A stretch of DNA of 64,000 nucleotides from Bacteroidales bacterium (GTDB taxonomy: Bacteria > Bacteroidota > Bacteroidia > Bacteroidales > UBA10428), in assembly GCA_016930375.1 (NCBI GenBank), contig JAFGGU010000012.1:21115-85114 (forward strand), given 5' to 3'. Position 1 is the stretch's first letter. The number at the start of each line of letters is the position of its first letter. The notes under the pieces were generated by a model, which saw only the letters and a list, made by a program, of their open reading frames with translations, made no database searches and was not told the DNA's origin. Shown piece by piece: positions 1-64,000 of this stretch. A program made the position numbers and the translations under genes.

Positions 1-1302
1 GGTCCTTATTATATTCCGCATGGCGGCCGGATTCGAATAAAAATCAAGGTAATCACGGTCCAGCAGATCCTTATAAATGCCGTTGGCTACGAAAATGTCT
101 TTCCAGCCGTCGTTGTCAAGATCCATGATCAGGGCGCCCCAACTCCATTCGGTTGTGCTTACGCCGCTCAATCTTCCTATTTCACTGAAATTGTTGTTGC
201 GGTTGTTCAGTTGCAGCACGTTCCGGGCAAATTGCCGGTAATACCCGTTGTTCAGCTTCATCTGGTATCTATCCCAATCCTCAAACAAGGTTTTTGTTTT
301 CATCCGGGGACTTGCTTCGGGGGTCATTTCTGTGGCAAAGATTTCAGGATACGCATCGTTATTAATATCGGCAATATCTGCTCCCATAGCTCCCAGGCTG
401 ATCTCACGCAATTGATTTTCGAGCAGTTCGGAAAATGTACCGTCCTGGTTATTCATGTACAGGTAATCGCGTTCAAAAAAATCATTCGATACATAGATAT
501 CCGGCCAGCCGTCCCGGTTCAGATCTCCCACGCTCACACCCAGGCCAAAACCGATCTTACTTCCGTAGATGCCCGCCTCCTGGCTGACATCTTTAAAATA
601 GCCTTCGTCATTTCTGTACAGTTTATTGGCTCCCAGGCTGTCGCGTACCTGTCGCTGATCTGGTTGGATATCGAATTCCGTGACGGATTGAAATGAATTG
701 TTCAGCAGGTAGCAATCGAGGTCCCCATCCCGGTCATAGTCAAAAAAGGATGCGTGATTTGACAGGCCGAGTACGTCGAGTCCATATTCTGCGGCCTTTT
801 CAGTGAATGTCAGGTTTCCGTTGTTGATGAACAATTCATTCTGCCGGCGTGCTTCGCCCGGGATACCGGATTTGCAGACATAGATATCCAGCCAGCCATC
901 CCCGTTAATATCCGCAATGCTCACACCTGTTGACCATACTCCGGGGCAGGCTACTCCTGCCTTTTCAGTAATATCTTCAAAGATCAGGTTGCCCTTGTTG
1001 ATATACAGCTTATTGTCAACCAGGTTACCGCAAAAGTAAATATCAGGCAGGCCATCGTTGTTAAAATCGCCCAGGCCCACGCCTGCTCCGTTGTAAAAAT
1101 TCCGGTAGGTGTAGGTATTGTATTCTTCGGTATATTCTACCTTGTTAATAAAATCAATATGGGTGTGCTTTGCATTGAGGAGGGTAAACAGAGGATCACG
1201 GGGTTCACCGGGATGCCTGTCACCGCAAGCATAAAAAGACAGGGCTGTCAGAAGCGACAGTCCTGTCAGTGCACTCCTAATTCTACGACTGACCATTCGC
1301 AT
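1..1302 (-). CDS. FG-GAP/VCBS repeat lipoprotein, CRTAC1/ASPIC-UnbV-like (3' end truncated by the window edge)
   Basis: Absent from the ORF track because it has no stop inside the window. Minus-strand translation from 1302 reads MRMVSRRIRSALTGLSLLTALSFYACGD...GVGLGDFNNDGLPDIYFCGN...GVSIADINGDGWLDIYVCKSG: lipobox plus repeated D-x-N/D-x-D-G FG-GAP motifs. Confidence 0.85.
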   Translation of the reverse strand, partial: MRMVSRRIRSALTGLSLLTALSFYACGDRHPGEPRDPLFTLLNAKHTHIDFINKVEYTEEYNTYTYRNFYNGAGVGLGDFNNDGLPDIYFCGNLVDNKLYINKGNLIFEDITEKAGVACPGVWSTGVSIADINGDGWLDIYVCKSGIPGEARRQNELFINNGNLTFTEKAAEYGLDVLGLSNHASFFDYDRDGDLDCYLLNNSFQSVTEFDIQPDQRQVRDSLGANKLYRNDEGYFKDVSQEAGIYGSKIGFGLGVSVGDLNRDGWPDIYVSNDFFERDYLYMNNQDGTFSELLENQLREISLGAMGADIADINNDAYPEIFATEMTPEASPRMKTKTLFEDWDRYQMKLNNGYYRQFARNVLQLNNRNNNFSEIGRLSGVSTTEWSWGALIMDLDNDGWKDIFVANGIYKDLLDRDYLDFYSNPAAMRNIIRT

Positions 1303-1373
1303 AACCGTTAAAAAGAAAGCAGGTAAAATTAACAATTACCTGCTTTCCCGGATGGAAAATTTATATTTCAGGA

Positions 1374-3071
1374 TTAATAACCCGGGTTCTGCACGAGATT
1401 CGGGTTAGCATCTATTTTAGCCTTGTTAATCGGGAATATTTTAAGATAGTCACCGGTTTTGGTTACGTCACCGGCATTATAGAAAGGAAGGGTCCATTTG
1501 GCATTATCATTCCAGAATCCCCAGCGAATAAGGTCTTGTCTTCTGTTATGTTCGAAGGCCATTTCACGACCCATTTCATTGAATAATTCTCCGCCCGCAA
1601 CATCACCGCCGGCCATGTCAAAACTAACCGGGCCATCCAGTGTGGTAAGATCTGGTACGTCGGCCCTTTCCCTGAGCTGGTTAACCAGAACCAAAGCTGC
1701 TGCATCGGCAGGGTCCCCGCTTATACGCCACAATGCTTCGGCCTTCATCAGCAGCACATCGGCATACCGGAACACGGAAAAGTCATTGCTCAGGTTGTCG
1801 GTAGCTCCGATGGCAAATTCCCATTTCCCGATCCTTACACCGGATTGGCGGTATGCCTGGGGACCCAGCTCATTGATTTGGGGCTGAGTTGATCCAATGT
1901 TACCCAGATTCAGAGGTGCGCCATCGGGGTCACCCAGCAGGGGAGCCGGAAGACGGTCGGGGATGGGAGCTTCATAACTGTCGTCAGTAACCAAACCACC
2001 ACCATTAATGTACTGATAACCGGCCACAAAATTACCACGATTAGCTGCAGGTCCTGCCAGGGTACCGGCATCACCTCTCCGCAGGTCTTCTTCATCGTAT
2101 GAATTGTAGAATTCTTCAAGTGTACAGAAACCATTCCAGGGTTGAGCGGTCAGGTTATAGGTAAACTGGCTGCCATAGTGCAGGGTTTGCATGGGCAGGT
2201 TAAATCCCCTGAAGAATACCTGATCGTAAGGAATGGCAAAGATGAATTCCTTGGATCCGGCATTATCGGTATTAAAATTGGTAAAATAGTTGCCTTCCAG
2301 GGAATACTTGCCTGAGTTGATGATTTCGTTACAAGCTGTAACTACTGCATTCCAATTGTTAGTCCCAGTATATACTCCTGCATTCAGGTATAACTTGGCC
2401 AACAGGGTCATTCCTGCATAGTAGTTCATACGGCCATACGTGGTACCATCTACTGCTTTGGATAACAGGGGAACTGATGCTTCCAGATCGGTTATGAGAA
2501 AATCATAGACCTCCGACCTGGACTTTGTTGCCGGTGTGGCATCTGTACTGGTAAAATCGGTAACCAAAGGTACGTTACCATATAAGTCAACCAGCTGCCA
2601 GTAAAAGAAACCGCGTAATACCTTGAGTTCAGCAATGTATGCAGCAGCAACAGCAGCGTCTATCTGACCTTCATCTGCAAGAGACTGAAACTGGTAAATC
2701 AACCGGTTGGCAGTATTTACTCCACCAAAGCAGAAATCCCAGGCACCACCTGTTACACCGTCTTCGTATTTCCACGAATGTAAATGAAGTCTTCTCCAGT
2801 TACCTCCGTCATCCCAGTCTGATCCCCTGGTAGGAACAACCATTTCATCGGTAGTTACTTCCTGCAGGTTATTCACATCACCAGAGGCATACCCCCCCAA
2901 TTGGGTATAAGCAGCTCCTAAGGCTGAAATATACTCAGCGTCACTTTTGAAAAAATTGTCAGGCGTTACCTCGCCGTAGAGCTCTTCATCCAGGTTGGTA
3001 CAAGACTGATTCACAGGCAGCACCAAAAAGGCGCCCAGAAAGGCTGTGATCAGAAGGAATGTTTTTTTCAT
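1374..3071 (-). CDS. SusD/RagB family nutrient-binding outer membrane lipoprotein
   Basis: MKKTFLLITAFLGAFLVLPVNQSCTNLDEE lipoprotein signal; SusD-like C-terminus (FRYADVLLMKAEAL, NQLRERA, FEHNRRQDLIRWG, FPINKAKIDANPNLVQNPGY). ORF-track start at 3137 overlaps SusC; 3071 preferred. Confidence 0.93.
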   Translation of the reverse strand: MKKTFLLITAFLGAFLVLPVNQSCTNLDEELYGEVTPDNFFKSDAEYISALGAAYTQLGGYASGDVNNLQEVTTDEMVVPTRGSDWDDGGNWRRLHLHSWKYEDGVTGGAWDFCFGGVNTANRLIYQFQSLADEGQIDAAVAAAYIAELKVLRGFFYWQLVDLYGNVPLVTDFTSTDATPATKSRSEVYDFLITDLEASVPLLSKAVDGTTYGRMNYYAGMTLLAKLYLNAGVYTGTNNWNAVVTACNEIINSGKYSLEGNYFTNFNTDNAGSKEFIFAIPYDQVFFRGFNLPMQTLHYGSQFTYNLTAQPWNGFCTLEEFYNSYDEEDLRRGDAGTLAGPAANRGNFVAGYQYINGGGLVTDDSYEAPIPDRLPAPLLGDPDGAPLNLGNIGSTQPQINELGPQAYRQSGVRIGKWEFAIGATDNLSNDFSVFRYADVLLMKAEALWRISGDPADAAALVLVNQLRERADVPDLTTLDGPVSFDMAGGDVAGGELFNEMGREMAFEHNRRQDLIRWGFWNDNAKWTLPFYNAGDVTKTGDYLKIFPINKAKIDANPNLVQNPGY

Positions 3072-3114
3072 ATGTTTTCTTTCTTTTGTTTTCATGATAT
3101 TTTCATTTTCAGGA

Positions 3115-6111
3115 TTAAAATACAATGTTTGCACCAAAGGTTACCGACCTGGTCCTGAAATAAGTGTCTCTTCTGTCGATGCCCGGTACAAGTGCGCTAC
3201 CTGTTTCACTGTCTCTATACCTTGGGTTAGGATCCACACCTTTGTATTTGGTGATATAGAATAAATTGTTGCCGGCCAGATACAACCTGATCCTGGTGAA
3301 CTTCCAATTGGATGGTATGTTGAAATTGTAGCCTAAGCTGGCGTTATCAAGAGAGACAAAAGAAGCATTTTCAACATGATAATCTGAGAAATTTCCCTGG
3401 GAGGTGTTCATCAGTGTACCTGTTGTACTGTTTTTCAAATCAGTGGCTGTTGCGGGTACGTTATACGAACCAATCATATTGGGCACTTCATACAAGGCAC
3501 GGAAGGAATTGGCAAGGTCATGCCCAAATACGCCCCGGAAAAAGATATTCAGATCCCAGTTCTTATACGTAAAGTCATTGCCAAAGCCGATGAGAAATTT
3601 CGGAAGGCCATTGCCAACAACGCGACGGTCAGCCTGGTCAACGGTACCATTTTCATCTGAATCTCTTAATATCAGGTTGCCACCTTCATCAATTTCTACG
3701 AACCGGTGACAATAAATCTGTCCGAGAGGAGCACCTTCCTCGACTCTCACCAGGGGCACCTGGTTTTGGCCGGGTGAACCCATGTTGGCCAGATCCTGTG
3801 TCCCATATTTTAACTCGGCACCATTGTATTCACCGGAGAGAGAAACCAGCTTATTTTCCAGGTTGTAAGATGGGCTGAGCGAAAAACTATAGGTGAAATC
3901 AGATTTTTGAATGGCATTGTAATTAAGAGTCAATTCAATACCGCTGCTTTTAATTTCACCAAGGTTTAACCAGGCCTGGCTAAAGAGGTTTGGCGGAACC
4001 GGCACTTCGTATTCAAACAACAGGTCAGTAGTTGTCCTGGTAAAAAAGTCAATGGAACCGAACAACTTCGATTGAAAGAATGTAAAGTCGAATCCGGCAT
4101 CAAATTCACCTTGTCTTTCCCATTTGAGATCAGGATTTGCATTGCTTACAGGTCCGTAACTCGGCAGGAATTCACCATTGTAGAAGAAATTATTAGACTG
4201 GGGACCCAGGCGGAGCAGTGACAAATAACTGCTGCCAGGCTGATTTCCGGTCACACCATAATTAATCCTGAATTTCAGGTTGTCAATTGCACTGACATTC
4301 AAAAATTTGGCCAACTCAACACCTGCGCTGACAGCCGGGAACAATCCCCACTTGTTATCTGCACCAAACCTGGAAGAACCTTCATACCTGGCACTGGCCA
4401 TTAAAAAGACAGTCTCCTTGTAATTCAGGTTCATACGTCCGAAGAATGCGATCAGTTTGTTGGAGTTTTTATAACTGGTTATCGTACCCAGGCCGTTCTT
4501 AAAATCGAGGGCGGCGGACAGATTATTATAATCAAAAATATCTGTCAGAAAGTCGCCTCCCTGTGCATAAAAACCTTCATAAGAGAAATCCTGGTAAGAA
4601 TAACCGCCAAGGACTGTCATGTCAAGGTCGGAAACAACTTTTCCATTCCACCGGAGCGTAGTTTCAAAAAGCTGACTGTTGGAACTATTGTGTGTTCTTG
4701 AAGCCAAACCGTTTCTGTTCATACCTCCCCAGTAATCGTTCTTGTCGAGATACTCACCCCTAAGGCCGGAACTCATCTGCCTGGCATAAAAAGCATCAAA
4801 TTTCAGTCCCGAGACGATTTCGTAGGTACCCTTTATCGAGACGTTTGTCAATCTGTCTTTGCCATCACTTTTATTTAACTCCAGAATAGAAACCGGGTTA
4901 TAATAATCAAATAGCACCTGTTGGAAATAACCGTCATACTGATCATAAAGAGGATCATCACTTCTTACCGGAGCGGTTGGATTATAAAGGGTGGCATACC
5001 GGAATGCCGTGGGGAAACCATATTCAGCATTTCTTTCTGTGGCTCCGATGTTCAAATCGATAGTAAGCTTGTCATTGAATGCTTTTTGGGTAAGATTAAG
5101 CCTGCCATTGAGCTGATTGTTTCCGGAATTGATCATAACGCCGTCAGCATCACGGTAATTAATGGAAGCCCGGTAAAATGTCTTTTCCGTACCACCGGTC
5201 ATGGAAATATTGTGTACATGTGATATGGCTGTTTGTTCTATTTCGTCAAACCAGTCGGTTTCACCGCCAAAGTCGGTCCCCAATCCAGTTTGATCTGATA
5301 ATGCCCTCCACTGGGAAGCGCTCATCACATCCGGATTCTTGGCAACCATTTCAGTAGTAACATAACCATTGTATTCGATTGTAGCGACGCCGGCTCTCCC
5401 TTTTTTAGTTGTAATAAGAATTACACCGCTGGAACCCCTGCTTCCATAAATAGCAGCACCGGAACCGTCCTTTAAAACGCTGATATTCTCAACATCGTTG
5501 GGATCAACGTTTCCGAGATCTCCACCGATAACACCGTCGATTACCACCAGAGGTGCAGTATTGGCACCAATGGTATTCAAACCTCTCAAACGGATCTCAT
5601 ATCCCTCGTTCGGGTTGCCTCCGGCTTTACTGATGGCCAAACCGGCCACCTTGCCCTGGATCAACTGAACCGGACTGTTCACACTGCCCTTGTTGAAATC
5701 TTCGGCTCTGACAGTGGAAACGGCACTGGTTACCTCATTTCTTTTCTGAGTACCATATCCGATGACAACAATTTCACCCAGTGCAGTTGCAGAAGGAGCA
5801 AGCACCACGTCGATCGTTGATTGATCGCCAACAGTAACCGACTGACTGGTATAACTCACATAAGAATATACAAGGACTGTTTCCGGTCCGGGCACTGTAA
5901 GGCTGTAATTACCGTCAGCATCGGTCACTGTACCCTGCAGTGTTCCCTGGACAACAACGTTGACTCCGGGGAGAGGCCCTTCCTCTTCAGAAGTGACCTT
6001 ACCTTTAACGGTTCTTTCCTGAGCGCTGGCTATGCCGACGGCAAAGCCAAATAAAAGAAGAGTCAGTAAACTCCCCCTTAAAAAAGATGCAGAATTCCGC
6101 ATGGTTCCCAT
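3115..6111 (-). CDS. SusC/RagA family TonB-linked outer membrane transporter
   Basis: N-terminal CarboxypepD_reg-like domain (VKGKVTSEEEGPLPGVNVVVQGTLQGTVTDADGNYSL), plug (VVIGYGTQKRNEVTSAVS; IRLRGLNTIGANTAPLVVIDGV), barrel ending SVTFGANIVF; adjacent to SusD. Confidence 0.95.
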   Translation of the reverse strand: MGTMRNSASFLRGSLLTLLLFGFAVGIASAQERTVKGKVTSEEEGPLPGVNVVVQGTLQGTVTDADGNYSLTVPGPETVLVYSYVSYTSQSVTVGDQSTIDVVLAPSATALGEIVVIGYGTQKRNEVTSAVSTVRAEDFNKGSVNSPVQLIQGKVAGLAISKAGGNPNEGYEIRLRGLNTIGANTAPLVVIDGVIGGDLGNVDPNDVENISVLKDGSGAAIYGSRGSSGVILITTKKGRAGVATIEYNGYVTTEMVAKNPDVMSASQWRALSDQTGLGTDFGGETDWFDEIEQTAISHVHNISMTGGTEKTFYRASINYRDADGVMINSGNNQLNGRLNLTQKAFNDKLTIDLNIGATERNAEYGFPTAFRYATLYNPTAPVRSDDPLYDQYDGYFQQVLFDYYNPVSILELNKSDGKDRLTNVSIKGTYEIVSGLKFDAFYARQMSSGLRGEYLDKNDYWGGMNRNGLASRTHNSSNSQLFETTLRWNGKVVSDLDMTVLGGYSYQDFSYEGFYAQGGDFLTDIFDYNNLSAALDFKNGLGTITSYKNSNKLIAFFGRMNLNYKETVFLMASARYEGSSRFGADNKWGLFPAVSAGVELAKFLNVSAIDNLKFRINYGVTGNQPGSSYLSLLRLGPQSNNFFYNGEFLPSYGPVSNANPDLKWERQGEFDAGFDFTFFQSKLFGSIDFFTRTTTDLLFEYEVPVPPNLFSQAWLNLGEIKSSGIELTLNYNAIQKSDFTYSFSLSPSYNLENKLVSLSGEYNGAELKYGTQDLANMGSPGQNQVPLVRVEEGAPLGQIYCHRFVEIDEGGNLILRDSDENGTVDQADRRVVGNGLPKFLIGFGNDFTYKNWDLNIFFRGVFGHDLANSFRALYEVPNMIGSYNVPATATDLKNSTTGTLMNTSQGNFSDYHVENASFVSLDNASLGYNFNIPSNWKFTRIRLYLAGNNLFYITKYKGVDPNPRYRDSETGSALVPGIDRRDTYFRTRSVTFGANIVF

Positions 6112-6270
6112 AATGTAGTACTTTTTTAGTTAAAATAATTAGTATATTAGGTTGATAATGAACGCGAAACAAAGGGGATTAAAAAGTATTTAATTTTTGT
6201 TAAATTATGTTAAAAATAGTGTTAAAAATGTTATAATCCAAAAATACACGGTCAAAACACGGAAAATCCA

Positions 6271-6308
6271 CGCAAACGATTCCGCAAACGTTTGCGGTAA
6301 CGTTTGCT
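6271..6308. promoter_or_regulatory. Nested LacI-type operator: perfect 16-bp palindrome CCGCAAACGTTTGCGG (6282-6297) inside a near-symmetric 38-bp dyad
   Basis: cgcaaacgattccgcaaacgtttgcggtaacgtttgct; half-sites CGCAAACG/CGTTTGCG at 6271, 6283, 6289 and 6301 (last is CGTTTGCT), in the divergent susC/lacI intergenic region. Confidence 0.8.
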
Positions 6309-6364
6309 TTCTAAATTTTTAGTATCATTACAGGACTAATCAAGGAGCACAATTACTTTTTCTT

Positions 6365-7384
6365 ATGAAAACCCACAGGGTAACCATTAAGGATATAGCC
6401 AGGGAACTGAAGGTATCCATTTCCACTGTCTCCCGGGCATTGACCGATCATCCGGACATTAGTCCGGGCACGAAGCAGGTTGTCAGGGATTTTGTGGAAA
6501 AAATGAAGTACAGGCCCAATGCCATTGCGCTCAGTCTTCGGAACCAACGTACCCAAATAATAGGTGTAATTGTGCCCGAGATCGTACATCATTTTTTCTC
6601 AGAGGTTATATCGGGTATTGATGAGGCGGCAGTCAAAGCGGGATACAATGTCATGTTTTTCCAGTCGAATGAGCGATACGACCGGGAGATCATGAACATC
6701 CAATCCATTATGGCCAGCAGGGCAGATGGCGTATTGATTTCCTTTGCCAAGGATACCAGCAACTTCAATCATATCCGGCAGCTGCTTGATGACAGGATTC
6801 CTGTGGTATTGTTCGACCGTGCCACCGATGAAATTGAAACCGACAAGGTCATTGTGGATGATTTTGAAGGCGCTTTTACGGCTGTGGAATACCTTATTAA
6901 AACGGGCTGCAAACGAATTGCGCATTTTGCCGGTCCGCAGCACCTCCAAACCCATTATCAGCGTAAAAGGGGCTATATTTCTGCCCTGGAGAAAAACGGG
7001 CTCCCCCTGGATGACAACCTGGTCCTGATCTCTGATTCCTATGAATCCGCCCTGGAAGTTACCAGGATTCTGATGCAAAAGCCCGATCCGCCCGATGCCA
7101 TTTTTGCTGTAAATGATATGACTGCAGTAGGCACATTGAATGCGCTAAAGGCTATGGAATTCAGGATTCCTGAGGATGTTTCTGTAGTGGGTTTCACGAA
7201 CGGCCTGGTCTCCAAGGTTACCGATCCACTGATAACCACGATAAGTCAGCATGGTTTCGAGATCGGCAAAAAAGCAACTGAAATTCTCATCAGGCGAATC
7301 CAGGAGGAGGGTAAGTCCTTCAAACCCATAACCGAAGTAATTAAAACAGAACTGGTCATCAGGGATTCTACCCGAAAGTTGTGA
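6365..7384 (+). CDS. LacI family transcriptional regulator
   Basis: VTIKDIARELKVSISTVSRALTDHPDISPGTKQVV LacI HTH followed by periplasmic-binding-like domain (IIGVIVPEIVHHFFSEVISGIDEAA...DAIFAVNDMTAVG). Confidence 0.95.
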   Translation: MKTHRVTIKDIARELKVSISTVSRALTDHPDISPGTKQVVRDFVEKMKYRPNAIALSLRNQRTQIIGVIVPEIVHHFFSEVISGIDEAAVKAGYNVMFFQSNERYDREIMNIQSIMASRADGVLISFAKDTSNFNHIRQLLDDRIPVVLFDRATDEIETDKVIVDDFEGAFTAVEYLIKTGCKRIAHFAGPQHLQTHYQRKRGYISALEKNGLPLDDNLVLISDSYESALEVTRILMQKPDPPDAIFAVNDMTAVGTLNALKAMEFRIPEDVSVVGFTNGLVSKVTDPLITTISQHGFEIGKKATEILIRRIQEEGKSFKPITEVIKTELVIRDSTRKL

Positions 7385-7396
7385 GATTATGCAAGA

Positions 7397-10207
7397 TCAC
7401 TTTTCTTCTGCTTCACCAATCAGAAATTCGGTGAGGTTCACCCGGTGATCAAGACGCATTTTACGGCGCAGGCGGTAACGGCCAATTTCCACCGCCCGTC
7501 CCGAAATGTTGAGGAGTTGGGCAATCTCCTTGGTGGAAAAATTCATCCGCAGGTAAGAGGATAAACGTAGATCGTTGGGTGTGAGATCAGGAAATTTTTC
7601 CTTGAGTTTCCGAAAGAAGCCTTCCTGGGAAAGTTTGAGATTGTTCATGGTATTTTTCCATTCCTCGGTCTGAGAATCCAAGCCTGCATTAATGATCCGC
7701 TCCATTTCCCTGACATACCTGACCGGATATTTGGAGGAATCTGTTTTCATTGAGTTGATCTGTTTCTGAAGCTCTTTCAGGATTTCCGTTTTACGGATCA
7801 GGTATCGCATGGTCAGCATCAATTCATAACTCTTATAATCAAGTTCACTCTCCAGTTTGTTTTTACGAACCTCATATTCAATGATCTGACGATGACGGCT
7901 GAGTTCATGCGAGAAGATCCTGCGCCCCAGCAGGATCAATCCGGCCAGCGCCAGAACATAAATCAAAATGGCTGCGATGCTTAAATACCAGGGTCTTTTA
8001 ATGGTAAACACGGTTTCAGCGATGTCCTCACCGGTGGATGATCGTACCTGTAAATGATAGTTACCGAATGTCAGATTCAGAAAGGTAAAATTATCCAGAG
8101 TCGTACGATGCCAGTTTTCATCGAGTTCAGGGATCCTGTAAAGAAATTCCTTATCATCCAGATCAAAGTGCGAAGGATCGGCCAAATATACTGTCAAGTT
8201 ATTCTGATCATTCGGAACAACTCTTTTTTTAGATGTTTGAGGCAGAATAACCCTTGTTTTTGATTTACCGCTGAATACCAGGCGGGCAATGACAGGGGCT
8301 TTTGTTACTTCTTTTTCAGCACGGCGGGCCAGGCTGAAAGTTGTAAATGCCTGCCGGGTGGGTATCATCATGGTATTTCCGTCAAGCCGCATAATCTGTT
8401 GTTCACGGTTGGGAAGATCTGCGTACTTCTGGATCAGCTCGGTTATTTTACGGGCTTCAAAAGATTTTGAAATGTCAAAAAGGGCGATCTTGTTTTCAAG
8501 CATGAACCAGTAACTGTTTTTTTCATGATAACTGATCTGGGTAGCCTTTATGTATTCGCCCAGGCCGGCCTGCAATGAAGCCAAAGGATAAAAGGACAGA
8601 CTTTCATTGTCAAAGGAATAAATATTGGATCCCGTCATGAACACAACCTGGTTATTGATCATGGAAATACTGTTTTTCGCAGAACTATCAGCAATGGAAT
8701 TGAAATGAAGCATATTCAGCACAGAATCCGCTCCTTCGTTAATCTCCAGCCTGTAGATCCCTTTTTGCGGATGGATGGCCCAAACATATCCCAGGTAATC
8801 CACCTCGATATACCGGGTGGGTTCATTAAAGCCTTCCACCCTGTTCCTGAAACTCCAATCACCGGCATTGTCTTTCCTGAAGGTGACAATGCCTGTATAG
8901 GTCCCCTCGAGCAGCAGGTCATTGTAGCCCGCAAAGCACCACCCGCCGGTTACCTCTGAGATTTTCCGGAATGTCTGCTGTTTCACCAGGAAGGTGCCAT
9001 CATTGTGTCCGCAAAGGATCTGATCTCCGAATTCAAAGAGTTTCCAAACCTGGCCCTGGGTATTCGGAATCATTTTCAGATTCGAAAAAGCATAATCACT
9101 GTTTTCCCCCCTGATGTCGGCAACAAATAGTCCATGATTCGTACCCAGATACAACAGGTCATTTTTCCGGACAAGGGTATAAACAGTGCCGAGGATCCCG
9201 TCTCTGTCCGTAAATAGCTTAAAAGGAGAGGTTGTGTTGATGTAATTGGCTCCTTCATCGAGGCCAATCCATAATCCCTGGTTGTCATCCCTGTAAAGCG
9301 AAAGGACCGTGTTGTTATTTAACCCGCCGGCAGAGTTAAACAGCTTCGTAATTTTTCCCTGGTCATCACAAAAGACAATCCCATTGAGGATGGTTCCGAA
9401 AACAAACAGAGAATCGTGTATGGCCAGGCCTGCATTGCAGGTCTGCAGTTTTAAGAAGCGGGAAACCCCGGTTTCCAGCAAAGAAAATGTTTGGCCGTCA
9501 TACTGATAGATGCCGTTGCTGGCCGTGCATATCCAGAGTGTACCATCTTTTTTTTCAATAAGCGCATGTACTTTCAGCGTGCCGAATACCTGACTGCCTT
9601 CCAAAAGATCGAAATGCTCACCGTTAAACCAGAACAATCCCCTGCCCAGTGCCTGCACGATAAAACCCTGACTGACCCTGAACATGAAGAGCATCACTGC
9701 GGGCCCGCGTATACTTTTGACCTGTTTTCCTTTACAGGCGTATATCGTGGTAAACGATTGAAAATAGATGGTTCCGTCTTTTTCGAGTATATTCCAGATC
9801 TCATCGTTTTTTTCAACATGGATATCCCGGACGAGCGAGTGGTAGGTAAGTCCGCCCTGACCGTCATTTTCCCAGAAACCGAAATCTTCGAATGATCCGC
9901 TGTAGATGATACCGGAAGAATCGGCATATACCGACCGGACACCCTGCCTGAAAGGCAAAGGGAATACCCTTGAACTGATGCCGTTGTACTCAACCAATCC
10001 TGCCGAGTTGGCAAAATACACAAAACCTGTCACAGGACTCTGACTGATTTCCCAGTTCTGGTTTTCAAGCGGCAGATGATTCGAAATTTTTGTCTGGAGG
10101 ATGTCATTCTGAAAAAGATCCTGCGCGTGAATGACAACTCCGGTAATCAGTTGAAGTATTACGCACAAACTTAACCATCTGTTTAGAATAACTTTACAGC
10201 CGGGCAT
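7397..10207 (-). CDS. Extracytoplasmic beta-propeller/Y_Y_Y sensor with C-terminal LuxR-type HTH; no kinase domain
   Basis: Signal peptide, propeller-like repeats (GLWIGLDEGANYI, DGTLWICTASNGIYQYDG), Y_Y_Y-like FLNLTFGNYHLQVRSS, TM helix (YLSIAAILIYVLALAGLILLG), C-terminal LTPNDLRLSSYLRMNFSTKEIAQLLNISGRAVEIGRYRLRRKM. Start MPGCKV (10207) preferred over the ORF-track start 10243. Confidence 0.82.
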   Translation of the reverse strand: MPGCKVILNRWLSLCVILQLITGVVIHAQDLFQNDILQTKISNHLPLENQNWEISQSPVTGFVYFANSAGLVEYNGISSRVFPLPFRQGVRSVYADSSGIIYSGSFEDFGFWENDGQGGLTYHSLVRDIHVEKNDEIWNILEKDGTIYFQSFTTIYACKGKQVKSIRGPAVMLFMFRVSQGFIVQALGRGLFWFNGEHFDLLEGSQVFGTLKVHALIEKKDGTLWICTASNGIYQYDGQTFSLLETGVSRFLKLQTCNAGLAIHDSLFVFGTILNGIVFCDDQGKITKLFNSAGGLNNNTVLSLYRDDNQGLWIGLDEGANYINTTSPFKLFTDRDGILGTVYTLVRKNDLLYLGTNHGLFVADIRGENSDYAFSNLKMIPNTQGQVWKLFEFGDQILCGHNDGTFLVKQQTFRKISEVTGGWCFAGYNDLLLEGTYTGIVTFRKDNAGDWSFRNRVEGFNEPTRYIEVDYLGYVWAIHPQKGIYRLEINEGADSVLNMLHFNSIADSSAKNSISMINNQVVFMTGSNIYSFDNESLSFYPLASLQAGLGEYIKATQISYHEKNSYWFMLENKIALFDISKSFEARKITELIQKYADLPNREQQIMRLDGNTMMIPTRQAFTTFSLARRAEKEVTKAPVIARLVFSGKSKTRVILPQTSKKRVVPNDQNNLTVYLADPSHFDLDDKEFLYRIPELDENWHRTTLDNFTFLNLTFGNYHLQVRSSTGEDIAETVFTIKRPWYLSIAAILIYVLALAGLILLGRRIFSHELSRHRQIIEYEVRKNKLESELDYKSYELMLTMRYLIRKTEILKELQKQINSMKTDSSKYPVRYVREMERIINAGLDSQTEEWKNTMNNLKLSQEGFFRKLKEKFPDLTPNDLRLSSYLRMNFSTKEIAQLLNISGRAVEIGRYRLRRKMRLDHRVNLTEFLIGEAEEK

Positions 10208-10311
10208 ACAAATCACTTTTTTGTCATCCGGGTAAAAGTACAAAAAAATGAGTATGAGATTTAAGATCTAAGATTCAAGATTCAAGATCCGTGATCCGTG
10301 AAACAGGCAGG

Positions 10312-11670
10312 TTAATCTTTTACAGTGAATCCCAGTCTTTCCAACCCGGTCCTGATTTCCGGCGATGCCATAAAGAGGTTCCAGAGCAAAGCACTCCGGT
10401 AATTCTCGATCATAACCACGATGGGCCCCTGGTCGATGGCCAGGTACCTTTGGGGATACCAGTTTTTTCCGATGCTGAAGCCATCATAAAATCCATATTT
10501 ACCCCAGATGCTGTCTCCCAGTTCCTGGTAAAAATACCGAAGGGCTTTCATGGATTCTTCGGGCGTATAGGGAAAGGATGATAAGGCCGCCGAAGGGGTG
10601 ATCACTCCCAGGTCATTTTTCTCTCCCGGCGCATGGGCAGCATAACCTATGGGTGAATAACCAGCCGTGAGACCCCAGCACGAGTCGCTGTAGCCCGGAT
10701 GACCCAGGGGATTTTCCTTGCACCATTGCCAGTTGATAAGCGCCAGGTTTCGGTTCAGTTCCAGGTAATCGGCGTACTTGTCGCTGACCTTCCCGGGATT
10801 CAGTCCCAGGTAGGAGTAATGTGCCCAGAACAAGGGTCCGCCGTATTCCTCTGCGTAGTTGTATTTAAGGATCAGGGGATGACCATACATTTGATTCGTT
10901 GAAACCATGCCTCCGCTGCGGGCCCAACCTTTGTGATAGGCTGCCGCATCTATCGGATGCGTTGGTGATGAGGCCGCCAGCACATAGGTGATCAGGCACT
11001 CGTTGTAACCTTCAATGGGGAAGTTCATTTCCCATCCGAAGTTGGGTGACCAGTGCCAGTAAATTACAGGCTCGCCGCTCCGGGTGAACCAGTCCCATTC
11101 AACCTCCCGCCAAAGCCTGTCAATTTTGCCGGCCAGTGTCTTTTCCTCAACAGTGCCGGTTTTAAAATATTCGCGTACAGTCAGCAATCCCTGGATAAGG
11201 TAAGCTGTTTCAACGATATCGGCACCATTGTCCTTCGGGCTGAAAGGTTTCACACGTCCTGTTTCTCCGTACAGCCAGTGCGGCCAGGCTCCATGGAACC
11301 TGTCGGAAGTTTCCAGAAAATCAACAATACGTTTCAGGCGCTCAAAAGCTTCCAGCCGGGTAATGAATCCCCGTTCAATTCCAACCAGGATGGCCATCAG
11401 GCCAAAACCCGTGCCCCCTGTGGTTACCACATTCATATCATTTTCGGGGTATATGCCGTCGACGTGATAGCGTTCGCGGGCCATCCCCGAAATGGGTTCA
11501 GCGCCGTCCCAGAAGTACTGAAAGGTCCGGTATTCGGTAAGCGTGAGCAGCGAATCATCGGTTATTCTGGTCTCGACTTTATGGTTAACTGCCGGGGATA
11601 AGTTCCTTGTATTTTTGCAGCTACTCCAGAATAATCCGGTCAGTAGAAACAGTATCAGAATTTTTTTCAT
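10312..11670 (-). CDS. GH144-like glucoamylase-domain lipoprotein (putative beta-1,2-glucanase)
   Basis: Lipobox LFWSSC; motifs TFQYFWDGAEPISGMARERY, TTGGTGFGLMAILVGIERGFITR, DRFHGAWPHWLYGETGRVKPFSPKDNGADIVETAYLIQGLL, AIDQGPIVVMIENYRSALLWNLFM. Confidence 0.85.
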   Translation of the reverse strand: MKKILILFLLTGLFWSSCKNTRNLSPAVNHKVETRITDDSLLTLTEYRTFQYFWDGAEPISGMARERYHVDGIYPENDMNVVTTGGTGFGLMAILVGIERGFITRLEAFERLKRIVDFLETSDRFHGAWPHWLYGETGRVKPFSPKDNGADIVETAYLIQGLLTVREYFKTGTVEEKTLAGKIDRLWREVEWDWFTRSGEPVIYWHWSPNFGWEMNFPIEGYNECLITYVLAASSPTHPIDAAAYHKGWARSGGMVSTNQMYGHPLILKYNYAEEYGGPLFWAHYSYLGLNPGKVSDKYADYLELNRNLALINWQWCKENPLGHPGYSDSCWGLTAGYSPIGYAAHAPGEKNDLGVITPSAALSSFPYTPEESMKALRYFYQELGDSIWGKYGFYDGFSIGKNWYPQRYLAIDQGPIVVMIENYRSALLWNLFMASPEIRTGLERLGFTVKD

Positions 11671-11675
11671 GGCGC

Positions 11676-13316
11676 TTAATACGTGAATCCAAGTTTAGTC
11701 AATCCGGCAAGGATATCTTCGTCCGTCATAAAGAGATCCCAAAGGAGACCGGTGCGGTAATTTTCTATCATACATACGATAGGACCCTGGTCAATGGCCA
11801 GGTAGGAGGAAGCAAACCAGGGCTCTTCAAGACTGAAAGCATCGTAGAAACCGTAATCACCCCATAGCCTGTCCCCCAGGATGTAATAAAAGAACTTCAA
11901 AGCATCCATGCTTTCAGCCGGTGTGTATGGGAGAGAAGAAACGGCAGCGGTAGGTGCGATGACACCCTGGTCGTTCGTGGGTGAGCTGGCAGTATAGCCG
12001 CCGGGTATGTCGCTGGCAGTAAGGCCCCAGCAATCAGATCCGTACCCCGTGTATTGCTTTGGATTTGCTTTGCAGTATTCATAATTGATCCGCGAATGCG
12101 CTGTAAGCTGTGTCCAGTAACCGGTATACGGATCGCTCAGGTTCCTTGGATCCAGTGCCAGGAATGAATAATGCGCAAAGAAGAGAGGGCCTCCGTAATC
12201 GTACCCGAGCGGAAGCAGGATGTCATAAAATGTCTTGTTGTTCACGAAGGCGCCGTTGCGGGTCCATCCTGCATCATACACCTCCTTGGTTATTGTGTGT
12301 GTAGGGGATGAGGCAGCCAGAACGTATACTATGAGCGCTTCATTCCAGCCTGTGACAGGCATATTCATCTGCCAGGCATAATTGGGAGACCAGTGCCAGT
12401 ACAAACGGTTCTGATCGCCGTTCCTGTACCAGTCCCATTCCACACCCTCCCAGATCTTGGTAATGGAATCACACAGGGCTTTCTCTGCCGTTGATCCGTT
12501 GATAAAGTATGCTTTCACAGTAAGCAGTCCCTGCACCAGGAAGGCCGTTTCAACAAGGTCGCCGCCATCGTCTTTGGAGCTGAAAGGATGTACCTTTCCG
12601 GTAGTACCATTCAGCCAGTGCGGATAAGCACCATGGAACCTGTCAGTGGCCGGATCAATCAGAAAGCTGACGATGGTCTTTAGTCTGTCAAGTCCCTCCT
12701 GCCGGGTGATAAAGCCTCTTTCGATGCCTGTAAGAATGGCCATCAGTCCAAATCCACTTCCTCCCGTTGTAACAATGTCTCCCGAGTCATATCGTTCCCG
12801 GGCCAGTCCCGAAACCGGGTGCCCGTATTCCCAGAAGTAATCAAAGGTTTTCCGTTGCACCAGCGTAAGCAGAGAATCTTCGGTAATGGCAGGAAACTTG
12901 GGTGTCTCATCGAGACGGGTAACAAATACAAAGGAATAGCTTTTATAAATGGTTCCTCCCAGGGTCGGACCCTGATCAAAAAGGACCCGGTACGTTGATA
13001 ATCCTTCCAGCGGGTCCAAAAGGGTTATGATCAGAGTTTGCCTGTCATCCCCGAACCGGTGGAGATAATTGGTGTCAACACCCCCGGTAATAAACAACTT
13101 GTCCTTGCTGAATTGCAGGGTATCGACGCGGGAATGGAACTTCACCCGGATCTCAACGCTGCTATAATCTATATTTTCAATATTGCCATTGTTGGTAACA
13201 TAAACGTTGTTTATGTAAAGCGAATCAATGAGGATCTCGCCACCCTCGGTACTTTCCGGGTCTTTATTACAAGCGAGGATGAAGAACAGAACGGGTATCC
13301 AGAGTAATTTGGGCAT
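11676..13316 (-). CDS. GH144-like glucoamylase-domain lipoprotein with N-terminal Ig-like extension
   Basis: Lipobox FFILAC; same catalytic-domain motifs as the neighbour (TFDYFWEYGHPVSGLARERY, TTGGSGFGLMAILTGIERGFITR, DRFHGAYPHWLNGTTGKVHPFSSKDDGGDLVETAFLVQGLL); about 150-residue beta-rich N-terminal extension. Confidence 0.85.
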   Translation of the reverse strand: MPKLLWIPVLFFILACNKDPESTEGGEILIDSLYINNVYVTNNGNIENIDYSSVEIRVKFHSRVDTLQFSKDKLFITGGVDTNYLHRFGDDRQTLIITLLDPLEGLSTYRVLFDQGPTLGGTIYKSYSFVFVTRLDETPKFPAITEDSLLTLVQRKTFDYFWEYGHPVSGLARERYDSGDIVTTGGSGFGLMAILTGIERGFITRQEGLDRLKTIVSFLIDPATDRFHGAYPHWLNGTTGKVHPFSSKDDGGDLVETAFLVQGLLTVKAYFINGSTAEKALCDSITKIWEGVEWDWYRNGDQNRLYWHWSPNYAWQMNMPVTGWNEALIVYVLAASSPTHTITKEVYDAGWTRNGAFVNNKTFYDILLPLGYDYGGPLFFAHYSFLALDPRNLSDPYTGYWTQLTAHSRINYEYCKANPKQYTGYGSDCWGLTASDIPGGYTASSPTNDQGVIAPTAAVSSLPYTPAESMDALKFFYYILGDRLWGDYGFYDAFSLEEPWFASSYLAIDQGPIVCMIENYRTGLLWDLFMTDEDILAGLTKLGFTY

Positions 13317-13351
13317 ATTTTTTTAATCAGATTGATAAATATAGGATAAGC

Positions 13352-13376
13352 TCGGCGGAGTTTTAAACTCCGCCGA
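13352..13376. repeat. Intercistronic hairpin TCGGCGGAGTTT-T-AAACTCCGCCGA
   Basis: Perfect 12-bp arms with 1-nt centre between the LamG stop and the GH144-like start. Confidence 0.85.
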
Positions 13377-13428
13377 ACAAAAACTGACTGAAAAAACGGT
13401 CAGCTTCCACTCCTAACGATTGAAAAGA

Positions 13429-14307
13429 TTACGGATTGATCTGCGTTACTTCGGCTTCGTACAGTGCAGTAATTTCTGCCTGGGACAATGCCTTGTTGTA
13501 GATCCTGAATTCGTCGACCATGCCCTGGTAATAGTTCATCCAGCCTTCGGGTGTGCCGGCAATCTGCTGTGTCCAGGCGCCAAAGTGGATCTTGGTCATA
13601 TCCTGTCCGAGCTTGATGGGGCCGAGGGCCGGCTGTGTACCACCTGATTCGGGACCTGCCCACTTATTCTGTGAGAACACTTTGGTGCCATTGGCATAGA
13701 ACTCCATGGTGGAAGTGGTTTTATTGTATAAAGCCACCAGGTGAAACCACAGGTCATTCACGAATTTCACACTGTTTTTTCTGAGATCCTGCCCTTTCCA
13801 ATCCGGAGATTCACTGTCATACAGGTAGAACTTCATGTCCACCGAATCTCCTTCTGCCTGGCTCTCCTGCATAAGAGACAAAGCGCCCATAAAAGCATCA
13901 CCGCCGTTGATCGTAAAGATCTTGGCTGCACCGCTTGTAGTGTAGGGTGTTTTGATCCAGCAAGCCATGGTAATTTCATCCAAAGTTTTCAGCGCTGTAC
14001 CGGAAGCAACATCGTATTCAAAGTAAGCTTCGCTTGTGCTTCCCTTATAGGCATTGCCTCTTCTTCCGACCGCCAGGGTTGCGCCACCAACGTCATCACT
14101 GAATGTAATGGTGTTGTTGGAATATTCAACTTCCTCATCCAGTGTTTCAAACGGGAAGTAGGCAATTAGGCTGGAAGTTGCAATTGTGTTGGGATCGATC
14201 TTTCCGTCATCACCACCATCATCGTCATCATCGGAACAGGAAATCATTACTCCTCCGAGGAGAAGTGTTCCGAACAAGAAACCAAATAAACCAAATTTGT
14301 TTTTCAT
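13429..14307 (-). CDS. LamG/concanavalin A-like lectin-domain lipoprotein, putative surface glycan-binding protein
   Basis: Signal followed by ISCSDDDDDGGDDG (lipobox plus acidic stretch resembling the Bacteroidota lipoprotein export signal); LamG-like body (YFEYDVASGTALKTLDEITMACWIKT...WFHLVALYNKTTSTMEFYANGTKV...MVDEFRIYNKALSQAEI). Confidence 0.85.
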   Translation of the reverse strand: MKNKFGLFGFLFGTLLLGGVMISCSDDDDDGGDDGKIDPNTIATSSLIAYFPFETLDEEVEYSNNTITFSDDVGGATLAVGRRGNAYKGSTSEAYFEYDVASGTALKTLDEITMACWIKTPYTTSGAAKIFTINGGDAFMGALSLMQESQAEGDSVDMKFYLYDSESPDWKGQDLRKNSVKFVNDLWFHLVALYNKTTSTMEFYANGTKVFSQNKWAGPESGGTQPALGPIKLGQDMTKIHFGAWTQQIAGTPEGWMNYYQGMVDEFRIYNKALSQAEITALYEAEVTQINP

Positions 14308-14344
14308 AATAGTCGTATTAGATTAAACATTAAATTGATTAAAA

Positions 14345-15838
14345 TTAATATCCATTGTTTTGCACGAGATTCGGATTCAATTGTCTTTGGGCAGCAGGTA
14401 TGGGGTATACTTCATGCTTCCCGGAGATAAATCTGCCGGCCAGGGCGGTCGCCGCCTGTCCTGTCCTGATCAGGTCAAAGAACCTGTCTTCTTCAAGAGC
14501 AAGTTCTGCTCGCCGCTCGTCCCAGATTTGCTGAAGTGTTGCACCTGAAAGTGCTTCCAGTCCTGCTCTTTCACGTACCAGGTTAACCGCATTGTCGGCG
14601 GTCATACCGCTCACCGTTGCATAACCGGCTCCCTGCACTTTGGCTTCTGCATACATGAGCAATACATCGGCATACCGGAGTATCCTTACATTGTGATCGA
14701 AGCCGTATCCGTTGTAATTCCAATTGTTGTATACCGATGGTGTATATACCTTTCCGTTGTAGACCGGGTTGATGCAAATCGACTTGATGCTGTCACCCTC
14801 CGGTGTCAGGGTGCCCCTGTAAAGCAATGTTGTTTCCGGTCTTATCACCTCACCCCTTGCCGAGTAGAAATCGATGAGTTTCTGGCTGGGCACACAGAAT
14901 CCCCAGCCCTGCATATTGCTGGGGTAGTTGGCGCGCGGCCCCTGGACATATGCATATTCAATAAAGGTTTGTTCACCAATGGTTTTACCGAGAGTTGAGC
15001 TCTGCAGTTCAAAAAGTGATTCTTCGCTGTTTTCGCCATCGATGCTGAAAACTTCGCGAAAATCATCGAGCAGGTCAAATCTTCCCGATGCAATGATCCG
15101 GTCGGTTAGGGAGGACACCGAGTCCCATTCTGCCTGATAAAGGTGCACCTTGGCCTTAAGCCCCATTGCGGTATATTTCGTGATCCGGCCAGCCCATTCG
15201 TTCGTATAGCTTGCGGGCAGCACGTTTATGGCTTCGCTGAGATCTTTCTCAATAAACTCATAGAGTTGTGCGGTGGAGGACTGACTTACAGCGGCAAGTT
15301 GTTCTGCGGTCAGCAAGGTATCAATGACGGGTACCCTGCCGAATAGCCGGGTCAGGTTGAAATAGGCATAGGCCCGTATTGTTTTGGCTTCACCCTGGCA
15401 CTGCGTAGCGTAAAGCTTATCTGCGCTGTTCAGCAGGGTTTGTTCGAACAGTGGCATCTGGTGTATGGCATAATTGGCCCCGCTGACTATATTATAATAG
15501 GCCACCCACAGATCATTGATGAGACCATTGTCGGCTTCATAGGTCAGATTATCCAGTTCAAGCATGGGTGGATTGTCCTCGGGCGTACTGCCTTTGTCGG
15601 CATTGTCCGATGCGATCTCAAAGGCGCCGATGTAAGGAAAAACGTGGGCTCCGTAACTACGGAGGCTGGCATAGGAAGCGCTGACTGAAAGAAAAATATT
15701 TTCAGATTTTGAATAATCGATGCCGGTAGTAGGTATCGTGGCTTCCGGACGAATTTCAAGGAAATCTTCGCAACCTGTCACCAATAACAGGACTGTTATA
15801 ACGGGTATGATACTGATTCTTTTCATTTTTTGACTCAT
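14345..15838 (-). CDS. SusD/RagB family outer membrane lipoprotein
   Basis: LLLVTGCEDFLEIRPEATIP; C-terminal ILRYADVLLMYAEA, VNLVRERAGL, ELALEEDRFFDLIRTGQA, YPIPAAQRQLNPNLVQNNGY. Confidence 0.93.
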   Translation of the reverse strand: MSQKMKRISIIPVITVLLLVTGCEDFLEIRPEATIPTTGIDYSKSENIFLSVSASYASLRSYGAHVFPYIGAFEIASDNADKGSTPEDNPPMLELDNLTYEADNGLINDLWVAYYNIVSGANYAIHQMPLFEQTLLNSADKLYATQCQGEAKTIRAYAYFNLTRLFGRVPVIDTLLTAEQLAAVSQSSTAQLYEFIEKDLSEAINVLPASYTNEWAGRITKYTAMGLKAKVHLYQAEWDSVSSLTDRIIASGRFDLLDDFREVFSIDGENSEESLFELQSSTLGKTIGEQTFIEYAYVQGPRANYPSNMQGWGFCVPSQKLIDFYSARGEVIRPETTLLYRGTLTPEGDSIKSICINPVYNGKVYTPSVYNNWNYNGYGFDHNVRILRYADVLLMYAEAKVQGAGYATVSGMTADNAVNLVRERAGLEALSGATLQQIWDERRAELALEEDRFFDLIRTGQAATALAGRFISGKHEVYPIPAAQRQLNPNLVQNNGY

Positions 15839-15844
15839 AAACAG

Positions 15845-18800
15845 TTAAAAATTTGCTTTGATGCCAACGGTATAAACCGACTGGAGAGGGTATACCGAAT
15901 TATCAATTCCGCTTGAAATGGGACTTCCTCCAATCTCAGGCGTAAATCCGTTATAGGTGAAAAAGGTATAAGGCCGTTGCGCAGCGATGTATATTCTCAG
16001 TTGGGGAATAAACGGTATTTTTGTGGTTGTGAAACCTGCCTGGATATTCTGGATCCGGATATACGATCCGCTTTCGACAAAAAAGTCATTGGCCTGCTGG
16101 ATAAAAGAATAATTATAGGCCGTGGCCGAAGGATACTTATCTGATGGACTGTCCTTTGTCCAGCGGTTTTCATAAAAATCCCGGTCGTAATTGCCATCGG
16201 TAAATACATCCCTGTTCATCCTTTTTGCATTCAGGATCTTGTTTCCCAGCTGTCCCATGAGAGAGATGTTCAGGTCAAAGTTTTTGTAGGTAATCCCGAC
16301 ATCAACACCCGAAACAAGCCATGGTATGGCACTTCCAAGGTATACCTTATCCTCTTCATTGATCACCTGGTCGCCGTTCTGGTCCTTGTACCTGAAGAAT
16401 CCTGCATTTTTTATGGTCTGGTCGATCGGATCGAGCAATGCTTCACTTTCACTTTTATAAACGCCGGTTATTTCATACCCGTAAAAGGAACCAATGGGAT
16501 GGCCCACAGCGGTACGTGTTGTATAATTTCCTCTCACGTAAGCGCCCGGAATGTAATTGCGGCCATCGAGCCTCGTTACCTCATTGTGGACTGTGGTTGC
16601 ATTGAAACCGGCATTCATAGCGATGCCATTCTCAAATTCCCTGGTCCATTTTAAACTGAGTTCAATCCCGGCATTCACTACGCTTCCATTGTTGTCGAGC
16701 AGCTCGGCCACTCCTCCACCTGTGGCGATGGGCGCAAAAAACACAACGTTGTTTGTCGTCCTGTGATAAAAGTCGAGATTACCCGATAATTTATTGCCGG
16801 TCAGGGTGAAGTCAAAACCAACATCGTACTCATTCACCACCTCCCACCGCAGGTAATTCTGAACCACGGTCTGCGCTCCCATACCGTCGATCAGCTGGTT
16901 ATTGAAAATGGCTGAACTTCCGGCTCCCGATTGTCCCAGGATAACCGAAGAATTGGCCGGCACATTGTCGTTGCCAAGCAGGCCCCAGCTGGCCCTGACT
17001 TTCAGATAGCTGAAAACTTTCTGATTTTCCATGAATCTTTCCTGTGCCAGATTCCAACCGAGGCCAACGGAGGGGAAATATCCCCACTTTTCCTGGTATT
17101 TTGAACTGGCATCCGCCCTGAAAGTCAGGGTAGCCAAATATTTATCGCTGATATTGAAGATACCCCGGGTAAAAAAAGAAAGGCCGTTGTATCTGTCTGC
17201 GCCGTCCCAGGCATAACGATCCCTGAATGAACCCGTGACCAGGTATTTCGACTGATCATCAAGGCCTGAAACATCAATGGCGGAGCCCGACAGATACTCC
17301 GATTTTTCCATGCGGGTCGACTGACCGATCATGATGGAGTAGTTGACTTTACCCGACTGGTTCTTATAGGTAAGGAGGTTGTCGATGATCTGCTTGGATC
17401 CGTTACTCGATTTCTTGGTCAGGGAGGATTTCTTTACACCCTGTGATCCCCCCACATTAAAGGCGGGCGTATAATTCCGGGTTGTCCAGTTGCTGACATC
17501 CTGGTTGTATGAAATTTTAAAGGTCAGCTTGTCCTTGACCGGATAGAATTCAGCATATCCATTGAATACAAGCTTATTCCCCTTTTCATAGTTGTCGTTG
17601 TAATAAGCTGCAGCAACCGGATTGCCATACTGGTTGCCAAAACCATAGGTCTGGGGTGATCCGAACAATACCGGGTAGGCCTCTGTGTTACCGGGATCAT
17701 ATACGGGGTAAACAGGAGGATTCACATATGCATTGAAAAATGCACCCTGATTGGGATTGTACTTATCGTAACGCGAAACAATGGTATTCAGGCCGATTTT
17801 AAGGTATGCATTAACGGTCTGCTCAAGTCTTCCGCGGATATTAAAGCGGCTAAAATCATTTTTGGTATCCATGATGCCATCCTGGTAAAGGTAACTCCCT
17901 CCGAATGAATAGGAAGTTTTATCAGCAGCCCCGGAAATGTCAATGCTGTGGCCACTCATGGGAGCGGGTCTCACCAGTTCCTGGTACCAGTCGGTACTTA
18001 CCGGATAGTCGTCAGGATTTTTGGGAATATAGCCTGTGGCATCTGCATTGGCTTCATTCATGAGCTCAACGTACTGATTTTTAGTTGCCATTTTCAGGAT
18101 ATTCACGGGGATCTGCATGCCATAATATCCCTCATAGCTGATGGAGGGTTTTTGTTCGATGCCTCTTTTGGTTGTGATCAGTATTACCCCGTTGGCAGCC
18201 CGCACGCCGTATATGGCTGCTGCTGAAGCATCCTTAAGCACGGTAATATCTTCAATGTCACCGGCACCGAGGAAATCAATATTGTCAACGAATACGCCGT
18301 CTACAACATAAAGGGGATTGGCAAAATCGCCAATGGAACCAACACCCCTTATTTTTACGGAAGCCCCGCTGCCCGGCACCCCGCTGCTGATGATCTGCAG
18401 TCCGGCCACCTTCCCCTGCAGGGCCTGCATGGCATTGGAGGTTATCTGCCGAGAGAGATCCTCTCCCTTAACGGTAACAATGGGTGCGGTAAGGTCCTTT
18501 GCTCTCTGGGTTCCGTAGCCAATAACAACTACTTCGTCCATGAGGGTTGCCTGTGTTGCGAGAATAATATCGATCACGGTCTGGTTACCTACAGCAACCT
18601 GCTGAGGTTCCATTCCGACCATACTGAAAACGAGTGTATCTGCCGGTTGGGCCGATACCGAGTAATTACCGTCAACATCGGTAACCGCACCTCTCAGGGT
18701 ATTCTTTACCTGAACCGTAACGCCGGGCAATGATATTTTCTGATCATCCACCACGCGACCCTTAATTAATACCTGACCGTTCAACGGTTGCAGAAGAAAA

Positions 18801-18847
18801 ACGACAAGTATTGATGTAATCAGTTCTTTCATGGGTAAATATTTCAT
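15845..18847 (-). CDS. SusC/RagA family TonB-linked outer membrane transporter
   Basis: VLIKGRVVDDQKISLPGVTVQVKNTLRGAVTDVDGNYSVS; plug EVVVIGYGTQRAKDLTAPIVTV; VKIRGVGSIGDFANPLYVVDGVFV; immediately upstream of SusD. Confidence 0.95.
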   Translation of the reverse strand: MKYLPMKELITSILVVFLLQPLNGQVLIKGRVVDDQKISLPGVTVQVKNTLRGAVTDVDGNYSVSAQPADTLVFSMVGMEPQQVAVGNQTVIDIILATQATLMDEVVVIGYGTQRAKDLTAPIVTVKGEDLSRQITSNAMQALQGKVAGLQIISSGVPGSGASVKIRGVGSIGDFANPLYVVDGVFVDNIDFLGAGDIEDITVLKDASAAAIYGVRAANGVILITTKRGIEQKPSISYEGYYGMQIPVNILKMATKNQYVELMNEANADATGYIPKNPDDYPVSTDWYQELVRPAPMSGHSIDISGAADKTSYSFGGSYLYQDGIMDTKNDFSRFNIRGRLEQTVNAYLKIGLNTIVSRYDKYNPNQGAFFNAYVNPPVYPVYDPGNTEAYPVLFGSPQTYGFGNQYGNPVAAAYYNDNYEKGNKLVFNGYAEFYPVKDKLTFKISYNQDVSNWTTRNYTPAFNVGGSQGVKKSSLTKKSSNGSKQIIDNLLTYKNQSGKVNYSIMIGQSTRMEKSEYLSGSAIDVSGLDDQSKYLVTGSFRDRYAWDGADRYNGLSFFTRGIFNISDKYLATLTFRADASSKYQEKWGYFPSVGLGWNLAQERFMENQKVFSYLKVRASWGLLGNDNVPANSSVILGQSGAGSSAIFNNQLIDGMGAQTVVQNYLRWEVVNEYDVGFDFTLTGNKLSGNLDFYHRTTNNVVFFAPIATGGGVAELLDNNGSVVNAGIELSLKWTREFENGIAMNAGFNATTVHNEVTRLDGRNYIPGAYVRGNYTTRTAVGHPIGSFYGYEITGVYKSESEALLDPIDQTIKNAGFFRYKDQNGDQVINEEDKVYLGSAIPWLVSGVDVGITYKNFDLNISLMGQLGNKILNAKRMNRDVFTDGNYDRDFYENRWTKDSPSDKYPSATAYNYSFIQQANDFFVESGSYIRIQNIQAGFTTTKIPFIPQLRIYIAAQRPYTFFTYNGFTPEIGGSPISSGIDNSVYPLQSVYTVGIKANF

Positions 18848-19086
18848 GAAAAGTTAGGCAGAGTATTGGTGTATTAAACAAATGGGAAGGCTCTTTGATT
18901 TTCTCAACCAGAGAAAAAGATTATAAACGACCTTCATTTTACCTCAACAGTAGAGTGTATTCGTCTAATAAATAAGGTTATAGGAGAGGAAGAATTTCAG
19001 AAACTTATTTTTATTGTTTCACACTGTGAGATTAATGATTCCAGCAGTATTTTGAACATTGATTAGTATATGGATGCAGAATACTT

Positions 19087-19117
19087 TTTGTTGTTCTTGT
19101 AGTTTATTATACCTTTG
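19087..19117 (+). promoter_or_regulatory. Candidate Bacteroidota promoter (-33 TTTG, -7 TAnnTTTG)
   Basis: TTTG at 19087-19090 and TACCTTTG at 19110-19117, 19-bp spacing, upstream of the cold-shock gene. Confidence 0.5.
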
Positions 19118-19174
19118 CCAATTAAGATTTGAGAATCCGGGCTTACCGGAATCGTTTAATAACTAATATTAATT

Positions 19175-19630
19175 ATGGCTAAAACACAGGAAACCTATAA
19201 CAAAAAGGAAGTCAGAAACAAGAAAGAAAAGAAGCGGAAAGAGAAGGAACAAAAAAGGCTTGAACGAAGGGAAAATGCGACTGAGAGCAGAAGCTTCGAA
19301 GATATGATAGCCTATGTTGACGAGAATGGAAGACTTACGTCCACCCCTCCTGATCCCACCAGGAAACAAAAGGTAAAAGTCGAAGATATCGAGATCAGCG
19401 TTCCCAAAAGGCTGACGGATGAAAAGGCCGACACTACAAGAACAGGTATAGTTACTTTCTTTAACGCATCAAAAGGATTTGGTTTCATCAGGGACCTCGG
19501 GAATCAACAAAGTGTTTTTGTCCATATTAATGATATGCTTGAGAACATTATTGAAAACAACAAGGTTACTTTCAAGGTAGAAATGGGACCTAAAGGAGCC
19601 AAAGCCGTTCAGGTCAAACTCGATAAATAA
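19175..19630 (+). CDS. Cold-shock domain protein with lysine/arginine-rich N-terminal extension
   Basis: TGIVTFFNASKGFGFIRDLGNQQSVFVHINDM cold-shock domain; N-terminus KKEVRNKKEKKRKEKEQKRLERRE. Confidence 0.9.
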   Translation: MAKTQETYNKKEVRNKKEKKRKEKEQKRLERRENATESRSFEDMIAYVDENGRLTSTPPDPTRKQKVKVEDIEISVPKRLTDEKADTTRTGIVTFFNASKGFGFIRDLGNQQSVFVHINDMLENIIENNKVTFKVEMGPKGAKAVQVKLDK

Positions 19631-19641
19631 CAAGATCCACT

Positions 19642-20055
19642 TTATACAAGACTTGCCTCCAGGAGAATTTCCAGGTTCAGTGCTTTGGAAACCGGACAGG
19701 TCGATTTGGTCTCCCGGGCGTATTTTTCGAAATCTTCCTTGCTGAGTCCGGGAACTTTAGCTTTCACAACCAGATTTGATGCTTTAATCACGCCATCCTC
19801 CAGGGTAATGGTGCAGGATGTTTCAACACTTTCAGGGATTATGCCGTCTTTGCTAAGCCCGGCACTCAACGCCATACTGTAACATCCGGCATGGGCTGCA
19901 GCTATAAGTTCTTCGGGATTAGTGCCTCCCGTACCATTTCCAAATCTTGAATTAAAAGTATAGGGTAGATTGGAGAAAAAGGCGCTTCCGGAACTGAGAT
20001 TTCCGGCGCCGTCCTTCAGAGAACCTTTCCATACTGCTGTTGCTGTACTTTTCAT
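19642..20055 (-). CDS. OsmC family peroxiredoxin
   Basis: TATAVWKGSLKDGAGNLSSGS...GTNPEELIAAAHAGCYSMALS...CPVSKALN: both OsmC-type Cys motifs present. Confidence 0.9.
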   Translation of the reverse strand: MKSTATAVWKGSLKDGAGNLSSGSAFFSNLPYTFNSRFGNGTGGTNPEELIAAAHAGCYSMALSAGLSKDGIIPESVETSCTITLEDGVIKASNLVVKAKVPGLSKEDFEKYARETKSTCPVSKALNLEILLEASLV

Positions 20056-20158
20056 AGGTCGGTTTTGATGTTGATGAATGCGTGTCTAATATATCAGGAG
20101 AACACGCTGAAATGCATTTTGTTCATCGGGGGTGAATTACACCGCTCTATCGACTACA

Positions 20159-21112
20159 TTACTCCTCAGGGTTCATCCAGATTACTTTCTGGAATGACTG
20201 GTGCGGTTTTCCGATAATGTCCTTGTACAAATCCGGCCGTCTGGCCATTCTGTAACGGTAACCCCCTGACTGTGAAAGTTTCTCACGTGTCAGCATCGCT
20301 GTTATTATATCATCGCCCAGGGTGCGGCATTCGGCGATGATATCACCAAAGGGATCCAGGATCATGGAACACCCGTTTTTCAACTGGTCATCATCCATAC
20401 CTATGGGATTTGAAAAGACCACATAGATTCCATTGTCATAGGCACGGGCAGGTAACCATTTCATCAGCCAGCCCCTGCCTTTCATCCCGTCAAATTCCAG
20501 TCGTAACGGGGTGGGATCGGTTTCCCGGTTTTCCCATAGAACAGGATCAACAAAACCTGCACCGGGCCGGGTTGAAGGTGTGCACATGGTGACATGGGGC
20601 ATGAATATGATTTCGGCACCCAACAGGGCAGTGGCCCTTACGTGTTCAATGATGTTGTTGTCATAACAGATCAGTATCCCGCATTTCCAGCCTTGCAGGT
20701 CAAACACGCAATACCCGTCGCCCGGCGTCAGGTGGGGATTGATGAACGGGTGCAGCTTTCTGAATTTTGCCACCAGGCCTGTTTTGTCTACGCATACATA
20801 AGATTTGTAAAGCTTGTTTTCGATATCTTTCTCAAAAAGTCCGGCCAATACCGCAATATTGTTTTTAGCGGCAACAGCGGCGAGTTTGTTCACACTTTCA
20901 CCCCCGGGAATCGGTTCGGCCAGATCAAGCATTTGTTCTTTGGAAAGATGACGGGCAAAGCTGTAGCCTGTGACAGAGCATTCGTGAAAGGCAATGGCCT
21001 GTGCCCCCTGCAGGGCTGCTTTCCGGGAAAGGGAATCTATTACCGACAGGTTATAATCCTTATCACCGCTTTTGTTTTCAAACTGGGCGGTTGAAATTTT
21101 AATTTTTTCCAT
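20159..21112 (-). CDS. Carbon-nitrogen hydrolase (nitrilase superfamily)
   Basis: Candidate catalytic Glu in IAFHECSVTGY, Lys in KFRKLHPFINPH, Cys in CGILICYDNNI. Confidence 0.9.
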   Translation of the reverse strand: MEKIKISTAQFENKSGDKDYNLSVIDSLSRKAALQGAQAIAFHECSVTGYSFARHLSKEQMLDLAEPIPGGESVNKLAAVAAKNNIAVLAGLFEKDIENKLYKSYVCVDKTGLVAKFRKLHPFINPHLTPGDGYCVFDLQGWKCGILICYDNNIIEHVRATALLGAEIIFMPHVTMCTPSTRPGAGFVDPVLWENRETDPTPLRLEFDGMKGRGWLMKWLPARAYDNGIYVVFSNPIGMDDDQLKNGCSMILDPFGDIIAECRTLGDDIITAMLTREKLSQSGGYRYRMARRPDLYKDIIGKPHQSFQKVIWMNPEE

Positions 21113-21135
21113 GCACTAAAATTAGTGCAATTTTC

Positions 21136-23460
21136 TTATTCATAACGTATTGATAACACCGGATCGCTTATGGCAGCCTTCCAGGTCTGCCAGCTCACTG
21201 TAGCCAGGAGTATGATTACCATGAATAATCCTCCCAGCAGGTAGTATAAAATTCCGGGTACAACATGTTGCGGAAAAAAAGCAAGGTATGCACGGGTGGC
21301 GAAATAGGACAACGGTGTGGCAATAGCAATAGCAGCAAGTGTTTGCAGTAAAAGGCCTTTGGAAAGTTTAAACATCATGCCGGTAACATTTGCGCCGAAT
21401 ACTTTGCGGATACCAATTTGTTTTCGGTATCGCCGGGCAATAAAGACCGACAATCCAAAAATCCCGATAAGGGAGTTGAGGATGGTAAGCAGAAAGAAAA
21501 GATGCATCAGCCTGCTGGCGGATCCGTAGGATTTAGCCTCTTTCGTGTCCATCAGGATATCCTCATGATACTTGATCTCAACAGGATAATCCGGATTGAA
21601 TTTTCGGAGTGTGCTGATTATGAACTCATGGGTGGACTCCCGTTCTTCCGGACTGATACGTATGAGAAAGTATTGATCGGAATTGCCACTGCAGGTGATA
21701 AGAGCCGGCATTTGATCTACAATTGGCGGAACTGCCCGGTAGGCATCCACTATACCGATGATGGTATATTGCTTTTCCCTGAATAATACTTGTTTATGAA
21801 TCGGATCGGCATATCCCAGTTCGAAGGCAGTTTTTTCATTGATCACAATGGAAGACTCTTTGTCAGAGGGGTATTCCTCTGAAAAGAAACGTCCGCTGAG
21901 TAACTTGATCTGATAGACCTCGAGATAATCGGGATCAAAGGTATAATCAACTGCCATAGTCGTGTTGCTTTCATCCTTCCATTCCATGGTAAGTCGATAG
22001 CCCATTGGCGGAATGGTGGATCCCCAGGAAACTGCTTCTACCCTGGGATTCTTTTTCAGTTCATCTTTTACCCGGGTTAAATCTCCCCAGGGGTGACCCG
22101 GAAGGCATATTACGTTTTCCCCGTCATACTTTGCAATGTCTTTTCTGTCGAGATACATGTTCTGCCTGTCCATCACCATGATAACCTGGATGAAAACAAC
22201 ACTCAGGAACAACTGCAGGGTAGTAAGAATCCATCTTGAGTATGCCCCGGACTGATTGGGCGTATTGTCGGATTTCATCAGAAGAACCGGTTTCACGGCG
22301 GAGTATCTGAAGGCAGGATAAAGACCGGAAATCACGGTGATGACTACAAACAATATTATCCCCGACAGCAGAAACTGTTTGCTGGCCGTTATGTGTATAT
22401 TGGTATACATCTGCGCATTAAACCAGGGAAGAACTATCTTAAGTAACACGATTGCCAGGTCAAAACTGATCAGTGTATAGAGCAAGGTATCCGTTAAAAA
22501 CTGGGTCACTATATGCATTTGTGTGGCGCCGTTGACTTTATGTATACCGGTTTCGCGGGTTCTGGTAGAAAACAGTATCGAAGTCAGGTTAATGAAATTC
22601 ACACAGGAAATCAGCAATACAAACAGGCCTCCCAACAGGAAAACCAGGAGTTTCCCCTTTGTATTTTCATAAGTCCCCTGGAAATGGATTTCTTTCAGGG
22701 GGAGAAGAAAGGCCGATATATTTTCAATTTCGACCGGTATTTTGTAGGATTGCAGTATCTTTTCGTTCAATTGTTTCACATCGGCTCCCGGTTTTAGCAG
22801 CACATATGAATTGTATTCTGCCGAATGGTATTCCTTGTATCTCCAGTAATCAAACCTGGAGGCAAAGGAAAAAGGGATGAAAAATTCCGTCTGGATAATG
22901 GTATTGGAAGGCAATTCCTTGAAGACTCCTGTTACGGTAAAATCAACCTGTTCACCATTGCAGTTGATCCTTAAGGATTTTCCGAGCGGACTGTTACGGC
23001 CAAAATACCGGTTTGCTGCCTTCTCTGATATTACAATGCTTTGGGGATCATAAACCGGAAAACCTTCCCTGAAAGGGATGGTGAAAATCTTAAAGAATGT
23101 GGAATCCGCAAAAGTGATGTTATCTTCAATAAACAGATTCTCTCCGGCTCGAACGGTTGAAGAAAATCTTCTGGACAGGGTGTGTGCCTCTATTTCAGGG
23201 AACATATTCTGCAATGCCTCTCCCTCAGGGCCATATGAAGCAGGCAGAAAAGTAAGTTCACCAAATTTGCCATTCAGAAAAACAGTTGAAATCCGTTCAA
23301 GCTTTTCATGGCATTCCTCATAGGAAAGCTCATATTGCGCATAGGCAATGACTATTACGGCGGAGGCCAGGCCAAGGGTGAGCCCCACGATATTAATAAC
23401 AGAGATTATCCTGTTCTTCAACAGGTTCCTCCAGGCGGTGATCAGGTTATGCAAAAACAT
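21136..23460 (-). CDS. FtsX/MacB-type ABC transporter permease
   Basis: Two MacB-PCD/FtsX repeats (MFLHNLITAWRNLLKNRIISVINIVGLTLGLASAVIV; FFLLTILNSLIGIFGLSVFIARRYRKQIGIRKVFGA). Confidence 0.92.
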   Translation of the reverse strand: MFLHNLITAWRNLLKNRIISVINIVGLTLGLASAVIVIAYAQYELSYEECHEKLERISTVFLNGKFGELTFLPASYGPEGEALQNMFPEIEAHTLSRRFSSTVRAGENLFIEDNITFADSTFFKIFTIPFREGFPVYDPQSIVISEKAANRYFGRNSPLGKSLRINCNGEQVDFTVTGVFKELPSNTIIQTEFFIPFSFASRFDYWRYKEYHSAEYNSYVLLKPGADVKQLNEKILQSYKIPVEIENISAFLLPLKEIHFQGTYENTKGKLLVFLLGGLFVLLISCVNFINLTSILFSTRTRETGIHKVNGATQMHIVTQFLTDTLLYTLISFDLAIVLLKIVLPWFNAQMYTNIHITASKQFLLSGIILFVVITVISGLYPAFRYSAVKPVLLMKSDNTPNQSGAYSRWILTTLQLFLSVVFIQVIMVMDRQNMYLDRKDIAKYDGENVICLPGHPWGDLTRVKDELKKNPRVEAVSWGSTIPPMGYRLTMEWKDESNTTMAVDYTFDPDYLEVYQIKLLSGRFFSEEYPSDKESSIVINEKTAFELGYADPIHKQVLFREKQYTIIGIVDAYRAVPPIVDQMPALITCSGNSDQYFLIRISPEERESTHEFIISTLRKFNPDYPVEIKYHEDILMDTKEAKSYGSASRLMHLFFLLTILNSLIGIFGLSVFIARRYRKQIGIRKVFGANVTGMMFKLSKGLLLQTLAAIAIATPLSYFATRAYLAFFPQHVVPGILYYLLGGLFMVIILLATVSWQTWKAAISDPVLSIRYE

Positions 23461-23578
23461 GGTTCGTATTTGTAAAGAAAATATATGGATTCAGGTGAAG
23501 ACATAACAAGGTGTATGCCATAAACCATAATTAAAAGTAAATCAGAATTATACGAATCTGCAACTCCTCGATTTCCAA

Positions 23579-23627
23579 AAATATGTACCAAAGTGATACA
23601 CTCTGTGGATGTTCCTGGTACATATTT
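23579..23627. promoter_or_regulatory. Perfect 12-bp inverted repeat AAATATGTACCA-N25-TGGTACATATTT, candidate operator/enhancer
   Basis: Left arm 23579-23590, right arm 23616-23627, in the divergent intergenic region between the permease (start 23460) and response regulator (start 23674). Confidence 0.75.
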
Positions 23628-23673
23628 CTTAATTTTAACCTGGTTTAATGCTTCATTCAAAATACTCCTGATC

Positions 23674-25047
23674 ATGTTAAAAATTGCAGGCCATGTTCTC
23701 ATTGTTGATGACAATACCAGTGTATTGAATTCACTCGAGCTTTTCCTGAAATATCAGTTTGAGCGGATCAGCACACTCCGCAATCCAAACCTTCTTCCTG
23801 GCTTCCTGGGGAAGGAGTCTCCTGATATCATTCTGCTCGATATGAACTTTGCCGCGGGTATCAATACGGGAAACGAGGGCATATTCTGGCTCAACAATAT
23901 TCTTAAGGCAGATCCGGATGCTGTAGTGATCATGATCACAGCATATGGTGATATTGAACTGGCCATTAAAGCCATTAAGGAAGGCGCCACGGATTTTATT
24001 CTGAAACCCTGGGATAACAACAAGTTGCTTGCTACTTTGCAATCGGCCATGAAACTACGTCAATCAAAAACACAGGTCAGGTATCTGCAGCTGAAAGAAA
24101 AACAATTGAAAGAAGATATCAGCAAGGGCTTTTCGGGAATTATCGGAGATTCACCGGTTATGACCGAACTTTTTAAAACCATACAAAAAGTGGCTAAAAC
24201 GGATGCCAGTGTTTTACTGACCGGTGAAAACGGCACGGGAAAAGAACTGGTTGCCCGGGAAATTCACAGGCTTTCAGATCGTCATAAAAACGACTTTATA
24301 TCGGTCGACCTGGGAGCCTTGCCCGACACCTTAATTGAAAGCGAATTGTTCGGGCATGTGAAAGGTGCCTTTACCGATGCCCGTGAAGATCGCATGGGCC
24401 GTTTTGAATCTGCAAACGGAGGAACGCTCTTCCTCGATGAAATAGGGAATCTCGGTTATACGCTTCAGCCAAAATTACTCACGGCGATTGAGCAAAGGAA
24501 GATCACACCGCTTGGCTCAAACAGGCAGCATGATGTGAATATCCGGATAATCTGCGCAACCAATAAAGACATGAATTCGCTGGTAAAGCAGAAACTCTTT
24601 CGGGAGGACTTGTTTTACAGGATCAATACCATTCAGATCGAAATACCACCCTTACGATATCGCGGAGATGATATACTTCTGCTGGCCGAACATTATCTGG
24701 CGGAATTTGCTGCACGTTATGGCCGTAAAGGAATAAAAATCCCGAATAAATCAGCCGAAAAGCTCAAAGCTTATTCATGGCCCGGAAATGTTCGTGAACT
24801 TCGTCACACTATTGAAAAGGCTGTTATACTAACTGATTCGGCAAATCTTGTTCCGGAAGATTTTTCTTTTGATGCGGATAATCTGAATCTGGACATTGCC
24901 TTACCCGGTGTGAAACTGGAAGAGGTCGAGAAGAAAGCCATAGCACTCTCCCTCAAAAATCACAGCTGGAATATTACAGAAGTTGCCAGGGAATTGGGTA
25001 TTGGACGGCAGACCCTGTATCGGAAAATTGCCAAATATAAAATCTGA
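23674..25047 (+). CDS. Sigma-54-dependent response regulator (NtrC family: REC-AAA+-Fis HTH)
   Basis: [20 protein letters not shown]...DIILLDMNF; Walker [15 protein letters not shown]; Walker [12 protein letters not shown]-terminal [27 protein letters not shown]. Trimmed from ORF-track start 23593 to [13 protein letters not shown]. Confidence 0.95.
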
Positions 25048-25074
25048 ATTTTTTAAGCAGAAATCTATTCAGCC

Positions 25075-26433
25075 ATGATACACCATAGGTTTTATATCAA
25101 TGTTATATTCCGGGTAATTCTCCTGACTGTTACCAGTCTGATCCTTGCCTATACTGTTATTCAGCGGAATGACCTGTATATCTCTCTGAACGTAATATTG
25201 CTGATTATAATCCAGGTTTTTCTCCTGTTTCATTTTATAAACCGGGTTAACCGTGATCTGACCCACTTCTTTAGCGCTGTATCCAGTGACGAAACTACGG
25301 TTTCATATACAAAAGCTGCCCCCGGCAGTTCATTTGTGAAACTTTATGAGCTTTTTGATGATGTTAACCATAGAATACAGCAACTTAAACTGGAAAGCAG
25401 CAGACGTTCATTCTACCTGCAGCACCTTGTGGATAATGCGGGCATCGGAATCCTGTCCATTACTTCAGAGGACAAGATAGACATCATCAATCCGGCTGCC
25501 AGGCAATTACTGAATCTTTCATCCACAAACGGAACACAATATTTCAGTGATATCGGTACATCAGTTGTGTCGCAACTTAAGGAAATCAGGCCCGGCGAAC
25601 AACGCTTGCTGAAAACGGCAACGGGTCAGGATACCCTTCCTCTCGCGATAAGGGCCAGTGATTTTACTTTCCGCGGTGATACCATCCGGTTGTTCACCTT
25701 TCAGAGTATAAAGAATGAATTGGAGGAAAATGAACAAGCATCATGGCAAAAGCTCATCCGGACCCTGACGCATGAAATCATGAACTCCGTTGGTCCCATC
25801 TCATCCACGATAAAGACAATCCGTTCGTTCTACGAAAAAAAAGCTGAGGAATCCTATGGTAAGTCCCTGGAGTTCCCAAAAGAAACATTGACGGATACTT
25901 TACACGGACTGGATATTATTGATGAGAGGGCTCAGGGGATGCTTGACTTTGTGGGCAAATTCCGCAGTCTGACAATACTCCCCGCACTTAATCTCACCAA
26001 ATTAGAGGTCAGAGAGCTCTTAAGCGGGATTGAACACTTGTTTTCTTCGGAAATTAGGAATCTCCACATTCAGATGTCGGTTGTGGTTAATCCTGAATCA
26101 CTTACCATAACTGCAGATAAACAATTGATAGAGCAGGTTTTAATAAACCTTGTAACCAATTCAATACAGTCTCTTCCTGAAAAATTCCCGAGAAAAATAA
26201 AAATGGCTGCTTTTAACGATTTAGCCGGCAAGGTATTCATTCAGATAACAGATAATGGAACTGGTATCAGTGAAGAAATCAGGGACCGGATATTCATACC
26301 ATTTTTTTCAACCAAAGAAAAGGGATCAGGAATAGGGCTAAGTCTGTCGCGCCAGATCATGATGATGCACAACGGGAAAATAGCTTTTCACTCGGTTCCG
26401 GGAGTTGAAACTGTTTTCACACTGGTGTTTTAA
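25075..26433 (+). CDS. Sensor histidine kinase, NtrY/NtrB-like (TM, PAS-like, HisKA-HATPase)
   Basis: Two N-terminal TM segments; WQKLIRTLTHEIMNSVGPISSTIKT; QVLINLVTNSIQSLP; ITDNGTGISEEIRDRIFIPFFSTKEKGSGIGLSLSRQIM. Confidence 0.95.
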   Translation: MIHHRFYINVIFRVILLTVTSLILAYTVIQRNDLYISLNVILLIIIQVFLLFHFINRVNRDLTHFFSAVSSDETTVSYTKAAPGSSFVKLYELFDDVNHRIQQLKLESSRRSFYLQHLVDNAGIGILSITSEDKIDIINPAARQLLNLSSTNGTQYFSDIGTSVVSQLKEIRPGEQRLLKTATGQDTLPLAIRASDFTFRGDTIRLFTFQSIKNELEENEQASWQKLIRTLTHEIMNSVGPISSTIKTIRSFYEKKAEESYGKSLEFPKETLTDTLHGLDIIDERAQGMLDFVGKFRSLTILPALNLTKLEVRELLSGIEHLFSSEIRNLHIQMSVVVNPESLTITADKQLIEQVLINLVTNSIQSLPEKFPRKIKMAAFNDLAGKVFIQITDNGTGISEEIRDRIFIPFFSTKEKGSGIGLSLSRQIMMMHNGKIAFHSVPGVETVFTLVF

Positions 26434-27665
26434 GCAATTTCTTCCACATAATCCAATTCCTTTCCATAGGTTTCTTCCGTGAGGAATACCGACCACAAGG
26501 CAACTCCTATGAAGATCACCCCTACAATCACTCCGGAGGTCCACAATCCCATTACCGGGGTGAGTGTTCCCAGGAGAAAGGTCATCAGTATGGTGGCGCC
26601 CCGCACAAAATTCGGAGCCGTTGTGGTAACCGTGGCCCTTATGTTCGTGCCAAACTGTTCAGATGCAGCAGCCACAAAAATCGCCCACAAACCACCCATG
26701 GGGATACCCAGAATGAACAAATCGAGGTAAAGCATGAAAGGTGCGGCATCAAACAGTGAGAAATATGCGATAGTGAAAATGGCGATACAAGATGTGGCCA
26801 GGACAATGGCTTTTTTGCGTGACCGGAAAATCATGGACAGGTAACCGAAAAGGAAGCTTCCGATGGCGGCCCCGGTATAATGGAGCATCACCGAGGTAGA
26901 TCCTTTTACTGTACCGGTTATCCTGAGGGCATCCTGCGCAAATGACGGCGCGTTAATGGTAAGCACACTCACTGTATACCAGCAGGGCAGGGCAAGCAAA
27001 GTGGCAAAAAGAAATTTCCGGAACCTTGTTTTATTTGTAAACAAGGCGAGAAAATTACCCTTACTGACTTTCTGCGCTTTTGTTTTTTCATACATCCCTG
27101 ATTCATACACTGCCAGTCTCAGAAAAAGCAATACCAGTCCCAATCCTCCGCCTGCCCAATAAGCCGTCCGCCAGCTGAAACGTTCGGCAACAACATAGGC
27201 CAGCACAGCACCCAGAATGCCAATGCCTGAAACGATGCTGGCCCCCAACCCTCTCTTTTCCTTTGACATAACCTCGGAAATAAGCGTCACGCCCAGGCCG
27301 AATTCCCCCGAGAGTCCGAATCCTGCCACGAACCTCAGCCAGGCGTATTGATTTATGCTGGTTACAAAACCATTGGCGATATTGGCTACCGAATAAAGCA
27401 GGATTGTCAGGAACAGGATGGAAAGCCTGCCCTTTTTATCGCCCAGCACTCCCCACACAATCCCGCCAATCAGCATGCCGGCCATTTGCATACTTAGAAT
27501 AAAATTACCCGTATTGAATAAATCAGCGCTGCTGGTAAGTCCCAGGTCAGTGAGGCTGGGATTCTTGACAATTCCGAAAATGATGAGGTCATAGATGTCA
27601 ACGAAGTAACCCAGGGAGGCTACGACAACAAGAATATTGAACAGTCTGGGCGGGCGGGTTTGCAT
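26430..27665 (-). CDS. MFS transporter
   Basis: Twelve-TM profile; MFS loop signature GVLGDKKGRLSIL; convergent with the histidine kinase, stop codons overlapping. Confidence 0.9.
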   Translation of the reverse strand: MQTRPPRLFNILVVVASLGYFVDIYDLIIFGIVKNPSLTDLGLTSSADLFNTGNFILSMQMAGMLIGGIVWGVLGDKKGRLSILFLTILLYSVANIANGFVTSINQYAWLRFVAGFGLSGEFGLGVTLISEVMSKEKRGLGASIVSGIGILGAVLAYVVAERFSWRTAYWAGGGLGLVLLFLRLAVYESGMYEKTKAQKVSKGNFLALFTNKTRFRKFLFATLLALPCWYTVSVLTINAPSFAQDALRITGTVKGSTSVMLHYTGAAIGSFLFGYLSMIFRSRKKAIVLATSCIAIFTIAYFSLFDAAPFMLYLDLFILGIPMGGLWAIFVAAASEQFGTNIRATVTTTAPNFVRGATILMTFLLGTLTPVMGLWTSGVIVGVIFIGVALWSVFLTEETYGKELDYVEEIA

Positions 27666-27792
27666 GGTCTGTAGAATTTATTCCAGGATTCAAAGTTAAC
27701 ATTTGAATGATTCGGTGGTACCTTATGATGATCTGCATTAACATTTTTGCAGCGCAGTTGTTGTTCCATTAAACCATTAATACAACAATATT

Positions 27793-28272
27793 ATGCCACA
27801 AAAAGCACCCAAACCAGTACCTGAAGGCATGAATACTGTCACCACACATCTGTTGTTCAACGGTAACTGCCGGCAGGCGATCGAGTTTTATGAAAAGACT
27901 TTTGACGCTTCCGTGGTCGGAGAGATCATGGATGGTCCGGGCGGAAAGACCGTAATGCATGCTCTTATGAAATTTGGTGACACATTAATCATGATGGCGG
28001 ATGGCATGCCGGGAAGCTGGGAGAAGGGCCCGGTGGACCACACAACGGCAAGCCTGTTCATGTATGTGAATGATTGTGATGCGGTGTATAACAAAGCTCT
28101 TGCTGCAGGATGCAAGGTGGAACATCCGATGATGGATGCTTTCTGGGGTGACCGGATGGGCAACATCGTTGATCCCTTTGGTCATGCCTGGGGAATTGCA
28201 TCGCACCGTTGGGAACTTACGCCTGAAGAAATGGCGAAGGGTTACGAGGAGTGGATGAGGGAAATGAAGTAG
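27793..28272 (+). CDS. VOC (glyoxalase/PhnB-like) family protein
   Basis: TVTTHLLFNGNCRQAIEFYEKTFDASVVGEI...DPFGHAWGIASH, typical PhnB-like protein. Confidence 0.9.
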   Translation: MPQKAPKPVPEGMNTVTTHLLFNGNCRQAIEFYEKTFDASVVGEIMDGPGGKTVMHALMKFGDTLIMMADGMPGSWEKGPVDHTTASLFMYVNDCDAVYNKALAAGCKVEHPMMDAFWGDRMGNIVDPFGHAWGIASHRWELTPEEMAKGYEEWMREMK

Positions 28273-28290
28273 CCTGAGTTTTTGGTTATG

Positions 28291-28490
28291 AGCCACGAAG
28301 TGGCATAATCTGAATATCCGTGGGTGGTAACCCACAGAAATCAGCTGTAATTAACAACACAGCCCTGAAGGGGCTGAATAACAGACCAGATTGCTGATTG
28401 ATTCAACCCCTTCGGGGCTGAAATTGTTTTCTCGGTGCTTATCCGTGGGTTACCACCCACGGTTATTCAGATATCACCCCTTCGGGGTAC
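28291..28490. repeat. Fold-back REP/BIME-like element of six hairpins arranged as an inverted pair
   Basis: Hairpins GCCACGAAGTGGC (28292), CCGTGGGTGGTAACCCAC (28318), AGCCCTGAAGGGGCT (28361), AACCCCTTCGGGGCT (28405), CCGTGGGTTACCACCCACGG (28443), ACCCCTTCGGGGT (28476). The right half is roughly the reverse complement of the left. Confidence 0.85.
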
Positions 28491-28693
28491 AAGCCAAATT
28501 AAAAAAACCAAAGACGCTTATAATATATTTGTATTAATTTTATACGCTGTTATTGGAAAAGTTAACGCTCCACCAATAGTTTAACCTCCAATTTCTATTG
28601 ATTTGTCCCCCTTTATTTTTAAGGATTATTGCTTGTAATCAGAAAAAAAATTCTAACTTGCCGTGAACGTACACGAGATTAACTCCGCACGGG

Positions 28694-29794
28694 ATGAGCA
28701 AGAACGTCAGGGCACAACAAAAACGCGTTACCATCAAGGACATCGCAGCGCTTTCCCATGTGTCCATCGGGACGGTTGATCGTGTTTTGCATAATCGCGG
28801 GGAGGTTAACCAGGAAACCCATGAAAGGGTTATGTCGTTTGTGGAAGAGCTGGGCTATACGCCAAACCTGCTTGCCAAATCACTTGCTTTAAAGAAGAGT
28901 TTTACCATTGCTGCCCTGATTCCGGAAACAGGCCCTGGCAATCCCTATTGGGCAATGCCTTTGGCCGGTCTTACCAAAGCCGTTGAGGAACTTAATGATT
29001 TTAATACCCGGATTTCCGTGTTCCATTTCGATCAGGGAGATGAGACATCTTTTATCAGGCAATTCGACAAAGTCCTGGATATTCATCCCCATGGCATTAT
29101 CATGGCGCCTACCTTTCATGAAACTGCAATGCGTTATTTGTCAAAATGTGAAGAATTAAATATTCCGCTGATTTTGATAGACAATAACCTGGACGCCGGT
29201 AAAAGACTGGGTTATTTCGGTCAGGACGCCCAGCAGAGCGGCTATGTGGCGGCCAAGTTGATGCATTACGGATTACCGGGCTGTTCAACGGTCCTCATCC
29301 TAAACCTGGCGCAGAACAAAGTCATCACAAGACATATGAATCGGAGAGAGCAGGGATTCAGGGATTACTTTCAGAAGATTGTTCCCGGCAATTGCATCCA
29401 GGCAGTTTCGGTTGAAATTGACCTGATCCGGCAGGATGAGCCCGAAAGAAGCCTGAAGGAAGTTTTCGGCAGGTATCCCGATATTGCAGGGATCTTTGTC
29501 ACCAATTCCAGGGTCCACAAGGTGGCCAGGTACTTTACCCATCACAAAAAAGGAGGCATACTTCTTGTGGGGTACGACCTGATTCATGCCAACCTGGAAT
29601 TTGTGGAGAACGGCATCGTGGATTTTCTGATCTGCCAGAAACCCGAAGATCAGGGATACAAATCTGCCATGGCGATGTTTAATTATCTGCTTACCGGAAA
29701 ACCGGTTGAAAAAGTGAACTACAGCCCTATTGATATCATCATTAAAGAAAATTCAGGGTATTATAAAAACATAAACAATTCTTACCACGCATGA
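28694..29794 (+). CDS. LacI-type transcriptional regulator with sugar-binding domain
   Basis: VTIKDIAALSHVSIGTVDRVLHNRGEVNQETHERV HTH plus PBP-like domain; stop overlaps the start of the SDR gene by 4 bp (ATGA). Confidence 0.92.
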   Translation: MSKNVRAQQKRVTIKDIAALSHVSIGTVDRVLHNRGEVNQETHERVMSFVEELGYTPNLLAKSLALKKSFTIAALIPETGPGNPYWAMPLAGLTKAVEELNDFNTRISVFHFDQGDETSFIRQFDKVLDIHPHGIIMAPTFHETAMRYLSKCEELNIPLILIDNNLDAGKRLGYFGQDAQQSGYVAAKLMHYGLPGCSTVLILNLAQNKVITRHMNRREQGFRDYFQKIVPGNCIQAVSVEIDLIRQDEPERSLKEVFGRYPDIAGIFVTNSRVHKVARYFTHHKKGGILLVGYDLIHANLEFVENGIVDFLICQKPEDQGYKSAMAMFNYLLTGKPVEKVNYSPIDIIIKENSGYYKNINNSYHA

Positions 29795-30639
29795 AAAAGC
29801 TTGATTTTTCTGATCTCGAAGGTAAAGTCTGTGTCATTACCGGTGGCGCAGGGGTAATTGGCAGAGCCATTTGTGAAGCCCTGGCTGCAAACGGAATAAA
29901 AACCGCCGTCAGCGATATGAAATTGGATGCGGCGGAGGAAATGGCCGGGAATCTTACAAGCAGATATGGCACAAAGTGCATCGGGGTGCAGGCCAATGTG
30001 CTTGATAAAGAATCACTGATCCAGGCCAGAGATCTGATCCATGAAAAGCTCGGTTCCATCGACATCTTAATCAATGGCGCAGGAGGCAATTCACCCGATG
30101 CAACTACCCGGTTGGAACAGATTCCTGATTCAGAAGCTCAGCTCGACGACAGCTTCTTTGGATTGGGCATGGCCGGATTTGATAAGGTATTTGCTTTGAA
30201 TTTCACAGGGACACTTTTACCAACCCTTGTTTTTGCCAGGGAAATGGTTGAAAACGGGAAGGGAGTGATTTTAAACATCTCCTCCATGAACTCATTCAGA
30301 CCACTCACAAAAATTCCCGCATATTCAGCTGCCAAAGCGTCTGTGAATAACTTCACCCAGTGGTTGTCAGTTCACCTGGCCAAAACGGGTGTAAGGGTCA
30401 ATGCGATTGCCCCGGGTTTTTTTCTGACCAACCAGAACCGGTTTCTGCTGACCGATGAAAAAACAGGAGAGGCCACGGCTCGTGGCAGGAAAATAATCGG
30501 CAATACACCGACGGGCAAATATGGTCAGCCTGAAGATCTTCAGGGAGCTGTTCTTTTCCTGCTGTCTGAATTGTCTTCTTTCATTACCGGAATTGTGTTG
30601 CCGGTTGATGGCGGATACAGCGCCTACGGGGGAGTATAA
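29791..30639 (+). CDS. SDR oxidoreductase, likely D-mannonate oxidoreductase (fructuronate reductase)
   Basis: Rossmann motif VITGGAGVIG, YSAAK active site; overall form (FFLTNQNRFLLTDEKTGEATARGRKIIGNTPTGKYGQPEDLQGA) resembles SDR-type mannonate oxidoreductases; hexuronate operon context. Confidence 0.75.
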   Translation: MKKLDFSDLEGKVCVITGGAGVIGRAICEALAANGIKTAVSDMKLDAAEEMAGNLTSRYGTKCIGVQANVLDKESLIQARDLIHEKLGSIDILINGAGGNSPDATTRLEQIPDSEAQLDDSFFGLGMAGFDKVFALNFTGTLLPTLVFAREMVENGKGVILNISSMNSFRPLTKIPAYSAAKASVNNFTQWLSVHLAKTGVRVNAIAPGFFLTNQNRFLLTDEKTGEATARGRKIIGNTPTGKYGQPEDLQGAVLFLLSELSSFITGIVLPVDGGYSAYGGV

Positions 30640-30661
30640 ATGGTTGCAGATCCACCCCCTG

Positions 30662-30677
30662 CCCCCGCCGGCGGGGG
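30662..30677. repeat. Perfect 16-bp GC palindrome CCCCCGCCGGCGGGGG
   Basis: gcccccgccggcgggggat between the SDR and LarA-like genes. Confidence 0.8.
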
Positions 30678-30721
30678 ATATTGATACTTTTTAACAATCT
30701 TTGTTTAAAAATTAACCGAAG

Positions 30722-31990
30722 ATGATATATTATGAGAAGGGATCCGAAAATACAGTTCTGTCAGACAGGGATCTGAAAGAGGGACTGTTCAGTGCTCTTG
30801 ACAAACTGGGAAAACGGGAAAAGGTGCTGGCCATTCCCCCCGACTTTACCCGTTTTCATTCTCATGCCGGGGAGCTCACATCCATGGTGTACGAGTATTA
30901 CGGCAATAAGCTGACAGATGTACTTCCGGCTTTGGGAACCCATTCACCCATGACGCCGGATCAATTGAGCACCATGTTTCCGGGCATACCGGAAGAGCTC
31001 TTCAGGGTGCATTACTGGCGCAGTGATGTACTCACTTTAGGAAGAGTTCCCGGGGATTATATTGCCGAGATTACCGATAATGCCCTGAATTACGATTGGC
31101 CGGCCCAGCTGAATAAACTGGTTTGTCAGGGCGGGCACGATCTGATATTATCCCTGGGACAGGTTGTTCCCCATGAGGTCATCGGAATGGCCAACTATAA
31201 TAAGAATCTTTTTGTTGGTACCGGAGGAGCCGAGGGTATCAACAAAAGCCACTTTTTGGGCGCTGTTTATGGAATGGAACGCATGATGGGCCGGGCAGAT
31301 AATCCGGTGCGGAAAATACTCAATTATGCATCGTCACATTTTATCAGTGAACTGCCTGTTGTTTATGTGCATACCGTGGTGGGCAGAGATGACAATGAGA
31401 ACCTGGTGGTGAGGGGCCTGTATATCGGAGATGATGAGCAGGTATTCACCCGTGCTGCCGACTTATCCCTCAAAGTGAATTTCACCGTGCTTGATAAGCC
31501 GGTCAAAAAGGTTGTTGTTTATCTCGATCCCGCAGAATTTAAAAGCACGTGGCTGGGCAATAAAAGCATTTACCGAACCCGGATGGCCATTGCGGATGGA
31601 GGTGAACTCCTGGTTCTTGCCCCGGGAGTGAAAGAATTCGGGGAAGACCCGGAGATCGACCAGTTGATCAGGAAGTACGGGTACTTTGGAACCACGGAAA
31701 CGCTTCAGAACCTGAAAGAAAACAAAGACCTGGAAGGTAACCTCAGCGCAGCCGCCCATCTAATCCACGGCAGTTCAGAAGGCAGGTTCACCATCACCTA
31801 TTGTCCCGGTCACCTGACCAAGCGGGAAATCGAAAAGGTGAATTTCAAGTACGGTTCCTTAAAGAATATGCTCGTGAAGTATAACCCGGCAACCATGAAG
31901 GAAGGCTACAATTTGCAGGAGGACGGTGAAGTGGTCTTTTATATTTCCAATCCGGCGCTTGGGCTGTGGGCGTGTAAGGAGAGGCTGTAG
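30722..31990 (+). CDS. LarA family (DUF2088) nickel-dependent racemase/epimerase homologue
   Basis: GTHSPMT (His74), PHEVIGMANYNKNLFVGTGGAEGINKSH: His151, Lys161 and His177 with the same +10/+26 spacing as His174, Lys184 and His200 of Lactobacillus plantarum LarA. Confidence 0.85.
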   Translation: MIYYEKGSENTVLSDRDLKEGLFSALDKLGKREKVLAIPPDFTRFHSHAGELTSMVYEYYGNKLTDVLPALGTHSPMTPDQLSTMFPGIPEELFRVHYWRSDVLTLGRVPGDYIAEITDNALNYDWPAQLNKLVCQGGHDLILSLGQVVPHEVIGMANYNKNLFVGTGGAEGINKSHFLGAVYGMERMMGRADNPVRKILNYASSHFISELPVVYVHTVVGRDDNENLVVRGLYIGDDEQVFTRAADLSLKVNFTVLDKPVKKVVVYLDPAEFKSTWLGNKSIYRTRMAIADGGELLVLAPGVKEFGEDPEIDQLIRKYGYFGTTETLQNLKENKDLEGNLSAAAHLIHGSSEGRFTITYCPGHLTKREIEKVNFKYGSLKNMLVKYNPATMKEGYNLQEDGEVVFYISNPALGLWACKERL

Positions 31991-32065
31991 ATTAAAGACT
32001 AAAGATTTAAGATATGAAGATTATCAGCGGATTAGTGAATACTAAATAAACGAAACAGTAAAACC

Positions 32066-33460
32066 ATGACAACAATCTCCCAGCAAATTGGTAAATACCG
32101 ATGGACAATCTGCACCCTTGTATTTTTTGCCACCACAGTTAACTATTTTGATCGCAATGTTTTGGGACTTTTAAAGCCCATCCTGTCTGATGCAGGCATA
32201 TTCGGCGCGGACAAACCCAACCAGGAGTTGTATTATTCCTATGTGGTGATGAGTTTTCAGATTGCCTACGCTATTGGCATGTTACTGGCAGGAAGGCTTA
32301 TCGACTGGTTCGGGACAAGAAAGGGATATGCCTTTTCATTGCTGGGATGGAGCATTGCTGCCATTGGCCATGCCCTCGCCCACAATACCTTTTCATTTGG
32401 TTTTTGGCGGGCCGCGCTGGGTTTTACCGAATCAGGAAATTTTCCGGCAGCCAACAAGACCATGGCAGAATGGTTCCCAAAGAAGGAAAGAGCATTTGCC
32501 ACCGGTATTTATAATTCAGGCGCCAATGTAGGTGCCATCGTTACTCCGTTGTTTGTTCCCTGGATGGCCAGGGTATGGGGATGGCAATGGGCTTTTATTT
32601 TTGTTGGCGCTATCGGTCTGATCTGGCTTTATTTCTGGTTTCGCATTTATGGTTCACCTGAACAAAAGCTTAAAGCAGGCGTTCTTTCACAGGCTGAATA
32701 TGATTATATCCACAGCGACCTGGATGAGCAGGCCGAAGAGAAAAAAAGCGGCGACCAGGTATCATGGTTTAAGCTCCTGACTTATCGCCAGACCTGGTCA
32801 TTCTTTTTCGGTAAGTTCCTGACAGATGGCGTATGGTGGTTTTACCTGTTCTGGCTGCCTGCCTTTCTGAGCGGCGAAAACACCCGGAAGATCCAGGAAT
32901 ACATGGGAGCTAATCCCGATTTTACAGGTGATCAATCCGGCATACCGGGGATCATCAGCTGGACCCTGGCAGTCGCTGTGGTTTATACGATTTCTACAAT
33001 TGGTTCGGTGTATGGAGGATGGCTTCCCAAAAGATTTATTAACAATGGAATGGCATCCTATAAAGCCCGTAAAACATCGATGTTTATTTATGCTTTATTC
33101 CCCCTTACTGTATTGTTAGCCAGCAGGTTGGGCCATATTAACACATGGTATGCCGTTTTCATCATTGGTATTGCATGCGCAGCTCACCAGGCCTGGTCGG
33201 CGAACATTTTCACCACGGTTACTGATATGTTTCCCAAAAGGGCTGTTGCTTCTGTCACCGGCATCGGGGGAATGGCAGGTGCTGTAGGCGGCATACTGAT
33301 CGCGCAGTCAGCCGGTCTGATTTTAAAACATTATTCAGCGCTCGGCAATATCCAGGCGGGTTATGCATTCCTGTTCATCTTTTGCGGAATTGCCTATATC
33401 CTGGCTTGGTTCCTCATGCATTTTATGGTGCCTAAATTAAAACGTGTTGAAAATTTGTAA
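32066..33460 (+). CDS. MFS transporter of the ACS family, probable hexuronate transporter
   Basis: NYFDRNVLGLLKPILSDAG, GRLIDWFGTRKGYAFSLLGWS, ESGNFPAANKTMAEWFPKKERAFATGIYNSGANVGA: ExuT-like; directly upstream of uxaC. Confidence 0.88.
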   Translation: MTTISQQIGKYRWTICTLVFFATTVNYFDRNVLGLLKPILSDAGIFGADKPNQELYYSYVVMSFQIAYAIGMLLAGRLIDWFGTRKGYAFSLLGWSIAAIGHALAHNTFSFGFWRAALGFTESGNFPAANKTMAEWFPKKERAFATGIYNSGANVGAIVTPLFVPWMARVWGWQWAFIFVGAIGLIWLYFWFRIYGSPEQKLKAGVLSQAEYDYIHSDLDEQAEEKKSGDQVSWFKLLTYRQTWSFFFGKFLTDGVWWFYLFWLPAFLSGENTRKIQEYMGANPDFTGDQSGIPGIISWTLAVAVVYTISTIGSVYGGWLPKRFINNGMASYKARKTSMFIYALFPLTVLLASRLGHINTWYAVFIIGIACAAHQAWSANIFTTVTDMFPKRAVASVTGIGGMAGAVGGILIAQSAGLILKHYSALGNIQAGYAFLFIFCGIAYILAWFLMHFMVPKLKRVENL

Positions 33461-33472
33461 ACAAGGATAAGG

Positions 33473-34873
33473 ATGAAAGGTTTTTTAGATTCAAATTTCC
33501 TTCTGCATACAAAAACTGCGGAATACCTTTACCATCAGCATGCAGCCGGGATGCCCATCATCGACTACCACTGTCATCTCTCGCCGAAACAGATTGCTGA
33601 AAATAAGAATTTTGACAATCTCACCCAACCCTGGCTGTATGGCGACCATTATAAATGGCGCGCCATGCGCTCCAACGGCATCGATGAACGGTATTGCTCA
33701 GGCAATGCCACCGACTGGGAAAAGTATGAGAAATGGGCGGAAACCGTGCCCTTTACCATGAGAAACCCGCTTTATCACTGGACACATCTTGAACTTCAGC
33801 GGTATTTTGGCATTACCGATCTTTTAAGCCCCAAAACCGCAGCCACCATTTACGAAAAGGCGTCGGACATGCTCGGACAAAAAGACTTTAGCCCCGTTGG
33901 CCTTATAAAAAGGATGAACGTAGAGATCGTCTGCACCACGGATGACCCTGTGGATTCGCTGGAATATCACCGTAAGATCAAGGAAACCACAGCAGGGATC
34001 AGGGTAATTCCTGCCTGGAGACCGGATAAAGTGCTGATGGCGGATAATCCGGTAGGATTTAATGAATACATCGGCAAACTGGCGGTTGTATCCGGAATTG
34101 ATATTACCAGTTATGGTCATTTGCTGGAAGCTCTGGACAAAAGGCACGAATTCTTCCATGACTCTGGTTGCCGGCTCTCTGACCATGGCTTGGAAAGCTT
34201 CTATTGCGACGGTTATACACTGACTGAAATAAATGCGATTTTTGGAAGAATCAGGAAGGGTTTCGATCTGGCTCCCGCTGAGGTTTCCAAATTCAGGTCA
34301 GCCATGCTTTATGACCTGGCTGTCATGGATTGTGATAGAGGATGGACACAACAATTCCACATAGGAGCCATGCGCAATAACAATTCCCGGATGTTCATAA
34401 CTTACGGACCTGATGGCGGCTTCGATTCCATAGGTGATTATGGTGTCGCCATACCTGCATCTCGTTTTCTCGACCGGCTCGATAAAGAAGCCAAACTGGC
34501 CAAGACGATATTGTATAACCTGAATCCTGCGGATAATGAGGTAATGGCAACCATGATCGGGAATTTCCAGGACGGTACGGTACCGGGCAAAATTCAATGG
34601 GGTTCGGGATGGTGGTTCCTGGATCAGAAGGACGGCATGGAGAAACAACTGAATGCACTCTCTAACCTGGGATTGCTCAGCCGGTTTGTAGGTATGCTTA
34701 CCGATTCACGCAGCCTGCTGTCTTACCCCCGCCACGAATATTTTCGCAGGGTGCTTTGCAACCTGATCGGGAATGACGTTGAAAACGGAGAATTGCCGGA
34801 TGACAAAACCTGGCTGGGCAAAATCGTGGAGGATGTATGTTACCATAATGCACGAAATTATTTCAATTTTTAA
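33473..34873 (+). CDS. uxaC: Glucuronate isomerase
   Basis: IIDYHCHLSPKQIAENKNFDNLTQPWLYGDHYKWRAMRSNGI...TDDPVDSLEYH...QFHIGAMRNNNSRMF...LTDSRSLLSYPRHEYFRRVLCNLIG: characteristic UxaC. Confidence 0.95.
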   Translation: MKGFLDSNFLLHTKTAEYLYHQHAAGMPIIDYHCHLSPKQIAENKNFDNLTQPWLYGDHYKWRAMRSNGIDERYCSGNATDWEKYEKWAETVPFTMRNPLYHWTHLELQRYFGITDLLSPKTAATIYEKASDMLGQKDFSPVGLIKRMNVEIVCTTDDPVDSLEYHRKIKETTAGIRVIPAWRPDKVLMADNPVGFNEYIGKLAVVSGIDITSYGHLLEALDKRHEFFHDSGCRLSDHGLESFYCDGYTLTEINAIFGRIRKGFDLAPAEVSKFRSAMLYDLAVMDCDRGWTQQFHIGAMRNNNSRMFITYGPDGGFDSIGDYGVAIPASRFLDRLDKEAKLAKTILYNLNPADNEVMATMIGNFQDGTVPGKIQWGSGWWFLDQKDGMEKQLNALSNLGLLSRFVGMLTDSRSLLSYPRHEYFRRVLCNLIGNDVENGELPDDKTWLGKIVEDVCYHNARNYFNF

Positions 34874-34895
34874 AACACCCTAAAAAGAGAATACT

Positions 34896-36251
34896 GTGAA
34901 ATCAGAAAAAAAACACAATTCGCGTCGTGATTTTATCAAGAAAGCAGGACTGGGTGCGGCATCATTGACCCTGGGCGGACTTGGATTATCTGCCTCTTCC
35001 TATGCACGCATCAGGGGCGCAAACGAAAGGATGAACATTGCCATCCTTGGCTGTTACAGGCGGTTTAACGCGCTTATGGAATCACTGCCCAAACTCAGCG
35101 ATGATTTAAACATCGCTTTTGTTTGTGATGTTGATCAGAAGAGGTTATCGGAAGCGCAGGCTAAAGTGAAAGAGAAGATGGGCATGATGCCCGGCGCAGA
35201 GGAGGATCTGCGAAAAATACTGGAAAACAAGGGTGTGGATGCCATCATCAATGCCACACCGGATCACTGGCATGCTCCGGCCACTTTCATGGCACTTCAG
35301 GCCGGAAAACATGTCTACCTGGAGAAACCCTGTTCTCATAATCCCCGTGAGGGGGAACTGCTTGTTGATTTCCAGAAGAAATACAACAAGGTCATACAAA
35401 TGGGATCACAGCAGCGTTCAGCGCTTGAAACAAGGGAGATTGTCGATGAAATTCACAAAGGATTGATTGGAGATCCCTATCTGGGTGTTGCATTTTATGT
35501 CAACAGCAGGGGTCGTGTGCCTAATCCCCGGCAGGTTCCGCCTCCGCCCACGCTTAACTGGGAACTTTTCCAGGGGCCGGCTCCGCGTGAACCTTATATG
35601 GACATTTATTTTGATTACAACTGGCACTGGTTCTGGCAGTACGGCACCGGTGAAACCGGTAACAATGCCGTGCATGAGCTCGATGTATGCCGCTGGGCGC
35701 TGCAGCTCGATTACCCAAAACAGGTAATCGTGAACGCCGCAAAGCAACATTTTCGCGACGATGGATGGCAGATGTATGATACCATGGATGCCGATTTTAT
35801 TTTCGGGAACGGAAAGACCATAAAATGGGACGGCAAGAGCCGCACCAATTACTATACCTATGGCATGGACCGGGGCAGTATCATTTACGGATCAACAGGA
35901 ACGGCAGTAGTTAACCGGAATGGTTACAAGGTATTTGATTTGCAGGGCCAGCTTACCCGTGAGCGGAAGGCCGATGAGGTTGCACAGACCACCCAGCCAG
36001 GCGGAGCCGGAGGTATGGATGGACTGCATATCATGAACTTCATTAATACAATACGCGGTACTGCCGTATTGCAGCACCAGCCCATAACGGAGGGAGCCAA
36101 AAGCACGCTGCTCGGACATCTGGCCAACATCTCCTACCGGGTGAATGCTCCTCTCTCCATGGATGAAAGCAACGGTCGCATTCTGAACAATCCCGAAGCC
36201 ATGAAACTTTGGGACAGGCAATATGAAAAGGGATGGGAACCGAAAATTTAA
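34896..36251 (+). CDS. Gfo/Idh/MocA family oxidoreductase with Tat signal
   Basis: SRRDFIKKAGLGAASLTLGG Tat signal; Rossmann start MNIAILGCYRRFN; NATPDHWHAPATFMALQAGKHVYLEKPCSHNPREGELLV. Confidence 0.93.
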   Translation: MKSEKKHNSRRDFIKKAGLGAASLTLGGLGLSASSYARIRGANERMNIAILGCYRRFNALMESLPKLSDDLNIAFVCDVDQKRLSEAQAKVKEKMGMMPGAEEDLRKILENKGVDAIINATPDHWHAPATFMALQAGKHVYLEKPCSHNPREGELLVDFQKKYNKVIQMGSQQRSALETREIVDEIHKGLIGDPYLGVAFYVNSRGRVPNPRQVPPPPTLNWELFQGPAPREPYMDIYFDYNWHWFWQYGTGETGNNAVHELDVCRWALQLDYPKQVIVNAAKQHFRDDGWQMYDTMDADFIFGNGKTIKWDGKSRTNYYTYGMDRGSIIYGSTGTAVVNRNGYKVFDLQGQLTRERKADEVAQTTQPGGAGGMDGLHIMNFINTIRGTAVLQHQPITEGAKSTLLGHLANISYRVNAPLSMDESNGRILNNPEAMKLWDRQYEKGWEPKI

Positions 36252-36264
36252 TAAATTGTATACC

Positions 36265-37569
36265 ATGAATTCAACACGCAGAAGTTTCATTAAAAACGCT
36301 TCCCTGCTGGCTGCCGGGGCGGCTCTTCCAGTTAATGCATTTCCCTTCGTCCAAGGGAAAGTCGCAGCAACCGATAAAATCCGTGTGGCGCTTATTGGTG
36401 CCAACGGTATGGGATTTAACAACCTGGCTTCCTTTCTGAAAAATCCCGAAATCGCATGTACCGCCCTGTGCGACGTGGATAAGAATGTATTGGACAAGCG
36501 GACAAAAGACCTTACGGAACTGGGCGCGCCCGAGCCGAAACATTTTGCTGATTACAGGAAGATGCTGGAGTACAAGGATATCGATGTGGTAATCATAGGC
36601 ACTCCTGACCACTGGCACTGCATGCAGTTTGTTGATTCTTTAGAAGCCGGGAAACATGTATATGTTGAGAAACCTTTGGGCAACACAATTGCTGAGATCA
36701 ATATCATGCAGAAGGCGGCAAAGCGGTATGGTAAAATGGTTCAGGTAGGGCAGTGGCAAAGAAGCCAGCCCCATTTCGTGGATGCCATCCGTTTTTTGAA
36801 GACGGGAGCCCTGGGTCGCATCCGCACATGCAAAGCCTGGTCGTATGTCGACTGGAAAGGGCCGGTTCCCAAAGTGCCGGACACACCTGTACCGGAAGGG
36901 GTGGATTACGACATGTGGCTGGGACCCGCTCCCAAACGTCCCTTTAATAAAAACAGGTTTCATTTTACATGGCGCTGGTATTGGGAATATGCAGGCGGCC
37001 TGATGACCGACTGGGGAGTACACCTGATTGATTATATTTTATATGGAATGGATAAAGCCATTCCGGTATCGGTGATGGCTACCGGCGGGAAGTATGCTTA
37101 TCCCGAGGATGACATGGTTACGCCCGATACCATGACCGCCGTATATGATTTCAAAGATTTCACCATGATCTGGGAACACACCATTGGCATCGGGCTTGGG
37201 AACTGGAGAAGGCCTCATGGTATGGCTTACATTGGCGAGAACGGCACCCTGGTACTGGATCGTAACGGATGGGAAGTGGTGCCGGAAAAACAAAAAACAG
37301 AGGCCATTCCCGTGCAAAAGAATGTGGGCGTTGGCCTCGACCTTCATGTGCGGAATTTTATCGATTGCCTTAAAAACAATGCTCCCGGGGAACTTCATGC
37401 CGGCATTGACGTAGGCAGAAACGTGGCCCTTGTAGCGCAAATGGGAAATATTGCATACAGAACAGGAGAAAAAGTATACTGGGATGATGACAAACAATTG
37501 TTCAGTACTCCCGCGGCCAACAAAATGATTACACCGGAGTACCAGAATGGTTGGAAATTACCTCAATGA
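36265..37569 (+). CDS. Gfo/Idh/MocA family oxidoreductase with Tat signal
   Basis: STRRSFIKNASLLAAGAALPVNAF; IRVALIGANGMG; GTPDHWHCMQFVDSLEAGKHVYVEKPLGN. ORF-track start 36223 overlaps the upstream gene; MNSTRR start used. Confidence 0.93.
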   Translation: MNSTRRSFIKNASLLAAGAALPVNAFPFVQGKVAATDKIRVALIGANGMGFNNLASFLKNPEIACTALCDVDKNVLDKRTKDLTELGAPEPKHFADYRKMLEYKDIDVVIIGTPDHWHCMQFVDSLEAGKHVYVEKPLGNTIAEINIMQKAAKRYGKMVQVGQWQRSQPHFVDAIRFLKTGALGRIRTCKAWSYVDWKGPVPKVPDTPVPEGVDYDMWLGPAPKRPFNKNRFHFTWRWYWEYAGGLMTDWGVHLIDYILYGMDKAIPVSVMATGGKYAYPEDDMVTPDTMTAVYDFKDFTMIWEHTIGIGLGNWRRPHGMAYIGENGTLVLDRNGWEVVPEKQKTEAIPVQKNVGVGLDLHVRNFIDCLKNNAPGELHAGIDVGRNVALVAQMGNIAYRTGEKVYWDDDKQLFSTPAANKMITPEYQNGWKLPQ

Positions 37570-37576
37570 TAAGCTT

Positions 37577-38821
37577 ATGAAAATTGAAAAATACTCCTTC
37601 GGAACAGGCGACCGCTTTGGAAAAGAAGGTCTTGCCCAATTACAGGCCATTCAGGATATCAACCGCCTCGGGATACCGGTGGTGCCCGTCTGGAACAAGT
37701 CCAACCGGGAACATTCCATTATACATTCCGTTCCTTCCGACGTAAAGCAGGAAGCGGCAGCAGCAGTGGCAGAAGGCAGGTATACCGGCAATTACTATGT
37801 TGACGCGGATCATATCAATCTGGATACGGTGGACAGATTTGTCGACAGCAGCAATTTCTTTACCATTGATGTGGCGCATTTCATTGGCAGGAAAGCATCA
37901 CAGGAGGCCATTGCTGATTTTCAAACAAGGTACTCGAAATATCTCGGTGATATGAACATTCCGGGTATCGGGCAAAAGCTGAATGTCACGGCCGGCTTTT
38001 TGACTCACCTTGCCGAAGACTATCTTGCAGCCATTGAGGAAGTAAAAAAGATCTATGATCACATTTGTACGATTAAAGGCCAGGCAAACTTCGTAGCGGA
38101 AGTATCCGTTGACGAGGCAGAAATAGTGCAGGGGCCGCTGGAACTGTTTTTTATTCTCGCTGAATTGAAAGAAAAAGGCGTGGAGGTTCAGACCATTGCA
38201 CCCAAGTTCTCAGGCTTGTTTGCCAAGGGCGTCGATTATATCGGAGACGTGCAGGGATTTGCCAGAGAATTTGAACAGGATGTAGCTGTAGTTAAACATG
38301 CGGTAAAAGAACTGGGATTGCCGGAAAACCTCAAGTTAAGCGTGCACAGCGGCAGCGACAAGTTTTCGATTTATCCTGCCATCCGGGCAGCAATCCGGAA
38401 ATTTGATGCAGGGATACATGTGAAAACAGCCGGCACAAACTGGCTGGAGGAAGTGATCGGACTGGCTGAAGCGGGTGATGACGGTCTTGAAATCGCCAGG
38501 GCTGTTTATGCGAAATCCATGGATCGTTATGATGAACTTACCGGACCCTATGCCACAGTATTAAAAATAAACCGGCAATTGCTTCCGGAAGTTTCCCTGG
38601 TAAATTCCTGGAATGGCAAACAATTCAGTGAAGCGCTTACGCACGATCAAAGCTGCAAAAACTACAACCCGCATTTCAGGCAGCTGATCCATGTAGGATA
38701 CAAGATTGCCGCGGAAATGGGAGATCGTTTTCTCTCAGCCCTGGATAAGCATCATGAGATCATTGCTTCCAAGGTGAAGTATAACTTATTGGAACGGCAC
38801 CTGAAACCTTTGTTCCGGTAA
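37577..38821 (+). CDS. UxaE-like tagaturonate epimerase family protein
   Basis: MKIEKYSFGTGDRFGKEGLAQLQAIQ...VPVWNKSNREHSIIHS...YYVDADHINLDTVDRFVDSSNFFTIDVAHFIG...APKFSGLFAKGVDYIGD...SVHSGSDKFSIYPAIR; adjacent to uxaC and the SDR gene. Confidence 0.8.
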   Translation: MKIEKYSFGTGDRFGKEGLAQLQAIQDINRLGIPVVPVWNKSNREHSIIHSVPSDVKQEAAAAVAEGRYTGNYYVDADHINLDTVDRFVDSSNFFTIDVAHFIGRKASQEAIADFQTRYSKYLGDMNIPGIGQKLNVTAGFLTHLAEDYLAAIEEVKKIYDHICTIKGQANFVAEVSVDEAEIVQGPLELFFILAELKEKGVEVQTIAPKFSGLFAKGVDYIGDVQGFAREFEQDVAVVKHAVKELGLPENLKLSVHSGSDKFSIYPAIRAAIRKFDAGIHVKTAGTNWLEEVIGLAEAGDDGLEIARAVYAKSMDRYDELTGPYATVLKINRQLLPEVSLVNSWNGKQFSEALTHDQSCKNYNPHFRQLIHVGYKIAAEMGDRFLSALDKHHEIIASKVKYNLLERHLKPLFR

Positions 38822-38828
38822 TTTGAAA

Positions 38829-40040
38829 TCAGCTGCGGACTAATAGGAAATCCCTGGGAACATCCCGGAGTCGAGCTATATTTTCGATCTTGCTTTTTAC
38901 ATCAAAACCAACAGCGCATTCCACCTGGCATACGTCGCACTGTTCACACGGTTTGCCGGATAAATCAGCCAGGTTGAGGGTTTGCTGCGCATGATCAAGA
39001 TTTCTGTAACCATAAGCATACATAAAACTTCGCATGATAGTGGGAATATCGAGATCATGCGGGCACTGACCGCTACACTTCCTGCACTGCAGACAGTAAA
39101 GTCCTTGTCCGGCTTGCGCCAGTTTTAAATCCTTCAGTTCGTCATCCGTGATTTTGAGATCCCCCATTAGGGTTATATTATTCTGCAATTCCTCAAAGTT
39201 GGTCATGCCTGACATCAGGGTATGAACATTTTCATTTTGGGCTACCCATTTAAGTGCTGCTTTTGAACTGATAGGCTGAGTGCGGTTCTGATCCCAAAAG
39301 CCGCCTGCCATAGTCTTCATGGCAATGATACCCAGACCGGCCGATGCGCCGTACTGAACGGCTTCATTCACCTCCTGCATTTTCTGCAATCTGAAATTAT
39401 AGGCTGCCATTGCAACATCATATATTCCGGTATCTGCAGCAGCCCGGATGGCCTCATCCACATAGCTGTGCGTTGCAATACCTATGAAACGCGCCTTGCC
39501 ACTCTTTTTAAAATCTTCCATCACCCTGAGCAAGGGTTCGAAAAATACTGATTCACGTTTGGCTGCAAAGGGTAAAAAGAGAATATCCAGGTAGTCGACT
39601 CCGAGGCGCTTCATGCTGTTCTCGATATCACTCTGAAAAGCAGTTCCGGCTTCAGGGTCAGTGAAGAGTCCCTTCTGATGATCGGTTCCTTTGGGCATGG
39701 TACTGGTGGCAATCAGGTAGGATTCCCTCGGGCGATTTTTGAGGACACCTCCGAGCATGGTTTCGTTGTTGCCGTTACCATAGTAAGTGGAGGTTCCCAG
39801 CAATCTGACACCCTTCTCCAGGGCTGCCTGAACCAGAGCGGGATTGTTGGTGTCCCCGGTACCCATGCTCAACAGCGGTATCTTCAGGCCGGTTTTGCCA
39901 AGAGTTCTTAACGGCAATGCCTGTGAAGGATCAGCAGCGGGTTTCGGGGTAAAAGCTTTTATCGATCCGGGGATCAGGGCTGCTCCTGAAAGCCCCAGGA
40001 TACTTTTTTTCAGAAAGTCGCGACGATGATTGGGTTTCAT
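38829..40040 (-). CDS. Tat-exported aldo/keto reductase with C-terminal Cys-rich (4Fe-4S type) domain
   Basis: NHRRDFLKKSILGLSGAALIPGS; LRTLGKTGLKIPLLSMGTGDTNN AKR fold; CLQCRKCSGQCPHDLDIP and CEQCDVCQVEC. Confidence 0.9.
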   Translation of the reverse strand: MKPNHRRDFLKKSILGLSGAALIPGSIKAFTPKPAADPSQALPLRTLGKTGLKIPLLSMGTGDTNNPALVQAALEKGVRLLGTSTYYGNGNNETMLGGVLKNRPRESYLIATSTMPKGTDHQKGLFTDPEAGTAFQSDIENSMKRLGVDYLDILFLPFAAKRESVFFEPLLRVMEDFKKSGKARFIGIATHSYVDEAIRAAADTGIYDVAMAAYNFRLQKMQEVNEAVQYGASAGLGIIAMKTMAGGFWDQNRTQPISSKAALKWVAQNENVHTLMSGMTNFEELQNNITLMGDLKITDDELKDLKLAQAGQGLYCLQCRKCSGQCPHDLDIPTIMRSFMYAYGYRNLDHAQQTLNLADLSGKPCEQCDVCQVECAVGFDVKSKIENIARLRDVPRDFLLVRS

Positions 40041-40191
40041 TTTGGGTATTTTTTTGGGTAATGAGAAATTGTGGCGAAACGAATTTGTTTAAAAGTGTTG
40101 GAAATTTACTAAACATTACCGGATTGATGTTTTTTAATCCGTGGTATTTTGTTAAAGGTTAGTTAAATCTCTGAATCAATTGGTGTAATTC

Positions 40192-40275
40192 AGCCCGCTT
40201 CGGGGCTGATATGTCTGGGATTTGACTTTACCGCGGGCTTCACCCGCGGTTATTGAAATTAAATCCCTTCGGGAT
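40192..40275. repeat. REP-like element, single half-unit of the 28.3-28.5 kb element
   Basis: AGCCCGCTTCGGGGCT, CCGCGGGCTTCACCCGCGG-TTATT and ATCCCTTCGGGAT, in the same order and orientation as the right half of the 28.3-28.5 kb element. Confidence 0.8.
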
Positions 40276-40296
40276 GCAATAAAAAATACCCGAATG

Positions 40297-40338
40297 ATTT
40301 TTACCAATGAACATTTGTGTCGTATCATTGGTAAAAAT
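40297..40338. promoter_or_regulatory. Perfect 14-bp inverted repeat ATTTTTACCAATGA-N14-TCATTGGTAAAAAT
   Basis: Left arm 40297-40310, right arm 40325-40338, just upstream of the ECF sigma gene. Confidence 0.8.
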
Positions 40339-40346
40339 AACAGCAT

Positions 40347-40937
40347 TTGGAGTCTTCTATAACAGGTAATATTCACAAAGGTACCAGCGATGAAAAACTG
40401 GTTGACATGACTATTCATGGTAATACACTGGCCTTCAGGATGCTCATAGAAAAACACAGCGGTTATGTGGCGGGCATAGCTTCGCGGTTTCTGCTCAGCC
40501 ATGAAGATACCCGCGATGTGGTGCAGGATACCTTTATCAGGATATGGAAACACCTGGGTAGTTATGATAAGCGTTCTCTATTTACTACCTGGCTTTATTC
40601 CATTGCTTTTAATCTATGCCTGGACAAGCTTCGCATCAATCGCAGAAGAATGGAGATAAGCCTGACAGAAGAACATATGAATGAACCTGGAAGAAAGGCT
40701 GAAACAGAGAACCCATCGCAAAACATGGACTCCCGAACCATTTCCAGGGCCATTTCCATGTATTCGGAAAAATTGGCCACCGTTCAGAGGCAGGTATTTG
40801 TTTTAAGGGATCTGCAGGATCTTCCTGTGGATGAAGTATGCAGGATAACAGGTTATGATACGGATAAGGTAAAATCAAATCTCTATCACGCTAGGAAATT
40901 CATGCGTGAAAAATTACTGAAGGGAGGATATTTATGA
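40347..40937 (+). CDS. RNA polymerase sigma-70 family (ECF) sigma factor
   Basis: Region 2 DTRDVVQDTFIRIWKHLGSYDKRSLFTTWLYSIAFNLCLDKLR; region 4 RQVFVLRDLQDLPVDEVCRITGYDTDKVKSNLYHARKFMREKL. Start codon uncertain (TTG 40347 or ATG 40407). Confidence 0.92.
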   Translation: MESSITGNIHKGTSDEKLVDMTIHGNTLAFRMLIEKHSGYVAGIASRFLLSHEDTRDVVQDTFIRIWKHLGSYDKRSLFTTWLYSIAFNLCLDKLRINRRRMEISLTEEHMNEPGRKAETENPSQNMDSRTISRAISMYSEKLATVQRQVFVLRDLQDLPVDEVCRITGYDTDKVKSNLYHARKFMREKLLKGGYL

Positions 40938-41557
40938 AATGTAAAGAAATGGAGCCTCTTATATACCTGATAAGGGAAGGAGAGCTATCCCCGGAAGAAA
41001 AAGCAGGACTCGACAGGCACCTTATGTTCTGCGAAGACTGCAGAAACCTGTATGATTCGGTGAACAGGATGACCGCGCTGATCGGACAATCCGATTTCAA
41101 GCCCGATAGAGAAACTGATGAGGAAATGACAGGAATCATCATGGACAGGATTGAAAAATCAAAGGTCCGGGGAAGGAACATGGACCGTTCAAATGGATAT
41201 GATCTGTTATGGAAGGCCGTGGCTGCTTCTTTGTTGCTGTTCATGACCTTAACTTTTATCCGGGAGCAGACCAGTTTTAACAGTCAGAGATCAGCCATGC
41301 AGGCTCGCCTGGAAGAATCCGCTCTTCTTGCAGGAAAGGAAGATCCGGCTGCTGATTGCGTCCGGGAACTGGAAAGAAAGATCAGGATCAGCAGACACTC
41401 TCCATTTCTTGCCGAAGCAACGGCATTCAACCAGGTAAATGAAGATCAGCTGGCCCAATATATCCATGAGATTTGCGAACAAAAAACCGGAAATGTTAAC
41501 CGCGTGAAGCAAATGCTTCAACAAGCCGGAGTATTGACAAATACCAAATCAAATTAA
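40934..41557 (+). CDS. Putative anti-sigma factor (zf-HC2-like, single TM)
   Basis: LDRHLMFCEDCRNLYDSV zinc-finger motif; TM segment AVAASLLLFMTLTFI; overlaps the sigma gene by 4 bp. Confidence 0.85.
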   Translation: MKCKEMEPLIYLIREGELSPEEKAGLDRHLMFCEDCRNLYDSVNRMTALIGQSDFKPDRETDEEMTGIIMDRIEKSKVRGRNMDRSNGYDLLWKAVAASLLLFMTLTFIREQTSFNSQRSAMQARLEESALLAGKEDPAADCVRELERKIRISRHSPFLAEATAFNQVNEDQLAQYIHEICEQKTGNVNRVKQMLQQAGVLTNTKSN

Positions 41558-41567
41558 ACAGACACCC

Positions 41568-42698
41568 ATGAAAAAGATCCTTTTTATTTTCAGAAGCCGT
41601 TTTCTGGCTTTTTCAATGCTATTAATTCTGGCAGGTTCGTGTTTGGATTATACCGTGAAAACCAGGGTGAACAAGGACGGATCCATCTACCGGGAATACC
41701 TGGTAAGGGGAGATTCCGCCGATGTTTTCCAGGGTTCTTTGAGAATTCCGTCGGGCAACCCATGGCAGATCAGTCATTTATATGATCACAAGGACAAGGA
41801 TGACTCCACTTCCGACGAATCGCAATATGTGTACAAGGCTTCCAGGACCTTTAAAAATCAGCGTGAACTGAACCAGTGGATGGATTCTGATACTTCCCGG
41901 ACAACTGAAAAAATCCGGGTAAGCCTGAAAAAAAGTTTCCGGTGGTTCTATACCTATTATGATTACAGAGAAACGTTTCCCATGTCGTTTCCATTCCAGA
42001 AAATACCGGTTGACAGTTTCCTGACAGAGCTGGAACAGGCCGTGATCAAGGAGGATCCCAGGGTTGCCTATTCTCCGGCCAAAAGAAAAATGATATGGAA
42101 AAAGGATACGGTGGAATTTCAGTACAATCCAAAGGACAGCCTTGAAATGAAGAAGATCATTGAACAATGCGAAGAAAAGACATTCCGTTGGATGACAGCC
42201 TCATATGTTGAAGAATTCATCAGTTTGCTGGAAACTCATTTTGGTGACAACCCGGCAACCCGGCAGGTTCGTCAACTGGACGATCAATTAACGGATGTCG
42301 TTTTTAAGAAGACTCATTTTATGTCCCTGGATTCTCTGGGCGTTGAGTTGCTGATTACCCTTGGGGATTCTTTGCTCGGTGCGGGTGGATTGAAGGAACT
42401 TTATGCGGGTAACCGGGCGGCCTTTTTGCCCATCCGTGAAAAACTGGAACACCTCGATTTCCTTGAGAATACGGATGATTACTACCAAAGCCTCACCCTG
42501 CCGGGAACTGTGTTTTCAACAAATGCTGATGAAGTAAAGGGGGCCCAACTAAACTGGGATTTCAGTCCGGAAAGCTTTATGATGAAAGATTATGAGATGT
42601 ACGCCACATCTCGTACCGCAAATCCCTGGATCATTTCAGTGACGGGAGTTCTGGCTGTATTACTCGCAATAGTACTTTTCTTGGGGCGAAAGAAATAA
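41568..42698 (+). CDS. Lipoprotein of unknown function with C-terminal TM anchor
   Basis: Lipobox LILAGSC; C-terminal IISVTGVLAVLLAIVLFLGRKK; third gene of the sigma/anti-sigma cassette. Confidence 0.75.
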   Translation: MKKILFIFRSRFLAFSMLLILAGSCLDYTVKTRVNKDGSIYREYLVRGDSADVFQGSLRIPSGNPWQISHLYDHKDKDDSTSDESQYVYKASRTFKNQRELNQWMDSDTSRTTEKIRVSLKKSFRWFYTYYDYRETFPMSFPFQKIPVDSFLTELEQAVIKEDPRVAYSPAKRKMIWKKDTVEFQYNPKDSLEMKKIIEQCEEKTFRWMTASYVEEFISLLETHFGDNPATRQVRQLDDQLTDVVFKKTHFMSLDSLGVELLITLGDSLLGAGGLKELYAGNRAAFLPIREKLEHLDFLENTDDYYQSLTLPGTVFSTNADEVKGAQLNWDFSPESFMMKDYEMYATSRTANPWIISVTGVLAVLLAIVLFLGRKK

Positions 42699-42701
42699 TC
42701 C

Positions 42702-43373
42702 CTATTTCTTATATTTTTTGGCTATTTCCAGCACTTTTTTACAGGTGTCTGTAATCTGACCGAAATCGCCGCTTTCAATCCATGATTTTACGAAGAGCTG
42801 CGAGCCCATGCCTACACAGGCTGCTCCTGCCTGAAACCAGGCCTTTAGATTCTCCTCAGAGGTGTCAACGCCACCGGTGGGCATGATATGGGTCCATGGC
42901 ATCGGACCTTTCACGGCCTCAATGAACTTGGGTCCGCCCACCTGGCTCCCCGGAAATATTTTTATGATCTCGGCACCGAGCTCTTCAGCCCGGGAGATCT
43001 CCGATACTGATCCGCATCCGGGAGACCACAGGATCTTCCGCCGGTTGCATACTTTGGCCATATCTTCATTCAAAACCGGCGATACAATAAAAGCGGCTCC
43101 CAGCTGGATAAAGAGGGAAGTTGTTCCGGCTTCCACCACCGAACCCGCACCCATGATCATCCCGGGCAATTCCTGGGAAGCATACTTGTTCAGATCCCTG
43201 AATACCTCATGGGCAAAATCACCCCGGTTGGTGAATTCAAAAACCCTGATGCCGCCGTCGTAACAGGCTTTCAGCACGTTTTTACAGGTTGTCAGGTCTT
43301 TGTGATAAAACACAGGTATAATTCCTGTTTCAAGCATGGTAGTTGCTACCTGGAGGCGGGAGAAGAGGGGCAT
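42702..43373 (-). CDS. eda: KDPG/KHG aldolase (2-dehydro-3-deoxyphosphogluconate aldolase)
   Basis: MLETGIIPVFYHKDLTTCKNVLKACYDGGIRVFEFTNR...IMGAGSV...FIVSPVLNEDMAKVCNRRKILWSPGCG...KIFPGSQVGGPKFIEAVKGPMPWTHIMPTGGV. Confidence 0.92.
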   Translation of the reverse strand: MPLFSRLQVATTMLETGIIPVFYHKDLTTCKNVLKACYDGGIRVFEFTNRGDFAHEVFRDLNKYASQELPGMIMGAGSVVEAGTTSLFIQLGAAFIVSPVLNEDMAKVCNRRKILWSPGCGSVSEISRAEELGAEIIKIFPGSQVGGPKFIEAVKGPMPWTHIMPTGGVDTSEENLKAWFQAGAACVGMGSQLFVKSWIESGDFGQITDTCKKVLEIAKKYKK

Positions 43374-43403
43374 GGCAGTATGATTTAAGTTTGCAGTATG
43401 GGG

Positions 43404-43498
43404 TTGTATGTTGTATGTTGTATGTTGTATGTTGAATGTTGTATGTTGTATGTTGTATGTTGTATGTTGTGATTGTTGTGATTGTTGTGGTTGTTGTA
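43404..43498. repeat. Tandem 7-bp array TTGTATG (9 units, one TTGAATG variant, 43404-43466) followed by degenerate TTGTGATTG-type repeats
   Basis: Read directly; between kdgK and eda. Confidence 0.95.
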
Positions 43499-43531
43499 CC
43501 TACAGCCTATAGCCTACAGCCTACAGCCTAT
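43499..43531. repeat. Tandem 7-bp array CCTAYAG (about 4.5 units)
   Basis: cctacagcctatagcctacagcctacagcctatc, abutting the kdgK stop codon. Confidence 0.85.
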
Positions 43532-44562
43532 CTCGATACCCTTCCCGATGCATCTCCTCCCATCAACTTCTCCACTTCCTCCACCGATACGAGGTTAAAA
43601 TCACCCGGTATGGTGTGTTTGAGGCAGGAGGCGGCCGCGGCGAAATTCAGGGCTTTCTGGTCATCACCCGGGTAGGAAATCAATCCGTAAATCAATCCAC
43701 CCATGAATGAGTCACCTCCGCCTACACGGTCCACGATGTGAGTGATGTCATAGGTCGGGGCTTGTATTAGTTTTTTCCCGTCCCATAGCACCCCGCTCCA
43801 GGTATTATGGCTGGCGCTGATTGATCCGCGAAGGGTAATGATTACCTTTTTGGCCTTTGGGAACTTTTGCATCAGCTGCCGGCAGACAGATTCATAGGCT
43901 GCTGCTTCAACATGTCCGCCGGTAACATTGCCATGATCCGGTTTAATGCCGAATACCTTTTCCGCATCTTCCTCGTTGCCGAGGATAATGTCACAGCCGG
44001 CAACCAGGTCAGGCATAACTTCGGAAGCTTTTTTCCCGTATTTCCAGAGGTTCTTTCTGTAATTCAGATCGGTTGAAACCGTGATCCCCTTTTTGCCGGC
44101 AACCTGAATGGCTTCCAGGCATACCTTTGCAGTTCCTTCAGCAATGGCCGGAGTGATACCGGTCCAGTGAAACCAGGATACGCCGTCCAATGCTTTTTCC
44201 CAGTCGATCATTCCCGGCTGAATGGCGGCTATGGAGGAATGTGCACGGTCATAAATGACTTTACTGGCCCGGGCCACAGCGCCGCTCTCGAGGAAGTAGA
44301 TGCCCAGGCGTTCGCCGCCATAAACAATTTTACCGGTTCCCACGCCAAATCTTTTCAATTCCATTACACACGCCTGTGCCATATCGTTTTGCGGCAGGCG
44401 GGTAATAAAATCCACAGGAATGCCGAAATTGGCCAGAGATACGGCCACGTTGGCCTCACCACCGCCAAACTGGATGTTGAATTGCCGAGATTGGGAGAAC
44501 CTTTCATAACCCGGAGTAGAAAGCCGGAGCATGATCTCGCCGAAAGTGATAACCTTGGTCAT
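43528..44562 (-). CDS. kdgK: 2-keto-3-deoxygluconate kinase (PfkB family)
   Basis: VITFGEIMLRLSTPGYERFSQSRQFNIQFGGGEANVAVSLANFG; PfkB C-terminal signature THIVDRVGGGDSFMGGLIYGL. Confidence 0.9.
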   Translation of the reverse strand: MTKVITFGEIMLRLSTPGYERFSQSRQFNIQFGGGEANVAVSLANFGIPVDFITRLPQNDMAQACVMELKRFGVGTGKIVYGGERLGIYFLESGAVARASKVIYDRAHSSIAAIQPGMIDWEKALDGVSWFHWTGITPAIAEGTAKVCLEAIQVAGKKGITVSTDLNYRKNLWKYGKKASEVMPDLVAGCDIILGNEEDAEKVFGIKPDHGNVTGGHVEAAAYESVCRQLMQKFPKAKKVIITLRGSISASHNTWSGVLWDGKKLIQAPTYDITHIVDRVGGGDSFMGGLIYGLISYPGDDQKALNFAAAASCLKHTIPGDFNLVSVEEVEKLMGGDASGRVSR

Positions 44563-44643
44563 GGAATTGCAATTAATAACAATGAATAAGGCATAAAGAT
44601 AGCATTCCCGTTATAAACTTACAAACCAAATCAAACCTCTTCA

Positions 44644-45426
44644 TTAAAGAGGCAGCCTGTAGCTGATTCCGAAACTGATGAAATAATCCATGGCCTCTTC
44701 ATTCAGTCCCAATCCGCCCGATGCATCCAGTTGCAGGTTTGGTTGAATTAAAAAGGTAATACCTCCGTCAATCAGATGTGTCGAAATTCCTTTTTCCGGA
44801 ATTAATCCGAAAAACTCGATAAATGCTCCTGCTTTTCCGGTTATACTTAAACCCAATGCAACCGAATAAAAATAGGAAGGAACCGGTGTATCACCGTCCC
44901 ATTCCGCTCCAAGGTTATACCCCAATGAAAACCTTTCGGATAATGTATGCGACAGTGAAAAGCGCATATTTGCTGCGGTATGGGATGTCTTAAATGTTTT
45001 GTGGGCTGTAAATGGCAGTTCCAGACCAGCCAGAAAAGCTATTTCGGGCATAAAGCCCTTCTCATGGGTGATTTGCAATTTTAATCCTGTATAAAGCGGG
45101 GAAAATCCGTAGGAGGAAGTCTTTCTCTCGATGCTTTGATCCGTGACTTCTTCACCGGCATATTCAATGCCCAGTCTCATCTCCATATTTTCGAGCAAGC
45201 CATACCGTATGAGGGAGGTATTATAGCTTATATTCTTCGCTTTGGCGAGCGAGTTTTCATCCAAAGCATACACGAAGCCCGATTCTATCTGGAGAGATCT
45301 CCAGGGAACCACAGTTGAAGATTCAGTTTGATCGGGTCTGTCGGTCACCAGTTCCGGCGCGTTCTCCTGTGCTTTAGCCTGAAAAAGAACAAAACCGGAA
45401 ATAAGGCAAATTAATAGTATTTTCAT
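44644..45426 (-). CDS. Outer-membrane transporter-like protein (Phenol_MetA_deg-like)
   Basis: MKILLICLISGFVLFQAKAQENAPELVTDRPDQTESSTVVPWRSLQIESGFVYA; beta-barrel pattern with terminal YFISFGISYRLPL. Upstream 88 codons of the track ORF rejected. Confidence 0.8.
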   Translation of the reverse strand: MKILLICLISGFVLFQAKAQENAPELVTDRPDQTESSTVVPWRSLQIESGFVYALDENSLAKAKNISYNTSLIRYGLLENMEMRLGIEYAGEEVTDQSIERKTSSYGFSPLYTGLKLQITHEKGFMPEIAFLAGLELPFTAHKTFKTSHTAANMRFSLSHTLSERFSLGYNLGAEWDGDTPVPSYFYSVALGLSITGKAGAFIEFFGLIPEKGISTHLIDGGITFLIQPNLQLDASGGLGLNEEAMDYFISFGISYRLPL

Positions 45427-45467
45427 ACTGATACAACAACCGATATCAGAAAAGTTCAAGATTTTCT

Positions 45468-46784
45468 TCAACCTTTTAACGCATAACGGATCAGATTGGC
45501 AAGTGTTGGTTTCTGACCCTGCAAAAGGATACCTGTGCGGAAGATTCTCCCGCCGATCCAGACAGACAGGATGGTGAATAAAACCACACCTGCCAGTCCC
45601 GCATAAGGTTGCCAGGCGGGTATGGTCACAGGCGTCGCGAGTCTGGTCAGCATCAGCATGGGTGTGAAAGGTGGGAAAAGCGATAACCATGTGGAAAGAC
45701 TGCTTGTGGGATTTTGCATAACCGGAACGATGACAAATAACGGAAGAAGAATCGGTAACATGGCCGGGAACTGCAAATTCTGGGAATCCTTGTTATCATT
45801 GCAGGCGGAGCCCAGGGCTGCCATCCCCGAGCCTGTCATGATCACAGACAGAATAAGGTAAACGAAGAACCAGGGAAGCACATGGTAGGGTATGGCTGCG
45901 TCCATCCCGATTTGTTTCATGGTGATGACAGCGCCCAAAACATAAATTGCAGCTATTGTAAGCGAAACACTTATACTGCCCAGAATTTTACCCATCATGA
46001 ACTGGAAAGGGGTTATAGAAGCAAGTAATACTTCAGCAATTTTTTCCATCTTCTCTTCCATCACAGCTGTGAGTAAAGGAATTGCGCTCATCATAACAAG
46101 CATGAACATGAGCAAAACCATGAAATAAGGAACCAGGAACGATTCAAGCTCATTGGTTTTTTGTGCATCCTGCACATCACCGGTCCTTTTATCCACCTCC
46201 ACCAGGCCCATGCCCTCCACATTGATATAGTAAAACAAATCCCGGGTTTCTTCAGGCGAAAGGTGCATTTCATCGATCCTTAGCTGACGGATATGGTTGT
46301 TTACCGGATCAGAAAACCAGTAGCGTACATCGTCCATAAAAGAATGTTCGGAATAATACCGGATCAATGCGTTTTCAAGGGTACTGTCGGGATGCAGAAT
46401 CGAAGATCCAATCTCGACAAAAGCATGCAGTTCACCCGATCGGATACGGTCAGACAGATCAAGTCGCTGCTGGAAAGCATTTATAGTATCAGGTTGTATG
46501 AAATCCAGAATATATGCCGGTTTGACCTTTTCTCCGGTTTCTTTGTCAAAGATCTCATTTTCATTCCGGTACCTGGCCCTTTCTTCGAGGGTTTCCCGTA
46601 TGATTTTCGAGTGATCTATCACTGCAATTTTCAGATCATCTGTATCGACCTTATTCCTGAAGATCATAAAGGCCGCCATTCCACCACCCATTAATACAGG
46701 CATCAGCACCAGGCCCAGAATAAAGCTTTTTGTTTTTACGGCCTCTTTGTATTCACGGAGGGCGATAATCAATATTTTACGCAT
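45468..46784 (-). CDS. ABC-2 type transporter permease (NatB-like)
   Basis: MRKILIIALREYKEAVKTKSFILGLVLMPVL; EEKMEKIAEVLLASITPFQFMMGKILG; start overlaps the end of the ATPase gene by 8 bp. Confidence 0.9.
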   Translation of the reverse strand: MRKILIIALREYKEAVKTKSFILGLVLMPVLMGGGMAAFMIFRNKVDTDDLKIAVIDHSKIIRETLEERARYRNENEIFDKETGEKVKPAYILDFIQPDTINAFQQRLDLSDRIRSGELHAFVEIGSSILHPDSTLENALIRYYSEHSFMDDVRYWFSDPVNNHIRQLRIDEMHLSPEETRDLFYYINVEGMGLVEVDKRTGDVQDAQKTNELESFLVPYFMVLLMFMLVMMSAIPLLTAVMEEKMEKIAEVLLASITPFQFMMGKILGSISVSLTIAAIYVLGAVITMKQIGMDAAIPYHVLPWFFVYLILSVIMTGSGMAALGSACNDNKDSQNLQFPAMLPILLPLFVIVPVMQNPTSSLSTWLSLFPPFTPMLMLTRLATPVTIPAWQPYAGLAGVVLFTILSVWIGGRIFRTGILLQGQKPTLANLIRYALKG

Positions 46785-47688
46785 GGTTGTCCTCCTTTCT
46801 TTCCGGTGCTGCAATACGTATGAAGATATCATACAGGGATGGCCGGGTAACTTCAAATTTAAGAACACGCGTTTTATTCATCAGGTCTGCAAGAATGACC
46901 TGGGAATCGGCTTTCGCACTAAGCCGTACTTCCTGAACCTGTCCGAAATCACTGATCTTCTCGATGTCCTTTATCCCCTCCAGTGCATCTGCTCCCAGTT
47001 CAGTCTGAATTCTCAGAGTATCACTTCCGTATTGATCCTGGATTTTGGCAAGTGTTCCGTCGAGAACCTTTCTCCCTTTGTGGATCATAAAAATGTAATC
47101 ACACATCTTTTCTGCCATATTCATGTCGTGTGTGCTGAAAATCACGGTTGAACCTGCCTTTTGCAATTCGAGAAGGGCTTCCCTGAGAATTTCGGCATTT
47201 ACGGGATCCAGTCCGCTGAAGGGTTCATCCAGGATGATAATCCCGGGCTTGTCGATTACAGTGGCAATGAACTGCAGTTTTTGTGTCATGCCTTTGCTGA
47301 GTGATTCTACTTTCTTATCCCTCCATGCTGATAAATCCAGTTTTTTGAGCCAGTAGTCAATTTCCTGTCGGATGTTTTTCCCGTTTTTAAGTTCTCCGTG
47401 GAACTTTAAAACATCATATACCTTCATTTTCTTGTACAATCCTCTTTCTTCAGGCAGATAACCGACATGATCAAGGCGCTGATCCTTTTGCTCTTTTCCA
47501 AAGAGAAGAATTGTCCCCTGATCGGGATAAAGGATGTTCATGATCATCCGGATGGTGGTGGTTTTCCCGGAACCATTGGGGCCAATGAATCCGTAAATAG
47601 TTCCGGAAGGCACTTTCAGGTCCAGTTCATTTACCGCAGTAAGTGCTCCGAATTTCTTGGTAACCTGTCGGAGTTCAATGATGTCCAT
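46777..47688 (-). CDS. ABC transporter ATP-binding protein (NatA-like)
   Basis: Walker A GPNGSGKTT; signature LSKGMTQKL; Walker B GIIILDEPFSGLDP. Confidence 0.95.
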   Translation of the reverse strand: MDIIELRQVTKKFGALTAVNELDLKVPSGTIYGFIGPNGSGKTTTIRMIMNILYPDQGTILLFGKEQKDQRLDHVGYLPEERGLYKKMKVYDVLKFHGELKNGKNIRQEIDYWLKKLDLSAWRDKKVESLSKGMTQKLQFIATVIDKPGIIILDEPFSGLDPVNAEILREALLELQKAGSTVIFSTHDMNMAEKMCDYIFMIHKGRKVLDGTLAKIQDQYGSDTLRIQTELGADALEGIKDIEKISDFGQVQEVRLSAKADSQVILADLMNKTRVLKFEVTRPSLYDIFIRIAAPERKEDNHA

Positions 47689-47840
47689 AAGGGTTATTAT
47701 GAATTGAATGATTGGGTGTCAGCAATTCTGCAGGACTAAGTTATAATAGTTTTTAATTTGCGTGATCTTTTATTAATTATATTATTATCTTTAATACCCG
47801 CCAATACCCATTATTCATACAAAAGTAATACTTCTTGACC

Positions 47841-48746
47841 ATGAATCCTCCTTTAATAGCTGTTATCGGAAGCAGTAACACCGACATGGTGGTTAGGACA
47901 AAGCATCTGCCAGTAGCGGGAGAAACCACCCTCGGAGGTGATTTCTTCATGAATCCCGGAGGAAAAGGTGCCAACCAGGCTGTGGCAGCCAGAAGGCTGG
48001 GCGGAAATGTGAATTTCATTGCCAAAATAGGGAATGATATTTTTGGCAAGGAAGCCCTGCAACTGTTTAAATCCGAAGGTCTAAACACGGATCATGTTGT
48101 CACCGACGTGATGAATCCTTCAGGTGTGGCCCTGATCGCTGTTGACGAACATGCCGAGAATCTGATCGTTGTTGCTCCAGGTGCCAACAGCAACCTTTCA
48201 GTAATAGACCTCGAAGCGGCCAGGGCGGAAATCACCCGGTCAGAGATCATTCTCCTGCAGCTTGAAATTCCATTGTCCACTGTGATGTATGCTGCGGAAA
48301 TGGCATTTACAGCTGGTAAAAAGGTGATCCTGAATCCGGCGCCTGCCTGTGAATTGCCCGATGAGCTTTTAAAAAGGCTGTACCTGATAACACCCAATGA
48401 GACCGAAGCCGGAACTTTAACCGGGGTAACTGTAAATAACACGGATACTGCGCTGGAAGCATCAAAAATTCTGACGGACAAAGGGGTAAAGGCGGTAATA
48501 GTGACCCTGGGAAGCCAGGGCGCTTTTTATTTCGATGGTCTGGAAGGGAAATTAATCCCGGCCCAAAAGGTAAAGCCTGTGGATACAACAGCTGCAGGTG
48601 ATGTGTTTAATGGCGCGCTGGCAGTAGCTTTGGCTGAAGGCATGGATATGGAGGATGCTATTCTGTTTGCCAACAAGGCAGCGGCCATTTCGGTTACCCG
48701 CATGGGAGCGCAGGCTTCCGCGCCGTATCGTGGAGAGATTGATTAA
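47841..48746 (+). CDS. rbsK: Ribokinase
   Basis: IAVIGSSNTDMVVRTKHLPVAGETTLGGDFFMNPGGKGANQAVAARRLGG; VDTTAAGDVFNGALAVAL. Confidence 0.92.
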   Translation: MNPPLIAVIGSSNTDMVVRTKHLPVAGETTLGGDFFMNPGGKGANQAVAARRLGGNVNFIAKIGNDIFGKEALQLFKSEGLNTDHVVTDVMNPSGVALIAVDEHAENLIVVAPGANSNLSVIDLEAARAEITRSEIILLQLEIPLSTVMYAAEMAFTAGKKVILNPAPACELPDELLKRLYLITPNETEAGTLTGVTVNNTDTALEASKILTDKGVKAVIVTLGSQGAFYFDGLEGKLIPAQKVKPVDTTAAGDVFNGALAVALAEGMDMEDAILFANKAAAISVTRMGAQASAPYRGEID

Positions 48747-48761
48747 TATAAAATATATAGT

Positions 48762-49754
48762 ATGATAAAAAATATTCTGGCACCACTTGCGCTGGCATTG
48801 CTGTTTTTACAGGGATGCAAACCTGAAACCGCTTTGCAGGAACCAGTAAAGATTATTTTTGACACGGATTTCGGGCCCGATTATGACGACGTCGGAGCGC
48901 TGGCTTTTCTGCATGCCATGGCGGACAGTGGTAGGGCCGAGATATTGGCCACTTTGTCATGTAACCGGCATGAATTGGTTGGTCCCGGTATTGAAGTATT
49001 GAATACCTGGTTCGGTAGAGCTGGTTTGCCCCTGGGAGCTCCAAAATCAGCTGCTGTTGATCAGGGCTCCTGGCAACATTGGCTTGATACGCTTGTTGCA
49101 AAGTATCCTCACAGGATTGAAAAGACATCAGACTTGCCTGACGCTGTTGATGTCTACAGAAGAATACTGTTTGCCCAGCCGGATACCAGTGTCACTATTG
49201 TGACAGTTGGTTTTCTGACCAACCTGGCCAATCTGCTCAGATCCCAACCTGACAGCATTTGTCCGTTAACCGGCACAGACCTGGTTTCCAAAAAAGTGAA
49301 AAAGCTCGTTTCCATGGCCGGAACATTTCCTCTGGGTAAGGAATTCAATGTGCACATGGATTCAACAGCCTCATCGTTTGTTTTTAAGAACTGGCCAACC
49401 CGGGTAATTTTCACGGGTTTTGAGATCGGCTGGGAAATCCGCACGGGACTTCGCCTTATAAAAATGGAAATGCAGAACAACCCGGTGAAAGACGTGTTCA
49501 GCATCTGCCTACCCATGGCTGAAGAGGACAAAGATGGCCGTATGAGCTGGGATGAAACTGTGGTTTTGATAGCTGTATATGGCACAAAAGGTTTTTTCAC
49601 TGTTGTGCCCGGAGAGATCACCGTAAATCCCGATGGCAGCAATGGCTGGAACAGCATGGCTGATGGAAAGCATGTATATGTTGTGCAGGATATGCCGGTT
49701 GATCAGATGAGCCGCTTCATCGAGGACAGAATGATGCACATTCCAAAACACTAA
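48762..49754 (+). CDS. Nucleoside hydrolase, exported lipoprotein
   Basis: Lipobox LFLQGC; DTDFGPDYDDVGAL (variant of DTDxGxDDD). Confidence 0.88.
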   Translation: MIKNILAPLALALLFLQGCKPETALQEPVKIIFDTDFGPDYDDVGALAFLHAMADSGRAEILATLSCNRHELVGPGIEVLNTWFGRAGLPLGAPKSAAVDQGSWQHWLDTLVAKYPHRIEKTSDLPDAVDVYRRILFAQPDTSVTIVTVGFLTNLANLLRSQPDSICPLTGTDLVSKKVKKLVSMAGTFPLGKEFNVHMDSTASSFVFKNWPTRVIFTGFEIGWEIRTGLRLIKMEMQNNPVKDVFSICLPMAEEDKDGRMSWDETVVLIAVYGTKGFFTVVPGEITVNPDGSNGWNSMADGKHVYVVQDMPVDQMSRFIEDRMMHIPKH

Positions 49755-49766
49755 ACTATATATCCA

Positions 49767-51386
49767 ATGAAAAGTAAAATCCTGACAGCATTAATCTGTT
49801 TCTCTTCCGTTTGGATTTCCTGTGACAAGACTAATCAGGAATACCGGATCATTGATCCCGAAACCCTGAAGGACAAAATCGCCGGCGGTTGGGCCGGCAA
49901 AATGATCGGCGTCACCTATGGGGGGCCTACAGAGTTCAGGGCTCAGGGCACCACCTATGAAGACACGATCCGCTGGTCTCCGGCCAATATTGATGAAAGC
50001 TTATGGCAGGATGATATTTACGTGCAGCTCACCTTTCTTATGACCATGGATCAGTATGGCCTGGATGCCCCGGCCAAGAAATACCAGGAGATGTTTGCCA
50101 AAGCAGGCTATCCGTTATGGCATGCCAATGTTCAGGCCCGGAAAAATTATTATGACAGCATATTTCCGCCTCAGTCGGGAAATCCTCAATACAACATCCA
50201 TGCGGATGATATTGATTTTCAGATCGAATCGGATTACATCGGGTTCATGTGTCCCGGGATGCCGCAACAGGTTGTCAGTATTTGCGATAAGATAGGTCAT
50301 ATCATGAATTACGGAGACGGCCTCTATGGAGGAATCTTTGTGGCCGCCTTATATGCGGAAGCCTTCTTTGAATCCGACGTGAACAAGGTCATTGAGCATG
50401 CACTTTTATCAATACCGGCCGAAAGTGATTATGCCCGGATCATATGCGATGTGATCGTGCTTCACAAGCAATACCCGTCTGATTGGAGAGCGGCCTGGAA
50501 AGAACTGGAATCCAAATGGGGCGGGGAGGATATTTGCGGAGCCGGAAGCACCTTTAATATAGATGCCAAACTAAACGGCGCTTATATTGTGATGGGACTA
50601 CTTTATGGAGAAGGGGATCCCTTCAGGACGCTTGAGATTTCAACGCGTTGCGGACAGGACTCAGATTGCAATCCATCCAATGCCATGGCTGTATTGGGTG
50701 TTATGAAGGGATTGAGTAATCTGCCGGTAAGGATGCAACATGGAATAAATGCGATCGGGGATTCAATTTTCATCAATACGACATACAGTTTCAACAAAGC
50801 TGTGAATAGCACTTATTCCTATGCCCTTGGCTTCATTCAGGAAAATGGCGGGAAAGTGTCAGACAGTGAAATTAAAATTAAAAGGCAGGATCCCGTTGCC
50901 TTGCCGCTGGAAGTTTCTTTTCCTGACCTGGTATTCGATCACAAAATTTCCGTCTTCGGTGAGTCAACCTGGAAGTTCAAAGGGAAATGGGAAACTTTGA
51001 AAACCATTCCGTGGGGCGAAAAAAATCCTGTCAGTCAGTCGGTTTACTCCGAAAATTCCGGTGATGAAGCCGAGCTTACTTTTACAGGTACCGGCATAAC
51101 CCTGATGGGGAACTGGACCAAAGACGGCGGCACGGCATACCTATATCTCGACGGGGAATTGAACAGGACAATTGATTCTTATTTCTTCCGGAGCAACCAG
51201 GAACACTATGATATCAACCTGTGGCATGTCTTCGGACTCGCACCGGGAAATCACACCATCAAATTAAAAGTGAAAGGTGAAAAGCGGGCAGAATCCATGG
51301 GAACGCGGGTATATATTACCGAAGCCCTTATTTTCAATACTGCCCCGAAGAATAGCGTGAATTACAAATTTTCTTTTGAAAAATAA
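49767..51386 (+). CDS. ADP-ribosylglycohydrolase-fold lipoprotein with C-terminal beta-sandwich
   Basis: Lipobox VWISC; KIAGGWAGKMIGVTYGGPTEF; QDDIYVQLTFL; CGQDSDCNPSNAMAVLGVMKG (ADP-ribosylglycohydrolase metal motifs); C-terminal ELTFTGTGITLMGNWTKDGGTAYLYLDGEL. Confidence 0.82.
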   Translation: MKSKILTALICFSSVWISCDKTNQEYRIIDPETLKDKIAGGWAGKMIGVTYGGPTEFRAQGTTYEDTIRWSPANIDESLWQDDIYVQLTFLMTMDQYGLDAPAKKYQEMFAKAGYPLWHANVQARKNYYDSIFPPQSGNPQYNIHADDIDFQIESDYIGFMCPGMPQQVVSICDKIGHIMNYGDGLYGGIFVAALYAEAFFESDVNKVIEHALLSIPAESDYARIICDVIVLHKQYPSDWRAAWKELESKWGGEDICGAGSTFNIDAKLNGAYIVMGLLYGEGDPFRTLEISTRCGQDSDCNPSNAMAVLGVMKGLSNLPVRMQHGINAIGDSIFINTTYSFNKAVNSTYSYALGFIQENGGKVSDSEIKIKRQDPVALPLEVSFPDLVFDHKISVFGESTWKFKGKWETLKTIPWGEKNPVSQSVYSENSGDEAELTFTGTGITLMGNWTKDGGTAYLYLDGELNRTIDSYFFRSNQEHYDINLWHVFGLAPGNHTIKLKVKGEKRAESMGTRVYITEALIFNTAPKNSVNYKFSFEK

Positions 51387-51397
51387 TAAAGCATATC

Positions 51398-52393
51398 ATG
51401 TACATCGTTGAATCGTACACAACTGCCGTTGTCCTCACATTCATTACCATGTTGTGCTGGGGATCATGGGCCAACACCCAGAAAATCGCCAGGGGCTACC
51501 GTTTTGAACTTTTTTACTGGGACTATGTGCTGGGAATCCTGATTTTCTCATTGATTCTTGGATTTACCCTGGGCAGTAATGGATCTGCAGGAATGAGTTT
51601 TACCCATAGTATTTCACAGGCTTCCGCCCGGAATATAGGGAATGCCATGCTGGGCGGTGTCGTTTTTAACCTGTCGAATATCCTCCTGGTTGCAGCCATT
51701 GCCGTTGCAGGCATGTCCATCGCATTTCCCGTAGGTGTGGGTCTTTGCATGGTACTTGGCGTAATCATCAATTATATTGCAACGCCCAGGGGAGATGCAG
51801 TCACCTTGTTTGTCGGGGTAGCACTGGTTACACTGGCCATTGTGCTGGATGCCCTGGCTTATCGCAAACTGACCAGCAGTCAGCAAACCACACCGGCCAA
51901 AGGCATCATCCTTTCCGTAATGGCAGGCTTTCTGATGGCTTGGTTCTTTCGTTTTGTCGCAAGTTCCATTGCCACTGATCCGGTAATTCCGGAAGCAGGG
52001 AAGCTCACTCCCTATACGGCTTTCTTTTTCTTTGTCATGGGTATCGTGCTCAGCAATCTGCTGTTCAATACCTTTTTAATGAAAAAGCCCATTACCGGTG
52101 AACCGGTTACTTTCAAACAATATTTCAGTGAAGGGCCTAAAGGACACCTGGCGGGAATCCTCGGAGGCATGATCTGGGCGCTTGGAACAGCCCTGAGTCT
52201 TATAGCAGCCGGAAAAGCAGGGTATGCGATATCTTTCGGACTGGGGCAGGGAGCAACGCTCATCGGTGCGTTGTGGGGCGTTTTCATCTGGAAGGAATTC
52301 AAGGCGGCACCCAAAGGCACGAATTTACTGCTTGCCCTGATGTTCCTGTTGTTTGTCGCAGGCCTGGGTTTGATCATTATTGCCGGAATCTGA
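51398..52393 (+). CDS. GRP/RhaT-like DMT-superfamily sugar transporter
   Basis: Ten TM segments; MLCWGSWANTQKIARGYRFELFYWDYVLGI; GQGATLIGALWGVFIWKEFKAAPKGTN. Confidence 0.82.
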   Translation: MYIVESYTTAVVLTFITMLCWGSWANTQKIARGYRFELFYWDYVLGILIFSLILGFTLGSNGSAGMSFTHSISQASARNIGNAMLGGVVFNLSNILLVAAIAVAGMSIAFPVGVGLCMVLGVIINYIATPRGDAVTLFVGVALVTLAIVLDALAYRKLTSSQQTTPAKGIILSVMAGFLMAWFFRFVASSIATDPVIPEAGKLTPYTAFFFFVMGIVLSNLLFNTFLMKKPITGEPVTFKQYFSEGPKGHLAGILGGMIWALGTALSLIAAGKAGYAISFGLGQGATLIGALWGVFIWKEFKAAPKGTNLLLALMFLLFVAGLGLIIIAGI

Positions 52394-52429
52394 GGTAAAT
52401 GAACTTATCCAATATTTTAGAGGTTTATT

Positions 52430-53164
52430 ATGAAAAAGGTAAAAAATCTTTCAGTTTGGATCACTAGTTTGTGTTTTGCCTGTTTTTTGCAGAATTATTC
52501 CTGTACAGGCAAATCCGGAACCACGACTGCAACAGGTGAAGAATTACAATCAGAAGCGCCTGACACGGCATGGCATGAACTTTTTAACGGAACGGATCTC
52601 ACAGGATGGCAACATGTGGGAGATGGTTTTATGACCGTAGAGGATGGGATCATCCGGACGCACGGTGGCATGGGATTGCTTTACTGGACGGGAAGCAGGA
52701 TCGGCAACTGCATTTTACACGTGGAATGGAGAATGGAGAAGGAAAACAGCAATTCCGGGGTATTCGTCAGGATCCCTGTTGAACCCAAAGAGGCCTGGAT
52801 GCCGGTATTTTATGGTCACGAGATACAGGTGGACAACCACCCGGAACTTTCGGGTGAGGATGAATACCATGCCACCGGTCAGATCTATGCCATGACAAAA
52901 CCCCTTGCGCAAGCCTGGAAACCGGGACCGGAATGGAATACCTTTGACATTACCCTCGATGGTCCCCGGACTGTTGTTTACCTGAACGGCATGAAGGTTA
53001 CCGATTATACCGACGGTGATCCCATACCGGAACGCAAGTTTGATTTTGAGCCATTCCCCGGACCCAGGCCTGATTCAGGGTATTTCGGGTTGCAAAACCA
53101 CGGTGAGCATGATGTGGTTTTTTACAGGAGAGTGGCCCTGAAAAAACTGCCTCCGAAAATATAA
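52430..53164 (+). CDS. DUF1080 (3-keto-disaccharide hydrolase family) lipoprotein
   Basis: WHELFNGTDLTGWQHVGDGFMTVEDGIIRTHGGMGLLYW...SNSGVFVRIP...GHEIQVDN...GYFGLQNHG. Confidence 0.9.
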   Translation: MKKVKNLSVWITSLCFACFLQNYSCTGKSGTTTATGEELQSEAPDTAWHELFNGTDLTGWQHVGDGFMTVEDGIIRTHGGMGLLYWTGSRIGNCILHVEWRMEKENSNSGVFVRIPVEPKEAWMPVFYGHEIQVDNHPELSGEDEYHATGQIYAMTKPLAQAWKPGPEWNTFDITLDGPRTVVYLNGMKVTDYTDGDPIPERKFDFEPFPGPRPDSGYFGLQNHGEHDVVFYRRVALKKLPPKI

Positions 53165-53189
53165 TTACCCCTCATTAAACATTTTAATT

Positions 53190-54536
53190 ATGAAAAAAGA
53201 ATTATCACGCCGGAAGTTTCTGCAAACAAGCGCCCTGGCCACAGGAGGTCTGGTGACAGCCAACACCATAAGGCTTGAAGCAAGCCCTGTTTTGAAAACC
53301 AGAAAAGTAGCGCCGGGCGATCAACTTCGCTTCGGCATCATAGGCATTGGCATGCAGGGATCGGGACTGTTATCCGGGGCTCTGTCCATCCCGGGTGTTG
53401 AATGTGCAGGGGCCGCTGACCTGTATGACGGACGTCACACCCTTGCCAAAGAAATTACCGGTAATCCTGACCTGTTTACAACACGTCGTTACCAGGATCT
53501 GCTGGAGCGGAAGGATATCGACTGCATTATTGCTGCGGTGCCCGACCACTGGCATAAAAAGGTGGTTGTAGATGCCTGCAATGCCGGCAAGGATATTTAC
53601 TGTGAAAAGCCCATGTCGCACAGTATTGCAGATGGTTTTGAAATGGTGGAGGCCGCAAGCCGGAATAACCGTATTATACAGATAGGATCACAGCGCACCA
53701 GCTCTGCCATTTGTGCAAAATCCCGTGAACTTTACGCAGCAGGCGTCATCGGCGAAATTGAACATGTTGAGCTTTCACTCGGCCGGAACGATCCCACCGG
53801 GGCATGGCAGTATCCGCCGCCAACAGATCTTTCTCCTGCCAACCTCGACTGGAATACCTGGCTGGGAACCGCCCCGAAAATACCGTTCAATCCCCTGCAT
53901 TTTGCCCGGTGGCGCTGCTGGAAGGAATACGGTACCGGTGTCGGCGGTGACCTGATGGTGCACCTGATCAGCGGAATGCTGTATACCCTGGGATGGAATG
54001 AGATCCCCCGGTCGGCACAATCCCTCGGCGGCATCTTCCGCTGGAAGGATGGCCGCAATATGCCCGATCTGCACCTGGTACTTTTCGATTTCCATGGCGT
54101 ACCGGTATATGTGCGGTTAGGCCTGGGGACCGAATCACCCGAACTGGCCCGTTTTTATGGTCCAAAGGGAATTCTCGACCTTCAGGGCTCCTTAATACAG
54201 CTGTCGCCGCAACCCGGAATTGATACGTACCCCAGCTATTATGCCTCCGGGTTTCCGAGGGCAATGCAGGAAGAATACTATAGCAGGTGGAAAGAGGAAA
54301 ATGCGCCCCAACCCGGCAGGGAACCCTTATCCGATAAGACAACCTGGAGTGGACATGATTATGACGATATGGTGCCCCACCTGGTCAATTTTTTCGAAGC
54401 GGTAAAATCACGCAAACCTGTGGCACAGGACGCAGTTTTCGGCAATCATGCCGCCATTGCCTGTCACATGGCGAACGAATCGTATTTCCGGCAGAAACAG
54501 GTTATTTGGGACGAGAAAACAAAAACGGTTGTGTAA
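53190..54536 (+). CDS. Gfo/Idh/MocA family oxidoreductase with Tat signal
   Basis: SRRKFLQTSALATGGLVTANT; FGIIGIGMQGSG; AAVPDHWHKKVVVDACNAGKDIYCEKPMSH. Confidence 0.93.
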   Translation: MKKELSRRKFLQTSALATGGLVTANTIRLEASPVLKTRKVAPGDQLRFGIIGIGMQGSGLLSGALSIPGVECAGAADLYDGRHTLAKEITGNPDLFTTRRYQDLLERKDIDCIIAAVPDHWHKKVVVDACNAGKDIYCEKPMSHSIADGFEMVEAASRNNRIIQIGSQRTSSAICAKSRELYAAGVIGEIEHVELSLGRNDPTGAWQYPPPTDLSPANLDWNTWLGTAPKIPFNPLHFARWRCWKEYGTGVGGDLMVHLISGMLYTLGWNEIPRSAQSLGGIFRWKDGRNMPDLHLVLFDFHGVPVYVRLGLGTESPELARFYGPKGILDLQGSLIQLSPQPGIDTYPSYYASGFPRAMQEEYYSRWKEENAPQPGREPLSDKTTWSGHDYDDMVPHLVNFFEAVKSRKPVAQDAVFGNHAAIACHMANESYFRQKQVIWDEKTKTVV

Positions 54537-54542
54537 AAATAG

Positions 54543-54571
54543 GTAGAGACGGGTTTCAAACCCGTCTCTAC
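54543..54571. terminator. Bidirectional hairpin GTAGAGACGGGTTT-C-AAACCCGTCTCTAC between convergent genes
   Basis: Perfect 14-bp arms, 1-nt centre, followed by T-rich sequence. Confidence 0.8.
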
Positions 54572-54579
54572 ATTTTTAT

Positions 54580-55971
54580 TTAAACAACCTTCATATTCAC
54601 CGGATCCCAGTTGATGATTTTTTTCTGGAAATAGCTGTCGTTGCAGGCCAGTGTGGGAGCTGCCGCCCTGAAAGCAAACTCGGGTCCTTCCACCAGGGGC
54701 AGGTTGTTACGAACGCCATCGAAGAAATTTCTGAAATGTTCCACGTGCTCGTCATATTCTTCCGGCGCCACGTAAGTAACACCCGGCACTTCCGGCCTTT
54801 TCCGGTCTTCCGCCGTGTACTTGAGATCATATTGTTTCATGAGTTCATCCTGCATGGCTTGCGGATAAGAGTAAATAGCATCCCAGCCGCCGATTCCCGG
54901 GGCTTTCGACATGATGCTGTGGGTAAGGCTGAAGCCGTTATCAAGCATTTCCAGCGCGCCTTCACTCCCAATAAAACGGGTCACACCCTTGTCACCCAGT
55001 CCACTGACGAAATTCACCCTTAACATTACCTGGAAAGCAGGATGCTCTTTCGATTCAGGGTACTGCATAACGGCAGTCATCACATCCGGAACATCACGGC
55101 CGTCTTTCCAATAGCAAAGCTGTCCGGATGCAAAGATGGTCTTTGGTCCGAGTGAATCGGTTACCAGGTGAATGCCGGATAATAAATGAACAAACAGGTC
55201 GCCGGCGACACCGGTGCCGAAATCGCTGTAATTTCTCCACCAGAAGAACTTTTTCGGATCATAGGGCATTTTTGCCATGCCTTCGATGTAGCGATCCCAG
55301 TCAACGGTCTGCGGAGATCCGTCGGTCGGCATGGTATACTCCCAGGCTCCGAGGGCATCCTGCCTGTCGAATGAGGCTTCAATGCAATTCAGCTGACCAA
55401 TAGCCCCGCTCTTGTACAATTCTTTGGCTTTTGCATAAACAATGCTGCTGACCCGCTGACTACCCACCTGCATGGGTTTATTGGTCTTTTTCTGGGCAGC
55501 GATCACAGGAAGTCCGTCACTGATCTTCTGAACGACCGGTTTTTCACAATACACTGCCATACCGCTGTTCATGGCATCGATGGAAATCCGGGCATGCCAG
55601 TTATCGCTGGTGGCAATAATGACGGCATCAATGTCCTTGCGCTGCAATATTTCACGGTAATCACGGGTAGTGAAGATGTGGTCGCCATACTTTTCCCTGG
55701 CACGAATCAGCCTGCCGGTATACAGATCACACACGGCAGCCAGCTCAACGCCGGGTATTTTGAGCGCCGAATCCGTGTCGGCATGGCCCATGATGCCCAT
55801 ACCAATGGTGGCAACGCGGATCTTATCGTTGGAGCTGATCCTCGGTTTATATGGAATTACCCTCTTCTCACTGCCTTCTGAAGCGAAGGACTTCAGTGAG
55901 CCTGCGGCGATCAGTAAGGATGTGCCTCCCAATTGCCGGATGAATCTTCTGCGTGATGGTTTGACTTTCAT
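54580..55971 (-). CDS. Gfo/Idh/MocA family oxidoreductase with Tat signal
   Basis: SRRRFIRQLGGTSLLIAAGSLKSFA; IRVATIGMGIMG; IATSDNWHARISIDAMNSGMAVYCEKPVVQ. Confidence 0.93.
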   Translation of the reverse strand: MKVKPSRRRFIRQLGGTSLLIAAGSLKSFASEGSEKRVIPYKPRISSNDKIRVATIGMGIMGHADTDSALKIPGVELAAVCDLYTGRLIRAREKYGDHIFTTRDYREILQRKDIDAVIIATSDNWHARISIDAMNSGMAVYCEKPVVQKISDGLPVIAAQKKTNKPMQVGSQRVSSIVYAKAKELYKSGAIGQLNCIEASFDRQDALGAWEYTMPTDGSPQTVDWDRYIEGMAKMPYDPKKFFWWRNYSDFGTGVAGDLFVHLLSGIHLVTDSLGPKTIFASGQLCYWKDGRDVPDVMTAVMQYPESKEHPAFQVMLRVNFVSGLGDKGVTRFIGSEGALEMLDNGFSLTHSIMSKAPGIGGWDAIYSYPQAMQDELMKQYDLKYTAEDRKRPEVPGVTYVAPEEYDEHVEHFRNFFDGVRNNLPLVEGPEFAFRAAAPTLACNDSYFQKKIINWDPVNMKVV

Positions 55972-56113
55972 ATGAATGGTTTTTTATGTATGAAAAGCGT
56001 ATTAATTGTTATCTTTAACAAGTTCAAATACTTTATAAAATTATTATTTTCACAACAATTCAGTCTATTTAAGAAGTAAAAAGTAAGTCATTGAATAAAC
56101 TGACGGTTTTTGC

Positions 56114-57475
56114 ATGGAACTTTATCTGATCATTGCTGCGCTCGTGCTTTTGTTGGTGAACCTGATCTTTCAACTGCTTTCACCTCCGGGGAAAATACTG
56201 ACCGGTCTTTCGGCGCGGCTCGACCAAACCGATAAAAACAGTGAAAGGGTTGAGAATACGGTCAGGGAAGAAGTAAAAACAAACCGCCAGGAGCTCTCGG
56301 GAACACTCAGCAGTTTTCAATCCTCATTTCTTGAAACCCAGAATATCACTTCGAAATCACAACTCGATCAGCTAAAAGCCATTTCTGATTCAAATCGTGA
56401 GGAACTAACCCGTGTGCTCAAGGAATTTCAGACGTCATTTGACCGGAATGTGGAATCCTTTAATACCTTGCAGAGAGAAAAATTCGGGCAGCTGGAAATC
56501 AAGCAGCAGGAGTTGATACAAAATACAGAAAAGAAACTCGAGCAGATGCGTGAGACTGTGGACGAGAAACTGCAAAAGACCCTGAATGAAAGGCTCGGGC
56601 AGTCCTTTGAACTGGTAAGCCGTCAGCTGGAGAGCGTCCAAAAAGGACTTGGGGAAATGCAGAATCTGGCCCAGGATGTCGGTGGACTGAAGAAGGTGCT
56701 GAGCAACGTGAAAATGCGGGGAGGCCTGGGTGAGGTGCGTCTTGAAATGTTACTGGAACAGATCCTTGCCCCTGAGCAATATGAAGCCAATGTGAAAACC
56801 AAGAAGGGATCCTCTGACAGGGTTGAATTTGCCATTAAGCTGCCGGGCAGGGATGAGGAAAGAGGTGTTGTTTATCTTCCCGTTGACGCCAAGTTCCCGC
56901 AGGAAGCCTATCACCATCTCACCGAGGCTTATGAAAACGGTGATGCGGATGCCATTGAGGCTTCCTCCCGAAACCTGGAGGCGATCATCAAAAAGATGGC
57001 CCGTGATATCCAGGAAAAGTATATTGATCCTCCCAATACCACAGATTTCGGGATCATGTTCCTCCCTTTCGAAGGTGTTTTCGCGGAGGTCATAAGGCGT
57101 TCCGAGCTGATTGAACAATTGCAGCGTGATTTCAGGATCATGGTAACCGGTCCGACTACCCTGGCCGCCATCCTGAACAGTCTGCAAATGGGATTCAAAA
57201 CCCTCGCGATCCAGCAAAGAAGCAGTGAAGTCTGGAAGGTGCTGGGCGCAATTAAAACCGAATTCGGAAAATTTGGCGGCATGCTGGAGAAAGCGCAGAA
57301 AAACCTGCATACCGCAACCAACCAGTTGGATGAACTGGTGGGCAAAAGAACAAAGGCCATTCAGCGACGGCTGAAGGATGTGGAATCTCTGCCTCAGGGT
57401 GAAGCCGCTCAGTATTTGCCTGAAATGACAGATTCGGAAGACGATATCGAAGAGGATCAGCCGGAAGAAAGCTGA
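56114..57475 (+). CDS. rmuC: DNA recombination protein RmuC
   Basis: N-terminal TM, long coiled coil, RmuC core (RGGLGEVRLEMLLEQILAPEQYEANVKTKKGSSDRVEFAIKLPGRDEE...VYLPVDAKFPQEAYHHL...GIMFLPFEGVFAEVIR). Confidence 0.95.
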   Translation: MELYLIIAALVLLLVNLIFQLLSPPGKILTGLSARLDQTDKNSERVENTVREEVKTNRQELSGTLSSFQSSFLETQNITSKSQLDQLKAISDSNREELTRVLKEFQTSFDRNVESFNTLQREKFGQLEIKQQELIQNTEKKLEQMRETVDEKLQKTLNERLGQSFELVSRQLESVQKGLGEMQNLAQDVGGLKKVLSNVKMRGGLGEVRLEMLLEQILAPEQYEANVKTKKGSSDRVEFAIKLPGRDEERGVVYLPVDAKFPQEAYHHLTEAYENGDADAIEASSRNLEAIIKKMARDIQEKYIDPPNTTDFGIMFLPFEGVFAEVIRRSELIEQLQRDFRIMVTGPTTLAAILNSLQMGFKTLAIQQRSSEVWKVLGAIKTEFGKFGGMLEKAQKNLHTATNQLDELVGKRTKAIQRRLKDVESLPQGEAAQYLPEMTDSEDDIEEDQPEES

Positions 57476-57511
57476 CCTGCCGGACATTATTTTTTTGCTA
57501 ACAGGAATACA

Positions 57512-58078
57512 ATGAACAGCATCAAACAGGAATTCATGGAGGCTCAATCGGTACTGGACGCATTCCTGTCCGATGACGCCAACTTTGCAGGAATAGAACT
57601 TGCGGGATCTATCATGGTTGATTCCCTGAAAGCAGGACATAAACTCATTTCCTGCGGCAATGGAGGATCCATGTGCGATGCCATGCATTTTGCCGAAGAA
57701 TTGTCAGGTTTATACCGCAACCAGCGAAAAGCGCTGGCTGCTCTTTCCATCTCTGACCCTTCACACATCACCTGTGCGGGAAATGATTTTGGATTCGATC
57801 ATGTCTTTTCGCGCTATGTTGAAGCAGTGGGACAGCAACACGATGTTCTGCTGGCCATCAGTACCAGCGGCAACTCGGCCAACGTTATAAATGCCGCTGA
57901 GGCTGCTAAATCAAAGGGTATGAAGGTAATCGGACTTACAGGAAAGGACGGAGGCAGGCTTTCCGGGTTATGCGACGTTGAAATCAGGGCTCCGTATACG
58001 AAATTTTCAGACCGGACACAGGAAATTCACATCAAGATCATTCATGCGCTGATTCATTACATTGAGCTGAATACCTGA
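57512..58078 (+). CDS. gmhA: SIS-domain sedoheptulose-7-phosphate isomerase (GmhA-like)
   Basis: [26 protein letters not shown]...[36 protein letters not shown]...[16 protein letters not shown]. Confidence 0.88.
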
Positions 58079-58096
58079 CCTTCCATACCTACCTGT

Positions 58097-59569
58097 ATGT
58101 CACAGCTTTTCCATTTCATAACTCCGGCCGTAACCCTGATTGCACTGATGATTTCACTGGTTTGCAATCCGCTGAAAGCCCAGCAAAACAATACCCTGTT
58201 TTTCATGCATTCAATACCGGAGTCTAACTTCATTAATCCTGCCGTACAGGGAGATTGCGGGGTTTTTATAGGGTTGCCCCTGGTTTCTTCCGTGCATATG
58301 AATTTCGCCAACAGCGGATTTGTTTTGGGAGATGTGGTAACCATTTATACCGATAATACCTTCAAAAGAAAGTCTGATTTTAACACCCAAAAGATCAGGG
58401 GACTGAACTATTTTGTCACTGAGCTGCATACCACTCTTCTGGCAGTAGGTATTCAACGCGATGATCTGTACTATACCTTCACGGCCATAGAGAAAGATAA
58501 TGCCATCGGAGTGTATACCAGGGATCTCGTTGCTTTCGCCCTGCGCGGCAGCCAGGAATTTGAGGGACAGGCCGTTCAGTTGAAAGGAGCAAGACTTAAT
58601 TTCAACCATTACCGGGAATACGCTCTCGGAGTTTCAAAAAACTATGGTGACGGTCTCACACTCGGACTGAAAGCCAAACTTCTTTTCGGTAAATTCAACC
58701 TGACCACCGGCAACAGTCAGATTGAAGCATTTGTTGATGAAACTTCAGACGATATTGTATTTGATATCGATGGTGGTTTTAACAGCTCAATGCCATCTTC
58801 GCTCAGGATGGAGGGTGTGGGTACGTATCGTTTTTACACGCGGTATGATGCCTCCATTTTCAAACATCTGATGAATGGGCGCAATCCGGGCTTCGCATTC
58901 GATTTCGGCATGATATACCGTTATAGCGAACGCCTGACCCTGTCGGGAAGCCTGCTCGACCTGGGAATGATCTTTTACAGAAGCAATCTTACCGGGTATA
59001 CCCTTCAGGGGAATCACAGCTATTACGGACCCTTCGGCACAGGGCCCATTAATGAGAACTATCTCTGGGATGTGTTCGACGAGCTGAACCAGAATATGGA
59101 TGAAGAAATTACCGACGAACCCTATACGTACTTTCTTGATCCTAAGCTATACCTTGGCGCCGCATACCAACTCAACAAGAAATTCGACCTCAATTTCCTG
59201 CTCTATAACCGGCTTCTACCCGGCAAATTGCAGACCGGGGCAACAGTCTCCTTGTTGACAAGGCCTTCGGATAAGCTGGAGGCGAGTGTCAGCGTATCGT
59301 ATATGAACCGAAGCTTCACCAACCTGGGTTTTGGTATCGGGTATGGCAAAAATCCCCTGCAATGGTATGTGGTCAGCGATAATATCCTGGGTTTCATTTT
59401 GCCCTTGAGCATGAAAAGTGCCAATCTGAGGTTCGGCGTGAATCTGTTTTTCGATTGCGGGAAAAAATTCAGTATGAATGAATGCGGTTGTGAATGGCTG
59501 AGAGATGCCGAGGAACGCAGGTTAAGGATTGAGAACGCCAAGCGCGGCAGGAAAGTTAAAGGCAATTAA
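58097..59569 (+). CDS. Outer-membrane beta-barrel protein (DUF5723-like)
   Basis: Signal peptide ending PLKAQQ; NTLFFMHSIPESNFINPAVQGDCGVFIGLPLVSSVHMNFANSGF; AANLRFGVNLFFDCG-like barrel end followed by a Cys-containing C-terminus. Confidence 0.75.
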   Translation: MSQLFHFITPAVTLIALMISLVCNPLKAQQNNTLFFMHSIPESNFINPAVQGDCGVFIGLPLVSSVHMNFANSGFVLGDVVTIYTDNTFKRKSDFNTQKIRGLNYFVTELHTTLLAVGIQRDDLYYTFTAIEKDNAIGVYTRDLVAFALRGSQEFEGQAVQLKGARLNFNHYREYALGVSKNYGDGLTLGLKAKLLFGKFNLTTGNSQIEAFVDETSDDIVFDIDGGFNSSMPSSLRMEGVGTYRFYTRYDASIFKHLMNGRNPGFAFDFGMIYRYSERLTLSGSLLDLGMIFYRSNLTGYTLQGNHSYYGPFGTGPINENYLWDVFDELNQNMDEEITDEPYTYFLDPKLYLGAAYQLNKKFDLNFLLYNRLLPGKLQTGATVSLLTRPSDKLEASVSVSYMNRSFTNLGFGIGYGKNPLQWYVVSDNILGFILPLSMKSANLRFGVNLFFDCGKKFSMNECGCEWLRDAEERRLRIENAKRGRKVKGN

Positions 59570-59596
59570 TGCCTGTCAGATTCGTCAAATTTCTCC

Positions 59597-59726
59597 GTTC
59601 GGCTTAGGCTGTGCCTGAGCCGTATATATGTCTCCTGACTGTGCCTGTCAATTTGATAAATTGAATAGAATTCAGGCCATAAAGCATGAAAGGATAGGCT
59701 CGGCTTAGGCACAGCCTAAGCCGAAC
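59597..59726. repeat. 130-bp element bounded by 26-bp inverted repeats (25/26 match), MITE-like
   Basis: Left GTTCGGCTTAGGCTGTGCCTGAGCCG (59597-59622); right CGGCTTAGGCACAGCCTAAGCCGAAC (59701-59726); each arm is itself quasi-palindromic. Confidence 0.8.
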
Positions 59727-59746
59727 AGGGGAGGAAGTTAAAAAAA

Positions 59747-59761
59747 CTTCGCTGAGCGAAG
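59747..59761. repeat. Short hairpin CTTCGC-TGA-GCGAAG
   Basis: Perfect 6-bp stem next to the MITE-like element. Confidence 0.6.
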
Positions 59762-59794
59762 GAGTGTTAGTCAGGCATTTTATCCGTTTTAATT

Positions 59795-60175
59795 CTATTG
59801 TTTTGTCCATGTTATTGTTGGTTCACCACCACCACCATGAACAGTCCATGACATAGTCTTTTTTTCTGTACTCCATAGCACATCATATGTATCTGCTGGA
59901 ATAATCAGAACAGAAGCTTGGGAGCAAAACGGCAAATCAATGGTAATTGTATTCTCTGAATCATTTACAAGATAAGTTGTTGCATTACAGGTAGCACTGG
60001 GTTGAACTCCGATAATATTTAATATGTATTTGTTGTTTTCATCGAAATTAATTTCACGATTTGGAGCTTCCCAATCACCAATAATAAATTCAGAAAGAAT
60101 CTGTTCTTCCTCTTTTTTACAATTTGTGGCGAATAAAATAAAAATTGTTGCGATGATAAATAAAACATTTTTCAT
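59795..60175 (-). CDS. Small lipocalin-like lipoprotein, function unknown
   Basis: MKNVLFIIATIFILFATNCKKEEEQILSEFIIGDWEAP: lipobox followed by a GxW motif. Confidence 0.7.
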   Translation of the reverse strand: MKNVLFIIATIFILFATNCKKEEEQILSEFIIGDWEAPNREINFDENNKYILNIIGVQPSATCNATTYLVNDSENTITIDLPFCSQASVLIIPADTYDVLWSTEKKTMSWTVHGGGGEPTITWTKQ

Positions 60176-60472
60176 GATAATTGAGATTTAAATGATTCTA
60201 GGCAGTACATTACAATATCCGGACAATCTGACTACTTTGGCCGGACTAAATAGAAAATATTGAAGTTGCTGATTTTTAAAGAGTATTCTCATCTTAAAAA
60301 GTGGATATACAAATCTATCCATTTTAGTTTAAATTTATGACTTCTTTTTGTTTTACTCTTGCTTCCCCCTGGCGAGGTCAAGAAAATTTCGCAAAACGCG
60401 AGACTTTGCCCCTCTAAAGCAATTATAGAATTCGGAGTGGCAATCATTTTCCTGAAACATATTACCCTTAAA

Positions 60473-60502
60473 AATGCCCTGAGATTAACATTTCAGGGCA
60501 TT
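60473..60502 (-). terminator. Rho-independent-type terminator AATGCCCTGA-N10-TCAGGGCATT
   Basis: Perfect 10-bp stem downstream of the minus-strand gene 60530-61027, followed on that strand by a short T run. Confidence 0.7.
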
Positions 60503-60529
60503 ATTTTATTTTGCGTAAATACAAATAGA

Positions 60530-61027
60530 CTATTTGACTTTAATAAATTTGAATTCTCCTACTTTTACACCATCAGCTGTAAATTGCGTCATAGTCCTAT
60601 TTGTTGGAGTTTTAAATTCAAATTCATATTTAGCAAGAACTTTTTCAGGGTTTAAGTTATCAACTATATCCACACTTAGCTTTTTATCAGTAGTGAACAA
60701 GCCAATCCATGTATAGTAATCTCCGTTGGGATAAAGTAATAAACCTTTGAACTTACCATCTCTTTTATCAAAACCAGCATTATTCAGATACAAATCGGAT
60801 TTCTTACCCTTGATAATCTGAGATACAGTTGTTGTATGTGTTTTTCCATAGGGTATGCACTCCCACACTTCAACAGTGTCTTTATTAATATCACAATTCC
60901 AGGTGCCTAAGAACTGTTGAATTAACTCCACCTGATTGAGTTGTGTCTGTGCAGTTTGCGCGAGTATTCCATTGGCACAGATTAAAAGTAATACCGCGAT
61001 CGTCATGGTTAAGCCAATTTTTTTCAT
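60530..61027 (-). CDS. Secreted hypothetical protein, lipocalin/DUF1579-like
   Basis: Signal MKKIGLTMTIAVLLLICANGILAQ; QLNQVELIQQFLGTWNCD. Confidence 0.7.
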   Translation of the reverse strand: MKKIGLTMTIAVLLLICANGILAQTAQTQLNQVELIQQFLGTWNCDINKDTVEVWECIPYGKTHTTTVSQIIKGKKSDLYLNNAGFDKRDGKFKGLLLYPNGDYYTWIGLFTTDKKLSVDIVDNLNPEKVLAKYEFEFKTPTNRTMTQFTADGVKVGEFKFIKVK

Positions 61028-61367
61028 AAGCTTTGGGTTTAGGTAAATACTTGTGAGTTAGTTTTGACCACAGGTCAGAGAAGGGAAATTAAATTTACGA
61101 CATATTGGAGCTGAAGTCAAGTGCATTTTGACGAATTGGGTAAGTTTTTACCTGGGGGATTGTCAACATGGCCCCAGATTCCAGAATCGCAATTGCATTA
61201 GTATCGCATTTATCTTTGCCACTAAACCATAAATGCAATTATTAAATGATAAGTTCGAAACAAAAATTCTACTGAAAAGCCTATAAGTTATGTCTATTCA
61301 GTATTCTTTATAATATTCTGTATGAACATATTGTGGTAGATTTTGTTTAACATAGAATTACCGCTCT

Positions 61368-62141
61368 ATGGAAATCGTAGTTATTAGTTTGGCTGCATTT
61401 TTAACAGCCATTCTTACATTCTTTTCTGGTTTTGGACTTGGGACAATCTTAATGCCTGTCTTTGCTATCTTTTTCCCGATAGACATTGCGATTGCATTAA
61501 CTGGTGTGGTACATTTTTCCAATAACCTTTTCAAAATTTCTTTGGTCGGCAAGCATGCTGATAAAACAGTTCTGATTAGATTCGGAATTCCTGCAATCAT
61601 AGCATCTTTTGCGGGGGCATGGTTATTACTCAGAATCACTAAGATGCCATCAATTTTCGAATATCACCTGTGGGACAAGAATTTTGAAATTACTCCCGTT
61701 AAACTTGTAATCGCTATACTGTTAGTTATCTTTTCACTACTTGAAATTTTGCCGTCCGTCAAAAAAATTCAATTCAGCAGAAATAAACTCGCTCTTGGTG
61801 GAGTTCTAAGTGGCTTTTTTGGTGGTTTAACAGGTATTCAGGGGGCGATAAGAAGCGCATTCCTAATAAAGAGTGGATTAACAAAAGAAGCATATATTGC
61901 CACCGGAGTTGTAATTGCAAGTCTGGTGGATTTCACAAGACTTTCAGTTTATTCATCACGATTTAAAGAAGCGAACCTGCATGAATATTTGATATTAATC
62001 ATCGCTGCAACAATGGCAGCCATTGCCGGGGCATTTATTGGAAATAAACTCCTGAAGAAAATAACATTAAGGTTTATTCAAGTCTTGATTGCAATAATGC
62101 TCTTCCTGATTGCCATTGCGTTGGGAGCGGGAATAATCTAA
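61368..62141 (+). CDS. TSUP (TauE/SafE) family permease
   Basis: Eight-TM profile; SLAAFLTAILTFFSGFGLGTILMPVFAIFFPIDIAIALTGVVHFSNNLFK; GGVLSGFFGGLTGIQGAIRSAFLIKSGLTKE. Confidence 0.9.
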   Translation: MEIVVISLAAFLTAILTFFSGFGLGTILMPVFAIFFPIDIAIALTGVVHFSNNLFKISLVGKHADKTVLIRFGIPAIIASFAGAWLLLRITKMPSIFEYHLWDKNFEITPVKLVIAILLVIFSLLEILPSVKKIQFSRNKLALGGVLSGFFGGLTGIQGAIRSAFLIKSGLTKEAYIATGVVIASLVDFTRLSVYSSRFKEANLHEYLILIIAATMAAIAGAFIGNKLLKKITLRFIQVLIAIMLFLIAIALGAGII

Positions 62142-62153
62142 AACCCTGGGGAC

Positions 62154-62600
62154 ATGAAAAAATTTCAAATTGCCATTTTTAAAACGGTAGACGATTACAG
62201 GTCTGTAATGCCCCGATTGATTGTCGGATTAGTATTCCTTTCAGAAGGAATACAGAAGTTTATTTTTCCAGAACTGACAGGGGCAGGTCGGTTTGAAAAA
62301 ATCGGATTTGCAAATCCTGAGTTTCTGGCATCATTTGTTGCCTCTTTTGAAATTGTTTGCAGTGTGTTCATTTTAATTGGTTTATCGGTTAGAATTGCTG
62401 CAATACCTCTGTTAATCATCATGATAACTGCAATTGCGACAACAAAGATTCCTATTTTACTGGGGAAAGGATTCTGGTCAATGGCTCATGAAGCAAGGAC
62501 AGATTTTGCCATGACCATGCTTATTGTTTTTCTTCTCATTTATGGGTCAGGCAAATTGTCCATTGATTCCGTGATACAACAAAGGTGGAAATCAAGATAG
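62154..62600 (+). CDS. DoxX family membrane protein
   Basis: MPRLIVGLVFLSEGIQKFIFPELTGAGRFEKIGFANPEFLASFVASFEIVCSVFILIGL: typical DoxX. Confidence 0.88.
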   Translation: MKKFQIAIFKTVDDYRSVMPRLIVGLVFLSEGIQKFIFPELTGAGRFEKIGFANPEFLASFVASFEIVCSVFILIGLSVRIAAIPLLIIMITAIATTKIPILLGKGFWSMAHEARTDFAMTMLIVFLLIYGSGKLSIDSVIQQRWKSR

Positions 62601-62663
62601 CCATTATTGGATGATAAGGTTACCTTTATGCACGTGAATATTATAAATTTTAATTCAAGGATC

Positions 62664-63548
62664 ATGAAACTGCAAATCATACTTGTATTGTTCATGGGCA
62701 TTCTGTTCCAGGGCCTGTCATGTTACGGACAGGTTTTGACAGACTCAACCAAAACACTGAGAATTGAAACAATAGACGGGAACATTTACATAGGTAATTT
62801 GATTACCGAGGATTCTCTGACTTTGGTAGTAAAGACAGAAAGACTTGGTGTAATCCATATTCCCCTGGCTGATATAAAGTCAAGAACAGAATTGTCGGCT
62901 GCTAAAAAGGTGGAGGGGCAGTTTTGGCTGCCGAATCCCCAGTCATCACGCTATTTCTGGGCTCCGAACGGGTACGGACTCGAAGAGGGCTCGGCTTATT
63001 ACCAGAATATATGGATCTTATACAATCAGGTATCTGTTGGATTAACCAAAAACTTTTCAATCGGAGCAGGTATGTTGCCTTTGTTCCTGTTTGCCGGAGC
63101 ATCGACACCGATTTTCTTCGTGCCCAAGATCTCTCTACCGGTTGTCAGGGATAAATTTAGTGTAGGTACAGGTGCTTTTCTGGGCACGATCCTGGGAGAG
63201 GAGACGGGTTGGTTCGGACTGCTTTACGGCACTTCCACTTTTGGATCGAGAGACAGGAACATCAGTCTGGGTATGGCTTACGGATTCAGCCAGGATCAAT
63301 GGATGCAAAGGCCGCTCTGGAATATCAGCAGCATGATCCGGACCGGTCCGAAAGGCTACCTGATCACGGAAAATTATATCATTTCCGGCTCCGATGCAAC
63401 TGTTGTCATTGTCTCCCTGGGAGGCAGGACGATGATCCGCAGCGTTGGCCTCGACTACAGCTTGTGGCTTCCGTTCAGCGGCGAAATGGATTCCTTTGTG
63501 GCGATTCCTTTTCTGGGAATAACTGTCCCGATCGGTAGAAAGAAATAA
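62664..63548 (+). CDS. Secreted/outer-membrane protein of unknown function
   Basis: MKLQIILVLFMGILFQGLSCYGQ signal; LRIETIDGNIYIGNLITEDSLTLVVKTERLGVIHIPLADI Sm-like N-terminal segment, then a barrel-like C-terminal half. Confidence 0.75.
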   Translation: MKLQIILVLFMGILFQGLSCYGQVLTDSTKTLRIETIDGNIYIGNLITEDSLTLVVKTERLGVIHIPLADIKSRTELSAAKKVEGQFWLPNPQSSRYFWAPNGYGLEEGSAYYQNIWILYNQVSVGLTKNFSIGAGMLPLFLFAGASTPIFFVPKISLPVVRDKFSVGTGAFLGTILGEETGWFGLLYGTSTFGSRDRNISLGMAYGFSQDQWMQRPLWNISSMIRTGPKGYLITENYIISGSDATVVIVSLGGRTMIRSVGLDYSLWLPFSGEMDSFVAIPFLGITVPIGRKK

Positions 63549-63738
63549 ATTGCGGTGTTGTTCAAATGGACTTTCATGGGTAACCGGGGACTTACCATGA
63601 GTCTTTTTGCAATTGATCCATTTATGGTTTTTGCTTGTTAAATTCGTGTGAAAATGGTCATCTGATCATGTACATTCAAAGATTTTCAGTATCTTAGTGG
63701 TCCTCAAAAATGTGAAGAGTTTTGGAGGGATTACTATT

Positions 63739-63769
63739 GGGCAGCTATACCTGATGGCTGCCCTTTTTT
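63739..63769 (+). terminator. Intrinsic terminator GGGCAGC-N11-GCTGCCC-TTTTTT
   Basis: Perfect 7-bp stem plus T6, about 190 nt beyond the last stop codon. Confidence 0.8.
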
Positions 63770-63784
63770 CATGCCGGATTATTA

Positions 63785-63974
63785 GGGGCAAAGCCCGGCG
63801 CTAAGCAGAGTTTTCTTAACTCTGCTTGCTGCAACTGTAGTCTGTGACTATAGCTGTCAACTTAAGCTATTGTAGAAAGCACGGAGTGCTTTAATGTGAA
63901 TAGCGCCGGGTGAAACCCGGTGTCAAACAAGCGAATGAAAAACTCACAACCACGGAGTGGTTGAATATTAATTG
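63785..63974. repeat. Cluster of intergenic hairpins (REP-like, third class)
   Basis: AGCAGAGTT-TTCTT-AACTCTGCT, AAAGCACGGAGTGCTTT, CCGGGTGAAACCCGG, CAACCACGGAGTGGTTG; may continue past the window edge. Confidence 0.75.
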
Positions 63975-64000
63975 ATAGCATTTCAACGACAAATTCAACC

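Follow-up and report, generated by a model that had tools for sequence, protein, structure and literature searches.

A gene at 30722-31990 on the forward strand of a 64,000-nucleotide stretch of a Bacteroidales bacterium genome (the window) encodes a member of the LarA superfamily, here called LarA18, that belongs to the putative hexonate-epimerase family NF052594. We put at roughly three in four the probability that this protein is an enzyme dependent on the nickel-pincer nucleotide (NPN) that forms D-gluconate from D-mannonate by inversion at C2, draining uronates toward 6-phosphogluconate. We infer the substrate, the direction of the reaction, the loading of the cofactor and the specificity of the kinase discussed below, the substrate from sequence motif and gene context. 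A preliminary description of this DNA had proposed a C2 epimerase of the gluconate/mannonate type feeding a hexuronate pathway. The first part stood, with NF052594 as the family and GntE2 of Thermotoga maritima as the nearest relative, while the enzyme most likely drains mannonate rather than feeding the pathway. New here are operon and co-occurrence evidence for LarA-homologue group 18 and a candidate kinase, so that this group gains a concrete candidate substrate, direction and partner kinase.

Family and fold of LarA18

The open reading frame encodes 422 amino acids from an ATG start codon that is supported by the alignment, homologues starting at the same position. In NCBIfam, the model NF052594 ('nickel-dependent putative hexonate epimerase') matched the protein full-length (residues 10-417) with 661.1 bits against a cut-off of 500, the remaining LarA models gave at most 28 bits, and the LarA lactate racemase model NF033504 gave no match at E <= 0.001. 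In Pfam, only the LarA N-terminal domain was recognized, weakly (26.3 bits, cut-off 23.3). The short name of NF052594, NPN_18_hexonate, suggests that it is group 18 of the LarA homologues of Desguin et al. 2020, for which hexonate epimerization was put forward in that year as a hypothesis only (PMC7583248); our literature search found no published assay of any group 18 member.

When the PDB was searched with phmmer, a single relative was retrieved, 4nar (T. maritima Q9WYS3, GntE2; E 4.8e-38), and a profile of 30 homologues reached 4nar alone. An AlphaFold2 model of LarA18 (pLDDT 88, pTM 0.85, with the weakest confidence at residues 153-157, beside H151) also had 4nar as its best fold match, with a TM of 0.80 and 24% identity over the fold alignment, compared to TM values of at most 0.73 for lactate and malate racemases and at most 0.68 for single-His LarA proteins.

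The family scores led us to reject a lactate/2-hydroxyacid racemase identity, and the grouping with a lactate racemase clade against which the preliminary description had warned was not found. That LarA18 is such a racemase, or a general 2-hydroxyacid racemase, located in its operon by chance has a probability next to nil: the LarA fold and residues are present and promiscuous LarA homologues exist (PMC11770544), but the scores to other LarA families do not exceed 28 bits, a separate LarA paralogue of the same genome (L090:7278-8510) lies nearer to those families, and the gene context of LarA18 is conserved across many phyla.

Active-site residues and specificity signature

In an alignment of 30 sequences, including 29 homologues from other genomes that are 63-71% identical to LarA18, residues D41, R44, H74, H151, E152, V153, K161, H177, W277, K281, A345 and H346 were invariant. 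H74 (in a GTHSP motif), H151, K161 and H177, with the +10/+26 spacing of the last three, had been singled out in the preliminary description; these positions were confirmed, and the His and Lys residues are kept both in the homologues and in the alignment with 4nar. R44, H151, K161 and H177 align with R41, H154, K164 and H180 of GntE2, and R41, K164 and H180 are named in print as cofactor residues of that enzyme (PMC7583248). Because the PDB profile search reached only 4nar, the mapping onto LarA was made via the published GntE2 numbering: by it, the catalytic set of the superfamily (LarA His108, His174 and Lys298) corresponds to H74, H151 and K281, and the cofactor residues Asp72, Arg75, Lys184 and His200 to D41, R44, K161 and H177. 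The His-to-Asn LarA subfamily (LarA Sp/Bw, PMC12611868), in which Asn replaces His174, was ruled out by the invariance of H151. In the mechanism that we propose, the nickel-pincer nucleotide would be carried on K161 with H177 as a nickel ligand, and a proton-coupled hydride transfer between H74 and H151 would invert C2 of D-mannonate, with D-gluconate as the product.

The published GntE signature consists of E, V, A and H at the positions of LarA F175, F176, W358 and T359 (PMC11770544), and LarA18 has E152, V153, A345 and H346 there. The assignment of E152-V153 is certain; that of A345 and H346 comes from the sequence alignment with 4nar and not from structure superposition, and for one of the A/H positions the 2020 paper indicated a different residue, N348 of GntE2 (PMC7583248). 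The Glu-Val pair that follows the second catalytic His, and W277, the Trp of helix 11, are published marks of gluconate epimerases (PMC7583248, PMC11770544). The LAR pocket residues F, F, W and E or Q are not found in LarA18, whose pocket is E, V, A, H.

A uronate operon in the window

Between 28694 and 38821 the forward strand carries a series of eight closely spaced genes. The first encodes a LacI-family protein (28694-29794; PF00356 and PF13407 above cut-off), the probable regulator of the operon, and overlaps by 4 bases the gene of a short-chain dehydrogenase/reductase (SDR) identified as D-mannonate oxidoreductase, or fructuronate reductase (29791-30639; NF006132, 369.8 bits vs 281). After LarA18 come an MFS transporter probably serving hexuronate/hexonate uptake (32066-33460; PF07690 above cut-off), for which the nearest NCBIfam model, the galactonate transporter TIGR00893, scored below its cut-off, and the glucuronate/galacturonate isomerase UxaC (33473-34873; NF002794, 633.5 vs 387; PF02614, 682 bits). 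They are followed by two Gfo/Idh/MocA oxidoreductases, one at 34896-36251 (PF01408; NF058561 below cut-off; export-type leader by TIGR01409) and one at 36223-37569 (PF01408, PF19051), and by the tagaturonate 3-epimerase UxaE (37547-38821; PF16257, 205.4 vs 27.1 bits). The position of the LarA gene between a mannonate-type SDR and a transporter/uxaC pair, as first described, was thus borne out by NF006132, PF07690 and NF002794; UxaE and the KdgK/Eda genes at 42702-44562 are neighbours that the earlier account did not include. As a separate observation, the tandem Gfo/Idh/MocA pair (34896-37569), with its export-type leaders, is distant from glycoside 3-dehydrogenase models.

By the isomerase pathway, this gene set takes glucuronate and galacturonate to D-mannonate. 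The MFS transporter would take up uronates, UxaC and UxaE would convert glucuronate and galacturonate to fructuronate, the SDR would reduce fructuronate to D-mannonate, and LarA18 would epimerize D-mannonate to D-gluconate. A PfkB-type protein encoded outside the operon (C48:75544-76620), predicted to act as the kinase of this step, would then yield 6-phosphogluconate, and the 6-phosphogluconate dehydrogenase on contig C111 ribulose-5-phosphate.

On the opposite strand, 4 kb from the operon, lie genes for the KDPG/KHG aldolase Eda (42702-43373; NF005499, 358.2 vs 275), part of an alternative exit from mannonate via KDG, and for a PfkB-family, KdgK-like 2-dehydro-3-deoxygluconokinase (43528-44562), to which KDG kinase models are closest, none above cut-off, and which is 67-75% identical to kinases in loci L011 and L050.

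Other features of the window were also recorded. The gap between the SDR and LarA18 genes contains a perfect 16-base GC palindrome, CCCCCGCCGGCGGGGG, at 30662-30677, with no further site of this kind in the window (expectation 0.2, allowing up to 3 mismatches); no clear T-run follows it, and the folding of the leader is barely better than that of shuffled sequences (z -1.8). The segment 47835-53164 encodes a ribokinase-like PfkB protein, a nucleoside hydrolase, an ADP-ribosylglycohydrolase, a permease of ureide/sugar type and a 3-keto-disaccharide hydrolase, possibly a set for ribose/nucleoside scavenging. Two neighbouring putative glucoamylase-family proteins (PF10091) are encoded at 10312-13316, near SusC/SusD-like outer-membrane uptake genes.

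LarA18 loci in other genomes

When GTDB genome contigs were scanned, LarA18 proteins (63-71% identical) turned up at 80 loci, spanning Bacteroidota, Ignavibacteria, Spirochaetes, Planctomycetes, Acidobacteriota, Verrucomicrobia and others; among 395 sampled genomes of the class Bacteroidia, that of the window was the only carrier. By neighbour clustering, the SDR was present in 59 of the 80 loci, within 3 genes of LarA18 in 53. UxaC was found in the fetched flanks of 46 loci (within 3 genes in 24) and UxaE in those of 37, these counts and that of the SDR including the window itself, and a 6-phosphogluconate dehydrogenase accompanied LarA18 in 52/80, on the same strand and within 3 genes in 50. 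All these counts are lower bounds, because several contigs are short, and they are drawn from kindred organisms and do not represent independent events. Nine acidobacterial loci encode a GntK-type gluconokinase beside LarA18 (TIGR01313, 158.6 vs 113.75 for the one copy scanned), in two spirochaete loci a UxuB-like dehydrogenase replaces the SDR, and in three related loci UxuA is next to LarA18. As the neighbours comprise a mannonate-forming enzyme, a gluconokinase and a 6-phosphogluconate dehydrogenase, the conversion of mannonate to gluconate is, of the hexonate epimerizations that this stage of the pathway allows, the one that links them; the context of uxaC, uxaE, mannonate oxidoreductase, gnd and GntK points to the route suggested for Thermotoga, from mannonate by way of gluconate and 6-phosphogluconate to ribulose-5-phosphate.

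The same loci bear on the possibility that LarA18 epimerizes another hexonate or aldarate of the uronate pathway, with mannonate/gluconate as a side substrate. The KM values for mannonate of GntE2 (17 mM) and GntE1 (120 mM; both PMC7583248) imply that the family may have another true substrate, the authors of that study themselves doubted mannonate for GntE1 and named conversions such as glucarate to mannarate (PMC7583248), and the genome of the window has the mannonate dehydratase ManD for mannonate use. We nevertheless consider this quite improbable, as the D-mannonate oxidoreductase of the operon makes mannonate, and the gluconokinase and 6-phosphogluconate dehydrogenase that adjoin LarA18 in related loci fit a product that becomes 6-phosphogluconate.

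Apart from these gene kinds, 16 loci (L015:9104-9994 and 15 others) encode a HAD-like protein of ~296 residues (PF13419, weak). Its gene is directly upstream of LarA18 in many of them, often in those where no PfkB kinase occupies that place, and a PPi-type phosphofructokinase is sometimes present in these loci.

A PfkB-family kinase and the 6-phosphogluconate dehydrogenase

A PfkB-family gene of ~360 codons accompanies the LarA18 gene in about one third of the loci, in many of them directly upstream. Among these kinases a close-knit group, about 70-82% identical to the copy of locus L012 and just 26-30% to the KDG kinase, scores far below all curated sugar-kinase cut-offs. In the genome of the window the orthologue lies away from the operon, at C48:75544-76620 (L094:9545-10621); it is 82% identical to the operon-borne L012 copy and keeps a GGGD motif. 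An orthologue was present in 26 of 50 LarA18-carrier genomes, the acidobacterial carriers having none, and in 1 of the 395 sampled Bacteroidia, namely the genome of the window, sole carrier of LarA18 there; the 50 genomes were selected for having LarA18, and kinship inflates this contrast. The partnership of the kinase with LarA18 is clear, and we predict that the protein of C48:75544-76620 is a gluconokinase, or else a mannonate kinase. A search of this genome for gluconokinases of the GntK type found none.

The only gnd of the genome is at C111:62979-63848 (TIGR00873, 770 vs 427) and is 74-76% identical to those of loci L050 and L051, 76% to the L051 copy that follows LarA18. The position of zwf near this gnd indicates that it also serves the ordinary pentose-phosphate pathway. 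The location of both kinase and gnd outside the operon speaks against the mannonate/gluconate reading in this organism. Also on C111, at L089:7935-11519, a Gfo/Idh oxidoreductase, a PdxB-like 4-phosphoerythronate dehydrogenase and Gnd are encoded as a trio; these three gene kinds directly follow LarA18 in L050 and L051 and are separate from it here.

The kinase could also act first, phosphorylating D-mannonate, so that LarA18 would be a 6-phosphomannonate 2-epimerase giving 6-phosphogluconate directly. This order of reactions was measured in extracts of Lactobacillus suebicus, for which a GntE homologue was named as a candidate (PMC6978723); many loci have the kinase gene directly upstream of LarA18, the two genes co-occur among genomes, and several positions near the active site differ in sequence between group 18 and GntE2. 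We regard it as unlikely, however, as acidobacterial LarA18 is paired with a GntK-type gluconokinase and GntK of Escherichia coli was reported not to use mannonate (PMC6978723), LarA18 keeps the E, V, A, H signature, and GntE2 works on unphosphorylated mannonate (PMC7583248). It is a tentative and unlikely proposal that the PfkB protein is a mannonate kinase and LarA18 the missing 6-phosphomannonate 2-epimerase; a less far-reaching one is that the former is a new PfkB-type gluconokinase completing a uronate-to-pentose-phosphate route of many phyla. Were the 6-phosphomannonate reading true, the substrate of LarA18, an NPN enzyme, would be a phosphorylated sugar acid.

Other exits from mannonate

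UxuA was not found in the genome of the window (85% complete); it was missing from 34 of the 50 carrier genomes and full-length in 6. Its absence had suggested LarA18 as the sole exit from mannonate, an idea dropped once ManD, an enolase-type D-mannonate dehydratase, was found on contig C13 (NF043051, 601.5 vs 550). With ManD, KdgK and Eda present, the classical KDG route is open too, and the pathway forks at mannonate in this genome. These enzymes would also allow the reverse direction, in which external gluconate is converted to mannonate and used through ManD (C13) and the KdgK and Eda of the window, the epimerization being reversible by nature. This is very improbable, since the operon yields mannonate from uronates, no source of gluconate is encoded beside LarA18, and relatives pair LarA18 with consumers of gluconate or gluconate phosphate.

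Drainage of mannonate to gluconate by LarA18 would most likely route uronic acids from plant or algal polysaccharides to the pentose-phosphate pathway. If so, uronate use via gluconate and this pathway is no peculiarity of Thermotoga and occurs also in Bacteroidota, Ignavibacteria, Acidobacteriota, Spirochaetes and Planctomycetes, and mannonate becomes the point at which the KDG and pentose-phosphate routes part, one of them requiring nickel.

Supply of the nickel-pincer cofactor

The larB, larC and larE genes, which are not visible in the window, as had been remarked, were all found in a search of the genome, so that the main objection raised beforehand against a functional LarA protein fails. 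They cluster on contig C48, with larC at 118544-119725, larE beside it and larB next; NCBIfam scores were 304.6 vs 150 for LarE, 305.5 vs 175 for LarB, 213.7 vs 90 for LarC and 159.4 vs 50 for LarC2. As the genome has a second LarA paralogue, L090:7278-8510 (C37:64913), larBCE alone is no proof that LarA18 is the loaded protein. This paralogue is nearest to the LarAH10 and malate racemase families, below every cut-off (252.7 vs 540). Divergent beside larC is a gene for a DUF362 protein with an export-type leader (L091:9857-10861, C48); DUF362 has served in print as an outgroup for the LarA superfamily (PMC11770544).

Comparison with known systems

The closest characterized system is that of GntE2 (Q9WYS3, PDB 4nar), with proven interconversion of mannonate and gluconate (PMC7583248); it was predicted from context by Rodionova et al. 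2012, as cited in PMC6978723 and PMC7583248, and assayed later. LarA18 resembles it in fold (TM 0.80), in the cofactor and catalytic residues, in the His-Glu loop motif and in the Trp and Lys of helix 11. Moreover, in related LarA18 loci neighbouring genes serve to break down uronates, reduce mannonate and use gluconate, similar to what Rodionova et al. 2012, as summarized in PMC6978723, described for Thermotoga; according to the same summary, gntE homologues were listed there in Acidobacterium and Terriglobus. The two proteins differ in sequence (24% identity over the fold alignment) and in group, LarA18 belonging to group 18 and GntE2 to group 20, and the LarA18 carriers have a PfkB-type kinase or GntK, with kinase and gnd outside the operon in the present genome.

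Group 18 itself, as represented by NF052594 (NPN_18_hexonate), is LarA18's own family (661 bits vs 500 over the full length); its published activity is a hypothesis, and the operon and co-occurrence evidence for mannonate/gluconate comes from the LarA18 loci. Gluconate 2-epimerase activity has been published for GntE1 of Corynebacterium glutamicum and LarAH15 of Phytophthora nicotianae (PMC7583248, PMC11770544), which, compared by their descriptions, share the usual GntE signature E, V, A, H with LarA18 and differ from it in belonging to other LarA groups. The mannonate kinase/6-phosphomannonate 2-epimerase route of L. suebicus, whose genes were not identified (PMC6978723), likewise joins fructuronate-derived mannonate to 6-phosphogluconate, but there phosphorylation precedes epimerization. 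Finally, equivalents of His108, His174, Lys184, His200 and Lys298 of Lactobacillus plantarum LarA are all present in LarA18, which differs from that enzyme in the residues of the substrate pocket, in its fold match (TM about 0.72) and in giving no NF033504 match at E <= 0.001.
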